Source: an uncultured Bryobacteraceae bacterium
Lineage (GTDB): Bacteria; Acidobacteriota; Terriglobia; Bryobacterales; Bryobacteraceae
Assembly (NCBI GenBank): GCA_937920635.1
Contig: CAKZUE010000054.1
Location: forward strand, 1-64,000
Length of the DNA stretch: 64,000 bases
Direction: 5' to 3'
Below, in pieces: positions 1-64,000 of this stretch. Position 1 is the first letter of the stretch. Each line of letters begins with the position of its first letter. The notes under the pieces are model-generated. The model saw only the letters and a program-made list of their open reading frames with translations. It did not search any database and was not told the DNA's origin. A program made the translations under genes and the position numbers.

Positions 1-338
1 CTCGACAGCCCCTGCGCGAAATAGTTCCACGGCAGCAGCGCCGCATACGAAAACAGCGGATACGGTATCCCGTCCGACGGCATCTTCGCCAGCTTCCCGA
101 ACACCACCGTGAACACCAGCATGCTGAACAGCGGCTGGATGATCGCCCACGCCGCCCCCAGCGCCGTCTGCTTGTAACGCACCTTTACGTCGCGCCAGAT
201 CAGGAAATACACCAGCTCCCGGTATTCCCACAGCTCCCGCAGCTTCAGCCCCACCCAGCCGCGCGAAGGCTCGATCACCAGCACCGGCGCTTCCGCCGCC
301 CCCGCCGCTGCCGCCATGTTGGATTCCCGTGCCGCCAT
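1..338 (-). CDS. ABC-2 type polysaccharide export permease (partial, N-terminus only)
   Basis: This is the N-terminal 112 or so residues of an inner-membrane ABC-2 permease, the Wzm/TagG-type subunit that exports polysaccharide or its lipid-linked precursor. The cytoplasmic start is followed by the family hallmark [17 protein letters not shown] and then a first membrane segment with [19 protein letters not shown]. The periplasmic stretch contains [17 protein letters not shown], also typical of the family. The ATG directly follows the TGA of the tyrosine kinase gene, so the two are co-transcribed and probably translationally coupled. The rest of the gene, and presumably the partner ATPase, lie beyond the window edge. 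Family assignment is confident; the substrate is not known. Confidence 0.9.
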
Positions 339-2726
339 TCAGCTCTCCATCGGACGGTAGTAGTCGTAATACTTCTTGTAGTAGCTCCGACCCGCGCCGC
401 TCGGCGTCCACTGGTTCAGCACCGTGCCCAGGATCCGCGTCCCGTCTTCCTTCAGCCGCCGCACCACCTGCAACGCGTCCGCCTGCTTCGTCTCCCCGGC
501 CCGCAGCACCAGAATCACTCCGTCGCTGCGCTGCCCCGTCACCCGCGCGTCGCTCACCAGCAGCACCGGCGGCGTGTCCACAAACACATAATCGAACTCC
601 GCCCGGAACCGCTCCAGCAGCGCCGCGAACCGGTCCGAGTGCACCGCCGCCCCCACGTTCTTCATCGGCGGTCCGCTCGGCAGCACATACAGATTGCGGA
701 TCTCCGTCGCCCGGAAGAACGCCTCCCGAGGATACGCGCTCACCGCCGTCTCGTCCTCCAGCAGGTCCGCCAGCCCCCACGTGTTCTCCAGCCCGAACAG
801 CACGTGCTGCTTCGGCTTGCGCAGATCCGCGTCCACCAGCAGCACCTGCCGCCCCATCTCCGCCAGCGCCATCGCCAGGTTCGCCGCCACCGTGCTCTTG
901 CCGTCCTGCGGGTTCGGGCTCGTCACCGTCACCAGCCGGCACTTCTCCCCGTCCGCCGTAAACAGCAGCGACGTCAGCACCGCCCGGAAACTCTCCTGCA
1001 GCAGCGTCGGCCGGTCCCCGTGGCGGATCACCTCCACGGGTATCGATCCATTCCCGTTTCCCGCATCCAGCAGCCCCTTCCCCTCTGCCGCCCCGCCTCC
1101 GCGCAGCTTCACCCATCCCCGCTTCGGCTGGAACAGATCCCCGCTGGGTATCACCCCCAGCTCCGGCAGTTGCAGCACCGCCACCGGCTCGCCCGGCTTC
1201 TGGAACTTCATCTCCCCGTGGAACAGCAGCACCGCCAGCACCCCGCCCAGCAGCAGCCCCGTCACCAGCCCCAGCCCGCCGCCCAGATACACGTTCCGCA
1301 AAATCGCCCGCCCGCTCGGCGCCGCCGCGTCGATCACCCGCACGTTCTGCGTCGGCACCGCCGTCGCAATCCCCGCCTGGTTCACCTGTTGCAGCAGGTT
1401 GTTGTAAATCTGCCGGTTCGACTCCACCTCCCGCTTCAGCAGGTTGTATTGCAGCGTCTGGTCCGCCTGGCTCCGCACCTGTCCCGTCTGCGCCGCAAAC
1501 GAGCCCCGCAGCAGTTGCTCCCGCCGCTGCGCCGCCTCCAGGTCCGTCCGCAGCCGCTCCACCACCGCCTCCCGCTCCTGCGCGATCGCCTTCCGCAGCT
1601 CCGCCATCTGCGCCTTCAGCCGCAACACCCGCGGATGCGTCTCCGTGAACGTCGTCGTCAGGTCCGCGTACTGCTTCTCCAGATCCAGCAACTGCCCCCG
1701 CAGTTGCAGCAGCGCCGAGCTCGCGATCCCCTCCGGCAGGTTCTCCGGTCCGCTCTTCAGCGCCGTCTCATACCGCGATTGCCTCACGATCCGGTCCGTC
1801 TGGATCTGCGCCAGCTCCCGTTGCAGCGCCAGCATCTTCGCGTCCGCCAGCGTCAGCCCCTGCTGCGCCTGGTCCGTCGACACCGCATCCAGCCCCACAC
1901 GCGTCACAAACTCCTTCAGCCGCGTCTCCGCCTCCTCCAGCTTCTGTTTCTGCTCTTTCATCTGGCTTTCCAGCCACTGGTTCGTCGTCTTCGAGCTCCG
2001 CGCCCGCGTCTCCAGCCCCTGCTCCTGGTACTCCGCCACCAGCACGTTCACAAACTCGGATCCCACCTCCGGAATCGTCGACTGGCACGACACCCGCACC
2101 ACCCGCGTCCCTTCCACCGCCTGCGCCCGCGCCGAACCCACCGCCGTCTGGATCGCCTCCCGCATCGCCTCCACCGGGCTGGACGGACCCAGCCCAACAG
2201 CGCCCCGGATGGCATTGAACGCCCGCGCCACCCCGCTGCCCGCCGGCGGCAGCGTCGGGATCGTCTCCCGCTCCAGCCGCTCCGCCGCCCGCTGCTTCAG
2301 CGTCGAGCTGTTCAGGATCTCCACCTGCGTCAGGATGTTCGCCTGCGACGCCGAGTAGATCCCGCCGCTCGCCTGCGGGTCCACCTGCGCCAGCCCCATG
2401 AAGTTCTCGTTGATCCCCTGGATCTCCAGCGTCGCCTCCGCCGGATAGGTCAGCGGCTTCGGCAGCACCACCGCCAGCCCGATCACCAGCCCCGCCGCCG
2501 CCAGCCCCGCCAGCAGCCCCTTCCGCTGCCGCAGCGCTTGCAGGTAATCGCTGAACGTCCGCGCCTGGAGCATGTCGGCGAACGTTCCCGCCCCGCCTTC
2601 GCCCGCCATCCCGTAAGGCCCGTACCCATACCCGTATCCATACCCGGGCGCGCCCCCGGGCGCCGGAACCTCGGCGCCCTCGCTCCGCGCCGGCGTCAAC
2701 GCATTCCTTTCTTCCGGCTGTCCCAT
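339..2726 (-). CDS. Wzc/ExoP-like polysaccharide co-polymerase with bacterial tyrosine kinase domain
   Basis: A 795-residue inner-membrane protein that controls exopolysaccharide chain length and export through cycles of autophosphorylation. A Tyr/Gly-rich N-terminus (GYGYGYGYGPYG) precedes a Wzz domain with a membrane helix near residues 65-85. A long periplasmic coiled coil with the GNVR-type region follows, then a second helix near 475-497 and a cytoplasmic BY-kinase. The kinase shows Walker A PQDGKST (606-612), Walker A' LLVDADLRKP (about 629-638), Walker B VFVDTPP (about 714-720) and a C-terminal tyrosine cluster with six Tyr at 782-790. I chose the ATG at 2726, preceded by GGGGAG, over an in-frame start ten codons upstream. 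It lies between the SLBB export gene and an ABC-2 permease, which supports a role in polysaccharide secretion. Confidence 0.93.
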   Translation of the reverse strand: MGQPEERNALTPARSEGAEVPAPGGAPGYGYGYGYGPYGMAGEGGAGTFADMLQARTFSDYLQALRQRKGLLAGLAAAGLVIGLAVVLPKPLTYPAEATLEIQGINENFMGLAQVDPQASGGIYSASQANILTQVEILNSSTLKQRAAERLERETIPTLPPAGSGVARAFNAIRGAVGLGPSSPVEAMREAIQTAVGSARAQAVEGTRVVRVSCQSTIPEVGSEFVNVLVAEYQEQGLETRARSSKTTNQWLESQMKEQKQKLEEAETRLKEFVTRVGLDAVSTDQAQQGLTLADAKMLALQRELAQIQTDRIVRQSRYETALKSGPENLPEGIASSALLQLRGQLLDLEKQYADLTTTFTETHPRVLRLKAQMAELRKAIAQEREAVVERLRTDLEAAQRREQLLRGSFAAQTGQVRSQADQTLQYNLLKREVESNRQIYNNLLQQVNQAGIATAVPTQNVRVIDAAAPSGRAILRNVYLGGGLGLVTGLLLGGVLAVLLFHGEMKFQKPGEPVAVLQLPELGVIPSGDLFQPKRGWVKLRGGGAAEGKGLLDAGNGNGSIPVEVIRHGDRPTLLQESFRAVLTSLLFTADGEKCRLVTVTSPNPQDGKSTVAANLAMALAEMGRQVLLVDADLRKPKQHVLFGLENTWGLADLLEDETAVSAYPREAFFRATEIRNLYVLPSGPPMKNVGAAVHSDRFAALLERFRAEFDYVFVDTPPVLLVSDARVTGQRSDGVILVLRAGETKQADALQVVRRLKEDGTRILGTVLNQWTPSGAGRSYYKKYYDYYRPMES

Positions 2727-2740
2727 CTTCGTCTCCCCTT

Positions 2741-3745
2741 TCACCGCCGCACCCACACCCAGATCAGGCTCGTGATCAGCGCCGGCACGGCGATCAGGCC
2801 GAGCTGCGCCGCCGTCCGTCCCGCCCCGGATTTCCGCGGAATGTACAATACATCGTTTGCCATCAAGGGAAAATCATTCGCTTTTCCCTGGAAAATCGCC
2901 CGCAAATTCACCGGAATTTCCGCTCTCTGGCTCGTGTCCCCCACCACCCGCAGCACCCGCGCCTTCTCCAGGTCCGCCGCCGGCCCAGCCCCCGCCATCG
3001 CCAGGATCTGCGCCGCCGTCAGATGCTCCCGGTCCTCCAGCGGAAACGCCCCGCTCCGCGCCACCTCGCCCGTCACGTACACCGGCTCCAGCTTCATCGC
3101 CACCACCACGTCCTGCGGCTTCATCACGATGTTGTCCGCCGGATCCGCCAGCTCCCCCGTCACCGTCAGGGCAACTTCCCCGTACGTCGTCTTCCCGTCG
3201 GTCGCCTCCGTCACGTTCTTCAGGTCCAGCCGCCCCTGCTCCGCCCGCCGGATCACCCGCACCCGCCGCATCGCCGTCGGCAGCAGCCCGCCCGTCCGCA
3301 TCAGCACCTCCCCCAGCGTCTCCGGACGCGTCCCCAGCGGATACACCCCCGGCTGCTTGAACGCTCCCACCAGGTACACCGGGTTCGCCACCTCCTGCGG
3401 CCGCGCCGTCTCGATCACGCTCACCACCACCTGCGGCGTCCGCACAAACAGCTTCAGCCGGTCGATCAGCGCCGCCTCCAGTTGCTCCACCGTCAGCCCC
3501 CCCGCCCGGATCCGCCCCACCACCGGCAGGTTCAGAAACCCTTCCCCGTCGATCCGGAACGGCTTCTCGCTGATTTCTTCCACGTTCTGCGCCCGGATCA
3601 CGATCTGGTCGCCCGGACTCAGCACGTACACCGGCCGCGGCCCTTCCTCCTGCCCCGCCGGCGGCGCAGCAGGCGCAGGCGCAGGCGCCTGCTGCGCCAG
3701 CGCCGCCACCGCCAAAAATCCCATCAAAGCCAGAATTCGCCTCAT
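2741..3745 (-). CDS. Polysaccharide export outer-membrane protein (Wza-like, SLBB domains)
   Basis: A 334-residue exported protein expected to form the outer-membrane or periplasmic channel of the polysaccharide secretion machine. The N-terminus (MRRILALMGFLAVAALAQ) is a Sec signal without a clear lipobox, followed by a Pro/Ala linker. A Poly_export domain begins at YVLSPGDQIVIR (about residue 40). Two SLBB repeats contain VYLVGAFKQPGVYPL and VYVTGEVARSGAFPL. The hydrophobic C-terminal helix (ALITSLIWVWV) fits the Wza-type pore helix. The ATG at 3745 follows GAGGAAAG and was preferred to a longer frame whose first 87 residues are low-complexity. The stop lies 14 bases before the tyrosine kinase start, so the two are one transcription unit. 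Confidence 0.9.
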   Translation of the reverse strand: MRRILALMGFLAVAALAQQAPAPAPAAPPAGQEEGPRPVYVLSPGDQIVIRAQNVEEISEKPFRIDGEGFLNLPVVGRIRAGGLTVEQLEAALIDRLKLFVRTPQVVVSVIETARPQEVANPVYLVGAFKQPGVYPLGTRPETLGEVLMRTGGLLPTAMRRVRVIRRAEQGRLDLKNVTEATDGKTTYGEVALTVTGELADPADNIVMKPQDVVVAMKLEPVYVTGEVARSGAFPLEDREHLTAAQILAMAGAGPAADLEKARVLRVVGDTSQRAEIPVNLRAIFQGKANDFPLMANDVLYIPRKSGAGRTAAQLGLIAVPALITSLIWVWVRR

Positions 3746-3795
3746 CTTTCCTCGCTTATTTCGTCCCGCTTTCGCCGCTTCGTCTCCCCATTTTC

Positions 3796-4068
3796 CTACA
3801 TCCCGCCCCGCGCTTTCAGAGTCTGCGCGCCCTCCAGCTTCGCCTCCACCTTTTCCAGCATCTCGGTCAGCTTCGCAATCCGCTCCTGCAACTCTTCCAC
3901 CCGCTCCCCGCCCGGAAACCGCCCGTCCCGCCGCTCCCGCAGAAACGTCCGCACCAAATCCGACAGGCTCCTCGCTCCCGTCTGCTCGCACATCGCGTGC
4001 AGCCACGCATACTCTTCTTCCGACACCCGGAAATACACCAGCTTCGACCGCGCCCTCAACACCGTCAT
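3796..4068 (-). CDS. Small ribbon-helix-helix-like protein with C-terminal coiled coil
   Basis: A 90-residue basic protein. Residues 9-46 (KLVYFRVSEEEYAWLHAMCE, then GARSLSDLVRTFLRERR) read as a beta strand followed by two helices, the ribbon-helix-helix layout of MetJ/Arc/CopG DNA-binding proteins. Residues 55-82 form a heptad-like helix (VEELQERIAKLTEMLEKVEAKL) that could dimerise it. Its ATG overlaps the TGA of the sugar dehydratase gene by four bases (ATGA), so it is translationally coupled in the middle of the polysaccharide operon. A role as operon regulator or adaptor is inference; no target site was identified. Confidence 0.72.
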   Translation of the reverse strand: MTVLRARSKLVYFRVSEEEYAWLHAMCEQTGARSLSDLVRTFLRERRDGRFPGGERVEELQERIAKLTEMLEKVEAKLEGAQTLKARGGM

Positions 4069-5990
4069 GCCGTGCCTCCTCGAATCTTCTCCCTCTCCGT
4101 CCAGCCGCCTTGCTCCAGCCGCTCCCGCCACCCTTCCCCCACCTCGAACTCCGGCGCCATCTCCTTCAGCAGCGCCACCGCCCCAACCTCGTCCCGCCGC
4201 TCCACCACGTCCCGCGCCCGCTCCATCCACTCCACCACCTCCGCATGCCGCGCCGCCTCGCCCCGGAACACCTTGATCTTCTCGTGCGATGTCGGCGCGA
4301 TCCGCTCCCCCTCGCTGATTACCTCCTCGTACAGCTTCTCCCCCGGACGCAGCCCCGTGTACCGGATTTCGATGTCCTGGTTCGGTTCCAACCCGGCGAG
4401 CCGGATCATGTTCGCCGCCAGGTCCGCAATCCGGATCAGCTCCCCCATGTCCAGCACGAACACCTCGCCCCCCTCCCCCATCGCCGACGCCTGCAACACA
4501 AGCTGCACCGCCTCTTCCGTCAGCATGAAGAACCGCCGCACCTCCGGATGCGTCACCGTCACCGGTCCCCCCTCCGCAATCTGCTTCTGGAAGATCGGCA
4601 CCACGCTTCCGCTCGAACCCAGCACATTGCCGAACCGCACCGACATGTACCGCGTCCGCCCGCCGTCCAGATGATTGAAGCTGGACACCACCAGCTCCGC
4701 CGCCCGCTTCGTCGCCCCCATCACGTTCGCCGGATTCACCGCCTTGTCCGACGAAATCATCACGAACGACCGCGCCCCTGCCTCGAACGCCGTCCGCGCC
4801 AGGTTCCACGTCCCCAGCACATTCGTGTGCAGCGCCGCCACCGGATGCGCCTCCATCAGCGGCACGTGCTTGTACGCCGCCGCATGGTAAACCACCTCCA
4901 CCCCGTGCCGCCCGAACAGCTCCCGCACGTCCCCTTCGTTCCGGATGTCGCACACCGCCGCCGCCACCCGCACCTGCGGATGCTTCTTCCGCACATCCAG
5001 GTCGATCTCGAACAGCCCGCTCTCGCTCTGGTCCGCCAGCACCAGCAGCTCCGGCTCGAACATCGCAATCTGATGGCTCAGCACCCTCCCGATCGAGCCC
5101 GCCGCCCCCGTCACCAGCACCACCCGCCCCTTCAGTTTTGCGCTGATCTGCGCCTTGTCCAGCCGGATCGGCTCCCGCCCCAGCAGGTCCTCCACCGCCA
5201 CCTCGCGCAACTGCCCGCTCAGCCCCTTGCCCTGCAACAGCCCGCCCAGCCCCGGCAGGATCCGGCACGGCAGCCCCGCCGCCCGGCAGTTCGCCATCGC
5301 CTCCCGCACCTGCCGCCCCGTCGCCGACGGCATCGAAATCACCACCTCGTCCACCACCACTCCGCGCCGCCGCAGCCGCTCCGCAACCTTGATCAGATCC
5401 CGCCCCGCCCCCAGCACCCGGTGCCCGCTCACCACCTCCCCGCGCAGCGCCGGCTCGTCGTCGATGAAGCCCACCACCCGGCAACCCAGATCCTGGTTCG
5501 TCCTCATCTCCCGCGCCAGCGCGATCCCCGCCGCCCCGGCTCCATAGACCAACAACTGCTTCCGCCCCTTGCCCCCCGGCTCCTGCGTCGTCAGCTCCTT
5601 TGTGATCCGCGCCAGCATCCGCAGCCCGCCCGTCAATACCGTGCAGACCACAAAGTCGATCACGTAAATGCTGCGCGGCACCAGGCTCCCCTGCGTCGCC
5701 AGCAGCAGCGCGCTGAACACCGCCGAACCCACGAAATTCGCCGCCACCAGCCGCATCAGATCCCGCGTGTCCGTCCAGCGCCACCAGCCGTGATGCAGCC
5801 CCGCCGCGAAAAACACCCCCAGCTTCACCACCACCGCCGCCGCCGCCACCAGCGGCATCATTTGCCGCTCCGCCTTCGGCACCGACAGATCGAACCGCAG
5901 CAGGTACGCCGCCACCACGCTGAATGCCGCTGCCCCCGCCAGCATCGCCGCAATGGCCAGCCGCCGGTGCCGCTCAACCCACGTCCGCAT
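4065..5990 (-). CDS. FlaA1/WbpM/CapD-type nucleoside-diphosphate-sugar 4,6-dehydratase
   Basis: A 641-residue membrane-anchored SDR enzyme, most likely a UDP-HexNAc 4,6-dehydratase making the first intermediate of a deoxyamino sugar for the polysaccharide. About four N-terminal membrane helices (residues 10-110) precede a CoA-binding-like Rossmann fold (LLVYGAGAAGIALA). The catalytic SDR domain follows, with VLVTGAAGSIGRVL near 293. The motif SSDKAVNPANVMGATKR carries Met where ordinary SDRs have the catalytic Tyr, as in the WbpM/PglF/FlaA1 branch. The ATG at 5990 follows GGAGGGG and overlaps the end of the glycosyltransferase gene by 17 bases. It ends in an ATGA overlap with the ribbon-helix-helix-like gene. 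Confidence 0.92.
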   Translation of the reverse strand: MRTWVERHRRLAIAAMLAGAAAFSVVAAYLLRFDLSVPKAERQMMPLVAAAAVVVKLGVFFAAGLHHGWWRWTDTRDLMRLVAANFVGSAVFSALLLATQGSLVPRSIYVIDFVVCTVLTGGLRMLARITKELTTQEPGGKGRKQLLVYGAGAAGIALAREMRTNQDLGCRVVGFIDDEPALRGEVVSGHRVLGAGRDLIKVAERLRRRGVVVDEVVISMPSATGRQVREAMANCRAAGLPCRILPGLGGLLQGKGLSGQLREVAVEDLLGREPIRLDKAQISAKLKGRVVLVTGAAGSIGRVLSHQIAMFEPELLVLADQSESGLFEIDLDVRKKHPQVRVAAAVCDIRNEGDVRELFGRHGVEVVYHAAAYKHVPLMEAHPVAALHTNVLGTWNLARTAFEAGARSFVMISSDKAVNPANVMGATKRAAELVVSSFNHLDGGRTRYMSVRFGNVLGSSGSVVPIFQKQIAEGGPVTVTHPEVRRFFMLTEEAVQLVLQASAMGEGGEVFVLDMGELIRIADLAANMIRLAGLEPNQDIEIRYTGLRPGEKLYEEVISEGERIAPTSHEKIKVFRGEAARHAEVVEWMERARDVVERRDEVGAVALLKEMAPEFEVGEGWRERLEQGGWTEREKIRGGTA

Positions 5991-7056
5991 GGCGCGCCCC
6001 TCCGTTTTTCTCCACCGCCTCGCGCAACACACGCATCCACCCGCCCATCACGCCGCGCCAGTCATGCCGCTCCGCCTTCCGCCGCGCCATCACGCTCAGC
6101 CGCCCGCTCAGCCCTTCCTCGTTCACCACGCGCAGCACCGCCTTTGCCATTCCATCGGCATCCCCCGGCTGCACCAGCAGACCGTCCGCGCCGTCTTCCA
6201 CCAGATACGGCACCCCGCCCGGGTTCGTGCTCACCACGCACAGCCCGCACGCCATCGCTTCCAGCACGCTCACCGGCGTGTTGTCAATGTTCGCCGTGTT
6301 CAGAAACACATCCGCCTCGGCCAGCGCCTCCCCCACCGCTTCCTTCGGAATCGCGCCGCGCAGCTCCAGCGCCTCCCCCACGCCCAGCCGACGCGCCGCC
6401 GCCCGCACACGCTCGAGGATCCCGTCCTTGTCCGCCCCGTACATCACGAGCCGCGCCTCCGGCGGCCCCACCCTCACCCGCCGCAGCACCTCCACCGCCA
6501 TCTCCGGGTTGTAGATCTCATGGAACGACCGCAGCCACACCAACCGCGCCCGCGCGCGCGCCCGCAACCGGAACGGGTAGCGCTCCAGCTCGATCGCATT
6601 CGGAATCACCTGAATATCGCGCCGCCATCCCGCCAGCGCGTCCCGCAGATACCCGCTCGGCGCTGCCACCGCATCGGCCAGCCCCAGCAGCCGCCCCACC
6701 CGCGCCCCGTGCCTTTGCGCGAATTCCGGCAGCTTCCCCCCATGCAGCGCCAGCACCACCGCCCTGCCTCGCGCCTTCGCCGCCCGCGCCGCCGCCTCGG
6801 CCCACCGGAACGCCTGCCCGCTGTAGACGTCGATCACCGCCACCCGGTAGGGCCCACGCGCCCCCAGCGCCGCCGCCACCATGTCCGCCATCCGTGCCGG
6901 CCGGAAATACCACGAGGACGCCCGCACCACCTCCAGCCCGGCCGCCTCCAGCCGCATCGCCAGGTCCTCGCTATAGGTCCGCCGCCCGTCATGCCCGGAC
7001 AGGAAATTCCCGATCAACAAAACCGGCGAGATTTGTTTTATAGCCGGCCCCGTCAC
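5974..7056 (-). CDS. GT4-type glycosyltransferase, group 1
   Basis: A 360-residue cytosolic or membrane-associated GT-B glycosyltransferase for polysaccharide assembly. The N-terminal acceptor domain opens with LLIGNFLSGHDGRRTYSED. The C-terminal donor domain has IQVIPNAIELERYPF, the VWLRSFHEIYNPEMAVE region and NTPVSVLEAMACGLCVVST, containing the nucleotide-sugar-binding E-x7-E signature of GT4. The chosen start is GTG at 7054-7056, which overlaps the TGA of the O-antigen ligase gene as GTGA. No other in-frame ATG gives a complete N-terminal Rossmann strand. Donor and acceptor sugars cannot be predicted. Confidence 0.88.
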   Translation of the reverse strand: MTGPAIKQISPVLLIGNFLSGHDGRRTYSEDLAMRLEAAGLEVVRASSWYFRPARMADMVAAALGARGPYRVAVIDVYSGQAFRWAEAAARAAKARGRAVVLALHGGKLPEFAQRHGARVGRLLGLADAVAAPSGYLRDALAGWRRDIQVIPNAIELERYPFRLRARARARLVWLRSFHEIYNPEMAVEVLRRVRVGPPEARLVMYGADKDGILERVRAAARRLGVGEALELRGAIPKEAVGEALAEADVFLNTANIDNTPVSVLEAMACGLCVVSTNPGGVPYLVEDGADGLLVQPGDADGMAKAVLRVVNEEGLSGRLSVMARRKAERHDWRGVMGGWMRVLREAVEKNGGARHADVG

Positions 7057-8450
7057 CGCGCGAACCGCTCCTTCTGCTCGAGCGCCACCCCCGGCAGCAC
7101 CGTCAGGAACGCCATCCCGACGGCCAGCCCCGGCGCCGACGTCCGCATCGCGTTCACCAGCATGTAGGCCAGCGGCCACACCATCAGCCCCAGCAGCAGC
7201 CCGCGGTAGGGCCGCAGCTCCCGCGCCTCCAGAATCGCCACCCCCCGCCGGAACAATAACCAGAACAGCGTCAGGTACGCCGCCACCCCGAACAGCCCGT
7301 GCTCCGACAGCGCCCGCGTATACTCCGTGTGCGCCGTCACCCCGCTCGGATGGAAAAACCGCGAGATCCCCACCCCCACTCCGAACACCGGAAACTCCTG
7401 GAACACCGCCCAGTCGGCCGATGCCAGCCTCTCCCGCCCCGACATTTCCTTCTCCTGGAACCTCTCCGCCAGCTTCCCGCCCGTGTAGGCGTTCAACAGC
7501 GGAAACGCCAGCGCCAGCACCAGCACCACCGCCGCGAGCCCCGCCAGAATCCGCCCCTTGTACCGGTGCCCCGCCAGCAGCCACGGCGCCGTCAGCACCA
7601 GCGTCCCGCCGAGCGACAGCACCCCGCCGCGGGAAAACGTCATCGCGCTTTGCAGCGTGAACGCCGCCGCCAGCCCCGCCAGCATCACCCGCTGCTTCCA
7701 TCCCGTGCGCGCCAGCAGCGACGCCACCAGCGCCAGCAGCGCCCCCATCGCCAGCGACGACGCCACCTGGTTCGGTCCGAATCCCCCGCTCGTCTGAAAA
7801 TTCGACTCCGTCCCGAACCGCACCTGCTGCATATAAGACGACCGCACCGTCACCGCCAGCACCCCGCACAGCGGCGCCGCAAACGCCACGCACGCCCGCC
7901 ACATCTCCCCCGCCGAGATCCGCAGATTCGAGCAATACAGGATCGCCAGCGTCAGCGCAATCGGCCCCGACAGATGGAACATCACCTGCTTGCGGAACGT
8001 GTCGAACGGAAAGTACACGAACGGAAACACCGCCGCCGGCAGCAACAGAACCAGATACAGCACCGCGTGCCCCGGCAGCCGCACCCGCTTCAGCCGGATC
8101 AGCCCGATGAAAAACAGCAGCGACACCGCATACTTCGCCGTCTCGTGAAACGTGTACGCCTTCGACATCCGCCACAGCACTTCCGAGCCGCTCACGTAGC
8201 AGGCGCACATCAGCACCACCGCCGGATTTTTCGTCGACAGGCTGATCGCCAGCGCCGCCAGGATCGTCGCGAACGTGTGCAGCGTCGCGAGCTGCCAGAT
8301 CTGCCGCATCGCGAGCCCCAGCGCCACATGCAGCGCAAACACGAGCACCAGCCGTCGCGGCTCGGGCATTTCGTCGAGCCACGCGCGCGCCACCGCGCCT
8401 GCCTGGCTCCATTGCGCAGGCCACCGAAGAGCAATTCCTGGCGTTGTCAT
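7053..8450 (-). CDS. O-antigen ligase/polymerase-like membrane protein (Wzy/WaaL superfamily)
   Basis: A 465-residue polytopic membrane protein with about ten to twelve hydrophobic helices and the large periplasmic loop of the Wzy_C/O-antigen ligase family. The motif FGVGVGISRF (GxGxG) lies in the loop near EFPVFGVG, and TAHTEYTRALSEHGLFG provides the family His-x-x-Tyr/Glu cluster thought to bind the undecaprenyl-linked donor. It is the first gene of the minus-strand polysaccharide operon. The ATG at 8450 is preferred. A GTG 48 bases upstream is also in frame, and neither has a strong ribosome-binding site, so the start is uncertain. It overlaps the following glycosyltransferase gene by four bases. 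Confidence 0.85.
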   Translation of the reverse strand: MTTPGIALRWPAQWSQAGAVARAWLDEMPEPRRLVLVFALHVALGLAMRQIWQLATLHTFATILAALAISLSTKNPAVVLMCACYVSGSEVLWRMSKAYTFHETAKYAVSLLFFIGLIRLKRVRLPGHAVLYLVLLLPAAVFPFVYFPFDTFRKQVMFHLSGPIALTLAILYCSNLRISAGEMWRACVAFAAPLCGVLAVTVRSSYMQQVRFGTESNFQTSGGFGPNQVASSLAMGALLALVASLLARTGWKQRVMLAGLAAAFTLQSAMTFSRGGVLSLGGTLVLTAPWLLAGHRYKGRILAGLAAVVLVLALAFPLLNAYTGGKLAERFQEKEMSGRERLASADWAVFQEFPVFGVGVGISRFFHPSGVTAHTEYTRALSEHGLFGVAAYLTLFWLLFRRGVAILEARELRPYRGLLLGLMVWPLAYMLVNAMRTSAPGLAVGMAFLTVLPGVALEQKERFAR

Positions 8451-8591
8451 CACGGGGATCAGTCTGGCTACGGCGCCAAACCTGAATGGGGGATCCACCC
8501 GGCTATCGAGGACAGGCTACCGCCCTGAAAGTCCCATCCCTGAGGGTTTTTCTGTCTCCAGGGACTCTCCACGGGCAGTTGCTGTGGGAGT

Positions 8592-8620
8592 ATGATCGCA
8601 TCCCGTCAGACAACTGTCAA
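8592..8620 (-). promoter_or_regulatory. Candidate sigma70-type promoter of the polysaccharide operon
   Basis: On the minus strand a perfect TTGACA (8615-8620) is followed after exactly 17 bases by GATCAT (8592-8597, 4 of 6 matches to TATAAT). It lies 140-170 bases upstream of the first polysaccharide gene and points towards it. The predicted transcript would have a leader of roughly 135 bases. No strong hairpin or riboswitch was recognised in the leader. Confidence 0.55.
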
Positions 8621-8686
8621 GAGATTCTGGTACGAACGCTTATAATTTACCGGAGATTCATTAATATGGGTGAAGCCATGCTGAAA

Positions 8687-9289
8687 CTATCTGGTACCCA
8701 GCTCGACCCGTAAGGCGCGCCAGCCGCCGTCATCGAGAACCAGTTGAGTCCAGCCCCGGCTGAGCTTTGTATCAATGCCGAGGCGCTGCCCGGCCTGATT
8801 CAGGCGCCATTGCCATTCAAAGCCGGCTTCGGCGACGCCGAGGCCGGTGGAGCGAATCTCCAAGATCCGCACGAGCGCCGGGACGGCGACGGGCAGGGTG
8901 ATTTTGGCTTCATATCCAGGACTCGAAGCCAACGAGGCCCTGTGGCTCCAGTTTTCGGCTTCTCTGCGGAAAACCTCGTCCACCACGAGCCGGCAAACGG
9001 GGCCTGTTGCCGTGACGACTTCGGAAAGCCGCGCAATGCCCAGGCTGGTCCAGCGGTCCCATCCTGCCTGAGCGCTTGAAGCCTCCTGGCAGCGGCCTGG
9101 GGCTTCCGAATCGATCGATTCCACACGCGCGGCACGAAACGGCTCGCTCGCCAGGATCGCCCGGGCGGCCTCATCGGGAGTGGGAGGAGGAGCGCCGCAC
9201 CCGGCCATGGACAGCAGGCCCGCCAACAGTCCGAAAGTCAGGATCGGGGCGGGGACCGGATGCGAGAAGCCGGACGGTTGCTGCCGCAT
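8687..9289 (-). CDS. Hypothetical lipoprotein
   Basis: A 200-residue protein of unrecognised family. Residues 1-31 form a lipoprotein signal peptide: basic and polar N-region, hydrophobic ILTFGLLAGLLSMAGC with Cys31 as the lipidated residue, then a Gly/Ala/Pro spacer. The mature part has alternating beta-like stretches (ITLPVAVPALVRILEIR) and three further Cys that could form a disulphide. It ends just inside the spacer that carries the polysaccharide promoter. A hairpin terminator separates it from the DUF465 gene upstream, so it is probably its own transcription unit. No function is proposed. Confidence 0.7.
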   Translation of the reverse strand: MRQQPSGFSHPVPAPILTFGLLAGLLSMAGCGAPPPTPDEAARAILASEPFRAARVESIDSEAPGRCQEASSAQAGWDRWTSLGIARLSEVVTATGPVCRLVVDEVFRREAENWSHRASLASSPGYEAKITLPVAVPALVRILEIRSTGLGVAEAGFEWQWRLNQAGQRLGIDTKLSRGWTQLVLDDGGWRALRVELGTR

Positions 9290-9349
9290 GGCCGCTATCC
9301 TAGCGGCCGGATGGAAGACAGTGCAAGAGGCTTTCTACGAAGAATGGAA

Positions 9350-9382
9350 AGCCCCGGCCCGCTGTCGGGGTGGGCCGGGGCT
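9350..9382 (-). terminator. Intrinsic-type terminator hairpin downstream of the DUF465 gene
   Basis: An 11-bp perfect inverted repeat (AGCCCCGGCCC at 9350-9360 with GGGCCGGGGCT at 9372-9382) flanks an 11-base loop. Read on the minus strand it ends in GGGGCTTTCC, a short T run. It lies 38 bases after the stop of the minus-strand DUF465 gene, where a terminator is expected. Confidence 0.6.
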
Positions 9383-9420
9383 TCGGGTTTGCATCTCGAA
9401 CCGGAGGTCACGAGCTGAGC

Positions 9421-9657
9421 TCAGGCCACCTCGGAGGCCTTGTAGCGGGACATGATCTGATGCATCTGGTCCTTCAGGTGAAGCTTCAGCTTCTTCAGGC
9501 GGTGTTCCTCCACTTCATCCTCCGGGGTGTGGTAGGGTTTCGCTTCAATCTCTTCGATCAGCCGCTTGTACTCGGCGTGCTTCTCGGCGAGAGCCCGAAA
9601 CTCCTCGTTGTGCTGCATAAGGTACTCTTTCAACGCTTCCTGGGTAAACTTTTCCAT
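9421..9657 (-). CDS. DUF465/YdcH-like small helical protein
   Basis: A 78-residue, highly charged alpha-helical protein. The pattern HNEEFRALAEKHAEYKRLIEEIE, a short turn (PYHTPEDEVE) and a second helix (HRLKKLKLHLKDQMHQIMSRY) is the two-helix hairpin of the DUF465/YdcH family, a small cytosolic protein of unknown role that is usually 70-80 residues long. The ATG at 9657 has AAGGAGAA seven bases upstream. It is transcribed divergently from the FmdB-type zinc-ribbon gene and followed by a clear hairpin terminator. Confidence 0.85.
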   Translation of the reverse strand: MEKFTQEALKEYLMQHNEEFRALAEKHAEYKRLIEEIEAKPYHTPEDEVEEHRLKKLKLHLKDQMHQIMSRYKASEVA

Positions 9658-9932
9658 GTGAATGGTTCTCCTTCGTGTGGGAAGGTCCGTGCCTGGCCGT
9701 CTCGTGGCGGGAAGGATGAGATGGCGCGGCGCAAGGACCGTTGCATCAGTACACCCGGCGGCGGCTGTCCGAAACCGCCGACACCCTGACACTAACACTT
9801 TTGAAACCTTCACACAATCCCATCGAGACACGATGGCTGGAAATAGGCCGGCCAGCGGGCGGGGCGTTGCGCCCCGGGGTGGAAACCGGTCCGCCGCTGG
9901 TGTAAGAGAAGAAGTAGAGACGGAGGTTCTGT

Positions 9933-10097
9933 ATGCCTCACTACGTGTATGTGTGCAAGGACTGCAAGAAGGAATTCGAGAAAGTGATGCATATGGACGA
10001 ACTCCACAAGAAGAAGGTGGAGTGCCCTTATTGCGGAAGCACGAAGGTGGAGCTGGCGGTGACCTCCTTCTCCGCCGTGACTTCCAAGAAGAGCTGA
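9933..10097 (+). CDS. FmdB-type zinc-ribbon protein
   Basis: A 54-residue protein with the FmdB/CxxC_CxxC_SSSS zinc-ribbon signature. It starts MPHYVYVCKDCKKEFE, with Cys8 and Cys11 as the first pair and Cys31-Pro-Tyr-Cys34 as the second, followed by Gly-Ser. The tail is Ser/Lys-rich, as in the family. GGAGG lies six bases before the ATG. The family is often called a putative regulatory protein but its biochemical role is unproven. It is monocistronic, with a hairpin terminator 15 bases after its stop. Confidence 0.85.
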   Translation: MPHYVYVCKDCKKEFEKVMHMDELHKKKVECPYCGSTKVELAVTSFSAVTSKKS

Positions 10098-10111
10098 CGC
10101 GCGGGGGTTGC

Positions 10112-10137
10112 GGGAAGCCAGCCGATACTGGCTTCCC
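10112..10137 (+). terminator. Terminator hairpin between the zinc-ribbon gene and the convergent dehydratase gene
   Basis: A perfect 10-bp stem (GGGAAGCCAG at 10112-10121, CTGGCTTCCC at 10128-10137) with a 6-base loop lies just after the zinc-ribbon stop. An outer GCGGG/CCCGC pairing may extend it. No T run follows on the plus strand. It may serve both converging genes. Confidence 0.5.
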
Positions 10138-10289
10138 CCGCCGGCAAGGGATGCAGGCGTTGTGTACTGCCAGGCCAAGACTTGGCGAGCCGACGCAGCG
10201 ATCCAGGCCAAGCCCCCCTTGCAGCGACTGGAAGAACCGCGAATCGGAGGCTCTGGAACCGTCTCCGCAGCGTGCAGGGGCCTGCGGGG

Positions 10290-11591
10290 TCACCATCGGG
10301 GCAGGATGCGCTGCCAGGCGGGATCGACGTGTTTGCGCATCTCGGCGGCGTCGTCGCGGCGGCGGTAAGGCAGGCGGTGATAGCGCTCTTCGAGACGCGC
10401 CACCTGGTCCCAGTCAATCTCCGCGCCCAGACCGGGACGGTCCGGCACGGGCACAGCGCCGTTTTCAAACCGGACCCGTCCGCCGGCGAGGATCTCGTCG
10501 GAGGCATGCTGCCAGGGATAGTGCGTGTCGCAGGCGAACTGCATGGCGGGCGTGGCGCAGCAGGCGTGCGTCATGATCAGCAGGCTCAGACCCAGGTGGT
10601 TGTTGGAATGCATGGAGAGTCCGAGACCGAGGCAGCGGCAGAGATCGCCGAGCCGCTGCACGGCGCGGATGCCGCCCCAGTAGTGGGGATCGGACAGCAC
10701 GACCTGTACGGCGTCCTGGCGCCAGGCGGGCAGGATGTCTTCGAAGCCGGTGACGGCGACATTGGAGGCCAGGGGGATATCGGCGCCGGCGGCGAGCAGG
10801 CGGCGGCGGACTTCGGCCATGCCGTCGAGGCCGGCGCAGGGGTCTTCCAGGTATCCTCCGCCGGCGAGTTCCTCGCGCAGGGAGAGACCGACGCGGACGG
10901 AAGTTTCCACGCTCCAGGCGCAGTTCGGATCGATCCGGAGCGGATAATCCGGGCCGAATTCGGCGCGCAACTGGCGGATGGTTTCGATCTCGATTTCGGG
11001 ATCGAGCACGCCGCCTTTCAGCTTGATTTCGCGGAAGCCGTATTGGGAGATCATCTGGCGGCACTGGCGGACCATGGACTCAGGCGTCAGGCACTCGCCG
11101 TATTCGTCCCCGCGCGCGTCGGCGCCCTCGCCTCCGCCGCCGGCGTGTTTGTAGAAAAGGTACGCAGAAAAGGGCGCCGCATCGCGGGCGCGCCCGCCAA
11201 GCAGATCGCAGACGGGCTTGCCCACAGCTTTGCCGATGATGTCGAGGCAGGCGGCTTCGACGGCGGCAAAGGCGCGGCGGCGGGCGTCGTGAGGATTTTC
11301 GCCGGGCACGAGCCAGGTCTGGGAACGGTCGCCTTCCGCCTGTTCCGCGCCCCATTGCATCCAGAGCGCGTGGAGGGCGAAAGGATCCATGCCGAGGACG
11401 TGCTGGCGGAGGGCGTTCAATGCAGCCAGCGAGCCGTCACCGCCGTGCGCCTCGGCAACGCCGAAGATGCCGTCGGTGGTGTCGAGCCGGATCAGCGTGC
11501 GCAGAGCATAGGGCGCGTGGCGCCCGTAGGAGCTGCGCAGCGGAGGGTCGGCGACGGCGAGCGGATGGATGGAGAATTCCTGAATGACCAC
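10290..11591 (-). CDS. Glucarate dehydratase-like enolase-superfamily enzyme
   Basis: A 433-residue cytosolic enzyme of the GlucD branch of the enolase superfamily, which dehydrates acid sugars such as D-glucarate to 5-keto-4-deoxyglucarate. The barrel carries the expected residues in order: KLKGG (the KxK catalytic lysine), RIDPNCAW and YLEDPC (metal ligands), SNVAV with Asn in the third metal position as in glucarate dehydratase, VLSDPHYWGG, and SMHSNNHLG with the catalytic His of the His-Asp dyad. The length fits GlucD (about 440). The start is GTG at 11591 without a strong ribosome-binding site. Exact substrate is uncertain because paralogues act on other aldarates. Confidence 0.85.
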   Translation of the reverse strand: MVIQEFSIHPLAVADPPLRSSYGRHAPYALRTLIRLDTTDGIFGVAEAHGGDGSLAALNALRQHVLGMDPFALHALWMQWGAEQAEGDRSQTWLVPGENPHDARRRAFAAVEAACLDIIGKAVGKPVCDLLGGRARDAAPFSAYLFYKHAGGGGEGADARGDEYGECLTPESMVRQCRQMISQYGFREIKLKGGVLDPEIEIETIRQLRAEFGPDYPLRIDPNCAWSVETSVRVGLSLREELAGGGYLEDPCAGLDGMAEVRRRLLAAGADIPLASNVAVTGFEDILPAWRQDAVQVVLSDPHYWGGIRAVQRLGDLCRCLGLGLSMHSNNHLGLSLLIMTHACCATPAMQFACDTHYPWQHASDEILAGGRVRFENGAVPVPDRPGLGAEIDWDQVARLEERYHRLPYRRRDDAAEMRKHVDPAWQRILPRW

Positions 11592-11770
11592 GCAGGCACG
11601 ATATCACGGCAGGCGGCGGGGCTGAATCGACGAACAGACACCGCAACCGACCACCGCACGATCAGCGCGGCTTGCTGCCGCGCCTGCGGCGATTCATTCA
11701 GACGTGTTGCCCGATGAAGGGCAAAGAATCAAACGTTCCGGGCTGCCGCTGGTGTTGCCTTCAGGGCGGA

Positions 11771-13063
11771 TCACAACAGCCGCGTGACGCCGGGCGTGAA
11801 TACCGGGTAGGTTCCGTCGGCCTGCGGCCAGACGGGCGGCTCGCTGTCATCGTGCAGATCCTCGGGCCGCGGCGCGTAGTAGAAGTTCGATTTCTCCACG
11901 CGCTCCCAGGTGAGCTCCTGCCCCGTGTAGCAGGCGAGCTGCCCCATGACGGCGATGCGCGTGGAACGCGCCATGTAGCTGCCATTGTTGAGAGGCTTGC
12001 CGGAGCGGATGGCCTCGAACAGCGCCACGTGCTCGAGGTCGTAGGCGTTGTTCTTCGACGGCGGTTGCGAGCTCGACCAGTTGGTTTCGCCGGTGATGCG
12101 GAGGTTGAGCAGGTCGCAGCGGCCTTTGCTGCCGAGGATCAGGGAAGAGTTCTCGTTGTAACAGTTGTCGATGGTGCGGCAATAGGCGTAAACACGGACG
12201 CCGCGCGGGAATTCATAGACCACGGCGTGGTGGTCGAAGACGGAGCCGAACTCCTCGCCCCGGAGCGTGGAGCGGCCGCCCATGCCCCAGCAGTGCAGGG
12301 GCGCGGCGTCACCGAGCGCCCAGGAAGACCGGTCGAGATTGTGGATGAGCGTCTGAGGGACGTCGTCGCCGGAGAGCCAGTGGAAGTGGTACTGGTTGGC
12401 GGCCTGGAATTCGAGTTCTTTTTGTTTCGGGCGGCGCTGCCGGACGACGTAAGGCGGGCGGAGCCAGGTTTCCTGAATGGCGACGATGTCGCCGATGAGG
12501 CCGGAGTGGACCTTCTCCATGGTTTCGATGTAGCCGGGATGGTAGCGGGATTGCAGCCCGCTGACGACGCAGAGCCGCTTCTGACGCGCGAGCTCGCAGG
12601 CTTCCTCGACCATGCGGATGCCGGCGGGGTCGATGGCGTGAGGCTTTTCGAGGAAGACGTGTTTGCCGGCTTCGATGGCGGCCTTCAGGTGCAGCGGGTG
12701 GAACTTGGCAGCGTTGGCGATGATGACGGCGTCGCTCGATTCGACGACATGGCGGTAAGCCTGGAAGCCTGTGAAGATGCGGTCGTCGGGGACGTCGACC
12801 TGATCCGGGAACTTGAGTTTCAGCGAGGTGCGCTTCTCCTCGCAGCGGTCGCGCAGGATGTCGGCGAGCGCGACAATGCGGATGTCCTTGCCCGCGCGCA
12901 TGGCGTTGATGGCAGCCGCCTCGCCGCGTCCGCCGCAGCCTATGACGCCGACGCGGATCACGCCTGAGCCGGCGGCGTGCAGGCTGAGGCCGGCAGGGAG
13001 CCAGGCTGCCGTGGAAGCGAGAAACGAGCGCCGGCTGGCGCCGCCGTCCTGTTCATGGTTCAT
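11771..13063 (-). CDS. Tat-exported Gfo/Idh/MocA family oxidoreductase
   Basis: A 430-residue NAD(P)-dependent sugar oxidoreductase with a twin-arginine signal (SRRSFLASTAAWLPAGL), suggesting periplasmic location, as is common for this family in soil acidobacteria and planctomycetes. The Rossmann motif is VIRVGVIGCGGRGEAA. The family EKP motif is present (GKHVFLEKPHA) and a conserved C-terminal region contains HLDR/HNLDRSSWALGD. The ATG at 13063 has GGAGG seven bases upstream and replaces a longer frame by seven codons. The neighbouring glucarate dehydratase-like gene on the same strand suggests a sugar-acid catabolic setting; the substrate is unknown. Confidence 0.88.
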   Translation of the reverse strand: MNHEQDGGASRRSFLASTAAWLPAGLSLHAAGSGVIRVGVIGCGGRGEAAAINAMRAGKDIRIVALADILRDRCEEKRTSLKLKFPDQVDVPDDRIFTGFQAYRHVVESSDAVIIANAAKFHPLHLKAAIEAGKHVFLEKPHAIDPAGIRMVEEACELARQKRLCVVSGLQSRYHPGYIETMEKVHSGLIGDIVAIQETWLRPPYVVRQRRPKQKELEFQAANQYHFHWLSGDDVPQTLIHNLDRSSWALGDAAPLHCWGMGGRSTLRGEEFGSVFDHHAVVYEFPRGVRVYAYCRTIDNCYNENSSLILGSKGRCDLLNLRITGETNWSSSQPPSKNNAYDLEHVALFEAIRSGKPLNNGSYMARSTRIAVMGQLACYTGQELTWERVEKSNFYYAPRPEDLHDDSEPPVWPQADGTYPVFTPGVTRLL

Positions 13064-13156
13064 GAGAAGTCCTCCGCGGCGCATTCTACCTCACGGGCGC
13101 ACCGGCTTCCTCCGGGCGGCGCCATCGCATAGAGTAGAAGTCGAAAGGAGCAGACC

Positions 13157-13729
13157 ATGGCGAAGAAAATCCTGATGCTCGTCGGCGATTACGTGGAAGA
13201 TTACGAGGTGATGGTTCCTTTCCAGGCCCTGCAAATGCTGGGCTTCACGGTGCATGCGGTCTGTCCGGGCAAGAAGCAGGGGGAAAAGATCCGCACGGCG
13301 GTGCATGATTTCGAGGGCGACCAGACCTATAGCGAGAAGCGCGGCCATGATTTCGTGCTGAATCAGGGTTTCGATGTGGTGCTGCCGTCGGACTACGACG
13401 CTTTGGTGATCCCCGGCGGGAGGGCGCCGGAATATCTGCGGCTGAACGCGCGCGTGCTGGACATTACCCGGCATTTCTTCGATTCGAACAAGCCGGTGGC
13501 GGCGGTTTGCCATGGAATTCAACTGCTGGCGGCGGCGGGCGTGCTGAAAGGGCGGAAGCTGACGGCCTATCCGGCAGTAGGGCCGGAAGTGACCGCCTGC
13601 GGTGGAACCTACGTTGACGTGCCCTTGACGGAGGCGGTGGAAGACGGCAACCTGGTGACCGCGCCCGCATGGCCCGCGCATCCGGCGTGGCTGGGAAAAT
13701 TCATCCGGCTGCTGGGAGCGGGCTCTTGA
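13157..13729 (+). CDS. DJ-1/PfpI family protein (class I glutamine amidotransferase-like)
   Basis: A 190-residue cytosolic protein of the DJ-1/ThiJ/PfpI fold. It opens [20 protein letters not shown], where Glu17 matches the family acidic residue next to the active site. The nucleophile elbow is AVCHGIQLL with Cys118. [10 protein letters not shown] is the conserved loop after the central strand. Members act as deglycases, proteases or chaperones, and the true reaction cannot be told from sequence. AAGGAG lies seven bases before the ATG. It lies 30 bases before the GH5-like gene and divergent from the Gfo/Idh/MocA gene. Confidence 0.88.
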
Positions 13730-13759
13730 GACAGTCTGCCGAGGCGCAAGCGTCTTTCC

Positions 13760-14764
13760 ATGACTGCCAGACAACAATGGGCCGTGTGCTGGCTCCTGTG
13801 TGCGGCCTTGCTGGGCGCGGAAGCCCAGTCTCCCGCGCTGGGCGTGCGCGGGACGGATTTCACGCTGGATGGGAAGCCGTTTGAATTCACGGGCGTCAGT
13901 TTTTTCAATGCGATTTACAACGCGGAGTTCAACCGTTCGGAAGAATTACGGCGGCAATGGCTGAAGAAATTCCGGCGGTATGGCGTGAATGTTTTACGCG
14001 TCTGGGCGCAATGGGACAACCGGCGGGGATTTGTGGACACGTGCACGGAGTGTTCGCTGTTCGCGGCTGACGGCTCGCTGAGGAGCGGGCCGCTGGCGGT
14101 GCTCAAAGAGATGCTAGCGTCAGCCGCGGCGGAGGGAGTGGTGATCGAGCTGACGCTTTTCACGCGCGAGAGCTGGCTCGACAACATCCGGCTGCCGGAT
14201 GCGGCGATGGAGCGCGGGGCGGCGGAGCTGGCACGGGAGTTGAAGCCGTGGCGGAACGCGGCTTTTCAGGTGTGGAACGAGTTCTCGCATCACACGGTTC
14301 CAATTGTGAAGGCGATCAAGGCTGTGGATCCGGAGCGCCTGGTGACGAGTTCCCCGGGAGTGGCGGGAGTGCTGACAGGGAGCGCGGAAGAGACGGCGCT
14401 GATGGATTTTCTGACGCCGCACACGTCAAGACAGAATGCGGGGAAACCGTGGGCAATTGCGCCGGCGGAGATCCGGTATCTGATCGCGCGTTACGGAAAG
14501 CCGGTGGTGGACGATGAGCCGGCGCGGAACGGGACGGCGCAGTTCGGCGGACCGCGCGGGGAGACGTTTCCGGAGGATCACATCATCCAGATCCAGCGGG
14601 TGCGGGAGACGGGCGGGTATGTGATCTACCATCACGACATGTTCCAGACGGGGCGGGGTTCGGCGGCGGTGCCGCCGGCGGGAATTCCGGATCCGGAGTT
14701 CAGCGCGTATCACAGGAGGGTGTTCGAGTTTTTGGCGAGAGGCGGGCGGTATCATGCGCGGTAG
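13760..14764 (+). CDS. Secreted GH5-like glycoside hydrolase (TIM-barrel, cellulase superfamily)
   Basis: A 334-residue exported protein with a Sec signal (CWLLCAALLGAEAQ). After GVRGTDFTLDGKPFEFTGVSFFNA, the usual opening of clan GH-A mannanase/cellulase-like enzymes, the barrel contains YGVNVLRVWAQW, then QVWNEFSHH with Glu174 as likely acid/base. A second conserved acid follows a strand in VVDDEPARNG (Glu253, likely nucleophile). The spacing fits GH5-like enzymes, but the exact family and substrate cannot be set. Its end overlaps the PrcB-like gene by 11 bases, so the two are coupled. Confidence 0.75.
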   Translation: MTARQQWAVCWLLCAALLGAEAQSPALGVRGTDFTLDGKPFEFTGVSFFNAIYNAEFNRSEELRRQWLKKFRRYGVNVLRVWAQWDNRRGFVDTCTECSLFAADGSLRSGPLAVLKEMLASAAAEGVVIELTLFTRESWLDNIRLPDAAMERGAAELARELKPWRNAAFQVWNEFSHHTVPIVKAIKAVDPERLVTSSPGVAGVLTGSAEETALMDFLTPHTSRQNAGKPWAIAPAEIRYLIARYGKPVVDDEPARNGTAQFGGPRGETFPEDHIIQIQRVRETGGYVIYHHDMFQTGRGSAAVPPAGIPDPEFSAYHRRVFEFLARGGRYHAR

Positions 14765-15149
14765 GGCGTGGTTGGGTGCGGCGTTTTTCGCGATTCCCTG
14801 GTGGGTCGGGCCCGGTATGGAAGAAGTGCCGTTTGAAGTGCTGAAGGGGCGCCCGCGGCGGCAGTCCGAGGTGGCGCGGTATGAGGTGGAGAAGCAGGAC
14901 GGGGCGGTGGTGGTGACGATCCACGCCGGGCGCAAGCCGACGGGCGGCTACCGGGTGGAGGTGCGGCGCGTGGAGCGGGAAGGCGACCGCTGCGTGGCGC
15001 ACTACGCGGTGCTTGAGCCGCCGCCGGACGCGCTGGTGCCGCAGGTGATCACCTATCCGTCGGCGACGATCCGGATCCGCGCTTCCTGCGGGACAGTGGA
15101 GGTGAAGCCGCCGCTGCCGCGCGGGGCGGCGGGCGGAGAGGATCGATAA
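14754..15149 (+). CDS. Exported PrcB-C-like domain protein
   Basis: A 131-residue protein with a hydrophobic N-terminus (AWLGAAFFAIPWWVG). A domain at about residues 30-115 contains KPTGGYRVEVRRVE and a late IRASCGTVEV strand. The TGGY-x-(V/I)-x-V pattern is that of PrcB_C domains, first described in a Treponema protease-complex protein. Partner and function are unknown here. The start overlaps the end of the GH5-like gene. Annotation rests on the short motif and is moderate. Confidence 0.65.
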   Translation: MRGRAWLGAAFFAIPWWVGPGMEEVPFEVLKGRPRRQSEVARYEVEKQDGAVVVTIHAGRKPTGGYRVEVRRVEREGDRCVAHYAVLEPPPDALVPQVITYPSATIRIRASCGTVEVKPPLPRGAAGGEDR

Positions 15150-15202
15150 AAGCATACGGCTCTTCCCTTCCCTGCCCGAACTGCGTATCATAGGAGTCAG
15201 GA

Positions 15203-15279
15203 GCGCCCGTAGCTCAGCTGGATAGAGCGTTTGCCTCCGGAGCAAAAGGTCGCACGTTCGAATCGTGCCGGGCGTACCA
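15203..15279 (+). tRNA. tRNA-Arg (anticodon CCG)
   Basis: A 77-base cloverleaf with encoded CCA. The acceptor arms are GCGCCCG/CGGGCGT, with G-U at the first pair. The D arm is GCTC-AGCTGGATA-GAGC, the anticodon stem TTTGC/GCAAA with loop CTCCGGA gives anticodon CCG (reads CGG), the variable loop is AGGTC, and the T arm is GCACG-TTCGAAT-CGTGC. A possible -10 TATCAT lies at 15186-15191. A strong terminator follows. Confidence 0.95.
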
Positions 15280-15295
15280 GTCATCATCCCTCCAG

Positions 15296-15315
15296 GGCCC
15301 GCCGAAAGGCGGGCC
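15296..15315 (+). terminator. Terminator after tRNA-Arg
   Basis: A perfect 8-bp GC stem (GGCCCGCC / GGCGGGCC) with a GAAA tetraloop, followed by TTTCATTT. It begins 17 bases after the tRNA CCA. Confidence 0.75.
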
Positions 15316-15366
15316 TTTCATTTCGGCGCAGGCAGATTCCGCGCGCGGCGTTGTACCGTTAGAGTG

Positions 15367-16011
15367 ATGTTCACGGGGATCGTGGAAGAAGTCGGACGGG
15401 TGGCGGGCGCGGAGCCGCGGGCGTCGGGGAGCCGGCTGCGGATCGAGGCGGCGCGCGTTGTGGAAGGGCTCTGTGAAGGTGACAGCGTGTGCGTGCAGGG
15501 GGTGTGCCTGACGGCGGTGGCGATCACCGCCGGGGGCTTCTCGGCGGATGTCTCGCGCGAGACGCTGGAGCGCTCCACGCTGGGCGAAGCGCGGCCGGGC
15601 GCCTTGGTGAATCTGGAGCGCGCGCTGGCGGCTTCGGGCAGGCTGGGCGGACACATCGTGCAGGGGCACGTGGATGGGACGGGCGTGATCCGGGCGCTGG
15701 AGGAACGCGGCGGCGGAGACTGGTGGCTGGAGGTGGAAGCGCCGCCGGAGCTGGCGCGGTATCTGGTGTACAAGGGTTCGATCGCAGTGGACGGCATCAG
15801 CCTGACGGTGGCGCGCGTGGACGGGCCGGTGTTTGCCGTGGCGGTGATCCCGCACACGTGGGCCAACACGGCGCTGCGGGCGGCGCGCCCGGGGCAGCGG
15901 GTGAATCTCGAGGCCGACATCCTGGCCAAGTATGTGGAGCGGCTGCTGGAACAGATGGACTGGAAGCGGGAGAAGCTTACGGTGGAGCGGCTGCGGGAAC
16001 TGGGGTACTGA
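15367..16011 (+). CDS. ribE: Riboflavin synthase, alpha chain
   Basis: A 214-residue cytosolic enzyme that dismutates two 6,7-dimethyl-8-ribityllumazine molecules to riboflavin plus a pyrimidine. Two tandem lumazine-binding repeats are visible. The first opens MFTGIVEEVGRV and ends near residue 90. The second has GGHIVQGHVDGTG, IAVDGISLTVA and VIPHTWANTAL, with the usual C-terminal trimerisation helix (DILAKYVERLLEQ). The length matches the family (about 210-220). There is no other riboflavin gene next to it, and no FMN riboswitch was recognised between the tRNA terminator and the ATG. Confidence 0.95.
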   Translation: MFTGIVEEVGRVAGAEPRASGSRLRIEAARVVEGLCEGDSVCVQGVCLTAVAITAGGFSADVSRETLERSTLGEARPGALVNLERALAASGRLGGHIVQGHVDGTGVIRALEERGGGDWWLEVEAPPELARYLVYKGSIAVDGISLTVARVDGPVFAVAVIPHTWANTALRAARPGQRVNLEADILAKYVERLLEQMDWKREKLTVERLRELGY

Positions 16012-16092
16012 CGTTTCAGCCGGGCGGTACAGGGGCGCGGGGCACGAAGGCAGGACCGCGCAGCTTTGAATGAGCCTCAGCAGCGGACGGGT

Positions 16093-16866
16093 TCACTCGC
16101 CGCGCGGGAGGAACTTGCGGATGGTCAAATCGTAGAATCCCGCGCCCAGCAGTCCGCCCAGCAGGGGAGCGGCCACCGGCACCCACCAGACGTGCGAGCC
16201 GTCGGTGAGGCCGTTGACGCGGTAGCCGGCGATGACGGTCCAGAGCCGCGGGCCGAGGTCGCGCGCCGGATTGATGGCGTAGCCGTGCAGTTTGCCGAAG
16301 CTGACGCCGATGGCGAGCACGACCAGCGCCACCATCGCGGGAGTGAGGTAGGAGGGGATGGCGAGGTTTTCTTCGTCTGTGAACACGAAGACCAGGAACA
16401 GAAGCAGCGCCGTGCCGAGAACCTGATCGAAAAAGCCGGCGGCAGGCACGTCGGGAAAAGCGGGAAATGTGGTAAAAATGCCTGCGGATTTTTCGAGCAT
16501 CGGATCGAAGCGGAGGATCGCCTCGCGATAGTTGAACCACACCAGCGCGGCGCCCGCCATGCCTCCCAGCGTCTGACTCAGCATATACGGGGCCGCCTTG
16601 CTCCAGGGGAAGCCGCGGAAGACTGCCAGCGCGAGCGTCACCGCAGGGTTCAGGTGCGCGCCGCTGATCCGCGCCGCAGCCGCCACGCCGAACAGGACGC
16701 CGAGAGCCCAGCCGAAGGTGATGTTGGTGTAGCCGCCATGGACGACTTCGCCGGGCGCTCCGGTCCCAAACAGCAGCACCATGGCGACGACTCCCGCGCC
16801 GAACAGCAGGATCAGCATGGTTCCGATGAATTCCGCGGCGAGTTCGCCGGCCAGAGAAGGACGCAT
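16093..16866 (-). CDS. Aquaporin/glycerol facilitator (MIP family)
   Basis: A 257-residue inner-membrane channel with six helices and both half-helix NPA boxes, HLNPAVT (near residue 72) and INPARD (near 200). The Asp after the second NPAR is the GlpF-type, glycerol-conducting signature, so glycerol or small polyol uptake is more likely than water only. EFIGTMLILLFGAGVVA at the start and GHISGAHLNP-like ARISGAHLNPA are typical. There is no neighbouring glycerol kinase. It is followed on the same strand by nothing recognisable and preceded by the Tat-exported gene. Confidence 0.92.
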   Translation of the reverse strand: MRPSLAGELAAEFIGTMLILLFGAGVVAMVLLFGTGAPGEVVHGGYTNITFGWALGVLFGVAAAARISGAHLNPAVTLALAVFRGFPWSKAAPYMLSQTLGGMAGAALVWFNYREAILRFDPMLEKSAGIFTTFPAFPDVPAAGFFDQVLGTALLLFLVFVFTDEENLAIPSYLTPAMVALVVLAIGVSFGKLHGYAINPARDLGPRLWTVIAGYRVNGLTDGSHVWWVPVAAPLLGGLLGAGFYDLTIRKFLPRGE

Positions 16867-16879
16867 GGATCAAAGACTA

Positions 16880-17641
16880 CTACGGCAGGGCGGCGGCAAG
16901 CCAGCGCAGCAGCTCGAGCTGTTTGTCCAGCTTTCCATGCGCCACTTCGACGTTCACATAGCGGACGCCGCGGGCGGCGCACCAGCGGGAGAGCGACCCG
17001 TCGTCCTCGCCGCCGGGACGGTTTTGCAAGACGGCGTTGTAGGGGCCGCGCGCGGCCTTGTCGAAGTCGCCCTCATCGGTAAAGAGAAGAAAATCGCGCG
17101 GCGTTTCCGGCTGCGGGCGGTGCACGCGCTGCGAGATCGGCGCCTCGGTGTCGATGGAATAGCCGGGACCGTTGTTGTGGGCGGCGACCCAGAGGCCGCC
17201 GGGCGGGGGCGCGAGCGCCTTCATCAGGGCGTCCCTGTCACGGTCAAGCTGGTCCAGCAGAGCGCGGAGCACCCCGTCGCCGGCATCCGGATTCAGCATG
17301 CGCAGGTTTTTCTCCGCGCCCTCGCGCGAAAACATCCGGTTCGGGTCCAGCCGCAGCCCGCCGAGCAGGACGTGCCTCGTCTGCGATTCGACGATCCAGG
17401 CTTCGCCGGCGGTCTCTTCGATGAAGAGCTCCACCGCCTCCCGCGCCGTCTCTTCATTGCCGTGGATGCGAAGCAGGCGCAGCGGCGCGCCGCCGTTGCG
17501 GATGTGGATCCACGGGATGCCGGCCAGATCCAGCCTGCGCCTTTCCGCAAAGGCGCGCGTCTGGCGCAGCCAGAGCAACGCGGGCGCAGCGAGGAATGAC
17601 CTCCGCGATATTTCACGATTGCTGGAGCTTGCCGGGGCCAT
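16880..17641 (-). CDS. Tat-exported protein, possibly M14/succinylglutamate-desuccinylase-like metallohydrolase
   Basis: A 253-residue protein with a twin-arginine signal (SRRSFLAAPALLWL) for folded export. After it, RIHGNEETAREAVELF resembles the His-x-x-Glu zinc box of carboxypeptidase M14 and AstE-like enzymes (HGNE). Later parts include AHNNGPGYSID and FTDEGDFDKA. The overall family was not recognised with certainty and the full zinc triad cannot be assigned. It stops 13 bases upstream of the aquaglyceroporin start and is divergent from glutamate dehydrogenase with only 36 bases between the starts. Confidence 0.55.
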   Translation of the reverse strand: MAPASSSNREISRRSFLAAPALLWLRQTRAFAERRRLDLAGIPWIHIRNGGAPLRLLRIHGNEETAREAVELFIEETAGEAWIVESQTRHVLLGGLRLDPNRMFSREGAEKNLRMLNPDAGDGVLRALLDQLDRDRDALMKALAPPPGGLWVAAHNNGPGYSIDTEAPISQRVHRPQPETPRDFLLFTDEGDFDKAARGPYNAVLQNRPGGEDDGSLSRWCAARGVRYVNVEVAHGKLDKQLELLRWLAAALP

Positions 17642-17677
17642 TTACTCCGAGGATAATGGGGGCGGAGGTGTTCCTGC

Positions 17678-18967
17678 ATGATGCTCGAAGCCACAAAGCC
17701 CGGCCAAGATCCGGCCCTGGAGCGTGAATTCAATCCATGGCTGGCCGCCGAGGCCCGCTTCAACGAGGCCGCCACGTTGCTCGGCCTGGATGAAGGACTC
17801 CAGAAAGTCCTTCGCACTCCCACGATGGAGGTGACTGTCTATATTCCCGTCCAGATGGATGACGGGCGGATTGAAGTGTTCACCGGTTACCGCGTGCAGC
17901 ACTCGCTGGCGCGCGGTCCGGCCAAGGGCGGCATCCGGTTTGCGCCGGACGTGACGCTGGACGAAGTGCGCGCGCTGGCGTCGTGGATGACGTGGAAGTG
18001 CGCGGTGGTGAACATCCCGTTCGGGGGCGGCAAAGGGGGCGTGATCTGCGACCCGTCGGTGCTGAGCCAGAGCGAACTGGAGCGGATCACGCGCCGCTAC
18101 ACGGCCGACATCATCGAGATTCTCGGCCCGGAGCGCGACGTGCCGGCGCCGGACATGAACACGAACGAACAGACGATGGCGTGGATCATGGACACCTATT
18201 CCATGCACAAGCGCACCACCGTTACGGCCGTCGTCACCGGCAAGCCGCTGGACCTGGGCGGATCGCGCGGCCGCCCGGCGGCGACAGGGCGGGGCTGCCT
18301 GTTCGTCACGTTGCAGGCGCTGCGGAAATTCCACATGGAGCCGTCGCAGACCAGCGTGGTGGTGCAGGGCTTCGGCAACGTGGGCGGCAACGCCGCTCGG
18401 CTGATGCACAAGGCCGGGATGAAGATCATTTCGGTGATCGAGTACGACGGCGCGGTTTACAATCCCAACGGCATCGATCCTGTAGCGCTGGACGCCCACC
18501 GCAAAGCCACGGGATCCATCACGGGCTTCGCCGAAGCGGAAGACATCGACCGCGAGGAGGCGATGTTCCTACCCTGCGACGTGCTGGTGCCGGCGGCGAA
18601 GGAGAACGTGATCCATTCGCGCAACGCGCACAAAATCAGCGCGCGCATCATTTGCGAAGGCGCCAATGGCCCGACCACGGCTGAAGCCGACAAGATTCTT
18701 CAGCAGAAGGGCGTGTTCGTCATCCCGGATATCCTGGCCAACGCAGGCGGCGTGACGGTGAGCTACTTCGAGTGGGTGCAGGACCGGCAGGGCTTCTTCT
18801 GGAACGAACAACTGGTGAACGGGCGGCTGGAAGAGATCATGGTGAACGCCTTCCGCGACGTCGTCAGTTACGCCGAGCGGCACAACGTGCACAACCGCTG
18901 CGCGGCATACATGCTGGCGCTCGACCGCGTCGCTTTTGCCATCAAGCTCCGCGGCATCTACGCTTAA
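17678..18967 (+). CDS. NAD(P)-dependent glutamate dehydrogenase (Glu/Leu/Phe/Val family)
   Basis: A 429-residue cytosolic enzyme interconverting glutamate and 2-oxoglutarate plus ammonium. The N-terminal domain has [19 protein letters not shown] and the catalytic stretch [11 protein letters not shown]. The nucleotide-binding domain shows [21 protein letters not shown] (GxGxxG), and CEGANGPTT follows. The length fits the hexameric small type. GCGGAGG lies before the ATG-ATG start. Five bases after its stop comes the MutS gene, so the two may be co-transcribed. Confidence 0.94.
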
Positions 18968-18972
18968 GGAGA

Positions 18973-21576
18973 GTGGCTCAGGAACCGACGACGCCGCTGA
19001 TGCGGCAGTACCACGCGGCGAAACAGCAGGCGCCCGGATGCCTGCTGTTTTTCCGCCTCGGCGACTTTTACGAGCTCTTCTACGAAGACGCCGTCACCGC
19101 GGCGCGCGAGCTGGAGATTACGCTCACCTCGCGCAACAAGGAGCGCGGCGAGCCGGTGCCGATGTGCGGCGTGCCGTATCACGCGGCGGAAGGCTACGTC
19201 GCGCGGCTGATCCAGAAGGGCTACCGCGTGGCCATCTGCGAGCAGATGGAAGATCCGCGCCTGGCGAAGAAGCTGGTCCGGCGCGAGATCACGCGCATCG
19301 TCACGCCGGGCACGGTGACCGAATCCGCGCTGCTGGATGCGGCGCAGAACAACTATCTGGCCGCGCTGTGCGTGCGCCGCAACGAGGCGGGGCTGGCGTG
19401 GGTGGACATCTCCACGGGCGAGTTCCGCGCCATGGAGCTGCCCGCGGCGGAGGCGGCTGCGGCTCTGGAACAACTGAACGCGCGCGAGCTGCTGACGCCG
19501 GACACCGATGGCGCGCCGCGCGGGCGCTGGGCGGTGACGCAGGCCGAGCCCTGGACATTTGATCCGGCGCATGCGGAGCAGTTGTTGCGCGATCACTTCC
19601 GGCTGCTCGCGCTGGACGGCTGCGGGCTGGCAGGCAGAAGCCTGGCCACGGGCGCGGCAGGCGCGATTCTTTCTTACCTGCGCGAAACGCAGCGCTCCGC
19701 GCTCGACCACCTGGACCGGCCTGTGTACCACGACCGCGCAGGCGCGATGATGCTGGACGCGGTGACGGTGCGGAATCTGGAGCTGGTGGAACCGCTGTTC
19801 ACGGCCGACGCCGGAGGCGGGCGCGACGCCACGCTGCTGGCCGTCATCGACCGCACGCGCACGGGCATGGGCGCGCGGCTGCTGCGGAAGCGGCTGCTCC
19901 AGCCGTCGCTGGACCGCGCGGAGATCGAGGCGCGGCTGGATGCCGTGGAGTGGCTTGCGCGGGCGACGATCCAGCGGAGCAGGCTCCGCGAGGTGCTGGG
20001 GCGCATGCTGGACGTGGAGCGGCTGCTGGCGCGGATCACGGTGGGCACGGCGAGTCCGCGCGATCTGCTGGGCCTGGGGCGGACGCTGGCCTGCGTGCCG
20101 GAGCTGCGGCCGCACCTGATGGAGACGGCGGCGCAGAGACTGCGGGAGGCGGCGGAGGCGCTGGACGACGTGGCGGAGCTGCGCGACCGGCTGCTGGCGG
20201 CGATCGACGACAACGCCCCGGCCAACGCGGCCGATGGAGGCGTGATCCGTGCGGGCTTCCATGCGGAACTGGACGAGCTGCGGCATCTGGCCACGCACTC
20301 GCGCCAGATCATCGCGGCGATCGAGGCGCGCGAGCGGCAGCGCACCGGCATCGGCTCGCTGAAGGTGCGATTCAACAACGTGTTCGGCTTCTACATCGAG
20401 GTGTCGAAGCCGAACCTGCCGCTGGTGCCCGCCGATTACGAGCGCAAGCAGACGCTGGTGAACGCGGAGCGGTTCACGACGCCGGAGCTGAAGGAGCTGG
20501 AGGCGAAGGTGCTCGACGCCGAGGAGCGCGCGCTGGAGCTGGAGCGCGCGATTCTGGCTCAGTTGCGCAGCGAGGCGGCGTCGCAGGCGGCACGGCTGCG
20601 GGCGACGGCGGCGGCGGCGGCGGAGATCGACTTCTATTGTTCGCTGGCGGAGACGGCGGTGGAGCGGCGCTACACGCGGCCGCGCTTCTCGGACACGGGC
20701 GAGATGAAGATCGTGGCGGGGCGCCATCCCGTGATCGAGAAGCTGGCCGAGGCCGAAGCGGGGCATTTCATTCCCAACGATGTCTATCTCGACGAGGGCG
20801 CGCACCGCATTGCCGTGATCACGGGGCCGAACATGGGCGGCAAGTCGACTTATCTGCGGCAGGCGGCGCTGATCGCCGTGCTGGCGCAAATGGGCTCGTT
20901 CGTGCCTGCTACTGAGGCCGTGCTGCCGGTGATCGACCGCGTGTTCACGCGCATCGGGGCCAGCGACAATCTGGCGCGCGGGCGGTCGACGTTCATGGTG
21001 GAGATGACCGAGACGGCGGTGATCCTGAACACCGCAACAAAAGACAGCCTGATTGTTCTGGACGAGATCGGCCGCGGCACGGCCACCTACGACGGGCTGG
21101 CGCTGGCGTGGGCGGTGCTCGAGTACATTCACGACCGCATCGGCGCGCGCACGCTGTTCGCCACGCATTATCACGAGCTGACGGAACTGGCCGGGCGGCT
21201 GGAAGGCGTGGTGAATTTGCATGTGTCGGTGAAGGAGTCCGGCGATCAGCTCATCTTTTTGCGCAAGGTGGAGCCGGGGAGCGCGGACCGGAGCTACGGC
21301 ATCGAGGTGGCGCGGCTGGCGGCGCTGCCACTGGAGGTGATCGAACGCGCGCGGGAGATCCTGGAGCTGCACGAGAAGAAAGAAGAGACCGTCAGTGATC
21401 AGCTCGAGGCGCCCAAGCGCAGACACGCTGCCGGACCGGCGTTGCAGATCCGGCTGTTCGAGCCTGTGGGCTGGCAGATCGCGGAGCGGATCCGTCAGCT
21501 CGATGTGGACAACCTGCGCCCGGTGGAGGCGCTGAAGCTGCTGGCGGAGCTGAAAGAAGAACTGGGCCGGGGCTGA
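18973..21576 (+). CDS. mutS: DNA mismatch repair protein MutS
   Basis: An 867-residue mismatch-recognition ATPase. The N-terminal mismatch-binding domain has [11 protein letters not shown] with the Phe-x-Glu pair at Phe32/Glu34. Connector and lever domains follow. The ATPase carries Walker [10 protein letters not shown] (618-626), the MutS signature around [12 protein letters not shown], Walker [12 protein letters not shown] and the [11 protein letters not shown] switch. The GTG at 18973 was chosen because AAGGAGA lies just upstream and it yields the standard N-terminus; longer frames run into glutamate dehydrogenase. It is close behind glutamate dehydrogenase. No MutL is present in the window. 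Confidence 0.96.
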
Positions 21577-21588
21577 GCCGTTGCGGCG

Positions 21589-21614
21589 TCCGCGCGAGTT
21601 TCACCGCGCGCGGA
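21589..21614 (+). terminator. Possible terminator hairpin after mutS
   Basis: An 8-bp stem (TCCGCGCG at 21589-21596, CGCGCGGA at 21607-21614) with a 10-base loop begins 13 bases after the MutS stop. No T run follows, so the call is weak. Confidence 0.35.
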
Positions 21615-21665
21615 TGGTTGCCTCCTCCTGCGCCGCTTGCATAAGCTGGCTGTGGGGTCCAATCC

Positions 21666-23120
21666 ATGAAGAGATCTGAAACGGCGCTACTGTTTGCTTT
21701 TTTGCTGCCTGCTTTTTCAGCCGCCCAGAGCCAGTCGCCCGCGTCGCTGCCGCAACTTGTGCGCACGCGGGTTGTCGTGACCGACGCCAAGGGCGCGCCG
21801 GTGCTCGATGTGAAGGCGCAGGAATTCAGGATCACCGATCAGAACAAGACGCTGCCGCTGTCGTTCCTCCACCCTCCTTTCGCCTCGCATCCGGCGCCGG
21901 CGGCAGCGCCGGGCTGGGTGCTGAGCCGCGCTTCGAAGGAGTCGCCGCACACGGTGGCTGTGCTGTTCGACCTGTTCAATCTGATGCAGAACAACCGGCT
22001 CGATTCGTTCCAGCGGGTGGAAGCGGCGCTGCCGCGGCTGGCTTCGAGCAACCATGTGTACCTCTATCTGCTGAACCTGGACGGCACGCTGGAGCCGCTG
22101 GTGGCCGCGCAGGACGAGAAGGGCAACATCCTCGCGGCGCCTGGCGACTGGCACAAGAACGCTTCGCAACTGTTGCAGAAGTACGCGAAGAATCTCGGAC
22201 GGACGCGGCCGGCGGGCATTTTGCAGGAAGATGTGGTGAAGAAGACCTATGTGGCGCTGGAGGCGGTGGCCCGCCACCTGGGGGCGTTTCCGGGGGTGCG
22301 CGACCTGGTGTGGATCACCGACGGCGTGCCCAACGTTTTCGACACGCGCCAGCAGTGCTCGGGCGACTGGATGGAGTGCGCGCTGTATGTGCCGCATCTG
22401 GCCGTTACGCTGGACAACGCCGGGGTGGCGGTGCATCCGCTCTCCTATGGCATCCTGCGCCCGGACGTGACGCTGGCGATGGAGGACGTGGCCGGACTGA
22501 CGGCGGGCAAGACGTTTTACCGCGAGGATCTGGATTCGGTCATCGCGCAGTTGGGGCAGGCGGCGGCGGGATCGTATCTCCTGCTGGCGGCAGCGCCGGC
22601 GGACAACTGGGACAGCAAGTTCCACCGGCTGCGCGTGCAGTGCGAGCGGCGCGGCGTGAAGGTGCTGGCCCGGCAGCGCTATTACGCGTATCCGAGCCAG
22701 GGCCAGGTCCCCGCGCTCGAATTCGCCGCGATGAGCGCGCTGCTGAAGATTCCGGCGGATGCGCCGGAAGTGGATCTGCGCGGCAGCATCGCGCCGGGAT
22801 CGAAACCGGGGACCGCCATGGTGCGGATCCGCATCGATCCGATGGACCTGTTCACCATCGAGGACGCGGGGCACGCCGCCGGGCAGGTCTCGGTGATGTA
22901 CGCGCAATATGACGGACAGAACCTGCTCGGTTCGACGCAGCCGATGACCTTCAACATGCGGATGCCGCGGCAGCAGTTTTCCGACGCGGCCAAAGACGGG
23001 CTGCCATTCGATCAGGAGATCGCCGTGGATCCGCGCGCGAAATCGGTGCGGTTCCTGCTGTATGACCGTGGATCAAGGTTTCTGGGTTCAGTGACGCTGC
23101 CTGTGCCTGCGGCCAAATAA
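21666..23120 (+). CDS. VWFA-related acidobacterial domain protein (copy 1)
   Basis: A 484-residue secreted protein with a Sec signal (ALLFAFLLPAFSAAQ). Residues 32-65 (VRTRVVVTDAKGAPVLDVKAQEFRITDQNK in part) are the N-terminal strand region typical of the acidobacterial VWFA-related family. A VWA-like domain follows, with VAVLFDLFNLMQ as a degenerate MIDAS strand and DLVWITDGVPNVFD. The C-terminal third is beta-rich. The function of the family is unknown; adhesion or protein scaffolding at the cell surface is inference. It is followed 36 bases later by a CRTAC1 protein on the same strand. Confidence 0.85.
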   Translation: MKRSETALLFAFLLPAFSAAQSQSPASLPQLVRTRVVVTDAKGAPVLDVKAQEFRITDQNKTLPLSFLHPPFASHPAPAAAPGWVLSRASKESPHTVAVLFDLFNLMQNNRLDSFQRVEAALPRLASSNHVYLYLLNLDGTLEPLVAAQDEKGNILAAPGDWHKNASQLLQKYAKNLGRTRPAGILQEDVVKKTYVALEAVARHLGAFPGVRDLVWITDGVPNVFDTRQQCSGDWMECALYVPHLAVTLDNAGVAVHPLSYGILRPDVTLAMEDVAGLTAGKTFYREDLDSVIAQLGQAAAGSYLLLAAAPADNWDSKFHRLRVQCERRGVKVLARQRYYAYPSQGQVPALEFAAMSALLKIPADAPEVDLRGSIAPGSKPGTAMVRIRIDPMDLFTIEDAGHAAGQVSVMYAQYDGQNLLGSTQPMTFNMRMPRQQFSDAAKDGLPFDQEIAVDPRAKSVRFLLYDRGSRFLGSVTLPVPAAK

Positions 23121-23155
23121 GCGGGCCGCGCCGTGCGGGCTGATACGATGGCAGT

Positions 23156-24859
23156 ATGTGCCGGGTCTCGCTGATCGCGGCGGCTGCCGTGTTCCTGACA
23201 GCGGCGGCGGTGGTATCCGATATCCGCATCGAAAACGTCACCGCGCGCTCCGGGCTGTCTTTTTACTGCGACAGTTCGCCCACTCCCAACCGGAATCAGC
23301 CGGAGACGATGGTCTCGGGCGTGGCGCTGATCGACTATGACAGAGACGGCTGGCTGGACGTCTACTTCGTCAACGGAGCCGCGCTGCCTTCGCTGAAGAA
23401 GGAGACGGCGCGCTACTGGAACCGCCTGTTCCGGAACAACCGGGACGGGACGTTCACCGACGTAACGGAGAAGGCGGGCGTGCAGGGTGAAGGGTACGGC
23501 ATGGGCGCGGCGGTGGGCGATTACGACAACGACGGCTGGGCGGACCTGTTTCTCGCCAACGTCACCGACAACCAGCTGTACCGGAACAATGGCGACGGCA
23601 CGTTTTCCGATGTGACAAAGAAAGCCGGGCTCGCGGGCGCAAAGCTGAACGGGAAAAAACTGTGGGGCGTGGCGGCGGGCTGGTTCGACATGGACAACGA
23701 CGGCGACCTCGACCTGTTTGTTTCCAACTACTGTGTTTGGGAGGTGAACAAAGACCCTTTTTGCGGCCCCAATCCGGAGACGCGCGCCTATTGCCATCCC
23801 GACAGCTACGAGCCGCTGCCGAACACGCTGTACCGCAACAACGGCGACGGCACGTTCACCGACGTCTCGCGCGCCATGGGCATCCTGCCGCATCTGGGGA
23901 AAGGCATGGGCGTGGCTTTCGCGGATTTCGACCACGACGGCTACATGGATGTTTTCGTGGCCAACGACAATGCGCCGAATTTTCTTTTCCATAACATAAA
24001 AGGGAAAATATTTGCCGAAACAGCCATGCAAATGGGCGTGGCTTTCCCGGAATCCGGCGCCTTTATTTCAGGAATGGGGGCGGATTTCCGCGACCTGGAC
24101 AACGATGGCTGGGAAGACATCTGGCACACGGCGATCGAAGGCGAGACGTTTCCGCTGTACCGGAATCTTGGAGAAGGGCGCGGCTTTGAAGAACTGACGC
24201 ACCGCGCGGGGCTGGGCCACACGACGCGGAACATGTCGGCGTGGTCCTGCGGCGCGTTCGACCTCGACAACGATGGCTGGCGCGATCTGGTGACGGCGCG
24301 CGGCAACGTGCAGCACAGCCTGGCGATGCTCTCCATGCGGCAATCGGAAGAGCCGCTGGCCATCTTCCGCAACCTGGGCGGCAACCGGTTTGCCGACGTG
24401 ACGGAAGCCGCGGGACCCGATGCGATGAAGCCGCTGTTGCGGCGCGGGCTGGCGTACGGGGACCTGGACAACGACGGGCGCATCGACTTCGTGACCACGA
24501 CGCTGAACGGGCATTCGGAGCACTTCCGCAACACGACGCCGAATCAGAACCACTGGATTCTGTTTGTGCTGGAGGGCACCCGCAGCAACCGAATGGGGCT
24601 CGGCGCGCGCATCCGCATCACCACGGATGACGGGCGCGTGCAGGTCAATCACGCCACGACCAGCACGGGCTACAGCGCGTCGAGCGATCATCGCGTGCAT
24701 TTCGGGCTGGGCAAAGCGGCGTCGATCCGCACGGTGGAGATCACGTGGCCGGGCGGGGTGAAGCAGGTGCTCGAGAATGTGAAGGCGGATCAGATTCTCA
24801 CGGTGCGCGAACCCACGCCGCCGCCGCGCGCGCCCGCGGCGCGTCCGGCGAAGCGCTGA
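23156..24859 (+). CDS. CRTAC1-type FG-GAP/VCBS repeat protein with ASPIC/UnbV domain (copy 1)
   Basis: A 567-residue exported beta-propeller protein. After a signal-like N-terminus come at least seven calcium-binding DxDxDG repeats, for example DYDRDGWLDVYFVNG, DYDNDGWADLFLAN, DMDNDGDLDLFVSNY, DFDHDGYMDVFVAND and DLDNDGRIDFVTT. The C-terminal ASPIC/UnbV domain contains NRMGLGARIRI, STGYSASSDHRVHFGLG and the VEITWPGG strand. The family is secreted or surface-bound with unknown role, and calcium-dependent binding is likely. It is a paralogue of the protein at 32.8 kb. The Pro/Ala tail ends before a TPR gene on the other strand. Confidence 0.93.
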   Translation: MCRVSLIAAAAVFLTAAAVVSDIRIENVTARSGLSFYCDSSPTPNRNQPETMVSGVALIDYDRDGWLDVYFVNGAALPSLKKETARYWNRLFRNNRDGTFTDVTEKAGVQGEGYGMGAAVGDYDNDGWADLFLANVTDNQLYRNNGDGTFSDVTKKAGLAGAKLNGKKLWGVAAGWFDMDNDGDLDLFVSNYCVWEVNKDPFCGPNPETRAYCHPDSYEPLPNTLYRNNGDGTFTDVSRAMGILPHLGKGMGVAFADFDHDGYMDVFVANDNAPNFLFHNIKGKIFAETAMQMGVAFPESGAFISGMGADFRDLDNDGWEDIWHTAIEGETFPLYRNLGEGRGFEELTHRAGLGHTTRNMSAWSCGAFDLDNDGWRDLVTARGNVQHSLAMLSMRQSEEPLAIFRNLGGNRFADVTEAAGPDAMKPLLRRGLAYGDLDNDGRIDFVTTTLNGHSEHFRNTTPNQNHWILFVLEGTRSNRMGLGARIRITTDDGRVQVNHATTSTGYSASSDHRVHFGLGKAASIRTVEITWPGGVKQVLENVKADQILTVREPTPPPRAPAARPAKR

Positions 24860-24958
24860 GCCTCGACGCCGGACCGGTGGCGGTGCGCCTGCGGCGCTTG
24901 CGGTGGCGGTGGTTGTTGCGGCAATGATGGGCCGCTTCCTCGCGGGCCTGCGGGCCGC

Positions 24959-26137
24959 TCAGTCGCGGTTCTGCTGGGCAGGCTTCTTTGCGGCTGCGGG
25001 TTTTGGAGGGGACGGACCGGCGCCGGCAGGCCCCGAAGCAGGCTGCGCCTGGCCGGCGAGTCGGGCGCGGCGGGCTGCTTCGCGGGCGCGGTCGCCGTCG
25101 GCGGTGCGCTTCAGACGGTAATAAACGGTGGCCAGCGCGGCGTGGGCTTCAGCAAAATTCGGATAGGCTTTGACGAGGGACTCGAGCTCCTGCCGCGCCA
25201 GTTCGAGGCGGCCCTGGGTGGAGTAGATCGAGGCGCGCTGCAAGAGCACGCCTGGATCGGTAGGCCGCACCTGGAGGGCGCGGGCGAGGTGCTTCAGCGC
25301 TTCCTCCAGTTGGCCCTCCTGTTTGCGCAGCATGGCAAGCTCGATATTGGCCACGGGTTCGAAGGGATTGTTTTCCAGTTCGAGCCGGAACTGTTCGGCG
25401 GCTTCCTCGAGCCGTGCGTTGCTGCGCAGCACCTGGCCGTACAGAGAATGAACACCGGGCAACTTCGGGTTCAATTCGACGGCGCGCGCCAGGTGTCCGG
25501 CGGCCTTCAGCAGATTCTGCCGGCGGTATTCGAGCTGGCCGAAGAGGAATTCAGACTCGGCGGAGGCGCCGTCGCGGAGGATGCGGTCGAGCATGAATTG
25601 CGCGCGGTCGGCGTCATTGGCGCGCAGGTAGGCGATGCCAAGCGCGTAGGCGATGGCGCGGTCGTCCGGATATTCCTCAGCCAGAGGCGCGAGAAGCTGC
25701 GCAGCCGCATCCGGGCGTCCGTCGAGGATGAGGCAATCCGCCATGAGAAGCGCCGGTTTGGGGTCGAGCGGCTGCTGTTCGATGAGGGGAGCGATTTCTT
25801 TGGCGGCCTCTTCCGGACGGCCGGTTTTGTAATAGGCGAGCGCGAGATTCATGCGCACGCGGGGATTGTTGGGAAGATGCTTCAGCGCGAGGCGGTACTG
25901 CTGAATGCCCTCTTCGATCTGTCCGTTGGCGACGAGCGCGGCGCCGAGGTTGGAGCGGATTTCGGCGGCTTCGCTGAACTCCGCCAGAAACGCCCGGTAG
26001 TGCTGGATGGCCGTGGGCATGTCGCCCGATTCGAACGCCGCGGCGGCGGCGCGCAGCAGTTGAGCGGGATCGCCGGGGTCTGTCTGGGCAAACGCACTCA
26101 AGGCGAGGAGCGCGGCAGCCGGGAGGAAGTTCTTCAT
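24959..26137 (-). CDS. Exported TPR-repeat protein
   Basis: A 392-residue protein with a Sec signal (FLPAAALLALSAFAQ) followed by about nine TPR helices pairs, for example SNLGAALVANGQIEEGIQQYRLAL, MNLALAYYKTGRPEEAAKEI and ALATVYYRLKRTADGDRAREAA. The tail is Pro/Ala/Lys-rich. It is clearly related along its length to the TPR protein at 41.6 kb, including the pattern near the C-terminus. It is the second gene of a minus-strand pair behind the VWFA copy 2 gene, with a gap of 37 bases. It may work as a periplasmic interaction scaffold; the partner is unknown. Confidence 0.88.
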   Translation of the reverse strand: MKNFLPAAALLALSAFAQTDPGDPAQLLRAAAAAFESGDMPTAIQHYRAFLAEFSEAAEIRSNLGAALVANGQIEEGIQQYRLALKHLPNNPRVRMNLALAYYKTGRPEEAAKEIAPLIEQQPLDPKPALLMADCLILDGRPDAAAQLLAPLAEEYPDDRAIAYALGIAYLRANDADRAQFMLDRILRDGASAESEFLFGQLEYRRQNLLKAAGHLARAVELNPKLPGVHSLYGQVLRSNARLEEAAEQFRLELENNPFEPVANIELAMLRKQEGQLEEALKHLARALQVRPTDPGVLLQRASIYSTQGRLELARQELESLVKAYPNFAEAHAALATVYYRLKRTADGDRAREAARRARLAGQAQPASGPAGAGPSPPKPAAAKKPAQQNRD

Positions 26138-26174
26138 CGGATGCGGGTTCCCAGGGATCGGAAGGGGAAATTCA

Positions 26175-28382
26175 TCACTGTGTCTGGGCCTTCATTTGCG
26201 GCACAACATACCGCACGCTGCCGGTGGCTTTCGCTTCACCCTGCGTGGCCGTAATGCGCAATTCACACAATCCGGGGCGCATGGCGGCGGAGACCATCAT
26301 CGGCACGGCGCCGGAGGGATCGGCCGGAGGCAATTCCGCCGACTGCGCTGCCAAGCGCTGGCCGTTGACAAAAAATTCCACCAGCAATTGCGGCTTTTCC
26401 GGCCTGCCTTTATCGGGATATACGACGAAATAGACGTGCGGTTGGGACACGTTATCGAGCGCCGGCGTGACCAGCGGAACCACGCGGCGGCCCTGATAGG
26501 ACAGAGGATCGCCGTTGCCGGCGGCCGTCTCTTCCACCCTCTGCACCAGCATGGGCGTGCTGACGGCCAGGCCCGCGGGCGGAGGCGGAACCTCGATTTC
26601 CAGAGCCTTGGCGCTGGCGCGCCCCCCGGCGCGGTCGAGCAGCGCCGTCTCCACCGTGTAATGGCCCGGCGGCAAGCTGAGCGATTGCGCATGGGTGATT
26701 CTGCTGGCCTGCATGGCCGGGAGATTATTCAGGGCGAACTCATACGGGGAATCGATGCTGAACCGCTCCACCACTTCGCCAGCGCCGTCTTTCACCAGTC
26801 CCACCAGCGCGACATGAGCCTTGGCTGAGCCGCGAGCCGCGTCCTGCGCGGTTGTGAGTTCTTTGCCCGGCAACTCGAACGCCAGCGCCACCTGGCGGCG
26901 GCCATGCTCCGTGCCGAAGGTGAACAGGCTGGACTGGAAGTCGAAATCGGCCGGTCGTGGATCTTTTCCGAGCAGCGCGAGCCCGACCACTTCGTGCGGC
27001 GCCAGCGCATCTCCGCCCGGCTTGGCGGGCAGCGCAAAGTAGCCGGTCCGGCTCTCGACGACGAGATCCTTGCGCGATGTCTTCACTTCGATGGTGCGCA
27101 GCCTGCCGTCGAGCTTCAAGTCGGCGGGCCGGTAGGCGACTTCGTATCGCGCCTCCATTTCCTCCAAAATGCGCCGGAACGGCTTGTTGAATTCGGAGGT
27201 GTTGGCCACGAGGAAGCCTCCGGTGCCTTCGGCCAGCTCCCGCAATGCAGCGCGCAGGTCCGAGGAGCGGACAGCGACCTCGAGCGCATCGTTCTGGCGG
27301 CTCTGCTGGCGGCGCTCCTGAAGCGAAGCGTTGAGGTTAGTTTGCGAACGGCTGACTTCGGCCACCTGCGCGAGAGCGATCTTGGCCGCCTGCGTGTCGG
27401 TGGTCTCGTCGAGCTCGGTGGGATCGAAGCTGTACACGGTCATGTTGGCGGCGTTCGCCCTGGCCATGAGCTTCCCGAACGCGTCCGGATCGCCCGTGGT
27501 GAGCAGTCCGCCGGAGATGAGCATGACGCTCTTGCGGCCCGGCAGTTGCGCGAGCTGGGAGACCATCGTATCGATCTGATCGAAGGCCCGGCTGCCCGTC
27601 ACATGGGCCATGTCCACGCGATCCCGCGCGCGGAAGCCGCGCGTGGTGTTGGCGGATGCGCTCATGGAAACCTCGGCGCGGGGCACGACCAATTTGCTCA
27701 CCTCGCCGCCGATGACGCGATCCGTGACAACGGCCGACTGCGCCGCCATGTTGACCAGCACGTCGACGGCGAACATGGTGGGATTGGCCGTCAGCACCGC
27801 AACGGAGGCCTGTTCGAAATCGAGAGCCCTGCCCGAGAAGGCCTGCTGGACGGCTGCGAGCAGATCCTGCTTCTGATCGGTGAAAGGCGAGACGGGGGTG
27901 AGGTAATCGTCCAGCGTGAAGACAGCAGCGAGCGTGTTCGGCGGAAGATCTTCCTTCAGGACCGATTCGGCCATGCGCAGCGCGCGGGTCCGGTTGACCG
28001 GATCCAGGTTATGGAAAACGAGGCACAGCAGGTTGACGGCGCGCAGCGGCATGGGCCGTGCCTTCTGGGCGGGCGAGGGGCCCGCTGCCGGCGCCGGCGC
28101 TTCCATGCGATCCGTTCTTCGCCGGTCCGTTCCTGCAAGGCGGAAAGCGCGGATGTCCTGTTTCACGCCGTTTTCGTAAATCTCGAGATCTTCCGGCTTC
28201 AGGTTGCGCACGATCCGGCCCCGCCGGTCGCGCACGACAACCTCCAGCAGCACCTCGGCCACCCCCGTGCGGATGACGGCCTGCGAGTCTTGCGACAGCG
28301 GCTGCGAGGCAACCGGCAGCGGAACGAAGGCAAGCGCGCACATACTGAAAGCAGCGGCATAGCTGCGCGTCGGCTTCTTCAT
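26175..28382 (-). CDS. VWFA-related acidobacterial domain protein (copy 2)
   Basis: A 735-residue secreted protein. A Sec signal (AAFSMCALAFVPLPVASQ) is followed by the family N-terminal strand block (EVVVRDRRGRIVRNLKPEDLEIYENG). A VWA-like domain has LPGRKSVMLISGGLLTTG as the conserved late strand. A C-terminal half of beta-sandwich-like segments includes TIEVKTSRKDLVVESRTGYFA, the YF-ending signature shared by the longer members. It stands at the head of a two-gene unit with a TPR protein and is divergent from the GT2/methyltransferase/GT-C operon. Function is unknown. Confidence 0.88.
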   Translation of the reverse strand: MKKPTRSYAAAFSMCALAFVPLPVASQPLSQDSQAVIRTGVAEVLLEVVVRDRRGRIVRNLKPEDLEIYENGVKQDIRAFRLAGTDRRRTDRMEAPAPAAGPSPAQKARPMPLRAVNLLCLVFHNLDPVNRTRALRMAESVLKEDLPPNTLAAVFTLDDYLTPVSPFTDQKQDLLAAVQQAFSGRALDFEQASVAVLTANPTMFAVDVLVNMAAQSAVVTDRVIGGEVSKLVVPRAEVSMSASANTTRGFRARDRVDMAHVTGSRAFDQIDTMVSQLAQLPGRKSVMLISGGLLTTGDPDAFGKLMARANAANMTVYSFDPTELDETTDTQAAKIALAQVAEVSRSQTNLNASLQERRQQSRQNDALEVAVRSSDLRAALRELAEGTGGFLVANTSEFNKPFRRILEEMEARYEVAYRPADLKLDGRLRTIEVKTSRKDLVVESRTGYFALPAKPGGDALAPHEVVGLALLGKDPRPADFDFQSSLFTFGTEHGRRQVALAFELPGKELTTAQDAARGSAKAHVALVGLVKDGAGEVVERFSIDSPYEFALNNLPAMQASRITHAQSLSLPPGHYTVETALLDRAGGRASAKALEIEVPPPPAGLAVSTPMLVQRVEETAAGNGDPLSYQGRRVVPLVTPALDNVSQPHVYFVVYPDKGRPEKPQLLVEFFVNGQRLAAQSAELPPADPSGAVPMMVSAAMRPGLCELRITATQGEAKATGSVRYVVPQMKAQTQ

Positions 28383-28507
28383 GCTTTCATTGTAGGCCCG
28401 GGCGCGCGCGCGGAGCCGGTTGGAAACACAAGCGTGCCGTGACCCCCCAGCGAGGCTGTGCTAGGATGGCCAGTTCGCCGGAGAAAGCTCTCAATGGGCA
28501 CGGGACA

Positions 28508-29512
28508 ATGTCGAAAAGGCCGAATTTTGAAAATTCGAGAGAATCCGCGGTGGAAACACGGATCACAATTCTTATGCCCGTCTATGACGACTGGGATTGC
28601 GTACGCGTCCTGCTGGACCGTCTGAACCGGATTCTTGGCGGGACAAGCCTGAAAGCGGACATCCTCCTGGTCGACGACAGCAGCCCGCACGAGGCAGGCC
28701 CCGGCATCGTGGGGAAGAGGGCGCTGGAGGGCTTCCAGTCGATCCGATCGCTTGAGGTTCTGCGGTTGAGGTGCAACCTGGGCCATCAAAGGGCGATTGC
28801 CCTGGGCCTCTGCCATCTTTTAAAGCGCAAGGCGTCTTCGCCTGTGGTCGTGATGGATGCCGACGGGGAAGACCGCCCTGAGGATGTGCCTGTTTTGTGG
28901 GAGGCGTTTATGAAATCGGGCGGGAGGGACGTGCTGTTTGCGGCAAGGATGAAGCGAATGGAAGGCGCTTTGTTCCGCCTGGGCTATCAAATCTACCGGT
29001 TGTTCCACTGGCTGCTGACCGGCGTGGCGGTCAGAGTGGGCAATTTCAGCGTCTGCCCGTGGCACGTCGTGCAGCAACTCACCGTGAAACCGGAGCTGTG
29101 GAATCATTACGCCGCCTGCATCTACCACTCCAATATCCGCTATTCCACGCTGCCTCTTGACCGGGGTTCGCGAATCGCCGGACAGTCGCGAATGCGTTTC
29201 GTGGCTCTGGCCATTCACGGTCTTGCGGCCATCAGCGTGTTCTCAGACAGGGTGGCGGTCAGGATGCTCTGCGGGGTCACACTGGCGGCGGCCGGGTTGT
29301 GCGTGTGGATCGCCGTCCGGGCGGTGTTCTACCCATCGGATGAGCCGCTGGCGCTTATGGGAGGACTGTTGCTGATCACGGGGCAGACTTTTCTGTTAAT
29401 TCTCGCCATCGCCCTTCACACATTGGCGCGCAGGAGTTCTCCGCAAATTATTCCGGAGCAGCTTTACCCGTTCTATGTTCTTGATCCTGTACCGGACGGG
29501 CTGAATGCATGA
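28508..29512 (+). CDS. GT2 glycosyltransferase, dolichol-phosphate-mannose-synthase-like
   Basis: A 334-residue enzyme. The GT-A domain opens ITILMPVYDDWDCVRVLLDRL, with ILLVDDSSPHEAG and the donor-binding VVVMDADGEDRPEDV (DAD), all typical of polyprenyl-phosphate glycosyltransferases. Two C-terminal membrane helices lie at about 245-310 (MLCGVTLAAAGLCVWIAV, LLLITGQTFLLILAIAL). It probably loads a sugar on a polyprenyl phosphate for the GT-C enzyme two genes downstream. The start is uncertain: ATG 28508 was taken, but ATG 28466 and 28439 are in frame and none has a good ribosome-binding site. It overlaps the methyltransferase gene by four bases. Confidence 0.88.
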   Translation: MSKRPNFENSRESAVETRITILMPVYDDWDCVRVLLDRLNRILGGTSLKADILLVDDSSPHEAGPGIVGKRALEGFQSIRSLEVLRLRCNLGHQRAIALGLCHLLKRKASSPVVVMDADGEDRPEDVPVLWEAFMKSGGRDVLFAARMKRMEGALFRLGYQIYRLFHWLLTGVAVRVGNFSVCPWHVVQQLTVKPELWNHYAACIYHSNIRYSTLPLDRGSRIAGQSRMRFVALAIHGLAAISVFSDRVAVRMLCGVTLAAAGLCVWIAVRAVFYPSDEPLALMGGLLLITGQTFLLILAIALHTLARRSSPQIIPEQLYPFYVLDPVPDGLNA

Positions 29513-30210
29513 GCGATTTCAGGTATATCGGCACGGAACTGGAGCTGTTTTCCCGAGCGGTCAGGTGGAAGCATTATTGGGCTCAACATCTGAGGCCTTT
29601 CTGGCGAGGGAGGGTGCTGGAGGCGGGCGCCGGCATTGGCAGCAACTTCGCAGCCCTTGGAAGCGAACGGGTGCAAAGCTGGGTTTGCCTGGAGCCGGAC
29701 CCTGCGCTAGCCCGTCGAATCCGCGCTCCCCAGGGTTTGCCTGTGGAGGTGGTGGTGGGACAACTCAAGGACCTGCTGCGAGACGAGTCCTTTGACGCCA
29801 TCCTGTACGCCGACGTTCTTGAGCACATCAAGGATGACCGCGGGGAGTTGGCCGAAGCCTCTGCCCGGCTGCGGCCTGGCGGCGCGCTGATGGTTCTGGC
29901 GCCGGCCCACCAATTCCTCTTCAGCAACTTCGACAGGGCCATCGGTCATCTCCGCCGGTACGACAGGCATTCGCTGCAGAGTCTCCGCCCGCCGGGCATG
30001 GAACTGAGGCTTCTCCGCTATCTGGACTCAGCGGGAATGATCCTTTCACTCGGCAACCGCCTCCTGCTGCGGCAGAGCCAGCCCACCCAATCCCAGATCG
30101 CTTTCTGGGACCGGTTTGTGATCCCCATTTCGCGCCGCCTGGATCCTTTGCTGGGCTACCGGGTCGGCAAGTCTGTTATCTCCGTATGGCAAAAAAGCGA
30201 AGGAGTGTGA
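29509..30210 (+). CDS. Class I SAM-dependent methyltransferase
   Basis: A 233-residue cytosolic methyltransferase. The SAM site is VLEAGAGIGSNFAALGS (motif I), followed by WVCLEPDPALARRI (acidic end of strand 2), DAILYADVLEHIKDD (motif post-II) and LRPGGALMVLAPAHQFLFSNFD. The FDRAIGHLRRYDRHSL stretch resembles methyltransferases that sit beside DPM1-type glycosyltransferases. The gene overlaps the GT2 gene (ATGA) and the GT-C gene (25 bases), so the three are one operon. The substrate may be a lipid-linked sugar; this is inference. Confidence 0.87.
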   Translation: MSDFRYIGTELELFSRAVRWKHYWAQHLRPFWRGRVLEAGAGIGSNFAALGSERVQSWVCLEPDPALARRIRAPQGLPVEVVVGQLKDLLRDESFDAILYADVLEHIKDDRGELAEASARLRPGGALMVLAPAHQFLFSNFDRAIGHLRRYDRHSLQSLRPPGMELRLLRYLDSAGMILSLGNRLLLRQSQPTQSQIAFWDRFVIPISRRLDPLLGYRVGKSVISVWQKSEGV

Positions 30211-32789
30211 GGTCCCGGCGGGGCGGCGCAGCGACGGCCGCGGGCCCCGCCAGGGACGCGGCACGCCGGCTCCGCCGGATCTCCCTGGCCCTCGAGGCGG
30301 CCGCGGCGGGTTCTGCCGCAGCGCTTATCCACGTGATTTCCCGTGGATTGTGGTTGAGAATGCGGCTCGTATATGCCGGATACGATGACGAGGGATTTCT
30401 GCTGATTTCCTTGCGGAAATTCTTTGATGGTCTGCCACTGTATTCTCACACTTTCGCCCAATACGGTCCGGGGTTTTACTGGTGGCAGTGGGCCAGTTTT
30501 CACCTGGCCGGCCTGCCGGTCACGCACGACAGCCAGAGAATTCTCTCCATCGCCTGGGTCGCGCTCACGATCGCAGCTCAGAGTGCAACGGTGTTTCTGG
30601 CTTCCGGCTCCTGGACGGCGGCAGCAGCGGGATCCTTTCTGCTGGGGCGCTGGATCTATCCGCAGATCACGGAGCCCGGCCACCCCAATACCCTGATCTT
30701 TACGCTGCTGAGCCTGCATGCGCTTGTGTACTCCATCCTGCGGCGCATGAGCGGACATTCTCGCGCCGGCTGGTTCGCATTCGGGGCTCTGGCGGCGGTG
30801 CTGTCCACGATCAAGCCGCATCTCGCCGTCATTGCCGCGGCGCCGGCGCTGTTGGCGGAAGGAAGCCATCCAGCGAACCGCCTGAGCCGACTGGCAAGGC
30901 TTTGCTGTCTGAGCGCCGCTGTACTGTTCCCTCTGCTCCTGATGGGCCCGGTTCTCCGCGGGGTTGGCATGTATTGTTTGATCTGCGCGGCCGTGCTGAG
31001 CGCGCTCGGACTGGCGGAAACGGTTTCGCCGCGGCCTGTGGAGCTGCCCGGCGGCCGCACCGGGCTCCGCCATGCAGCGCTTGCCGCGGCCCTGACGGGC
31101 GCGGGCGTTCTGGCCGCCACGTGGCTGCACGGAACTTCGCTGCAGGCGATGTTGGAGGGCATGGTGACACGGCCCGCCGAGTTCGCCCGCACCTGGTATT
31201 TCCCGCTCCATTTCGCTCGTCCTGTGTTCATTTCTTTGGCGTGCTCGGTCCTGTTGCTGGGGCTGTTTCTGGCGTTGAGACGGCGGTACGGCGCGGCCGT
31301 CTGGCTGGAGGACGCACTGCTGGTGGCGCGGCTGGCCTGGACGGCTCTTCTTCTGCAGACGCTGCTGGATTCGCGCTTTGCGGGGCGGGCGGAGTGGATC
31401 GGGCTGCCCCACGCCTGGTGCTGGCTTCATCTCCCTTTCCGGCAGGAGGCCATGGAGCAGAAGACGGCCCGGACCCGCCGTCTGCTGGCCTGGCTGGCAG
31501 GGTTGATGACGCCGTATGCGTTCCCGGTGCCTGGCACGCAACTGGTTCTGGTCTACGGATTCCTGCTCCCGCTCGCGGCCATTGTCTGGGGGGATGTTTT
31601 GACGCGCTTGCTGCCGGACAACCCCGGGATGGAAAGCCGGCGCCCGAGCGGGAGGCGGTTGCTGCGCGTTGCGGTCAATTGTGCAGGCGCCCTGGCAGTC
31701 CTTTTTCTCAGCCTGCATCGGAGCCCTTCATCGGCCGACCGCGAGTCGTTTGAGTCTCGGCCGGCGCTGCGCGATCCGGGGTCGCGGAGCCTGCGGATGA
31801 GCTTGGATCAGGCTGCTGACTACACCTTTATCGCGGAAAACCTCAGGGGCCACTGCGACCGGTTTTTCAGCGTTCCGGGGATCAACAGCCTGCATTTCTG
31901 GTCAGCGGTCCTGCCCCGGCATGGCTGGAATCCCACCGCCTGGATGAATCTTCTTCGGAGTGATGAACAGGCAGCCGTGGCGCGACACCTGGATGCGCCT
32001 CATGCCTGCATTGTCTGGAGCGAAAGGTGGCTGAAATTCTGGACGCGGGGCGCCGATCTTCGCGACGGGCCGATCGCAGATGCGGTCCGGAGCGGTTTCG
32101 AGCCCTGGGAAACGGCCGGAGACTTCGTTCTCCTGATGCCCCGCGGACGGTCGCCTGAAGCGGTGTATCTGCTGGCCGGAACGGCTGCCTTTGATGGGCA
32201 GACCTGCCTAGCCGTGCCTGGGGCGAAGGTCTGGCGCCCCCAGGAAGGGCGGTTGTCTCTGGAGTTCCGCACCACGGCTGGCGGAACGATACTGTCCTGC
32301 CAGGACTCGGACGTTGTTGCGACGCAGCCGTCCGGATCGAGCACTTTCGCCCTGTTATATGTTGGAGCGGACGGGAGGTTGCGCAGCAGCCTGGGCGGGT
32401 TGACGGAGCCATTGTCGTCGCCGTATCGTGTGGACGACGGTGTCTGGCACCGGGCGGTCCTGCGATGGAACCGCGAGGGAACAGAGCTGGCCGTGGATGG
32501 GGCAGAGATGAGGATCAGCCGGGTAGACAACAGTCCCGGGGGTTTCCGTTATTGCCTGATCGGCGCCGGCACGGCGGCGGGCTGGCCGCAAGAAGGATCC
32601 CGGAATTCCTTCTTCCGCGGAGAGTTGAGAAGCCTCGTGGCAGCCAGACCGCCCATTTCAGCCGCCCGGACAGCCCCATCCGCAGCAGGTTCCGCCGGCG
32701 AGGAAGACCGTGCGAACCGCCGCGTTGCGGCCCTTGGCTCCCCTATTCGTCCGACCACAGCGGACTCCGGCGGCCTTCCGTTACACTAA
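30186..32789 (+). CDS. GT-C-like multi-pass membrane glycosyltransferase fused to a LamG-like domain
   Basis: An 867-residue protein. The N-terminal 500 or so residues hold about ten to twelve membrane helices. After the first one comes YAGYDDEGFLLISLRKFFDG, with the acidic pair in the first periplasmic loop expected for GT-C/ArnT-type enzymes, and TFAQYGPGFYW. A soluble region (about 520-660) contains NLRGHCDRFFSVPGINSL. The C-terminus (about 665-835) reads as a laminin-G/concanavalin lectin-like domain, with RLSLEFRTTAGGTILSC, then VDDGVWHRAVLRWN and ELAVDG. The gene is the third of a GT2-methyltransferase-GT-C operon and probably uses the polyprenyl-linked sugar made upstream. GT-C plus LamG is an uncommon fusion. 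Confidence 0.75.
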   Translation: MAKKRRSVRSRRGGAATAAGPARDAARRLRRISLALEAAAAGSAAALIHVISRGLWLRMRLVYAGYDDEGFLLISLRKFFDGLPLYSHTFAQYGPGFYWWQWASFHLAGLPVTHDSQRILSIAWVALTIAAQSATVFLASGSWTAAAAGSFLLGRWIYPQITEPGHPNTLIFTLLSLHALVYSILRRMSGHSRAGWFAFGALAAVLSTIKPHLAVIAAAPALLAEGSHPANRLSRLARLCCLSAAVLFPLLLMGPVLRGVGMYCLICAAVLSALGLAETVSPRPVELPGGRTGLRHAALAAALTGAGVLAATWLHGTSLQAMLEGMVTRPAEFARTWYFPLHFARPVFISLACSVLLLGLFLALRRRYGAAVWLEDALLVARLAWTALLLQTLLDSRFAGRAEWIGLPHAWCWLHLPFRQEAMEQKTARTRRLLAWLAGLMTPYAFPVPGTQLVLVYGFLLPLAAIVWGDVLTRLLPDNPGMESRRPSGRRLLRVAVNCAGALAVLFLSLHRSPSSADRESFESRPALRDPGSRSLRMSLDQAADYTFIAENLRGHCDRFFSVPGINSLHFWSAVLPRHGWNPTAWMNLLRSDEQAAVARHLDAPHACIVWSERWLKFWTRGADLRDGPIADAVRSGFEPWETAGDFVLLMPRGRSPEAVYLLAGTAAFDGQTCLAVPGAKVWRPQEGRLSLEFRTTAGGTILSCQDSDVVATQPSGSSTFALLYVGADGRLRSSLGGLTEPLSSPYRVDDGVWHRAVLRWNREGTELAVDGAEMRISRVDNSPGGFRYCLIGAGTAAGWPQEGSRNSFFRGELRSLVAARPPISAARTAPSAAGSAGEEDRANRRVAALGSPIRPTTADSGGLPLH

Positions 32790-32813
32790 AAGACTGAGTC
32801 TGACGACTGCCCC

Positions 32814-34478
32814 ATGAAATGGCTCCCTTGGATTGCGGCTTTTGCCGCCGCTGCCGTTGCGGTGCAATCTTCTTTGCCGCCCGTTGCGTTCCGCGACATT
32901 ACGGAGCAGTCCGGCGTGCGTTTTGTGTGCGACAACGGGGCGACGCCACGCAAGCATCAGCCGGAGGGGCTGATCGCCGGAGTGGCGCTGTTCGACTACG
33001 ACCGCGACGGCGACCTGGACATTTACTTCGTCAACGGCGCCCATATGCCTTCGCTGGTCAAGCAGGGTGAGAAGCACAAGAACCGGCTGTTCCGGAACAA
33101 CGGCAACCTGACGTTCACGGACGTCACCGACAAGGCAGGCGTGGCGGGCGAGGGTTACGGCATGGGCGTCGCCGCGGCGGATTACGACAATGACGGTTGG
33201 CCGGATCTGTACGTCCTCAACGTCAACGACAACCAGCTTTTCCACAACAACGGGGACGGAACGTTCACGGAAGTGACGAAGAAGGCGGGCGTGCCCGGCG
33301 GCAGGTACAAGGGCAAGAAGATGTGGTCGGTGGCCGCCGCCTGGTTCGATTACGACAACGACGGCGATCTCGACCTGTTCGTGTCGAACTACTGCGAGTG
33401 GGACCCGAACAACGAGCCGGACTGCCTGATCAACAACGTGCGCATCTATTGCGGGCCGCGCCATTACGGCGCTTTGCCGCACACGCTGTACCGCAACAAC
33501 GGCGACGGCACGTTCACCGACGTTTCCGCGGAAGCGGGCCTTTCCAATGCCCTGGGGCGGGGGATGGCGATTGTCGTGGCCGATTACGACGACGACGGCT
33601 GGATAGACGTTTTCATCGGCAACGACGACGCTCCCATGCAGTTTTTCCACAATCAGGGCGGCAAGAGATTCAAAGAAATCGGGCATGAGCTGGGCATCGC
33701 TTTTTCCGAAAACGGCAACGTGATTTCCGGAATGGGCGCTGATTTTCGGGATATTTTCAACACCGGCCGGCCGGACATCTGGGTCACGGCGCTTGAGAAA
33801 GAGACATTCCCGCTGTTCGCCAACGCGGGCGGCGGCGTGTTCGAGGACCGCACGGCCGCCAGCGGCCTGGCGCTGGAGACGCTGGAAATGTCCGGCTGGT
33901 CCAACGCCATTTACGACCTGGACAACGACGGCTGGAAAGACCTGATCGTCTGCCGTTCGAACGTGCAGGACATGATCCACACGTACGCGCCGCGGCGACC
34001 GGAAGAGCCGGTGACCGTGCTGCGGAACCTCGCCAACGGGCGCTTTCAGAACCTGACCCGGATGGCGGGCAGCGACACGCAGATCGCCGCCAACTACAAG
34101 GGCATGGCGATGGGCGACCTCGACAACGACGGCAAGGTGGACGCGGTTCTTTCAGTGCTGAACGGACCGGCGCGCGTGTTGCGCAACGTTTCGCCGAATG
34201 AGCACGGCTGGCTGCTGATCGAACTCACGGGCACGAAAAGCAACCGCATGGGCATTGGGGCGAAAATCAGGGTCACCGATGACACGGGCAATGTCCAGCA
34301 CAACCACGCCACCGTCAGCACGGGCTATGCCGCCACCAGCGACCACCGCGTGCATTTCGGACTCGGGCAGGCCAAGCGGATCCGCGAGATCGAGATCCGC
34401 TGGCCGAGCGGGACCCGGCAGGTGCTGAACGACTTGCCCGTCAACCAGATCCTGAAAGTGCGCGAGCCGGCAGAGTAA
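32814..34478 (+). CDS. CRTAC1-type FG-GAP/VCBS repeat protein with ASPIC/UnbV domain (copy 2)
   Basis: A 554-residue exported protein, closely related to the copy at 23.2 kb across its whole length. A signal peptide (WIAAFAAAAVAVQS) precedes calcium-binding repeats such as DYDRDGDLDIYFVNGA, DYDNDGWPDLYVLN, DYDNDGDLDLFVSNY, DYDDDGWIDVFIGND and DLDNDGKVDAVLS. The ASPIC/UnbV C-terminus shows NRMGIGAKIRV, STGYAATSDHRVHFGLG and IEIRWPSG. It starts 25 bases after the GT-C-LamG gene, so it may be co-transcribed with that operon and may be one of its exported targets; the latter is speculation. Confidence 0.93.
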   Translation: MKWLPWIAAFAAAAVAVQSSLPPVAFRDITEQSGVRFVCDNGATPRKHQPEGLIAGVALFDYDRDGDLDIYFVNGAHMPSLVKQGEKHKNRLFRNNGNLTFTDVTDKAGVAGEGYGMGVAAADYDNDGWPDLYVLNVNDNQLFHNNGDGTFTEVTKKAGVPGGRYKGKKMWSVAAAWFDYDNDGDLDLFVSNYCEWDPNNEPDCLINNVRIYCGPRHYGALPHTLYRNNGDGTFTDVSAEAGLSNALGRGMAIVVADYDDDGWIDVFIGNDDAPMQFFHNQGGKRFKEIGHELGIAFSENGNVISGMGADFRDIFNTGRPDIWVTALEKETFPLFANAGGGVFEDRTAASGLALETLEMSGWSNAIYDLDNDGWKDLIVCRSNVQDMIHTYAPRRPEEPVTVLRNLANGRFQNLTRMAGSDTQIAANYKGMAMGDLDNDGKVDAVLSVLNGPARVLRNVSPNEHGWLLIELTGTKSNRMGIGAKIRVTDDTGNVQHNHATVSTGYAATSDHRVHFGLGQAKRIREIEIRWPSGTRQVLNDLPVNQILKVREPAE

Positions 34479-34552
34479 CACACAACAGCCGCAACGCACC
34501 TGTTGTATCTTGGGCGGCGGCCTCTATTCCGCCAAAGGAGGTTTGAGGAAAA

Positions 34553-35320
34553 ATGCGAGCCCTGCCCCTGCTCCTCGTCCTCGCGTCTGCCGCCGCTCCC
34601 TGGGGACTGGCTCAAACGGCGCTGGAGCATCTGACCGTCGAGAACCGGACGGCTCCTCTGGGCATCGATGTCCCGGCGCCGCGGTTCGGTTGGCGCATGA
34701 GCGCCGCCGGCGCAGAGAGGGGCGTCATGCAGACGGCTTACAGGGTTGTGGTCCGCGAGCCGGGCAGGACGGCGGTGTGGGACTCAGGCGTGGTGCGCAG
34801 CCAGGAGTCGCAGAACATTGCCTACAAGGGCCGGCCGCTCACCCTCGGCAACATCTATTTCAACGGCAATCTTTCGGATCTGAAGCCTGTGATCAAGAGC
34901 TCCACCATCGGCGTTCTCGGCTCGTCCAACATCAACGACAACGTCTTCCTGACCAACATCCAGAACACGGGGTTCTATTTCCAGGACGATGCCGTCCGTA
35001 CCAACGGTCAGCTTGACTACAGCAAGCAGCGGAACGACCCGCGGATCAACCTGTCGCAGAATATCCGCACGTTGCCCTCGCGCGTGTCCAACTTCCGCAA
35101 TCAGGGAATCACGCTGCTGGATCTGTCCATGATCAAGAACTTCGATTTCGGCGAGCGGGTCAAGCTCCAGTTCCGCGCCGAGGCGATCAATGCTCTGAAC
35201 AAAGCGCACTTCAGCGGTCCCGTGCTGAGCCCCCGCGATTCGAATTTCGGGCGGGTGACCAGCACAAGTTCCCCGACACTGCCGCGCGAATTTCAACTTG
35301 GACTGCGGCTGGTGTATTGA
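34553..35320 (+). pseudogene. Chimera: alpha-L-rhamnosidase N-terminus joined in frame to a TonB-dependent-receptor C-terminus
   Basis: A 255-codon open frame built from two unrelated genes. Residues 1-95 are a signal peptide plus the start of a family-78 rhamnosidase (LEHLTVENRTAPLGIDVPAP, RFGWRMS, QTAYRVVV, VVRSQESQNIAYKGRPL). From about residue 98 the sequence becomes the last part of an acidobacterial TonB-dependent outer-membrane receptor: FDFGERVKLQFRAEAINALNKAHF and the final LPREFQLGLRLVY with terminal aromatic Tyr. The join lies near 34.83-34.86 kb. This looks like a deletion that removed the rhamnosidase catalytic part and most of the receptor. A ribosome-binding site (AAAGGAGG) is still present, so it could be expressed, but neither half can be functional as such. 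Confidence 0.68.
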
Positions 35321-35345
35321 CTGGCTGGACGGAGCTGAACCACAC

Positions 35346-36254
35346 ATGTCCGAACACATTACCCATACAGCCGTGATGGATGACGGCGCCCGGCTTGCCA
35401 TCCACTCGGCTGACATTTGCCCGGACTTCAAGACAGTTTTGCGGGACAAGATCGATATCTGCCGCTACACGGCGATGACCCGCTCGGGCGATCTGTTCAC
35501 CGTGCGCCTGTTGCGGGATCTGCGAAGCCGCTGGCCGCAGCGGCGCGCCGGGGACTTGTCCGAGGAGAAGCTGGCCTTTGTGCTGGGCTGGCGATGCCAC
35601 CTCGCCGCCGACCGCACTTTCAAGCCTGTTTACCGGAAGCTCGACCCGGAATATTACCGGAAAGGCGATGACGAGCGCGGCGACGCCAGCGACGTATCCG
35701 TCTACCACGATGTGGTCGTCTTCCGCGAGGTCTATGACCACGGCCGCTCGGCCCCGTTCACTCCGTCCGCGCTCGATTTCCGTCTCGAGTCGCACCCCGC
35801 GTTTCGCTCCTTGCCAGTGCGTGCGCTGGAGCGGATCGTGCTGCCTCTCTGGCAGCAGCAACTGCTCCAGATTCAGTCCCGGCAGGATCCCGCGCGCTTC
35901 CAGACGGGACGGATTGACGTTCTGCGCTACGCCGCTGCATACCATGCACCGGACCCCGACAAGGTGCGCCGGTATATCTTCGAGCCGAACTTTTATAATC
36001 CGCGCGACCCATTGATCGCGCTGGCGCGTTCCATCCAGCGCGGGACTCCGGTCAGGGACGTCAGCCTGAAGGACGCACTGGCGGCGGCGCCGCACCAGAG
36101 CCAGTATGCGCAGGCGCTCGAGCGGGCTTACCGTTACCTGCACGCCGCCAGCGAGTATTTTCTGGGGCGGATCGACGAGCGCGAACTGCAACTCCGCTGC
36201 GACGTAGGCAAGCCCCACGTGCCTCCTGAACTTGACCCAAGGAGAAAATCATGA
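35346..36254 (+). CDS. Unrecognised protein with zinc-phospholipase-C-like His/Asp pattern
   Basis: A 302-residue protein without signal peptide. The start MSEHITHTAVMDDGARLAIH and the later FVLGWRCHLAADRTFKPVY (His-x-x-x-Asp in a helix) resemble the zinc-dependent phospholipase C/HD-like helical fold, in which several His and Asp bind metals. VSVYHDVVVFREVYDH adds further His/Asp. No family can be named with confidence. The ATG at 35346 was preferred to one 48 bases upstream. It overlaps the next gene by four bases (ATGA), so the two are coupled. The receptor-like chimera ends 25 bases upstream. Confidence 0.6.
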   Translation: MSEHITHTAVMDDGARLAIHSADICPDFKTVLRDKIDICRYTAMTRSGDLFTVRLLRDLRSRWPQRRAGDLSEEKLAFVLGWRCHLAADRTFKPVYRKLDPEYYRKGDDERGDASDVSVYHDVVVFREVYDHGRSAPFTPSALDFRLESHPAFRSLPVRALERIVLPLWQQQLLQIQSRQDPARFQTGRIDVLRYAAAYHAPDPDKVRRYIFEPNFYNPRDPLIALARSIQRGTPVRDVSLKDALAAAPHQSQYAQALERAYRYLHAASEYFLGRIDERELQLRCDVGKPHVPPELDPRRKS

Positions 36255-36985
36255 TCGCGAGAAGGGAGTTTCTTCAGTCCGCCGCGGCCCTGCCTGTGCT
36301 GATCCCCGGCGGCAGCGGCGATGCCGCGAGCGGACTGGAAGGGAGCCTGGCGCGGCTGATCTTTCTGGACGATGCAGCCTCGTTGGCGGCTTGCTCGCTG
36401 GCGGTTCCGAACTCCGTGGCTCATGCCATCTCCACGGAACGAGAGTCGTTTCTCGCAGCCGCTGTGCTGCAATCTCCACAGAACAAACCGGCCGCGGCAA
36501 TGGCGGTCCGGGCCGGACAGGCCGCAGCCGGGGCCTATGCGGCAATCGAGCCCGGGACGGCCGCGGAACGGCTTCAGTGGGACGCGCGGTTGCTGCGCGA
36601 ACTGGCCGCGCGCGGGGGGCCGGCCCGGCGCGAGCCCTCAAAACAGGAAATTGCCGATTTGTTTGATGTTCTGAGCCGCCGGGTGTTGATTGCCATTCAC
36701 ACCTACATCCCGGACGAGGCGGACGTGGAGGGCTGGATGGTCCGCCTGATCCGGCTTCACAAGGCGGTAGAGAGCTACTGGAACGCTCTGGCGGCAGCCT
36801 ATCTGCGTGAAGCAGCGCGCGCCGATGAGCGCTATGACCGCTCCGATGCCGTGATCCGGGCATCCTTCGCCCTGCGCCGGGGCCCGCTCGATCCGGGCGC
36901 GGTTGCCTCGGCACTGGAGACAAAGCCGCGCTGTGCATACAGCCGGGCGCTGAAAGAAGCGCTCGAGCGCATGCAGCGGCTTTGA
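36251..36985 (+). CDS. Exported hypothetical protein, partner of the upstream PLC-like gene
   Basis: A 244-residue protein with a Tat-like or Sec signal (ARREFLQSAAALPVLIPGG). The mature part is almost wholly helical and Ala-rich, with one conspicuous stretch RRVLIAIHTYIPDEADVEGW and a charged C-terminus. No family was recognised. It overlaps the upstream zinc-PLC-like gene by four bases and so is likely to be made with it in fixed ratio. It ends 85 bases before the convergent VWFA copy 3 gene. The pair looks like a small unit of unknown function. Confidence 0.6.
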   Translation: MIARREFLQSAAALPVLIPGGSGDAASGLEGSLARLIFLDDAASLAACSLAVPNSVAHAISTERESFLAAAVLQSPQNKPAAAMAVRAGQAAAGAYAAIEPGTAAERLQWDARLLRELAARGGPARREPSKQEIADLFDVLSRRVLIAIHTYIPDEADVEGWMVRLIRLHKAVESYWNALAAAYLREAARADERYDRSDAVIRASFALRRGPLDPGAVASALETKPRCAYSRALKEALERMQRL

Positions 36986-37070
36986 CGGCGACATCGACGC
37001 GCGGCCACAGACATACGCCAGCCGCGGCTTCCATTCGAGGAGCAAGCCTGGTCCGTCACGATCCGGCTGC

Positions 37071-39197
37071 TCAGCGGATCTCGACCACCGTCGTGCGTTC
37101 CGTCTGCATCTCGCCTTGTTTCGCCAGCACCCGCAGTTGGTACCGTCCCGGCGCCGTTGCCTGCTGCGGAAGGCGAAGGATGACCCAGCCGGGCCGGTTC
37201 TGGTCCCATTCCAGATCCGGCGGGGCTGCGGCTGCCACAAGGCGGTCCTCCCGCCACCAGGAGACGTTCAGACGCAACGGCTCCGCGGAGAGAGGAGCGA
37301 GTTGATAGCGGATCAGAATCCGGGATTCATCTTTCGCCACTTGCCCCAGCTCCGGCACCGCGGCCTGCCTGCCGAAGCAGAGCGGATCGGCCTCATCGCG
37401 GCAAGGTGCGGTTCGGGTGAACAACACGGGGGCGCCCAGCACAAGACCGCCCGCCGCGGAGGCCGTTTCCAGCTCTACCCGGCGCACCGCCATGCGCCGG
37501 CTGGCGGCGTCCATCGCTCCCAGCAGAACGTGGTACCGTCCCGTCGGCAAGACCACAAAGTCGTGGTACAGAATTCGCCCGGGGGGCAGGCGCCGGATCT
37601 GCTCCTCGGCCCCCTGGACTGGAATGCTTCGGTACAGGCGGCGGACGGTTCGGCCCTCCGAATCCCGGATTTGCGTGAGGAAAATCGCGGCAGCATATTG
37701 CTGCCCCGCAGGTCTCGCCGGGACGAATTGAAGCCGCTGTATCGGCACCTCGTACGACACCAACACGGAAGAGCCGCCAGGTGAAGGGAGGTCGAAGGCA
37801 TTGGCGCTGCACTCCAACTCTGCCGATGAGGACGTTTCCACCGAGGCGCGCAGGAACCGCATCTCCTCCGGCAGGAGCACGTCGTCTTCGCCCGCCGGCA
37901 CGGCCCAGTAGCCGGCGCGGCTGTGCACGCGCAAGCCCCTGCGTCTGACTCGCAGTTCCAGCCGCCGCCATTCGCCGTCCCACAGCCGGTTGGCTGGCCG
38001 GTATGTGGCAGTCCAGTAACCGTCGAAGTCTTCGAGAAGACCGGCGAGCCGCGTCTCCAGGCGGTTCGTACCGGAGATGAGGAAGCCGCCTGTTTCTTCA
38101 GCCAGCAGGCGAAGCCCCTCCTCCGCATTCGCCGTGGCAACCTTCTCCGGGTCTGGCGGCTCTCCGCCATCGGGGGCTGAGGTCACAATGCCCGCGTGAC
38201 CGTCACGGCCACGCAACGCGGCCAGCGTCTCGGCACTCGGCGGCACAATGCGCAACCCGCTGGCGTCCAGCGCGTAAATCGTCACAGAGGCGCGGTTCGC
38301 CATACCCGTGACCGCCCGGAACAGGTGATCCAGTTCGAATCTGCGCAGTCCATCGGAAAAGAAAACGACCGACTTGCGGCCCGGGACATTTCGGAGAGCG
38401 CCCGTCAGGGCCAGCAGCGACCCCAATTGCCGCGTCCCCTGAAGCTGCCGGTCGAATTCCTCGGCCCTTCGATTCAGCGTAGCGAGCCGTGCGTCGGCGG
38501 CTTTCCATGCGGTTTCCTCCCGGCCGTGCGCACCGAAGAAGGCAAGTTGCTTGCCTGGCTGATCCGCCTCCACGCCATATGCCAAGCCGGCGGCCCCTGC
38601 AGCTCTCCGGATGGCGGCAATCACGGCTTGCGGCGCGGAGGTGAAATCCAGCCACCAATTCAGCCGGGGCTGGAGTCCCGCGACTGCGAAAAACATCGAG
38701 CCCTCCGGAACCTGACGCACCAGTTCGGCGGCGGCGTCCGCGGCGCGCTTCCGGGCCTCCGCCCCCATAGAATCGAAAGCCAGCACGACCAGGCGCGGGT
38801 TCGCCGCATGCACATCGCCGGTCTTCCGGACAATATCGCTTCTCTCTGCCGTGAAGCCCCCGGGCGGAATCAGCGCCTGGATCTCCTGCCGAACGCCGTC
38901 CTCCAGGAGGACTACATCCTCCTTCTTCAAATCGCGAACCAGCCGACCGCCCCTCGTCCGCACCACGAAATCCACGGATACTTCTTCTGCTGTCACGCGC
39001 AGGGGCGGAGGCGCCTCCTGAGCAGCGCAGGTCAGAATGCAGGAATCCGGGCAGACTGCAAACAATGAAAAGATCAAACATGCCGCGCCGGGAAACGCCT
39101 TGCGCCCGCTCTGACGAGTTCGGCTGGAATCAGAAGGCTCGAATACGCCCGGCAATCGCCTCACACTTTTCTTTGGCTTGATGGCCAATCCATGCAT
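37071..39197 (-). CDS. VWFA-related acidobacterial domain protein (copy 3)
   Basis: A 708-residue secreted protein. Its export signal is unusual: the hydrophobic stretch (AACLIFSLFAVC) begins only at residue 37, after a basic region. The family block DFVVRTRGGRLVRDLKKEDVVLLEDG follows, then a VWA-like domain with VVLAFDSMGAEA and VPGRKSVVFFSDGLRRF, and a beta-rich C-terminal half. The first in-frame ATG (39197) overlaps the thioredoxin-like gene by 68 bases; a GTG eleven codons further on is an alternative. It is the third gene of a minus-strand unit after a Cys-rich peptide and a thioredoxin-fold gene. Base use is less GC-rich than the surroundings. Confidence 0.83.
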   Translation of the reverse strand: MHGLAIKPKKSVRRLPGVFEPSDSSRTRQSGRKAFPGAACLIFSLFAVCPDSCILTCAAQEAPPPLRVTAEEVSVDFVVRTRGGRLVRDLKKEDVVLLEDGVRQEIQALIPPGGFTAERSDIVRKTGDVHAANPRLVVLAFDSMGAEARKRAADAAAELVRQVPEGSMFFAVAGLQPRLNWWLDFTSAPQAVIAAIRRAAGAAGLAYGVEADQPGKQLAFFGAHGREETAWKAADARLATLNRRAEEFDRQLQGTRQLGSLLALTGALRNVPGRKSVVFFSDGLRRFELDHLFRAVTGMANRASVTIYALDASGLRIVPPSAETLAALRGRDGHAGIVTSAPDGGEPPDPEKVATANAEEGLRLLAEETGGFLISGTNRLETRLAGLLEDFDGYWTATYRPANRLWDGEWRRLELRVRRRGLRVHSRAGYWAVPAGEDDVLLPEEMRFLRASVETSSSAELECSANAFDLPSPGGSSVLVSYEVPIQRLQFVPARPAGQQYAAAIFLTQIRDSEGRTVRRLYRSIPVQGAEEQIRRLPPGRILYHDFVVLPTGRYHVLLGAMDAASRRMAVRRVELETASAAGGLVLGAPVLFTRTAPCRDEADPLCFGRQAAVPELGQVAKDESRILIRYQLAPLSAEPLRLNVSWWREDRLVAAAAPPDLEWDQNRPGWVILRLPQQATAPGRYQLRVLAKQGEMQTERTTVVEIR

Positions 39198-39657
39198 TTC
39201 GGATCACCCCGTTGGGACCCAGGATGAGAACAGTTGGCACGCGATCGAGGCCGGCCTCGTGGAAGTCGATCTTTCTCGTCGCCTGAACCTGCAAATTGTA
39301 ACCCTCCACGAACTCCTCCGCCTTCCCGTCGTGCGCGGGAAAAACGGCTATCGCTGGATACCGTTTCTTATGCCACACTGCAAGAATCTGGCTGTAAAGG
39401 GGGACATTGGCTTTGCAGAATGGGCAATCGGAACGCAGCGCCAGGATGAGGAACGGACCATCGTCTCCGTGGAATTCATTCTGTAAAATGGATCGCCAAA
39501 ACCCGGCTGTGGCTTGTTTCCCTGAAGCTGCACAACGAGAGTGCGATCCAAGGTAACGCTGGAACAGAGACGCCGAAAGCACGAGACACAAAACGATCAA
39601 TGCAATATTCGCAGCCAGCTCGGCCACTTTCCGGATTCCGGTAAAGCCCAGATTCAT
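39130..39657 (-). CDS. Membrane-anchored thioredoxin-fold (TlpA/MauD-like) oxidoreductase
   Basis: A 175-residue protein with one N-terminal membrane helix (residues 12-34, VAELAANIALIVLCLVLSASLF), so the catalytic domain faces the periplasm. The active site is SDCPFCKANVPLY with Cys78-Pro-Phe-Cys81. The fold continues through VPTVLILGPNGVIRNAWIG, where the cis-Pro loop is RVPTV. The class reduces or forms disulphides of specific exported partners. The Cys-rich exported protein ends 12 bases upstream, which makes it the obvious client. The downstream VWFA gene overlaps its end. Confidence 0.85.
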   Translation of the reverse strand: MNLGFTGIRKVAELAANIALIVLCLVLSASLFQRYLGSHSRCAASGKQATAGFWRSILQNEFHGDDGPFLILALRSDCPFCKANVPLYSQILAVWHKKRYPAIAVFPAHDGKAEEFVEGYNLQVQATRKIDFHEAGLDRVPTVLILGPNGVIRNAWIGHQAKEKCEAIAGRIRAF

Positions 39658-39669
39658 TCGCCGGTCAAC

Positions 39670-39996
39670 CTACCAACATTCTCCAGATAGAAAGTCTTCC
39701 GGCGGCAATGTGAACTTGCACGATTCACCCTCCGGACGGCACGTGCCGGTGGCGAAAACGGTCTGGCAAGTCCAACCGCCAGACCCGGAAGAACAACCCG
39801 GAGGAAGAGTGTCGCGGCAGTATCCCGGGTACGGGTTGGCCGGCGGACCTCCACCACAATAAATGTCGCCGAAATAGATCGCTCCCACACCCGTGCAATT
39901 CGCCGGGCATGAGCGGGCCGCAGATTGTTCTGGAAGAAGTACGAAATAAAACGCAACCGAAAGCACAAAAACAAAAGTCACAGTTCGCAAGTTCAT
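39670..39996 (-). CDS. Secreted Cys-rich protein
   Basis: A 108-residue protein with a Sec signal (FVFVLSVAFYFVLLPEQSAA, cleavage likely after Ala27) and a mature part of about 80 residues carrying nine Cys. The pattern includes SCPANC, YCGGG, YCRD, PGCSSG and ESCKF, with many Gly, Pro and Ser. No known family was recognised. The odd Cys count means one is left unpaired, exchanged, or linked to a partner. A single-gene ORF could be longer, but the ATG at 39996 gives a good signal peptide. It directly precedes a membrane thioredoxin-fold gene, which could form or isomerise its disulphides. Confidence 0.7.
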   Translation of the reverse strand: MNLRTVTFVFVLSVAFYFVLLPEQSAARSCPANCTGVGAIYFGDIYCGGGPPANPYPGYCRDTLPPGCSSGSGGWTCQTVFATGTCRPEGESCKFTLPPEDFLSGECW

Positions 39997-40404
39997 GGTG
40001 GTAGCGTACCCCCCCCCGAGAATCCTGTCAATGAGTCCTGACCAAGTCAGCGTCAGGGGGGTGAGGCGACGGGTCTGACACGCGGTGGCTGGATTCGAGC
40101 GAGAATTCACATTGACCATCAGGAGCCTGCGGCCGTGACTCCAGCATGCTGGACTGTCGCGCGAATTCTTGCAATCCCGCCCCCGAGCTGAGATCACCGC
40201 CGCCGCGCACGAGCACAAGGCCGAGCACCATAAGCCCGGCTTTCCGCGCTGGAAACAGCCGGTGGTGGCGCAGTTGGCCCATCTGAGCCGGGCACAGCCC
40301 TATGGGCAATTGAGTGTGGACAGGCCGCCAGCGAAGGCAGCACGCAGCGCCCCGGGCTGCAAGCGGCGCCGAAGCGCCCCGCTGCCTGCCGGCCCTGATG
40401 GCAC
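39997..40404. other. Non-coding spacer with promoter and G9 tract; no gene seen
   Basis: About 400 bases between the Cys-rich gene and the TPR gene at 40.4 kb, both on the minus strand. Near its left edge lie the candidate promoter with the G9 tract. A perfect 12-base palindrome (CCAGCATGCTGG) lies at 40141-40152. Short open frames exist on both strands, but none has a recognisable product or a ribosome-binding site. I see nothing else in it. Confidence 0.5.
40003..40031 (-). promoter_or_regulatory. Candidate promoter with G9 homopolymer in the spacer, upstream of the Cys-rich gene
   Basis: On the minus strand TTGACA (40026-40031) is followed by a 17-base spacer that ends in nine consecutive G, then TACGCT (40003-40008; 3 of 6 matches to the -10 consensus). 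The ATG lies only six bases further, so the transcript would be leaderless or nearly so. The -10 is weak and the call is tentative. Confidence 0.4.
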
Positions 40405-41547
40405 TCACTGCCGCCGGGCGCCGGGCTGGTAGGCGGGCAGGGCGAGCGGGTCTTCGATTTCCTTGAGGCGCTGGAACTCGGCCAGTTCGCGCGCGGCGTC
40501 CTCTTTGCGTCCGGCGCGGCGGTAAGCCTGCGACAGGTAGTAATGGATCTGCGCATTGCCCTGCACGAGCCGCGCGGCCTTTTCCAGCCGCGGGATCGCC
40601 TGATCCAGACGGCCGGCGGTCAGATGCGCCTGCCCGATGCTGGCATGGCAGATCCAGCGGTAGCTGACCGGCACGAGCTGAAGCGCGCGCTCCAGATTCT
40701 TCAACGCCTCATCAGGCGCGCCCTGCCGGATCTGGAGATTGGCCAGCATCAGCAGCGCGGGCCAGTGATCGGGAGTGTTGCGGACTTCCTCGAGAAAGCC
40801 CTCCAGCGCCGCTTTCGGATCGCTCTCCATCAGATACAGCGCGCGCGCGTTGTGTACGCCGGGGGCTTTCGGAAAGCGGCGCACGAGTTCGTCATAGCCT
40901 TTCAGCGCTTCCTCAGGACGGCCGGTGCCACCAGCCCAGGCGGCCTTGCCGGCGAGCAGCACGATCTCGCGCCGCTCGGGCGAAAGCGAGCCGGGATCGC
41001 GGTCCACGGCGAGGGCGGCCAGCCCCATGATCTCTTCGATCGCCGGATGGCTGACGTTGCGCTTCGACAACGGATACATCTTGCCCATCGCCTCGTCGAA
41101 GCGTCCTTCCGTAATCAGGAGGCGGGCTGCGCGCACGCGGACGGCCACTTCGAAGGCGAGATTCGCGCCGAGGCCGAGCTGCTCGCCCCTGGCGATGTCG
41201 GCCAGCGCCTGCTCGGGGTTGTCGAGCTCGGCTTCGCACATGCCGAGCAGCGCCCACGCGGTGCCAAAGCGCGGCGCGAGCTCCAGCCCTTTGCGCAGCG
41301 CGTGCGTGGCCTCGGCGTAGCGCTCCAACCGGTGCAGCGCGGCTCCCATATAGAGCCAGCCTTCCACCCAGGCGGGGCGGATCTTCAGGGCCTCGCGGTA
41401 GAGTTCGACGGCTTCCGCAGGGTTGGCGTCGAGTACGGCTTCGGCGCGGCGGGCGAGCTGTTCGAACCGCTCGAACTGCGACGCCTGCGCCGCCGCCACG
41501 GGCGCGAGCGCCGCCGCCAAAATCAGAACCACCCCGATTTGTTTCAT
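40405..41547 (-). CDS. Exported TPR-repeat protein
   Basis: A 380-residue protein with a Sec signal (GVVLILAAALAPVAAAQ) and about eight TPR units, among them AVELYREALKIRPAWVEGWLYMGAAL, ALRKGLELAPRFGTAWALLGM and ALKNLERALQLVP. The last units (NAQIHYYLSQAYRRAGRKEDAARELAEF) match the usual C-terminal capping pattern. Two ATGs are adjacent; the one at 41547 was chosen because GGAG then lies five bases upstream. It is divergent from a second TPR gene with about 70 bases between the starts. Likely a periplasmic scaffold. Confidence 0.86.
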   Translation of the reverse strand: MKQIGVVLILAAALAPVAAAQASQFERFEQLARRAEAVLDANPAEAVELYREALKIRPAWVEGWLYMGAALHRLERYAEATHALRKGLELAPRFGTAWALLGMCEAELDNPEQALADIARGEQLGLGANLAFEVAVRVRAARLLITEGRFDEAMGKMYPLSKRNVSHPAIEEIMGLAALAVDRDPGSLSPERREIVLLAGKAAWAGGTGRPEEALKGYDELVRRFPKAPGVHNARALYLMESDPKAALEGFLEEVRNTPDHWPALLMLANLQIRQGAPDEALKNLERALQLVPVSYRWICHASIGQAHLTAGRLDQAIPRLEKAARLVQGNAQIHYYLSQAYRRAGRKEDAARELAEFQRLKEIEDPLALPAYQPGARRQ

Positions 41548-41615
41548 CATTCTCCGTCCCCCGCCCTGCCCGCCTGCCACCCACTTTCTTCATAGCACAG
41601 CGGGCGGCCGCTATC

Positions 41616-42704
41616 ATGAAATCGATGCGGGTGCTTCTCCTGCTGGCGGCGCTGGCGGCCTACGCGATGCAGTTGCCATCGCCTGAACAGCTCTTCCGCG
41701 AGGCCGTGGAGGCGCAGCAGAAAGGCAACGACCGGCTGGCCATCGAGAAGTATCTGGCGCTGCTGAAGCTGGCGCCCAACGTGCCCGAGGTCCACGCCAA
41801 CCTGGGCGCCGCCTACGCGCGCACCGGGCAGATCGACAGCGCCATCCGCCATTACCGTGCAGCGCTCGCGCTGGAGCCTTCGAATCAGGCGTTGCAGTTC
41901 AATCTGGCGCTGGCTTATTACAAGCAGCAGGACTTCCGGGAGGCGCTGAGGCTGCTGGAGCCGCTGTCAGCCGCCGCGCCCGGCGACCTGCGCCTGGCGC
42001 TGCTCGTGGCGGATTGCTTCAACCGCACGGGGCAGGAGGCGAAGACAGTGGCCCTGCTTTCACGCCTCGAGCCGGCGCATCCGGACGATTTGGCGCTGAA
42101 GTGGCTGCTGGGGGCGGCGCTGGTGCGCACCGGCAAGAAGCAGGACGGCATTGTGCGGCTGGACCGCCCGGCGCGGCAGGGGCGCAGCGCGGAAGCCTGC
42201 CTGCTCGCCGGGCAGACGGCAATGGAAATCCACGAGTACGAACTCGGGCGTGAGTACGCCGAACTGGCTGTGAAAATCAACCCGGAGGTGCCCGGCGTAT
42301 GGACGCTGGCGGGCATGGCTCGGCACTATCTGGCCGACAACGGCGGCGCCGTGGAGGCGTTCCGGAAGGCGTTGGCCGCCAACCCGGACGACTTCGAAGC
42401 GCATCTCGGCATGGGCACGGTGCTGATCGTGAACCGCGATCTGGACGCCGCCCGCGCGCATCTGGAGAAGGCTTTGAAGCTGAAGCCCGGCGACAAGCTG
42501 GCGCATTATCAGATGGGGCGGCTGGAGCGCACTGCCGGCAACGCGGAGGCGGCGGTGAAGCACCTGGAGCATGTCGTGAAGGCCGATCCGGACTGGCCGC
42601 AGCCGCACATTGAACTGTCGGCGTTGTATTTCAAGCTGAACCGCCACGAAGATGGCGAGCGCGAGCGGGCCATCTTCGACAAACTCAATGCGAAAGGGCA
42701 GTAG
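41616..42704 (+). CDS. Exported TPR-repeat protein (paralogue of the one at 25 kb)
   Basis: A 362-residue protein with a signal peptide (RVLLLLAALAAYAMQ) and about nine TPR units, e.g. AIEKYLALLKLAPNVPEVHANLGAA and AIRHYRAALALEPSNQALQFNLALAYYK. The C-terminal unit (LSALYFKLNRHEDGERERAIF) parallels LATVYYRLKRTADGDRAREA in the 25-kb protein, showing duplication of a whole gene. It ends four bases before the convergent hemL stop. Its divergent neighbour at 40.4 kb is a more distant TPR protein. Function unknown. Confidence 0.88.
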   Translation: MKSMRVLLLLAALAAYAMQLPSPEQLFREAVEAQQKGNDRLAIEKYLALLKLAPNVPEVHANLGAAYARTGQIDSAIRHYRAALALEPSNQALQFNLALAYYKQQDFREALRLLEPLSAAAPGDLRLALLVADCFNRTGQEAKTVALLSRLEPAHPDDLALKWLLGAALVRTGKKQDGIVRLDRPARQGRSAEACLLAGQTAMEIHEYELGREYAELAVKINPEVPGVWTLAGMARHYLADNGGAVEAFRKALAANPDDFEAHLGMGTVLIVNRDLDAARAHLEKALKLKPGDKLAHYQMGRLERTAGNAEAAVKHLEHVVKADPDWPQPHIELSALYFKLNRHEDGERERAIFDKLNAKGQ

Positions 42705-42707
42705 CGT

Positions 42708-43967
42708 TCAGGCCCGGAAAGACCGGATCGCGTCCACGGTGCGGGCGACAGCGCCTTCATCGTGAGCCGCTGAAAGGAACGCGGCCTCGAATTGAGAGGG
42801 CGGGAAATACACGCCATTTTCCAACAAATGATGGAAAAATGCAGCGTATTTCTGCGTGTCGCACGTAGCGGCGTCCTCCCAGCATTTCACCGCGCGGGAG
42901 GTGAAGAAAAACGTGAACATGGACCCGACGCGCTGCACGGTAACACCTTCCGGCGCGGCGGCGCAGATCTCGGCAGCGGCGGCGTCCAGCTTCGCATACA
43001 CTTCGGGATGCTCCGACAGGTGCCTGAGCATGGCGATACCCGCCGCCACGGCGCACGGATTGCCGGAGAGCGTCCCCGCCTGGTAGACGTTTCCGGAGGG
43101 CGCCACATGGCGCATCACGTCCGCCCGCCCGCCATAGGCGGCGATGGGCAGCCCGCCGCCGATGATCTTGCCGAGCGTCGTGAGATCTGGGCGGATGCCG
43201 TAGAGCTGCTGCGCCCCGCCGAGCGCGAGGCGGAAGCCCGTCATGACTTCATCGAAAATCAGCAGCGCGCCGTGGCGCGTGCAGAGATCGCGCATGGCTT
43301 CCAGAAAGCCGGGCTCGGGCGGCACACAACCCATGTTGCCGACGACGGGCTCGACGATCACCGCCGCGATCTGACCGCCGTGCTGCTGGAACGCCGCTTC
43401 CAGCGCCTCCACGGAATTGAACGGCAGCGCGATGGTGGTGCGGGCAAATTCCTCCGGCACGCCCGCCGTGCCCGAGATCCCGAGCGTCGCTACGCCGCTG
43501 CCCGCCTTCACGAGCAGCGAATCGACATGGCCGTGATAGCAGCCCTCGAACTTCACGGTGAGCGTTCTTCCGGTGAAGCCGCGGGCCAGCCGCAGCGCGC
43601 TCATCGTCGCTTCGGTGCCGGAGTTGACCAGCCGCACCATTTCGATGGACGGCACGGCGGCGATGATCCGTTCAGCCAGTTCGATCTCGCGTTCGGTGGG
43701 GGCGCCGAAGCTGGAGCCGTTTTCCAGCGCCTCCTTCACCGCTTCCACCACCGGCGGGAAGCAGTGGCCGAGGATGAGCGGCCCCCACGAACAGATGCAG
43801 TCGACGTACTGGTTGCCGTCGGCGTCAGTGAGCAGGCAACCGCTGCCGCGCCGGATGAAACGGGGCGTGCCGCCGACGCTGCGGAAGGCCCGCACCGGCG
43901 AGTTGACGCCTCCGGGGGTCACCTGTTGCGCCCGGGCGTAGAGCTGCTCGCTGCGCTCCGTCTTCAT
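42708..43967 (-). CDS. hemL: Glutamate-1-semialdehyde 2,1-aminomutase
   Basis: A 419-residue PLP enzyme of C5-pathway tetrapyrrole synthesis, converting glutamate-1-semialdehyde to 5-aminolevulinate. The N-terminus has [15 protein letters not shown], an HemL signature. The glycine-rich PLP loop is [27 protein letters not shown] contains the PLP-ring Asp, and the Schiff-base lysine lies in [35 protein letters not shown] is also typical. The start overlaps the end of the geranylgeranyl-reductase-like gene by four bases, so the pair is coupled. No other heme gene is in view. Confidence 0.95.
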
Positions 43968-45148
43968 GCCTGCGTGCCCTCCCCTGCCACACGATGCCCG
44001 AGCAGCGCCCCGTAAACGGCCTCCTGCATCGTGCCGTTCAGGTTGGCCAGCAGCCGCTCCTTCAGGTCCAGGTACCGCTGGGTGCCCGCAAACAGATCCT
44101 GAACGATGTCGCGCATCCGCGGCGAAAGCCGCATGAGTTCGATCATCCGCGCGGGGACGCTGGAAAACATGATCTGCTGGATGAAAAACCGCTTCGCCAG
44201 CCCTGCGCCGAACGCAAGATCCTCGAGGAACTCGCGGCGCAGGAGCGAGTGATACACATTGTGGCGGGAGGACGGATCCACGCGGTCATGCAGGATAGCC
44301 TGCGCGGCCAGGTCGCCGGAACGGATGGCGTAGTAGAGACCCTCGCCCGTCACCGGATCGACCAGCCCCGCGGCATCGCCCGCCGCCACCCAGCGCGGGC
44401 CGCTGATGCGGTTCGAGCGCCAGGAGGGACGCTCAAGAGCGGGAATGACGTGCGCGTAGAACGTTGCTCCGGCGCGCGGGATGCAGTGCTCGTCCATGTA
44501 GCGGTGGAGCTGCTCCCTCGCCTCGTGCGAGGCCACGCCCTTGCCGCAGATGCCCACCGAGAGATGATCGCATCGCGGAAACACCCAGACATATCCTTCG
44601 AAATTCGGGAAAAACTGGATGTCTACTTCGGCCCGTGTTTCCGGGACGTAGTAACCGAGGGCGCACATGGTGTCGCCCGGCTTCCATTCGGTGCCGACAC
44701 TCCGGAACGTGTTGCGGGCGCCGGTGGCGGCGACGATGAAATCGGCTTCGAGCGTGCCGCGCCGCGTGCGGACGCGCCAGCCATCCTCGCGCGGCTCCAG
44801 CCCCAGCACGCGCTCCTTTTCCAGTTGCGCGCCTGCCGCTGCGGCGCGGTTCAGCAGCATCTGGTTCAGGTCTTTCCGGGAATAAATCAGCAACGGATGC
44901 CGGAGCCGCATGGAGACGCTGCCGCCGCGCGGTTCGGAGAGCCGCGTCTCGAAAACCTGTTTTTTGGGAACCGCGTTTTCCAGCAGGAACGGATACTGCC
45001 GGTATGCCTTGTAAGTGATGCCGCCGCCGCACGGCTTCTCCCAGGCGAGTTTTTCGTCGAACAGCACGGTGGACAAACCCGCCTGCGCCAGCCCCGCCGC
45101 CGCCATGGCGCCGGCGGGTCCGCCGCCGAGCACCACTACCCGCTTCAC
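43964..45148 (-). CDS. Geranylgeranyl reductase family FAD-dependent oxidoreductase
   Basis: A 394-residue flavoprotein. The FAD-binding motif is [21 protein letters not shown] (residues 4-24), followed by the family box [16 protein letters not shown], the VAATGARN strand and the second FAD motif [27 protein letters not shown]. Members reduce isoprenoid double bonds, for example of quinone side chains, or lipid geranylgeranyl groups. In a heterotroph menaquinone or lipid side-chain saturation is the best guess. It overlaps hemL by four bases and the lipoprotein gene by four bases (45145-45148), so all three are coupled. Confidence 0.88.
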
Positions 45149-45549
45149 TGCTTGCGCTCCGTGCCTGCGCCGCCCGTAGGCGGGTGTCCGGGCGGAAGGG
45201 CGCCCTCTCCGGCAGGCGGCTCCCCTGATGGCGGCATCATTCCGTGGCCCATCCCGGAGTCAGCCTTCTTCTTCACGATCCATTCATTCCCCTGCCGCTC
45301 CAGCGTGTAGCGCATGGACATGCCGGATGCGCCAGCGCCTTTCGGCTTGAAGCCGACCACGGCATCGGCTTCGTTGTCACGGAAGGTCACGCTGGTCACC
45401 TCGATGTCCATCTGCGCGAGGTTGAGCCCCGAGTTCTGCGACAGGTGTTTGATCACGCCGGCGCGGACGGCTTCATTGGTCTGAATGTTCTTCGAGCAGC
45501 CGGCCAGCAGGGCCAGCGCGAGGGGGACGATCCATCTGGCTGGGGTCAC
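45145..45549 (-). CDS. Small lipoprotein of unknown function
   Basis: A 134-residue protein starting with GTG. Its lipobox is LALALLAGC (Cys near residue 17), followed by SKNIQTNEAVRAGVIKHL. The middle part (MDIEVTSVTFRDNEADAVVGF) looks like a small alpha/beta fold, and the tail is Pro/Gly-rich. No family was recognised. A TATAAT on the minus strand at 45556-45561 would place transcription start at or near the GTG, suggesting a leaderless message. It overlaps the flavoprotein gene by four bases and is divergent from DUF1080. Confidence 0.65.
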   Translation of the reverse strand: MTPARWIVPLALALLAGCSKNIQTNEAVRAGVIKHLSQNSGLNLAQMDIEVTSVTFRDNEADAVVGFKPKGAGASGMSMRYTLERQGNEWIVKKKADSGMGHGMMPPSGEPPAGEGALPPGHPPTGGAGTERKQ

Positions 45550-45637
45550 ATTGTGATTATAGCGGCCGCGGCCCGGCGCTCTCCCGCGCAGCCTGGCCGT
45601 CTCGCTGCACAACAGGCGGCTGCGGTAGACTCTGCTC

Positions 45638-46567
45638 ATGCGAGCGTGCATTCGGGCGCTGTTGGTCTCTGTGGCGGCGATCAGCCTCTCCTCCGCACAG
45701 CCGAACCCTTTCCTCGGACGTTGGAATTTCAACATTCAGACGCCCGGCGGACAGCGGGCAAGCTGGCTCGGCATCTATGAGCGCGCAGGAGCGCTGGAGG
45801 TCTGGTATCAGCCCACTGGCGGCAACGTTTTTCAGGTGAAAGATGCGCGGATCGACGGAGGCAAGCTGATCCTGAACATCGCCGCCTCCGGCCCCAACCG
45901 TCCCGCCGTCGTCTGGGAACTGGAAGCCCGTGGCGGCAGGCTTACCGGCGTGGCGCGCCGTGGAGACAATACAACGCCGCTGGAAGGCAAGCGCGCGCCG
46001 GAACTGAAACGCCCAGAGCCGCGCGCCTGGACCGAGCCGCGCCCGCTGTTCAACGGCCGCGACCTCACGGGATGGGAGCCGGCAGGCAATCCCGCCAACA
46101 GCCACTGGAAAGCCATCAACGGCGAACTGGTGAATGAAAAGCTCGGTTCAAACCTGAAATCGGTGGAGAAATTCGAGGACTTCAAGCTGCATTTCGAAGT
46201 CATGCTCCCCGAACACACCAACAGCGGCTTCTATCTGCGCGGGCGGTACGAGATCCAGCTCGAGAACGAGCCCGAGGGCAAGAGCCCGCCCGAGCGCCGC
46301 ATGGGGTCGATTTACGGCCGAATCGCGCCGAAGCCGGCGCCCGCCAACCGCCCCGGGCAGTGGGATGTGTTCGATGTCACGCTGGTGGGCAGGACGCTCA
46401 CGGTGGTGCAGAACGGCGTGGTCACCATCGACCGGCAGGAGATCGAAGGCATCACCGGCGGCGCGCTGGACGCCGACGAGGAATTGCCTGGCCCATTTCT
46501 GATCCAGGGAGATCACGCCGGCGGCGTGCGGTTCCGCAACATCACGGTTTCCGTGCCGGAGCGGTGA
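45638..46567 (+). CDS. Secreted DUF1080 (3-keto-disaccharide hydrolase family) protein
   Basis: A 309-residue exported protein with a Sec signal (ALLVSVAAISLSSAQ). An N-terminal lipocalin-like or small beta domain (residues 20-125) precedes the DUF1080 jelly-roll, which shows FNGRDLTGWEPAGN, WKAINGELVNEKLGS, the SGFYLRGRYEIQLEN core and the FLIQGDHAGGVRFRNITV end. Characterised members hydrolyse 3-keto-glycosides made by Gfo/Idh/MocA-like oxidases. A Gfo/Idh/MocA enzyme with a Tat signal lies in the window at 11.8 kb, which fits but is not adjacent. Confidence 0.9.
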   Translation: MRACIRALLVSVAAISLSSAQPNPFLGRWNFNIQTPGGQRASWLGIYERAGALEVWYQPTGGNVFQVKDARIDGGKLILNIAASGPNRPAVVWELEARGGRLTGVARRGDNTTPLEGKRAPELKRPEPRAWTEPRPLFNGRDLTGWEPAGNPANSHWKAINGELVNEKLGSNLKSVEKFEDFKLHFEVMLPEHTNSGFYLRGRYEIQLENEPEGKSPPERRMGSIYGRIAPKPAPANRPGQWDVFDVTLVGRTLTVVQNGVVTIDRQEIEGITGGALDADEELPGPFLIQGDHAGGVRFRNITVSVPER

Positions 46568-46595
46568 TCCGGCGGCGGTGCGCTATTCTGAGGGC

Positions 46596-47846
46596 ATGAA
46601 CCGCAGGGACGCCGTAGCGCTTTCGCTGTTTGGCATTGCCGCGCGCGGAGCCAGCGCGGATGTCCGCCCGCTTCCTGACCCTTCGCTGCGCGAGAAAGAC
46701 GCGGAGAAATACTGGCTACAGGTGCGCCGCGAGCAGTTCCTGCTGCCGGGCTGGCGCGCCTTTCTCAACAACGGCAGCCTCGGCGTCGCTCCGCGCCCGG
46801 TGGTCCATGCCGTCACTGAGTATCTGGAGACCGCGGCGGCGCTGGTACGCGACGAATACCCGCGCTGGGGTTACGAAGACCTTGACGCCGAGCGAGCCGA
46901 GATGGCGGCGTTCGTTGGCTGCAAGAAGGAGGAGCTGGCGTTCACTCATTGCGCCACGGAAGCGATGAGCGTGATCGCCAACGGCATAGAGCTGAAAGCC
47001 GGCGACGAGGTCGTGCTCACCGATCACGAGCATCCCAGCGGCATCGCACCGTGGGCGCTGCGGGCAAAGCGGCACGGTATCGTGATGCGCGAAGTGAAGC
47101 TGCCGCATCCGCCGCAGAGCGCGGGGCAGCTCGCCGACATCGTCGTCTCCGCCATCGGTCCGCGCACGCGCGTGCTCAGCTTCAGCGGCATCATCAGCCC
47201 GACGGGAGTGCTGATGCCTGTGCGCGAGATCTGCCGCGCGGCGCGCGCCAAAGGCGTGCTCGCCGTGGTCGACGGAGCGCACATGAACGGGCAGGTGCCG
47301 CTGCGGCTGGCGGATCTCGAGTGCGACTACTTCGCCGGCAGCCCCCATAAGTGGCTCTTCGCGCCTGCCGGGTGCGGACTGATGTACATCCGCGAGGAGC
47401 ACCTGGACCGCCATTGGCCCGTGATCGTGACGGGCGACTGGGACAGGATGGAATTGAAAGCCGCGCGGTTCATGAAGATTGGCACCAACAACCGCGCCAC
47501 GATCGCCGGCATGATGGCGGGCAAGCGCTTCATCGAATCGCTGGGCCCGGAGCATGTGTACGCGAGAATTCACGAGCTGGCGAAGCGGGTGTATCAAAAG
47601 GCGGCGCAGCGTCCGTATCTGAAGCTGCTCAGCTCCGCCGACGACCGCCTGTACGGGGCGCTGGTCACGGTAACATTTCCCGAGAATTTTGATTTCGCGC
47701 AGCTCTGGCGCAAAGCGAAGGAGCGCCGGATCTGGCTGTACGGCGGCCAGAAGCTGCGCATTTCGACGCCCATTCATTTGCGGATGGCGGACATCGAAGC
47801 GGCGTTCGCGCTGTTCGATGAAGTAGCGGGGTACAAGGCGGCATGA
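46596..47846 (+). CDS. PLP-dependent class V aminotransferase-like enzyme (cysteine desulfurase/isopenicillin-N epimerase-like)
   Basis: A 416-residue fold-type I PLP enzyme. LNNGSLGVAPRPVV (residues 55-70) is the family glycine-rich start, FTHCATEAMSVIANGIELKAGDEVVLTDHEHPSG the phosphate and ring-stacking region (His), VDGAHMNGQVPL the PLP Asp motif, and DYFAGSPHKWLFAPAGCGLMY contains the Schiff-base Lys. The N-terminus (RRDAVALSLFGIAARGASA) resembles a Tat signal with RR, so it may be exported. Exact reaction unknown. The stop overlaps the next gene by four bases (ATGA). Confidence 0.85.
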   Translation: MNRRDAVALSLFGIAARGASADVRPLPDPSLREKDAEKYWLQVRREQFLLPGWRAFLNNGSLGVAPRPVVHAVTEYLETAAALVRDEYPRWGYEDLDAERAEMAAFVGCKKEELAFTHCATEAMSVIANGIELKAGDEVVLTDHEHPSGIAPWALRAKRHGIVMREVKLPHPPQSAGQLADIVVSAIGPRTRVLSFSGIISPTGVLMPVREICRAARAKGVLAVVDGAHMNGQVPLRLADLECDYFAGSPHKWLFAPAGCGLMYIREEHLDRHWPVIVTGDWDRMELKAARFMKIGTNNRATIAGMMAGKRFIESLGPEHVYARIHELAKRVYQKAAQRPYLKLLSSADDRLYGALVTVTFPENFDFAQLWRKAKERRIWLYGGQKLRISTPIHLRMADIEAAFALFDEVAGYKAA

Positions 47847-48295
47847 GAAGTCCGCTCGAAGAGGCGGCGCTGCTGCTGGACTCCATGCGAACCATGGTGC
47901 TGGCTGTGGAGCTCGCGGACGGAGGCGCGCATTCCGCTCCGCTGTATTTCGTGCGCGGCGAGGGCTTCGCGCTGTACTGGCTTTCGTCGCCCGCCAGCCT
48001 GCACAGCCTGGAGATCTCGCGCACGGGCAAGGTTGCAGCGGCGGTGTTCCGGCCATCGAGGAAATGGGCGGATCTGCGCGGGGTGCAGATCCGCGGCGAG
48101 GCAACGGCAGTGCGCAAGAACCGCGCCGTCATCGAGAAATACAAGGCGAAATTCCGCCTGGGCGGCGAGCTCGATCCGGTGATTGCCCGCAGCCGCCTGT
48201 ACCGGCTCGCGCCGCGCTGGATGCGGCTGATCGACAACAGAAGGGGCTTCGGCTGGAACATGGAATGGGAGTTCCCAGCCTTACAACAAAAATGA
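47843..48295 (+). CDS. Pyridoxamine-5-phosphate-oxidase-like (split-barrel) flavin-binding protein
   Basis: A 150-residue protein of the split-barrel fold. Signs are MRTMVLAVELADGGAHSAPLYFV, LYWLSSPASLHSLEISRTGKVAAAVF and WADLRGVQIRGEATAVR, the pattern of PNPOx-like, YhbP-type proteins (about 140-160 residues). The reaction is unknown and binding of FMN or heme is possible. It is the middle gene of a three-gene set overlapping the upstream PLP enzyme by four bases and the downstream M28 peptidase by four bases (ATGA). The set must be one mRNA. Confidence 0.78.
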   Translation: MRSPLEEAALLLDSMRTMVLAVELADGGAHSAPLYFVRGEGFALYWLSSPASLHSLEISRTGKVAAAVFRPSRKWADLRGVQIRGEATAVRKNRAVIEKYKAKFRLGGELDPVIARSRLYRLAPRWMRLIDNRRGFGWNMEWEFPALQQK

Positions 48296-49746
48296 AACGT
48301 TTTGTTCTTTTCGTCCTGGCGGCGGCCGCCGCCCCCGCCGCACTCGCGCCGGAGGAATCCCGGCTCGCCTCCGTGATCTCGGCGGACCTGCTGAGAGCCC
48401 ATGTGTCCTTTCTCGCTTCGGATGCGCTGGAAGGCCGCGACACGCCTTCGCGCGGCCTGGACGCCGCGGCTGAGTACCTGGCCAGCCAGTTCCGCCGGCT
48501 TGGCCTGAAGCCGGGCGCGGGCCAGAGTTATTTTCAGACCGCCAGCATGGACTCCGTCCAGCAGCCGATGGAGGGCTTCACGCTGGAGCTGAAGTGGAAC
48601 GGCGGCAGCTATTCGGCCGATCCGTCGCGCGCGGCGGTGATGGGCGGCGAGGCGCTGGAACTGAATGGCGCGCCTGCGGTGCGCGTGGTCTGGCAGAGCC
48701 CTGATGATCCGCTGCCGCCGCGCGAAAGCGTCGCCGGAAAAGCAGTTTTGCTGAGCGCGCCCGCGCGCAGCGCCGCCTACACGGAGAAGCGGCGGCAGCT
48801 TCTGGCCCTGGAACCGGCGGTTCTGATCACGGCCGGCCCAACCTTCCGCGCCCGGGCGATGCTCGAAGAGCGCCGGACTTTCCAGCCGCGCCGTGTTCCG
48901 GTTGTGATGGTCTCAGACAGCGGCTTCGCCCAGGCGCTCGAATCCCTGAACGGAGCCGCTACCGTCAACCTGCGCATTCCGCCGCCGCAGCGGCAACCCG
49001 TGGATCTGAAGAATGTCGTTGCCGTGCTCGAGGGCAGCGACCCGAAGCTGAAGGATCAGGTGATCCTTTTGACAGCCCACTACGATCATGTGGGCGTGCG
49101 AGAGGGTGGCGAGGGCGACCGCATCCTGAACGGGGCCAACGACAACGCCAGCGGCACGGCCACGGTGTTGGCGCTGGCCGAAGCCTTTGCGCGGCACCCG
49201 GCGCGGCCGCGCCGCACGCTGGTTTTCATGCTGTATTTCGGCGAGGAAAAAGGCCTGATCGGCTCCCGTTATTATGCGCGTAATCCGCTTTTTCCGCTGC
49301 ACAAAACGGCGGCCAATCTGAATTTCGAACAGATGGGCCGCACGGACGACAATTCCGGCTCGCGCGCGGGCAAGCTAACGGCCTCAGGGTTCGATTACAC
49401 CACGCTGGGAGAACTGCTCACTCTGGCCGGAAAGGACACGGGAGTGGAAGCCTTCAAGGACGGCTCCAACAGCGATTCGTTCTTCTCCCGCAGCGACAAT
49501 CAGGCCCTGGCTGACCTGGGAATTCCGGCGATCACCGTCTCCGTGGCGTGGACGTTTCCCGACTACCACCGCCCGGGCGACGAATGGGAGAAGCTGGATT
49601 ACGAAAACATGGAACGAGCCGTGCGCACCTGCGCCATTGCCGTATGGCGCGCGGCAAACGCCGATACGGCGCCGCAGTGGATTTCCAGCAACCCGCGCAC
49701 GGCGCGCTATGTCCAGGCCCACAGTCAACTGCACGGAGCGCGGTGA
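48292..49746 (+). CDS. Secreted M28-family zinc metallopeptidase
   Basis: A 484-residue exported aminopeptidase-like protein. A Sec signal (FVLFVLAAAAAPAALA) is followed by a helix-rich region, a PA-type insert and the M28 catalytic domain. Zinc residues read in order: TAHYDHVG (His263), NGANDNASGTA (Asp284, bridging), FGEEKGLIGS (Glu318/Glu319), SNSDSFFSRSDN (Asp) and the last His in FPDYHRPGDEWEKL. The length fits the family. Its likely role is degradation of peptides in the periplasm or outside. Start ATGA overlaps the PNPOx-like gene. Confidence 0.92.
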   Translation: MKRFVLFVLAAAAAPAALAPEESRLASVISADLLRAHVSFLASDALEGRDTPSRGLDAAAEYLASQFRRLGLKPGAGQSYFQTASMDSVQQPMEGFTLELKWNGGSYSADPSRAAVMGGEALELNGAPAVRVVWQSPDDPLPPRESVAGKAVLLSAPARSAAYTEKRRQLLALEPAVLITAGPTFRARAMLEERRTFQPRRVPVVMVSDSGFAQALESLNGAATVNLRIPPPQRQPVDLKNVVAVLEGSDPKLKDQVILLTAHYDHVGVREGGEGDRILNGANDNASGTATVLALAEAFARHPARPRRTLVFMLYFGEEKGLIGSRYYARNPLFPLHKTAANLNFEQMGRTDDNSGSRAGKLTASGFDYTTLGELLTLAGKDTGVEAFKDGSNSDSFFSRSDNQALADLGIPAITVSVAWTFPDYHRPGDEWEKLDYENMERAVRTCAIAVWRAANADTAPQWISSNPRTARYVQAHSQLHGAR

Positions 49747-51438
<1,692 letters not shown>

Positions 51439-51594
51439 CGGCGCTCCGGCGATGGATGCGGGCCGGGCGCAGGACTCAGCCAGGGTCCGGAAACAGTGAT
51501 GCGGCCCGCTTCCGGCGCGAGGGAGGAGGTATCCGTGTGATAGGCTCGAAGCCGCCGGGCGGCGGCGCGCCGCCCGGTGACAGGAGCATGAGCG

Positions 51595-52872
51595 ATGAAC
51601 ATCGACCGGCGCAAATGGATTTGCGGACTTGCGGCAGGCAGCCCTGGAGCGCAAGCGGCGCAGGGCAACCGGGCAGCCCGGCTGCCCAAGCCAGTGCAGG
51701 AGCGCTTCGCGCGGCTGGACGAAATCCTGAGACAGCCGGTGCTGAAGAAACAGTTGTTCTCTTCTCCGGTGATCCTCGAATCGATAGAACTGTTGCGGCT
51801 GGACGACCGCTTTCTGTGCCGTGTGCGCTCCCGCGACGGGGCGGAAGGCATTTCGGTGGCCCATGGCGAAATGCGCAACCTTTATCCGATATTCCTGAGA
51901 AGAATTCAGCCTTTCTTCTTGGGCAAAGACGCGCGCGAGCTGGATCTTATTCTTGATCGCGTGTATGTCTACGATTTTAATTTCCGGTTCAGCGGCATTT
52001 CGTTGGGCATACCGCTGGCGACTCTGGAGTTCGCGGTCCTCGACATGCTGGGCCGGATCGCCGGAAAGCCCGCGGGAGAGATGATCGGCGAAATCCATCA
52101 TCCGGAAGTCAGCGTATATGTAGCCACGGAATGGCGGGAAAAACCGGTGGAGGAATCGCTCGATCTGATCCGGAAAGAAGTGGCGAAATACGACGCAAAG
52201 GCGCTGAAGATCAAAGTCGGCAGGCTGATGTTCATGACGACCGATCTCTACGCCGCTGGCCCGCCGGGCAGGACGGAGAAGATCGTCCCGTTGGTGCGGA
52301 AGACCTTCGGCGACGACATGGCGCTGTACGCGGACGCCAACGGTTTCTACACGGTGCCGGAAGCCATCCGCGTGGGGCGGCTGCTGGAGCAGTACAGGTA
52401 CCGCTATTTCGAGGAGCCGGTGATGTTCGACCATCTGGAGGAGATCCGGCAGGTGGCGGACGCGCTGGCGATCCCGGTCTCGAACGGAGAGCAGGACTAC
52501 AGCTTCTACGGATTCCGCTGGCTGCTGGCGCATGAGGGGCTCGATATTGTGCAGCCGGACAACTATTATTTCGGCGGCATGATTCGGTCGATGAAGGTGG
52601 CGAGGATGGCGGCGGCGTTCGGCAAACAGTTCATCCCGCATATGTCCGGCGGCGGGCTGGGTTTTCTGTACAACATCCATCTGGTGTCAGCCGTGCCGAA
52701 TGCGGGCGAACACCACGAGTTCAAGGGCTTCCAGACGCACGTGAAGTTCGAGTGCAAGACGTCACCGCTGAAGGTCGTGAAAGGGAAGATCCGGGTGCCA
52801 ACGGGGCCTGGTTTCGGAGTGGAGTTCGATCCCGACTGGGTGAAGAGGCATCAGGTGGTGAAGTCTGCCTGA
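51595..52872 (+). CDS. Mandelate racemase/muconate lactonizing-type enolase-superfamily enzyme
   Basis: A 425-residue enolase-superfamily enzyme, probably a sugar-acid dehydratase. The start [15 protein letters not shown] is Tat-like, which would place it outside the cytoplasm. Barrel motifs in order are KALKIKVG (KxK), LYADANGFY (first metal Asp), [11 protein letters not shown] (Glu), [10 protein letters not shown] (Glu), [10 protein letters not shown] and QFIPHMSGG (His). The His and the missing Lys-x-Lys partner at the end place it near the mannonate/rhamnonate dehydratase side, but the substrate cannot be told. The ATG at 51595 follows a weak ribosome-binding site. Confidence 0.83.
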
Positions 52873-52915
52873 TCTGGACCACGGGGGAGACGCTGCAGCG
52901 TGCGTCCAGCAAAAG

Positions 52916-52945
52916 TGGTGCCAGGCGGGCCTGTCCCCACTTTTT
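52916..52945 (+). repeat. 30-bp REP-like repeat, copy A
   Basis: Identical over 30 bases to the copy at 53054-53083, in the same orientation. Short inverted segments within it (CCAGG-CGGG-CCTG) allow a small hairpin, and it ends in a T tract. The GGTGCCAGGC...CTGTCCCCAC type is known from interspersed REP-like elements in other bacteria. Confidence 0.8.
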
Positions 52946-53053
52946 CAAAGGGCCGGAAGAGTGCAAATCGCCGGGAAGGAGCGGACTCTGGCAAGGCCTC
53001 CGGCGCTGACCATGCGGTGGGCCGCCGGCCGAAGGCATATCGGAGGATTAAAT

Positions 53054-53083
53054 TGGTGCCAGGCGGGCCTGTCCCCACTTTTT
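53054..53083 (+). repeat. 30-bp REP-like repeat, copy B
   Basis: The second direct copy, 138 bases after the first, followed by two more T. The 108 bases between the copies hold no gene. It lies 37 bases before the DUF1175 start. Confidence 0.8.
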
Positions 53084-53119
53084 TTCCGGGAGATGTTCCG
53101 GGTATCATGAGTGGGCAAA

Positions 53120-53755
53120 ATGACCCGGAGGAGTTTTCTGGCAGGTTACAGCGGGGCTGTGCGGGCGGCGCAGGCGAGGGCGGCGCCGGGCGCGAGGGAG
53201 GCGTTCCGGCTGTGGTTCTGCTGGCTGGCTGAATCGCTGTACCTCCTCAGGCAGCCGCCGGCGGAGGTGAAGGATTGCTCTTCCCTGCTCCGGTTCGCCT
53301 ACCGGGAGGCGTTGCGGCCGCACACAGCGGAGTGGGCGCGGCAATGGGGCTATGACATGCTCCCTCCTTATCCAGAGCCGCGCACCGGAGCAGCGCCGCT
53401 GTTCCGGGTCGGTGACGAAGCGCGGCATTTTGCCGATGCGCGCCATCTGATGCGGTTCAACACGCGGCGGATCGGGCGAAAACTGGAAGAGGCGATGCCC
53501 GCCGACGTGCTGTTTTTCCGCGCTCCGGATGGACAGTCCTGGCACGCGATGGCCTATCTGGGCCGGAGCCATTTCGAAGATTCGCCGGAGAAATATCTCG
53601 TGTATCATACGGGACCGGAGGGAAAATGGCGCGGAGAAGTGCGGCGCCCCGCGGTGCGAGAATTGCTGGAGCATCCCGAGCCGCGGTGGCGGCCGGTGGA
53701 GGGCAATCCTCATTTTCTCGGCGTGTACCGCTGGAATCTGCTGATGGAGGTGTGA
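53120..53755 (+). CDS. DUF1175 (YfaT-like) protein
   Basis: A 211-residue protein with a Tat-like start (TRRSFLAGYSGAVRAAQA). The DUF1175 region shows FRLWFCWLAESLYL, EVKDCSSLLRFAYREAL (Cys/Asp), MPADVLFFRAPDGQSWHAMAYLGRS and YLVYHTGPEGKWRGEVRR. The Cys plus His pattern (DCSSLLRFAYREAL, then SWHAMAYLG) resembles the NlpC/P60 papain-like fold; this is an inference. E. coli yfaT lies next to the alpha-2-macroglobulin-type gene yfaS, and here too the next gene, eight bases on, is an A2M protein. The start at ATG 53120 is not certain because a GTG lies nine bases upstream. Confidence 0.85.
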   Translation: MTRRSFLAGYSGAVRAAQARAAPGAREAFRLWFCWLAESLYLLRQPPAEVKDCSSLLRFAYREALRPHTAEWARQWGYDMLPPYPEPRTGAAPLFRVGDEARHFADARHLMRFNTRRIGRKLEEAMPADVLFFRAPDGQSWHAMAYLGRSHFEDSPEKYLVYHTGPEGKWRGEVRRPAVRELLEHPEPRWRPVEGNPHFLGVYRWNLLMEV

Positions 53756-53762
53756 AGCCGCC

Positions 53763-56700
53763 ATGCGTTCGAGGCTTCTGATTGCGTTCCTGTTAATCTC
53801 CGCTTTTGCCATGCCGGCGCAGGTGGGGGAGGCGAGAAGGTATTTCTCGCTCACGTCGAGCGAGACAGTGCTGCCGGGCAAGGAAGCGGCGGTGCAGGTG
53901 CGGGCGCAGGGGGTGGATCGGCTCGAGTTCCGGCTCTACCGCGTCAGGGACCCGCGGGCGCTGTTCGTGAAACTGGGCGGCACCTCGATGCCGCGGCGGA
54001 CACAGGTCAGGCTGTTCTCGCCGCGGACGCCGATCGAGAAGGTCGCGGCATGGAAACAGCGGCAGCTTGCGAAACTCCGGGACGTTGTGCGGATGCAGTT
54101 CACGCCCGAGAACCGGATGCAGATCCGCGCCTGGCTCCAGCGGAGGGAACAGAAGCAGCCGACGCCTGCCGAACAGGCGCCGTCGTTCGCCGGAGCGCCG
54201 CTGCTGAACCCGGAGCAGCTTGTCAAACGGTGGACGCAGCCGGTGCGGGCGCGGACCAGGTGGGACTCGATCACCGTGCGAGTGCCGCTGGCGGAGGCGG
54301 GCGTCTACGTCCTCGAAGCGACCGATCAGCAGAGGCAGGCGTATACGGTGCTGGTGGCGACGCCGCTGGGTGTGATCGTCAAGGGTTTTCCCCGTCAGGC
54401 GGCGGTGCGCGTGGCAGACCGTGTGACGGGCGAGCCGCGCAGCGGCTGCGGGCTGGAACTGCTGGACGTGGTTCGCGACCGCAGTTTCGGCAAGCGCACA
54501 ACAGGCAAGGACGGCGAAGCGGCGTTTGAAGTCGAAGGAACATGGGAGGACCAGTTGTTGCTGCTGGCGGACTGCGGAGGCACGCCCGCGCTGGTGAAGA
54601 CCCCCGCCCATGCGATCACGCCGCGGTGGGGCGGCGTGGAGGGCGCGATCCATACGGACCGCCCCGTCTACCGGCCGGGACAAAAGGTGCGGTTCCGGGC
54701 AATTGTCAGAGAAGTCAGCGACGGCGACTATCGCAAGCCCGGGGCGCGGAAAGTGCGGATCAAAGTGGACGATGCACAGGGAAATCCGGTGCTCCAAAAA
54801 ACCGTTTCTCTGACGAAATACGGAACCGCGAGCGGAGAATTGGATATCCCGGCCGAGGCGCCTCTGGGATATTTCGGAATTCAGGCGACTCCGGAAGGAA
54901 AGGAAGAAGGCATCTATGGCGGGTTCCATGTGGAGGAATACCGCAAGCCGGATTACGAGGTCCGCGTGACGCCTGCCGCGCGGAGGGTGTTGCAGGGGAC
55001 GCGGATGGAGGCGCGGATCGAGGCGCGCTACTATTACGGCGAGCCGGTGGCGGGCGCGGCGGTGGAATGGAGCGTGCACCGCTACCGCTGGTTCCCGCCG
55101 TGGTGGGAGTGGGAGGAGATGGAATCCGATGACGAAGAGGAGATGTTCGGCGGCGAGCAGATCCTGGATGGGGAAGGGAGGCTGGACTCGGAAGGGCGGC
55201 TGGCGGTCTCCTTCCCGCTGGAGCGGGGCGAACACGATTATCAGTACCGGGTGGAAGCGCGGGTGACCGACGAAGGCGGACGGGCCATTGACGGAGCAGG
55301 ATCGTTTCTGGGGACGCGTGCGCCGTTTCTGGTGATCGCGGGACCGGACAAGTGGGTCTACAGGAAGGGCGAGACCGTGCGGTGGCGGGTGCGCACGGTG
55401 GACTTCGAACAGCAACCGGTGGCAGGCGTGGCGTTCCGCGTGTCGGCACACCGGGACTGGAACGGAAAGGTGGAGGAGGCGCCGGCTGAGACACGGGCAG
55501 CCACGACGGGCGCCGACGGCGAGGCGGTGGTGGAGTTCCGGCTGCCATTCAGCGGCGCATGGCGAATGAGAACGGTGGCGCGCGGGCCCTCCGGCGACCT
55601 GCGCGAGGAATCGTGGATGTGGATTACGGGAGAGCACAGCCGATGGCAGCCTCCGGAGCGCGTGAAGCTGGCCCTGGACAAGAAGTCGTACGCGGCTGGA
55701 GAGACGGCGCGGGTGACGGTGTTCACGGGCACGCCGCGGGCCGATGTGTGGATGAGCGTGGAGGGGCCGTCGCTGTACTGGTCGAAATTCGTGCGGATCG
55801 AGGGCGGCGCGGGGACGGTGGACATTCCCGTGAAACGGGAATTCGCTCCCAACGTCTTTGTCAATACCGTATTTCTCCTGAATGACCAGCTTTATGAGGG
55901 CAGTATTCTTCTGCAAGTGCCGCCCATAGAAAAGCAGATTTCCGTGGCTCTGGAGCCTTCCCGGCGCGAATATCAGCCGGGAGAGCCGGCGGCGCTGCGG
56001 CTGACAGCCAAAGACCACACGGGCCGGCCCGTGCGGGCGGAGTTCGCCCTGGGAGTGGTGGACGAGGCGATCTATGCCATCCGGCGGGAAGCGCAGCCGG
56101 ACCTTGTGAAGGTGTTTTACGGGCGCCGGTGGAACCGCGTGCAGACGGCGACGAGCAAGACATTCCACTTCTGGAGCGAGATTGGCGCGCGCATGGAACT
56201 GGCCATGTCCATGTCGGCCGCGGAGCGGCGCACGCTGGCGCAGTTGAAACGCGAAGCCGTGACAATGCCCAAAATCCGCAAGAATTTTCCGGATACCGCT
56301 TTCTGGGTGGCGGACCTGGAAACCGACGCACAAGGGCGGGCAGAGGTCAGCTTTGAATTCCCGGATTCGCTCACCACATGGCGAGCCACGGCGCGGGGGG
56401 TGACGGAAGACACGCGCGTCGGCGGGGCGGTGGAGCGCGTGCTCGTTAGAAAAGACGTGGTGGTGTCGCTGGCGGCGCCGCGGTTCTTCACGGAAGGCGA
56501 CGAGGTGGTGGTGCCGGTGCTGGCGCGGAACTACACGGGCGCGCCGCTGCGGGCGCGCGTGAGCCTGCAGGCGCAGGGGCTGAGAGTGCTGGAAGGGCGG
56601 GAGACCGAACTGGAGCTGGCGCCGCAAAGCGAGGGCAAGGCCGATTTCCGTCTGAAAGCGGAGCAGCCCGGGAAAGCCATCCTGACGGCGATGGCGGCGG

Positions 56701-58376
56701 CGGGCGCAGGCAAAGGCGACGCCCTGGAGATCACGCTGCCGGTGCATCCCTACGGCGTGCCGATGGAGACGGCGGCGCAGGCGCGGCTGGAGGGCGGATC
56801 GGCAAAGACACTGATCCATGAGTTCCCGCCCGCGGAGGAGGCATCGGGCGGCACGGTGGAGGTGCGGCTGGCGCCATCGCTGGGCGGCGCGTTGTTGGGA
56901 GCGCTGGAATATCTGCTCGAGTACCCCTATGGGTGCTCGGAGCAACTGATGTCCGGGCTGCTGCCGAATCTGGTGGTGGCGGAGGCGATGCGGAAGCTGA
57001 ATCTCGAGACCGCCGCGGATCGAAAGCAACTGGACCGGAACGTAAAAGACGGGCTCGAAAAGCTGCTGGCGCAACAGAACGGAGACGGCGGCTGGGGCTG
57101 GTGGCGGCAGGATGACAGCGCGCTGTTCCTGACGTCGTACATCCTGCTGGGGCTGAGTCATGCGCGCGAGAACGGTTACACCGTGTCACAGCATTCGCGG
57201 GACCGGGCGGCGGACTTCATTGCCGCGCGCGTGACCAGTCCGCAGAAGACCGATGCCGACCTGCTGGCTTACGCGCTGCTGGCGCTGGCGATGGACAGGA
57301 AGCCCGAGGCGCAGTGGGTGGAGCCGGTGTGGCGGCGGCGGGCGGAGATGTCGGGTTTCGGATGGGCGTCGCTGGGACTGGCGTTCCAGCGGATGAACGA
57401 TGCGCGGCGCCGCGAAGCGGCGGACCGGCTGGCGGCGATGGCGAAACAGGAAGGGGAGGAAACGTTCTGGCCGGGCGGGCGGGACGTGATGTTCCTGCAC
57501 GAAGCGGAGCACACGTTTGAAGCGACGGCGATGGCGGCGCGGTTCCTGGCGGCGGAGCGTCCGGAGAGCGGGCTGGCGGAACGGGCGGCGCAGTGGCTGG
57601 TGAATCACCGGGACCGCGGCTACTACTGGCATTCGACGAAGCGGACGGCGTTCGTGATCTACGGGCTGATTCCGCTGCTGGAGCGTTCCGGCGAGCTGAG
57701 GCCGGACTACACGGCGCGTGTAACGGTTGACGGGCGCGAGGTGTTGCGGAAGCGGTTCACGGCGGCGGACGCGCTGGCGGCGAAGCCGGTGAAAGTAGTT
57801 GTGCCCGCGGCAGCGAGGCGCAGCGAGATTCGTTTGGAGACGGAAGGGCGCGGCCAGTTGTATGCCTCGGCGACGTGGCGCTGGCGCCAGACGCAGGCGG
57901 GCGAGCCGCGGCGGCTGCCGGGCGCGGGACACATCGAGGTGGAACGGCGCTATTACCGGCTGCGGCGCGTGGAGTCGGCGGGCGGCATCGAGTATGCGCT
58001 GGAGCCGTGGAGCGGGACGGCACGGCGGGGCGACTTGGTGGCGGTGCGGGTGAGCGTTCGCGGAGCCGGCGACGGACGGGCGTTTGTGGTGGAAGACCCG
58101 CTGCCCGCCGGCGCGGAGACGGTGACGCGGGATGACGGATACCGGTTGCGCGGACGGCCCGACTGGTGGCGCTGGTGGTTCGAGCGGCGCGAGTTGCGGG
58201 ACGAGCGCGCGGCGTGGTTCCCGTGGTGGCTGCCGAATGATGGATACGACACGGTGTATCTGTTCCGGTTTACAAACGCGGGCCGGTTCCGTACGGCGCC
58301 AACGCGGGTGGAGGCGATGTACGAGCCGGAGGTGAAAGCGTGGAGCGAGGCGGCGGAATGGGAGGTGCTGCCGTGA
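53763..58376 (+). CDS. Bacterial alpha-2-macroglobulin (YfaS-type)
   Basis: A 1537-residue exported protein predicted to trap proteases or stabilise the envelope. A Sec signal (IAFLLISAFAMPAQ) has no lipobox, unlike E. coli YfhM. MG domains follow, including RPVYRPGQKVRFRAIVREV (the MG2 signature, near residue 300), the A2M-type block with FALGVVDEAIYAI, and the FPDSLTTWRATARGVT domain. The thioester motif GCSEQ is intact, Cys1058 to Gln1061, inside the alpha/alpha toroid with GLEKLLAQQNGDGGWGWW. The C-terminal receptor-like domain ends with VYLFRFTNAGRFRTAP. It lies eight bases after DUF1175 and overlaps the next gene (GTGA). Confidence 0.95.
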   Translation: MRSRLLIAFLLISAFAMPAQVGEARRYFSLTSSETVLPGKEAAVQVRAQGVDRLEFRLYRVRDPRALFVKLGGTSMPRRTQVRLFSPRTPIEKVAAWKQRQLAKLRDVVRMQFTPENRMQIRAWLQRREQKQPTPAEQAPSFAGAPLLNPEQLVKRWTQPVRARTRWDSITVRVPLAEAGVYVLEATDQQRQAYTVLVATPLGVIVKGFPRQAAVRVADRVTGEPRSGCGLELLDVVRDRSFGKRTTGKDGEAAFEVEGTWEDQLLLLADCGGTPALVKTPAHAITPRWGGVEGAIHTDRPVYRPGQKVRFRAIVREVSDGDYRKPGARKVRIKVDDAQGNPVLQKTVSLTKYGTASGELDIPAEAPLGYFGIQATPEGKEEGIYGGFHVEEYRKPDYEVRVTPAARRVLQGTRMEARIEARYYYGEPVAGAAVEWSVHRYRWFPPWWEWEEMESDDEEEMFGGEQILDGEGRLDSEGRLAVSFPLERGEHDYQYRVEARVTDEGGRAIDGAGSFLGTRAPFLVIAGPDKWVYRKGETVRWRVRTVDFEQQPVAGVAFRVSAHRDWNGKVEEAPAETRAATTGADGEAVVEFRLPFSGAWRMRTVARGPSGDLREESWMWITGEHSRWQPPERVKLALDKKSYAAGETARVTVFTGTPRADVWMSVEGPSLYWSKFVRIEGGAGTVDIPVKREFAPNVFVNTVFLLNDQLYEGSILLQVPPIEKQISVALEPSRREYQPGEPAALRLTAKDHTGRPVRAEFALGVVDEAIYAIRREAQPDLVKVFYGRRWNRVQTATSKTFHFWSEIGARMELAMSMSAAERRTLAQLKREAVTMPKIRKNFPDTAFWVADLETDAQGRAEVSFEFPDSLTTWRATARGVTEDTRVGGAVERVLVRKDVVVSLAAPRFFTEGDEVVVPVLARNYTGAPLRARVSLQAQGLRVLEGRETELELAPQSEGKADFRLKAEQPGKAILTAMAAAGAGKGDALEITLPVHPYGVPMETAAQARLEGGSAKTLIHEFPPAEEASGGTVEVRLAPSLGGALLGALEYLLEYPYGCSEQLMSGLLPNLVVAEAMRKLNLETAADRKQLDRNVKDGLEKLLAQQNGDGGWGWWRQDDSALFLTSYILLGLSHARENGYTVSQHSRDRAADFIAARVTSPQKTDADLLAYALLALAMDRKPEAQWVEPVWRRRAEMSGFGWASLGLAFQRMNDARRREAADRLAAMAKQEGEETFWPGGRDVMFLHEAEHTFEATAMAARFLAAERPESGLAERAAQWLVNHRDRGYYWHSTKRTAFVIYGLIPLLERSGELRPDYTARVTVDGREVLRKRFTAADALAAKPVKVVVPAAARRSEIRLETEGRGQLYASATWRWRQTQAGEPRRLPGAGHIEVERRYYRLRRVESAGGIEYALEPWSGTARRGDLVAVRVSVRGAGDGRAFVVEDPLPAGAETVTRDDGYRLRGRPDWWRWWFERRELRDERAAWFPWWLPNDGYDTVYLFRFTNAGRFRTAPTRVEAMYEPEVKAWSEAAEWEVLP

Positions 58377-58831
58377 AGTGTTGGGCGGATGCAGCGCGGC
58401 TCGTGCTGCAGCAGTGGAAAGACTGGGTCCTGGTGGCGGCGCTGCTGACCGGCGCTGGCGGGGTGGCGGTGCTCTGGCTGGCAGCGCCGCTGGCGACGGG
58501 CATGCAGGTGGCGATGAACGCGGTGTATGCGGTCTGGGCGGCAGGTTTTGTGCTGTACGCGCTGTGGCTGGCGAGACGGCGGTTCGCTCCGGAAGGCATC
58601 CGGATGGGGAGAGTGTTTCAGCGGGCTCAACTGTGGGGCGCGGTGGCGCTGTTTACGGTTGTGGGGCTGTTGTTGCCGTGGGGGCTGATGCGGTGGGTTC
58701 CGGGCTTTGCGTCTCTCGGTGCGCAGGCGGCGAGCGCGATGGTCCGATTCCTGCTGGCATGGGCGCTGTTGACGGGCGGACTCTGCTGGCTGGTGGCGTG
58801 CCTCGGGTTGCTCTCGAAAGAGGAGGCGTGA
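58373..58831 (+). CDS. Small inner-membrane protein of the A2M operon
   Basis: A 152-residue protein with about four hydrophobic helices (VLVAALLTGAGGVAVLWLAAP, VYAVWAAGFVLYALWLA, LWGAVALFTVVGLLLPWGL and FLLAWALLTGGLCWLVACLG). No family was recognised. The start is GTG, overlapping the A2M stop as GTGA, so its synthesis is linked to that of the protease inhibitor. It is followed by a macrodomain gene with a one-base overlap. A role in anchoring or transport for the A2M system is inferred only from position. Confidence 0.7.
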   Translation: MKCWADAARLVLQQWKDWVLVAALLTGAGGVAVLWLAAPLATGMQVAMNAVYAVWAAGFVLYALWLARRRFAPEGIRMGRVFQRAQLWGAVALFTVVGLLLPWGLMRWVPGFASLGAQAASAMVRFLLAWALLTGGLCWLVACLGLLSKEEA

Positions 58832-59403
58832 TGGAAAGGCGCTACCAGCTGGCCAACGGCCGCATGATCCGGCTGGTGGAGGGCGACATCACGCGGATTC
58901 CAGCGGACGCGATCGCCAACGCCGCCAATTCAGCGCTGGCGGGCGGCGGAGGCGTGGACGGCGCGATCCACCGCGCGGGCGGGCCTGAAATCATGCGGGA
59001 GCTGGATGAGATCCGCCCGCGCGTGGGGCGCGTGCCGGCGGGGCAAGCGGTAGCGACGGGCGCGGGGCGGCTGCCGGCGAAGTATGTGTTTCATGCGGTG
59101 GGACCCGTGTATCGCGACGGCAGGCATGGCGAGCCGGAGGCGCTGGCCTCTTGTTACCGCGTTTGCCTGGAAATGGCCGAAGAACGCGGCTGCCGTTCGA
59201 TCAGTTTTCCCGCCATCAGCACGGGCGTTTACGGATATCCGGCGGAAGAGGCGGCACGCATCGCTCTCGATGAGGTGATGCGGTTTCTCGCATCCCGCGC
59301 CGCCCATGTGCAGGAGGTGGTTTTCGTGCAGTTCGGCGAGGCGGCGTACCAGGTGTACGAGCGGCTACTGGGGCAGTCCGGTCTGGAGGAAGCGCAGGAC
59401 TGA
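58831..59403 (+). CDS. Macrodomain protein (ADP-ribose/O-acetyl-ADP-ribose hydrolase-like)
   Basis: A 190-residue cytosolic protein of the YmdB/MacroD type. Motifs are VEGDITRIPADAIANAANSALAGGGGVDGAIHRAGG (in part), the second loop PAKYVFHAVGPVY and SISFPAISTGVYGYP, where Gly-Val-Tyr-Gly binds the distal ribose. Members remove ADP-ribose from proteins or deacetylate O-acetyl-ADP-ribose. Why it belongs to an A2M operon is unclear. AGGAGG is just before the ATG. The last 39 bases overlap the convergent SpoIID-like gene. Confidence 0.92.
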   Translation: MERRYQLANGRMIRLVEGDITRIPADAIANAANSALAGGGGVDGAIHRAGGPEIMRELDEIRPRVGRVPAGQAVATGAGRLPAKYVFHAVGPVYRDGRHGEPEALASCYRVCLEMAEERGCRSISFPAISTGVYGYPAEEAARIALDEVMRFLASRAAHVQEVVFVQFGEAAYQVYERLLGQSGLEEAQD

Positions 59404-60693
59404 ATCGCGCCCGTAGCGGCGGATGAGCGCCTCCACCCGGTCGCGCTCGGCGGCGCGCACCGTGCCGCCGGCGAAGAATTCGGCGAGCCCTTCCTGAAAC
59501 CACTCCGGCAGCGCTGCGCGGCGGTTGGCTTCGATCAGCACGTGCAGCATCTCGTGGAGCAGGACCTGGGCCAGATTGCCCTGGGCACGGAGGCGGGCGG
59601 GCTGGTTCAGGTGAACCGTGCAGCCGCGGGTGATGGCGGCGAGGTCTCCTCGGGCGCCGGTGGAATCGCGGAAGAGATCGACGCCCGGGTATTCGCGGAC
59701 GCGCGGGCGGCAGGCGGCGTCAAGGGATGAACGGCGGCGGGCCTCGCGCCAGGCGCGATCGGCGGCGGGCAGTGAGAGCGGCGGCGCATCGCCGGCGGTC
59801 CAGACATCGACGGCCTCGCCGCCGTGGCGCCGCCAGGCAAGGCCGCGCGGGGTGAGGCCGGGCACGGCCCCAGGGAAATAAAAATCGAGGATTTCACGGA
59901 AATCACGACCCTCTTTTGCCATTTCAATAGCTCCGGTCTGGCATAATCCCGCGCCATGTCCGGCGCCTCGGCCGCGAAATTCGGCAGCCGCCGGAGTGGA
60001 TTCGACGCCGTACAGGCGGCTGCGGAGGCGGTTCCAGCCGAGCGCGCGGCCGACGGCGAGGTGAAGGGCCTCGGCGTCGAGCGGGCCGCGGTTGGAGCGC
60101 AGCGAGAGGACGCGGCCGGAGGCGCTGCGGCGCTCGACGGCGAGCAAGCGCAGGCCGGAGAGGCCCAGCGCCGTCTCGAGCAGCGGCCATTCGATGCGGG
60201 CGGTCCAGGCGGGCGCGGCGGCGCGGCGGCACCACGGGTCTTCCTGCGAGGGGAGGTACGGCCGGGCGAGGCCGGGCCAGATTTCGCCGGCCGAGGCGGT
60301 GCGGCCGCCGCAATCGGCGGAATGAAACACGAGGGCGGGCGAGCCTTTCCACCAGAGAATAATACCCTCTGTTTCCGAGACAGCCTGCTCGATTGTTTCA
60401 GATTTCTGCGAGAAGTCCAGCCGCTGGCAATGCGTGGTGGAACAGAAATCGAAGCCTTCTTTCCGGTGGCGGCCCATGTTGACGCGGATGAAAGTGCGGG
60501 CGGTGACGGCCATGGCCTTGAGGGCTTCCGGCGGAGCGGCGGCGCCCATTTCGCCGGCGACGGCGGCAGGGACAACGGTTTCCACGGGCAGGGGGACGAC
60601 GCCTTTGTCCGGCGTGCGCACCGCTACCGTCTGCGCGGCGGCGGGCAGCCACAGGGCCAGCAGGATCAGAGATGGCCGGCGCGTTTTGCCCAT
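59365..60693 (-). CDS. SpoIID/LytB-type protein fused to a C-terminal gluzincin-like metalloprotease domain
   Basis: A 442-residue exported protein with a Sec signal (PSLILLALWLPAAAQ). Residues 40-260 match SpoIID (stage II sporulation D, a lytic transglycosylase of denuded glycan): the catalytic-type Glu in AAVAGEMGAAAPPEALKAMAVTARTF, HCQRLDF, FHSADCGGRT and the RGRGAGHGAGLCQTGA signature. The C-terminus carries HEMLH (His380, Glu381, His384) with WFQEGLAEFF (Glu401), the HExxH plus EGxA pattern of gluzincins. The fusion would join glycan and peptide cutting in one chain. It overlaps the mini-PBP gene by 28 bases and converges on the macrodomain gene. Confidence 0.82.
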   Translation of the reverse strand: MGKTRRPSLILLALWLPAAAQTVAVRTPDKGVVPLPVETVVPAAVAGEMGAAAPPEALKAMAVTARTFIRVNMGRHRKEGFDFCSTTHCQRLDFSQKSETIEQAVSETEGIILWWKGSPALVFHSADCGGRTASAGEIWPGLARPYLPSQEDPWCRRAAAPAWTARIEWPLLETALGLSGLRLLAVERRSASGRVLSLRSNRGPLDAEALHLAVGRALGWNRLRSRLYGVESTPAAAEFRGRGAGHGAGLCQTGAIEMAKEGRDFREILDFYFPGAVPGLTPRGLAWRRHGGEAVDVWTAGDAPPLSLPAADRAWREARRRSSLDAACRPRVREYPGVDLFRDSTGARGDLAAITRGCTVHLNQPARLRAQGNLAQVLLHEMLHVLIEANRRAALPEWFQEGLAEFFAGGTVRAAERDRVEALIRRYGRDSVLRFLQTGLPQ

Positions 60694-61406
60694 TGGAAAA
60701 GATCCGCAGCGATGGGCGCCGCGCCGCTTGGACCGCGGGCGGCGGGTTGGAAGACGACAACGACCACGGCCGGTTTTGCGGCAGGCGCGAAGCCGGCGAA
60801 CCATGCGCCGCCGCGGCTGGTACCGGTCTTGCCAGCCACTTCGACCTCCGGGACGGCGGCGGCTTGGGCCGTGCCTTCGAGCACCGCGCGGCGGAGCCCT
60901 GAGCGGACGGCGGGACCCGCTTCGAGGGCAAGACGGCGGTAGGCGCGCGCAAGCAGTTCCGGCGTGATGGAGACGTGTTCGAGACCGAGAGCCTGAAGCT
61001 GGAGGGCTTCCGGCGTTTGGGCTTCCTCGGCCTGCGCGCCGCACTGGAGCAGGCGGCGGAACACGGGGCGGGGACCGGCGGCAAGGGCGGAGGCGGCGAA
61101 CCACTGGTTGCAACTGAGGGCGAGGGCGGTTTCGGCGTCGAGCGGAGCCGCCAGAGAAGGGTGGATGCAATCGAGGTTGCGGCCCGCGATGCGGAGGCGG
61201 CCGGTACAGGGCCGGGAGATCCAGGGCCGCAGGGCTTCCAGGAGCCACGGTTTGATGGCGGAGCCGGGGGCGGCGGCGGCCGTGCGGGCCGTCGTGGGAT
61301 TTTCGGCGCGGAGCACGGCGCCGTCGGAGACGCGGAGCGCGAGGGCTGCGCCACCGGGGGAAAAGGCGGGCGCAATCGCGGCGAAAATAGCGCGCCTGGA
61401 GATCAT
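60666..61406 (-). CDS. Minimal penicillin-binding-protein-like transpeptidase-domain protein
   Basis: A 246-residue exported protein carrying only a transpeptidase-like core. The start ISRRAIFAAIAPAFSPGG looks like a Tat or Sec signal. All three active-site motifs of penicilloyl serine transferases are present in order: SxxK as SAIK (Ser49 to Lys52), SxN as SCN (98-100) and KTG (193-195). Class B PBPs are normally over 500 residues, so the dimerisation domain is missing. It overlaps the YbgC-type gene (ATGA) upstream and the SpoIID-metalloprotease gene (28 bases) downstream. It could be a small DD-peptidase or a beta-lactam sensor; both are inference. Confidence 0.75.
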   Translation of the reverse strand: MISRRAIFAAIAPAFSPGGAALALRVSDGAVLRAENPTTARTAAAAPGSAIKPWLLEALRPWISRPCTGRLRIAGRNLDCIHPSLAAPLDAETALALSCNQWFAASALAAGPRPVFRRLLQCGAQAEEAQTPEALQLQALGLEHVSITPELLARAYRRLALEAGPAVRSGLRRAVLEGTAQAAAVPEVEVAGKTGTSRGGAWFAGFAPAAKPAVVVVVFQPAARGPSGAAPIAADLFQWAKRAGHL

Positions 61407-61828
61407 AAAAGGCCGAAAATCGGGCGGTATTGTTCGGGGATTTTCACCGGTTTCCCATCCCGGACAAAGAGGTGCCGCGTCAGCCCGGTGGCGAGCAGGA
61501 CGCCATCGGCGGGGCGGCGGATTTCGTAGGCGAAGGCGACCATGCGGGGGTGGGCGCTTTCCAGCCACGCGGAGGCCAGGATCTCGTCGTCGTAGCGGGC
61601 GGGCTGGAGATAGCGGCAGCGGGCTTCGGCGACGACAAGGTGGAGGCCGCTCTGCCGCTCCATGTCGCGGTAGCTGATGCCGCGGAGGCGGCAGAGTTCG
61701 GTGCGCGCCATTTCCATCCAGACGAGGTAATTGGCGTGGTAGACGACGCCCATCTGATCGGTTTCCGCGTAGCGGACGCGGAAGCGGACCTCGGAGCGCT
61801 CCGCGGGGATTGGATTCATCTCTTCCAT
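61403..61828 (-). CDS. YbgC-like acyl-CoA thioesterase (4HBT hotdog fold)
   Basis: A 141-residue cytosolic thioesterase. The 4-hydroxybenzoyl-CoA-thioesterase signature appears as VRYAETDQMGVVYHANYLVWMEMARTE, with the catalytic Asp in ETDQMG. The rest, GLHLVVAEARCRYLQPARYDDEILASAW and TGLTRHLFVRDGKPVKIPE, fits YbgC. The E. coli homologue acts in the Tol-Pal gene group. The ATG at 61828 was preferred because longer frames enter the spacer. It leads a minus-strand unit with the mini-PBP and SpoIID-like genes and is divergent from the MoaD-MoaE gene. Confidence 0.9.
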   Translation of the reverse strand: MEEMNPIPAERSEVRFRVRYAETDQMGVVYHANYLVWMEMARTELCRLRGISYRDMERQSGLHLVVAEARCRYLQPARYDDEILASAWLESAHPRMVAFAYEIRRPADGVLLATGLTRHLFVRDGKPVKIPEQYRPIFGLL

Positions 61829-61864
61829 GGTACGCAGAGGGCCGGATGCTACGATGGCCATAGG

Positions 61865-62581
61865 GTGACGGTTCGACTACTGTTTTTCGGGATGCTGAAG
61901 GACGCCGCAGGCGTGGCCGAGGCGCAACTGGAGCTGCCGGAAGGAGCGGCGGTGGATGCGGCGATGGAGGCGGCGGAAGCGAAGTGGCCGGAACTCGCAC
62001 GGCACAGGCGTTCCACGGTGGTGGCGGTGAATCAGCGATACGCGCAGAAGACGGATGTGCTGCGGGATGGCGATGAAGTGGCGCTGCTGCCGCCGGTGAG
62101 CGGGGGCGAGGGACCGTGGTTGCAGGCGGTGGAGGACGAGGCGGGGCATTTCTTTGGATTGACGCGCGAGCCGATCGACACGGAGTGGCTGCGGGCGCGG
62201 ACGGCGCAGCCGCAGGACGGCGCGGTGGTGGTGTTTGAGGGGATCGTGCGAAACCACAGCGGCGGGCGGAGAACGCTGTATCTGGAGTACGAGTGCTACG
62301 AGGCGATGGCGGTGCGGGTGATGGCGGAGATGGGGCGCGGGATCGCGGCGAAGCATGGGGTATCGCGGGTGGGGATCGCGCACCGGCTGGGGCGGTTGGA
62401 GATCGGCGAGTCGAGCGTGGTGATTGTGGTGGCGTCGCCGCACCGGCAAGCGGCGTTCGACGCGGCGCTGGAGGCGATCAACCGGCTGAAAAAAGAAGTG
62501 CCCGTCTGGAAGAAGGAACACTTCGAGGACGGCGCAGCATGGGTGGAGGGCGAGTGGGACTCATCGATCGCCGGCAGGTGA
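61865..62581 (+). CDS. Molybdopterin synthase MoaD-MoaE fusion
   Basis: A 238-residue cytosolic protein joining both subunits of molybdopterin synthase, which puts two sulphurs into precursor Z. Residues 1-81 are MoaD: TVRLLFFGMLKDAAGV, RYAQKTDVLRDGDEVALLPPVSGG with the diglycine at 80-81. MoaE follows from EGPWLQAV to the end, with GAVVVFEGIVRNHSGG, EYECYEAMA, HRLGRLEIGESSVVIVVAS and VPVWKKEHF (active-site Lys). As the MoaD diglycine is not at a free C-terminus, cleavage would be needed, as in the fused mycobacterial MoaX. The GTG at 61865 is the likely start. Confidence 0.93.
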   Translation: MTVRLLFFGMLKDAAGVAEAQLELPEGAAVDAAMEAAEAKWPELARHRRSTVVAVNQRYAQKTDVLRDGDEVALLPPVSGGEGPWLQAVEDEAGHFFGLTREPIDTEWLRARTAQPQDGAVVVFEGIVRNHSGGRRTLYLEYECYEAMAVRVMAEMGRGIAAKHGVSRVGIAHRLGRLEIGESSVVIVVASPHRQAAFDAALEAINRLKKEVPVWKKEHFEDGAAWVEGEWDSSIAGR

Positions 62582-63450
62582 TGGCGGCGCTGGCAGGGGC
62601 GGCGCAGGAGCCGGTGTTCCGCGTCGATGTGCGGCTGGTGCGGATCCTGGCGACGGTGCGGGACGCGCAGGGAGCGCTGGCGGGCGGTCTGGAACGGGAC
62701 GATTTCCGGGTGACGGACAACGGCGTGGAGCAGGAGATTGCGGTGTTCGAGCGGCAGTCGGCGCAGCCGTTGTCGGTGGCGGTGCTGATCGACCGCAGCC
62801 GTTCGACGCAGCGGGAGCGGGCGTACGAGCTGTCGGCGCTGCAACGGTTTTTCCGGGCGCTGGTGCGGGAGGGAAACGCGGAAGACACAGCGGCGCTGTA
62901 TTCGTTCAATTTCGAGGTGGCGCTGCAGGCGGACTACACGCGGCGGCTGGACCGTCTGGAGGCGGCGCTGCGGCGGCTGAAGAGCGAAGGGGCGACGGCG
63001 ATGTACGACGCGATCTATCTGGCGTCGCGCGATCTGGAACGGCGGGGCGGGCGGCGGGTGGCGGTGGTGGTGAGCGACGGGGCGGACACGATCAGCAAGA
63101 CGACGTTTCACGAGGCGCTGGAGGCGCTGCACCGCGCTGACGCGGTGCTCTATGCGCTGCTGCTGGTGCCGGTGAAAGGGGAGGCGGGGAGGAACCTGCG
63201 GGGGGAAAACGCATTGATCCAGTTTTGTTCCGGCACCGGAGGGAAGATGTTTTATCCGGCGGCGCCGCGCGCGCTGGACGAGGCGTTTGCGGAGATCCTG
63301 CGCGACCTGCGGACGCAGTACCTGATCGGCTACTACCCGAAGAACGTGCCGCCCTCGAAAGAGCGTTTTCACCGGGTGAGCGTGACGGTGAAACGGGACG
63401 GCTACACGGTCTCGGCAAGGACGGGATATTTCGCCGATGAGATACGATAG
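62554..63450 (+). CDS. VWFA-related acidobacterial domain protein (copy 4)
   Basis: A 298-residue short member of the family. A weak signal (GLIDRRQVMAALAGAAQ) is followed by the N-terminal strand block (VDVRLVRILATVRDAQGALAGGLERDDFRVTDNG in part) and a VWA domain with SVAVLIDRSRSTQRE, a good DxSxS MIDAS motif. RRVAVVVSDGADTISK follows, then the terminal VTVKRDGYTVSARTGYFA signature. The start is uncertain; GTG 62554 has GGAGG nearby, while ATG 62539 is also in frame. It overlaps the MoaD-MoaE gene, so it may share the mRNA. Function unknown. Confidence 0.83.
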   Translation: MGLIDRRQVMAALAGAAQEPVFRVDVRLVRILATVRDAQGALAGGLERDDFRVTDNGVEQEIAVFERQSAQPLSVAVLIDRSRSTQRERAYELSALQRFFRALVREGNAEDTAALYSFNFEVALQADYTRRLDRLEAALRRLKSEGATAMYDAIYLASRDLERRGGRRVAVVVSDGADTISKTTFHEALEALHRADAVLYALLLVPVKGEAGRNLRGENALIQFCSGTGGKMFYPAAPRALDEAFAEILRDLRTQYLIGYYPKNVPPSKERFHRVSVTVKRDGYTVSARTGYFADEIR

Positions 63451-63472
63451 TGGGGTTGGGGAGGCACGCGGA

Positions 63473-63700
63473 GTGGCAAAATCCAAGGCGCCGGCGCAGA
63501 CGTTTGAAGAGGCGCGCTACCTGCGCAGGCTGGCGAGCACGAAGGCGCGGGTGCGGGTGAAGCTGATGAATGGCGAAGAGGTGGAAGGCTTCATCGAGTA
63601 CTGGGATCAGGCGTTTGTGCGGGTGACGCGCGAGCCCGAGGCGCCGAATCTTTTCATTTTCAAGCACGACATCGCCTACATCGCCGAGTTGGGCGAGTAA
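63473..63700 (+). CDS. Hfq/Sm-like RNA-binding protein
   Basis: A 75-residue protein that reads as an Sm fold. A short N-terminal helix (TFEEARYLRRLAST) precedes strands KARVRVKLMNGEEVEGFIEYWDQ, which match the Sm1 pattern of Hfq (VxLxNGxxxxGxIExFDQ). The end FIFKHDIAYIAEL parallels the Hfq Sm2 motif YKHAIS. The N-terminal Gln that contacts RNA is not clear. It could be a divergent Hfq that helps small RNAs pair. GTG at 63473 was chosen because of the preceding GGAGG and CGGA; other in-frame starts reach into the VWFA gene. Confidence 0.75.
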   Translation: MAKSKAPAQTFEEARYLRRLASTKARVRVKLMNGEEVEGFIEYWDQAFVRVTREPEAPNLFIFKHDIAYIAELGE

Positions 63701-63726
63701 GGCGGAGCGGCAGCGTGGCAGGTTCC

Positions 63727-64000
63727 ATGACGAGTTACCTGGAGACGGCGGCAGAGATCGCGCGGGAAGCGGGCGCGCTGCTGGCGCACCACTTCGAGCG
63801 CGGCATTTCGTACGACCTGAAGGGCGAGTTCGACCTGGTGACAGAGGCGGACAGAGCGAGTGAAGCGCTGGTGGTGGAGCGGCTGCACTCGTATTTTCCG
63901 GGGCACTCAGTGCTCGGAGAAGAGGGCGGGATGCGGGACAAGCCCGGGGAGTTCTGCTGGTATGTGGATCCGCTGGACGGAACGACGAACTTCGCGCACG
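63727..64000 (+). CDS. Inositol monophosphatase family protein (partial, N-terminus)
   Basis: The first 91 residues of a lithium-sensitive, magnesium-dependent sugar phosphatase of the SuhB/IMPase type, cut by the window end. ATEI-like AAEIAREAGALLAHHFERG, the FDLVTEADRASE helix, the metal-binding Glu in SVLGEEGG, and the start of the DxDGT metal motif (YVDPLDGTTNFAH) are all present. It starts 26 bases after the Hfq-like gene. The ATG at 63727 was taken; a GTG twelve bases upstream is also in frame and has a GGAG at good distance. Confidence 0.9.
   Translation, partial: MTSYLETAAEIAREAGALLAHHFERGISYDLKGEFDLVTEADRASEALVVERLHSYFPGHSVLGEEGGMRDKPGEFCWYVDPLDGTTNFAH

What the first reader, a model, noticed from the sequence alone, without database searches (positions are those of the whole stretch)
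37071..40031. Cys-rich secreted protein, membrane thioredoxin-fold protein and VWFA protein in one unit
Three minus-strand genes are packed together: a secreted 108-residue protein with nine Cys in about 80 mature residues, a membrane-anchored CPFC thioredoxin-fold protein starting 12 bases later, and a VWFA-related surface protein whose frame overlaps it. The layout recalls MauD-type redox partners of a Cys-rich substrate, but no amine dehydrogenase genes are present. The simple model is an exported disulphide-rich factor matured by its own oxidoreductase and displayed or bound by the VWFA protein. Base use is less GC-rich than in the flanking genes, as if acquired.
Basis: partly seen in the sequence, partly recalled or inferred. 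Interest (0 to 1): 0.72.

Follow-up and report, generated by a model that had tools for sequence, protein, structure and literature searches.

The report
Cys-rich peptide with own thioredoxin partner
Many bacteria of one phylum, the Acidobacteriota, carry small, very different secreted proteins packed with cysteine, each encoded beside the same kind of membrane-tethered thioredoxin-like protein, which suggests an uncharacterised set of disulfide-rich peptides each made with its own folding enzyme.

Summary
The three minus-strand genes are there as described: a secreted 108-aa protein with 9 Cys, a membrane-anchored thioredoxin-fold protein (CPFC) 12 bases downstream, and a TIGR03436 VWFA protein. 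The pairing of the first two is not chance. Relatives of the thioredoxin-fold protein were chosen by its similarity alone. Of those scoring at least 100 bits with both flanks readable, 21 of 22 in the order (window included) and 11 of 17 in a phylum sample have a secreted Cys-rich ORF on the same strand within 1.6 kb; random anchor ORFs have 0 of 38. The cargoes are very diverse: 77 fall into 47 groups, none in a curated family. Cys number is even in 39 of 43 group representatives, and close pairs are under purifying selection. VWFA genes recur beside a minority of modules. In two congeners the genes flanking the trio are 15-20 bp apart, so the trio was gained or lost as one block. Best reading: a dedicated envelope thiol-disulfide enzyme folds the neighbouring disulfide-rich exported protein; what the cargoes do is open. 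PedC and BdbB of bacteriocin operons work alike but are other families. MauD kinship and VWFA display remain unproven.

The parts
39670..39996 (-). Secreted Cys-rich protein, 108 aa, 9 Cys; putative cargo (signal peptide about residues 1-27, inferred)
   Evidence: ORF and translation; no Pfam, NCBIfam or PADLOC family; no convincing relative in 257 genomes of the order; the only ORF in the window that passes the exported Cys-rich filter
39130..39657 (-). Membrane-anchored thioredoxin-fold protein, 175 aa, putative dedicated thiol-disulfide oxidoreductase/isomerase
   Evidence: AlphaFold2 on alignment A1, mean pLDDT 86.9; Foldseek top rows MPT53, ResA-like, StoA, DsbE, CcmG; VIA-align Z 12.6 (rmsd 2.7, 124 aligned) to 3gl3, 12.2 to CcmG 1kng and MPT53 1lu4
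39415..39426 (-). CPFC redox motif codons (residues 78-81)
   Evidence: sequence read directly; both Cys invariant in the 18 rows of A1
39547..39645 (-). N-terminal hydrophobic helix (residues 5-37), membrane anchor
   Evidence: AlphaFold2 helix H5-37; a hydrophobic N-terminal segment in 63 of 63 hits of at least 60 bits with intact N-terminus
37071..39197 (-). VWFA-related protein (TIGR03436), 708 aa from the first ATG; start codon uncertain
   Evidence: 175.1 bits, cut-off 81.25; domain at 37902-39008; one of 18 copies above the cut-off in this genome
36986..40404 (.). Block that holds the three genes and is missing between the same two flanking genes in two congeners
   Evidence: tblastn and blastn of window genes against G145 (L258) and G142 (L257): aligned coding ends of the flanking genes 15 and 20 bp apart there

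Best explanation
The first two genes are one instance of a module found across the Acidobacteriota: a thioredoxin-fold enzyme, anchored in the inner membrane with its CxxC domain outside, encoded beside a Sec-exported, disulfide-rich protein that it folds by forming or reshuffling its disulfides. The enzyme family is kept while the cargo changes almost completely between lineages. Secreted accessory proteins differ from module to module (VWFA here and in seven other loci; DUF3738, TonB-C, carboxypeptidase-regulatory domains or a 245-aa beta protein in others) and may hold, present or release the folded cargo at the envelope. In the window the three genes came or went together as one block. Shown by computation: recurrence of the pair, even Cys number, purifying selection on close cargo pairs, enzyme fold and anchor, presence/absence as a block. 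Inferred: topology, direction of the redox reaction, enzyme-cargo contact, role of the VWFA protein, single transcript, biological function of the cargo.
For: Relatives were chosen by thioredoxin similarity alone, then their neighbourhoods were read. Same-strand exported Cys-rich ORF within 1.6 kb, hits with full flanks: order (window and the 18 seed rows included) at least 100 bits 21 of 22, 60-100 bits 9 of 13, 45-60 bits 5 of 11, 25-45 bits 7 of 28; phylum sample 11 of 17, 2 of 3, 9 of 13, 1 of 1. Opposite strand, all hits: 9 of 151. Background 4 such ORFs in 328 kb and 5 in 113 kb away from any hit; random anchor ORFs 0 of 38. Cys number even in 59 of 64 short cargoes and in 39 of 43 one-per-group representatives, p = 3e-8. 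In six cargo comparisons dN/dS is 0.06-0.30 and nearly all Cys are kept. Enzyme pairs at least 50% identical share a cargo group in 6 of 6; at 40-50% in 11 of 25; at 30-40% in 12 of 280, as expected of specific pairing with turnover. CxxC mostly CHFC, CRFC, CRYC; Thr before the presumed cis-Pro in 48 of 80, a combination that I recall from disulfide isomerases such as DsbC/DsbG. Flanking genes of the trio are adjacent in two congeners.
Against: The window's cargo has an odd number of Cys (9) and is an orphan, so nothing shows its own conservation. Its enzyme has Val, not Thr, before the presumed cis-Pro. Fold neighbours include reductases (ResA, CcmG) as well as others, so the direction is open. 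No VKOR match in this genome and no oxidising partner identified; the single MauE-domain gene lies elsewhere. Failures among strong, full-flank hits: in the order 1 of 22 (L051, which has a 34-Cys ORF that my start-codon rule missed); in the phylum sample 6 of 17: L201 and L208 have an opposite-strand Cys-rich ORF, L210 a 44-Cys ORF and L216 a 14-Cys ORF without a recognised signal, L205 a 9-Cys ORF 2.2 kb away, L211 nothing. Weak hits (25-45 bits) still show 7 of 28, so the family has no sharp edge. The filter is home-made, with a simple hydrophobicity rule for signal peptides; one of the 77 cargoes it passed (L222 5079-6368) is by its CxxCH motifs a multihaem cytochrome. Hits are not independent, some are fragments of one gene. 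The AlphaFold2 model of the cargo alone is uninformative (pLDDT 46.9).
Confidence: 0.66

Rival explanations
1. The cargoes are antagonistic effectors (bacteriocin- or defensin-like) and the thioredoxin protein is their maturation factor; the cargo diversity is the product of an arms race. This is a special case of the best explanation with a function attached.
For: Extreme cargo diversity: 47 groups among 77, 32 singletons; weak Pfam resemblance to a defensin-like model (3 of 75, best E 7e-4) and a conotoxin model (1 of 75, E 0.009); block presence/absence between congeners; dedicated thiol-disulfide enzymes are described for pediocin and sublancin (PMC4919988, PMC6391423, passages seen).
Against: No immunity gene recognised (none could be searched for by profile); no dedicated peptidase-ABC exporter among the three genes; purifying selection between close pairs (dN/dS 0.06-0.30); Sec-type signal in a diderm, so a further step through the outer membrane would be needed; no PADLOC hit for the trio. 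The weak Pfam hits may only reflect Cys content.
Confidence: 0.25
2. The thioredoxin-fold protein is a reductase or electron carrier, and the Cys-rich proteins are redox sinks, metal binders or sensors whose thiols it reduces.
For: Sequence and fold lie nearest ResA, CcmG/DsbE and MPT53; odd Cys number in the window cargo.
Against: Strong bias to even Cys number fits paired disulfides better than free thiols; the cargoes show no common motif beyond scattered Cys columns in a forced alignment (mean column identity 6%).
Confidence: 0.17
3. MauD-type partnership: the enzyme is a MauD homologue and the cargo resembles the small, disulfide-rich subunit of an amine dehydrogenase.
For: Membrane-anchored thioredoxin-fold protein beside a Cys-rich exported protein; a MauE-domain protein (open frame 335 aa) exists elsewhere in this genome.
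Against: MauD model matched by 1 of 18 rows only, E 0.0049, not by the window copy; cargoes are mutually unrelated; no match to the amine dehydrogenase light chain in this genome, although that search had no positive control.
Confidence: 0.04
4. The VWFA gene is an accidental neighbour; only the Cys-rich and thioredoxin genes form the module.
For: 1 of 18 TIGR03436 copies of this genome has a family thioredoxin within the roughly 1.5 kb of flank held; the window VWFA is closest to copies of its genus without such a neighbour, not to module-associated ones; its G+C matches the flanks, not the pair; Fisher test against controls p = 0.10.
Against: Same-strand VWFA genes follow the cargo gene in L127, L203, L204, L212, L213, L216 and L217, all above the curated cut-off; 8 of 72 against 1.5-1.9% expected from genome density (this count includes the unconfirmed L059, and four of the eight loci are from one family); the VWFA gene is part of the block absent in two congeners.
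Confidence: 0.45

Closest known systems
PedC/BrcD family bacteriocin maturation proteins (pediocin PA-1 operon)
   Same: Exported thioredoxin-like CxxC protein encoded in the operon of a small disulfide-bonded peptide and thought to form its disulfides (PMC4919988, passages)
   Different: Window protein does not match TIGR01295, 1 of 18 rows does weakly (E 0.0071); here a Sec-type signal instead of an ABC-exported leader peptide, no recognised immunity gene, up to about 40 Cys, another phylum
BdbA/BdbB with sublancin 168 (Bacillus SP-beta)
   Same: Oxidoreductase gene in the operon of the disulfide peptide; BdbB forms its two disulfides (PMC6391423, passages)
   Different: BdbB is recalled to be a DsbB-like multi-helix membrane protein, not a single-helix thioredoxin; glycosylated peptide with dedicated exporter
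ResA / CcmG (DsbE) / MPT53 thiol-disulfide oxidoreductases
   Same: Thioredoxin-like fold; best structural neighbours
   Different: About 10-22% identity in the rows shown; NCBIfam ResA score 20 bits against a cut-off of 170; partner genes are Cys-rich exported proteins
MauD of methylamine utilisation
   Same: Recalled as an anchored thioredoxin-fold helper of a disulfide-rich exported protein
   Different: No family match for the window copy, no amine dehydrogenase seen (uncontrolled), cargo unrelated
TIGR03436 acidobacterial VWFA family
   Same: The third gene is a member above the cut-off
   Different: Most copies of this genome have no such thioredoxin beside them; at the place of the usual DxSxS metal motif (recalled) the window copy reads DSMGA, and a crude pattern finds the motif in only about 4-5 of 18 copies

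Membership tests
TIGR03436 (acidobacterial VWFA) | score above the curated cut-off | tested here: met
   175.1 bits against 81.25
PedC/BrcD bacteriocin maturation (TIGR01295) | family profile match | tested here: not met
   no match for the window protein at E 0.01; 1 of 18 A1 rows at E 0.0071
PedC/BrcD bacteriocin maturation (TIGR01295) | exported thioredoxin-like protein with CxxC beside a small Cys-containing secreted peptide | tested here: met
PedC/BrcD bacteriocin maturation (TIGR01295) | immunity gene and ABC exporter in the operon | tested here: inconclusive
   the trio has neither; permease genes of the MacB/FtsX type lie near 9 of 72 module hits; immunity genes have no common profile and were not searched for
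MauD (TIGR02661) | family profile match | tested here: not met
   not matched by the window copy at E 0.01; 1 of 18 rows, E 0.0049
MauD (TIGR02661) | amine dehydrogenase genes in the genome | tested here: inconclusive
   no PF02975 match in the genome, but the control set was silent too
ResA (NF002854) | score above the curated cut-off | tested here: not met
   20 bits against 170
ResA (NF002854) | role in cytochrome c maturation, linked genes | not tested
   no search for cytochrome c maturation genes was made
Thioredoxin-fold superfamily | thioredoxin fold with redox CxxC and cis-Pro | tested here: met
   AlphaFold2 and Foldseek/VIA-align; C78, C81, P141 invariant in 18 rows; that P141 is in cis was not checked in the model

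The most novel reading that the evidence does not exclude
Acidobacteriota carry a phylum-wide, uncatalogued system for making diversified disulfide-rich peptides: one conserved anchored thioredoxin-fold enzyme per locus paired with one of dozens of unrelated Cys-rich exported cargoes (knottin-like repeats, helical CxxxC forms, Gly-Cys repeats), gained and lost as small cassettes, and used as extracellular effectors or signals.
Probability: 0.4. Interest if true: 0.86.

Novelty: new variant of a known kind. Interest (0 to 1): 0.69.

Why it matters
Disulfide-rich peptides are prized scaffolds, known (general knowledge) mostly from animals, plants, fungi and some Gram-positive bacteriocins. If the reading is right, an abundant but poorly understood phylum holds dozens of unrelated families of them, each next to the enzyme likely to fold it, which makes them findable by one profile and testable by co-expression. 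It would also give a first handle on what some acidobacterial paralogue families (TIGR03436 VWFA, TIGR03435/DUF3738) may do.

Tried and rejected
Direct search with the Cys-rich protein: 15 other genomes of 257 at E 4e-4 to 0.01; the two loci whose ORF lists I read (L005, L013) hold the match antisense to a larger ORF, so I took none as relatives; the other 13 I did not read. Search of genome contigs with the window thioredoxin found no relative; with alignment A1 it could not be run. Folding the Cys-rich protein alone gave pLDDT 46.9, so no fold search was made with it. Defence-system models: none for the trio. Plasmid records: no match to one Pyrinomonadaceae relative of the enzyme (L204). 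Insertion hallmarks: no shared 9-mer, direct or inverted, between 36961-37080 and 40001-40420; one search lists imperfect repeats, of which the nearest to both ends (37141-37155 with 40417-40431, 15 nt, 87%) I took as chance; one tRNA in the window, at 15203; no sigma-70-like promoter and two terminator-like sites against 3.8 expected. Possible obligate third partners near modules, 72 module hits against 30 control hits: DUF3738 12 against 0 (p = 0.017), TonB-C 10 against 2, carboxypeptidase-regulatory 10 against 1, MacB/FtsX permease 9 against 0 (p = 0.055), beta-245 8 against 0, VWFA 8 against 0, AraC-like 4 against 1; rejected as obligate since none is common. In one search the controls were weak hits (25-45 bits) without a cargo, that is, the 9 weak hits with a cargo were left out of the controls. 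One of its 8 VWFA neighbours (L059) rests on my own profile only; L216 was added. In some searches and 90 hits below 25 bits (3 of 112 in the order set) were left out. Literature: ten searches listed no paper on this module; the library lacks most subscription journals.
Full report
What is there. The three frames exist as described. The 108-aa product of 39670-39996 has a hydrophobic N-terminus and 9 Cys after it. The 175-aa product of 39130-39657 begins 12 bases after that stop codon; it has one long N-terminal helix and a thioredoxin domain with CPFC (AlphaFold2 on an 18-row alignment, mean pLDDT 86.9). Its closest solved folds are MPT53, ResA, StoA, DsbE and CcmG (Foldseek; VIA-align Z 12.6 to 10.1 for the 50 rows shown, about 110-132 aligned residues). 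No curated family claims it: Pfam has nothing above cut-off, and the best NCBIfam row is ResA at 20 bits against 170. The 708-aa product of 37071-39197 is a TIGR03436 VWFA protein (175.1 bits, cut-off 81.25). This genome holds 18 such domains above cut-off, four of them in this window.

Is the pair more than chance? I searched 257 genomes of the order with the thioredoxin-fold protein (33 of 257 with a match at E 1e-4), aligned 18 relatives (A1) and searched again (167 of 257 at E 1e-4, many of them remote thioredoxins). Then 396 genomes spread over the phylum (35 of 396 at E 1e-10, own genome included). I fetched neighbourhoods of listed hits roughly from the top down, plus 40 weak hits of the order as controls; not every listed hit was fetched, and the tool cut the list. 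The filter for a cargo was a signal-like N-terminus and Cys content (at least 6 Cys, at least 4.5% of the part after the hydrophobic segment), not similarity. Results, counting hits with both 1.6-kb flanks present: order, window and seed rows included, at least 100 bits 21 of 22; 60-100 bits 9 of 13; 45-60 bits 5 of 11; 25-45 bits 7 of 28. Phylum sample: 11 of 17, 2 of 3, 9 of 13, 1 of 1. Without the flank condition: 30 of 35, 10 of 21, 6 of 14, 9 of 39; and 11 of 18, 5 of 6, 10 of 16, 2 of 2. On the opposite strand: 2, 0, 0, 2 and 3, 0, 2, 0 of the same numbers. Away from any thioredoxin hit the filter fires 4 times in 328 kb and 5 times in 113 kb; around random anchor ORFs 0 of 38. Fisher test, at least 60 bits against 25-45 bits within 1 kb: 40 of 56 against 6 of 39, p = 8e-8. 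Hits are related and some are fragments, so p values are guides only.

Failures. Of the strong full-flank hits without a cargo, L051 (order) has a 34-Cys ORF that my start-codon rule missed; in the phylum sample L201 and L208 have a Cys-rich ORF on the other strand, L210 a 44-Cys ORF, L216 a 14-Cys ORF, L205 a 9-Cys ORF 2.2 kb away and L211 nothing.

What the cargoes are. 77 cargoes form 47 BLAST groups, 32 of them singletons. I scanned 75 of the 77: in NCBIfam one chance-like row, in Pfam four weak rows, three defensin-like and one conotoxin. Some look knottin-like with repeats of CCS..C, some helical with CxxxC spacing, some Gly-Cys rich (my reading). One long one (L222 5079-6368, not scanned) is by its CxxCH motifs a multihaem cytochrome and a false positive; its locus has another cargo. 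The Cys number is even in 59 of 64 cargoes of at most 135 aa and in 39 of 43 when one per group is counted (p = 3e-8). That is what fully paired disulfides predict. The window cargo, with nine, is one of four exceptions. Six comparisons of close cargoes, two of them tandem copies, give dN/dS of 0.06 to 0.30 and keep 18 of 18, 8 of 8, 17 of 19, 7 of 7, 8 of 8 and 6 of 7 Cys positions, so these are real genes under purifying selection.

How enzyme and cargo relate. Among 56 modules with an intact enzyme N-terminus, pairs of enzymes (as far as BLAST aligns them over 70%) at least 50% identical carry cargoes of the same group in 6 of 6 comparisons, at 40-50% in 11 of 25, at 30-40% in 12 of 280 and below 30% in 5 of 475. 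The enzyme stays, the cargo turns over. The redox motif is mostly CHFC (18), CRFC (9) or CRYC (9) of 80 hits of at least 60 bits (6 without a motif in the aligned part), and Thr precedes the presumed cis-Pro in 48; all 63 with an intact N-terminus have a hydrophobic segment there. A CxxC ending in an aromatic residue plus Thr-cisPro is, from recall, like the isomerases DsbC and DsbG; the window copy has CPFC and Val-Pro.

The VWFA gene. Near modules, same strand, within 2.5 kb, a home-made VWFA profile finds 8 of 72 against 0 of 30 controls (p = 0.10); one of the eight (L059) was not confirmed. Against genome density (20-32 matches per genome) 1.5-1.9% per locus would be expected, P between 1e-5 and 8e-5, an overstatement because four of the eight loci are from one family. 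Seven loci besides the window have VWFA genes above the curated cut-off following the cargo gene on the same strand: L127, L203, L204, L212, L213, L216, L217. On the other side, 17 of 18 VWFA copies of the window's genome have no family thioredoxin within the roughly 1.5 kb of flank held, and the window VWFA is nearest to copies of its genus without such a neighbour, the best long match being 36% identical. So VWFA is a recurrent but optional companion.

One block. The genes that flank the trio (36251-36985 and the TPR gene 40405-41580) are neighbours in two congeners: in G145 (81% and 91% identical) with 15 bp and in G142 (64% over 100 residues, and 91%) with 20 bp between the aligned coding ends, stop codons counted in the gap; in the window the gap is 3.4 kb and holds the trio and no other gene that I recognise. 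In two further congeners (G143, G144) only the TPR side is kept, so they say nothing. No ortholog of the three genes at the identity of the flanking genes was seen in these four. Gain and loss are not separated; the low G+C of the pair (54-55% against a mean of 65.5%) speaks for gain, but module genes tend to be 3-4 points lower than their surroundings in general. No clear repeats mark the ends.

Own-genome relatives. Two more modules lie in this genome: G000:C24 (L066) and G000:C64 (L137), each with a 75-79-aa, 6-Cys cargo upstream of a thioredoxin-fold gene with a longer frame, and with TonB-C and carboxypeptidase-regulatory genes near. The C64 cargo has relatives in congener G145.

Mechanism. 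Most likely the cargo is exported by Sec, and the enzyme, tethered to the inner membrane with its domain in the periplasm, introduces or corrects its disulfides before the cargo is placed in or released from the envelope, perhaps with the help of a variable companion protein. The first half rests on the comparative evidence above; the redox direction, the companion's role and the cargo's purpose are inference. VKOR: no match in 6 of 6 genomes of the window's family that I searched, a match in 2 of 2 of family f23; a MauE-domain match in all 8 of these, a candidate electron partner.

Known systems. PedC of the pediocin operon (PMC4919988, passages seen) and BdbB of sublancin (PMC6391423, passages seen) show that a thiol-disulfide enzyme encoded in the operon of a disulfide peptide can be its maturation factor. 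The present module works like them but is not shown to be a member: the PedC profile does not match the window protein, signal type and exporter differ, and no immunity gene is recognised. Ten literature searches listed no description of this module in the open library.

Noticed in passing
window 21753-22688 (+), 27033-28277 (-), 62611-63438 (+): Three more TIGR03436 VWFA domains above the cut-off in the same 64 kb, out of 18 in the genome: a local cluster of this family.
   Followed up: partly
L066 (G000:C24) and L137 (G000:C64): Two further Cys-rich/thioredoxin modules in the same genome, with TonB-C and carboxypeptidase-regulatory genes near.
   Followed up: partly
L052 2987-4180, L126 2456-3634, L207 5239-6345: Cys-rich cargoes fused to a C-terminal domain with repeated Asp/Asn-Gly motifs that recalls Ca-binding parts of large RTX proteins (recalled, not tested).
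   Followed up: no
L151 2301-4169, L152 3083-4912, L064 1762-2862, L206: A protein family of about 610-620 aa, without Pfam or NCBIfam match for the two members scanned, near a few modules; its N-terminal part recalls PqqD-like peptide-binding domains (recalled, not tested).
   Followed up: no
L119, L120, L121, L122, L125, L128, L131, L133, L134, L140, L149: DUF3738/TIGR03435 genes, another acidobacterial paralogue family of unknown function, lie near 12 of 72 module hits and 0 of 30 controls.
   Followed up: partly
L234, L228, L200, L050, L225, L236, L063, L135: Two related Cys-rich cargoes near one enzyme, a sign of local duplication.
   Followed up: no
G144:C1:3233879-3235799: A relative of the window's VWFA protein appears in pieces with in-frame stops in this congener.
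   Followed up: no
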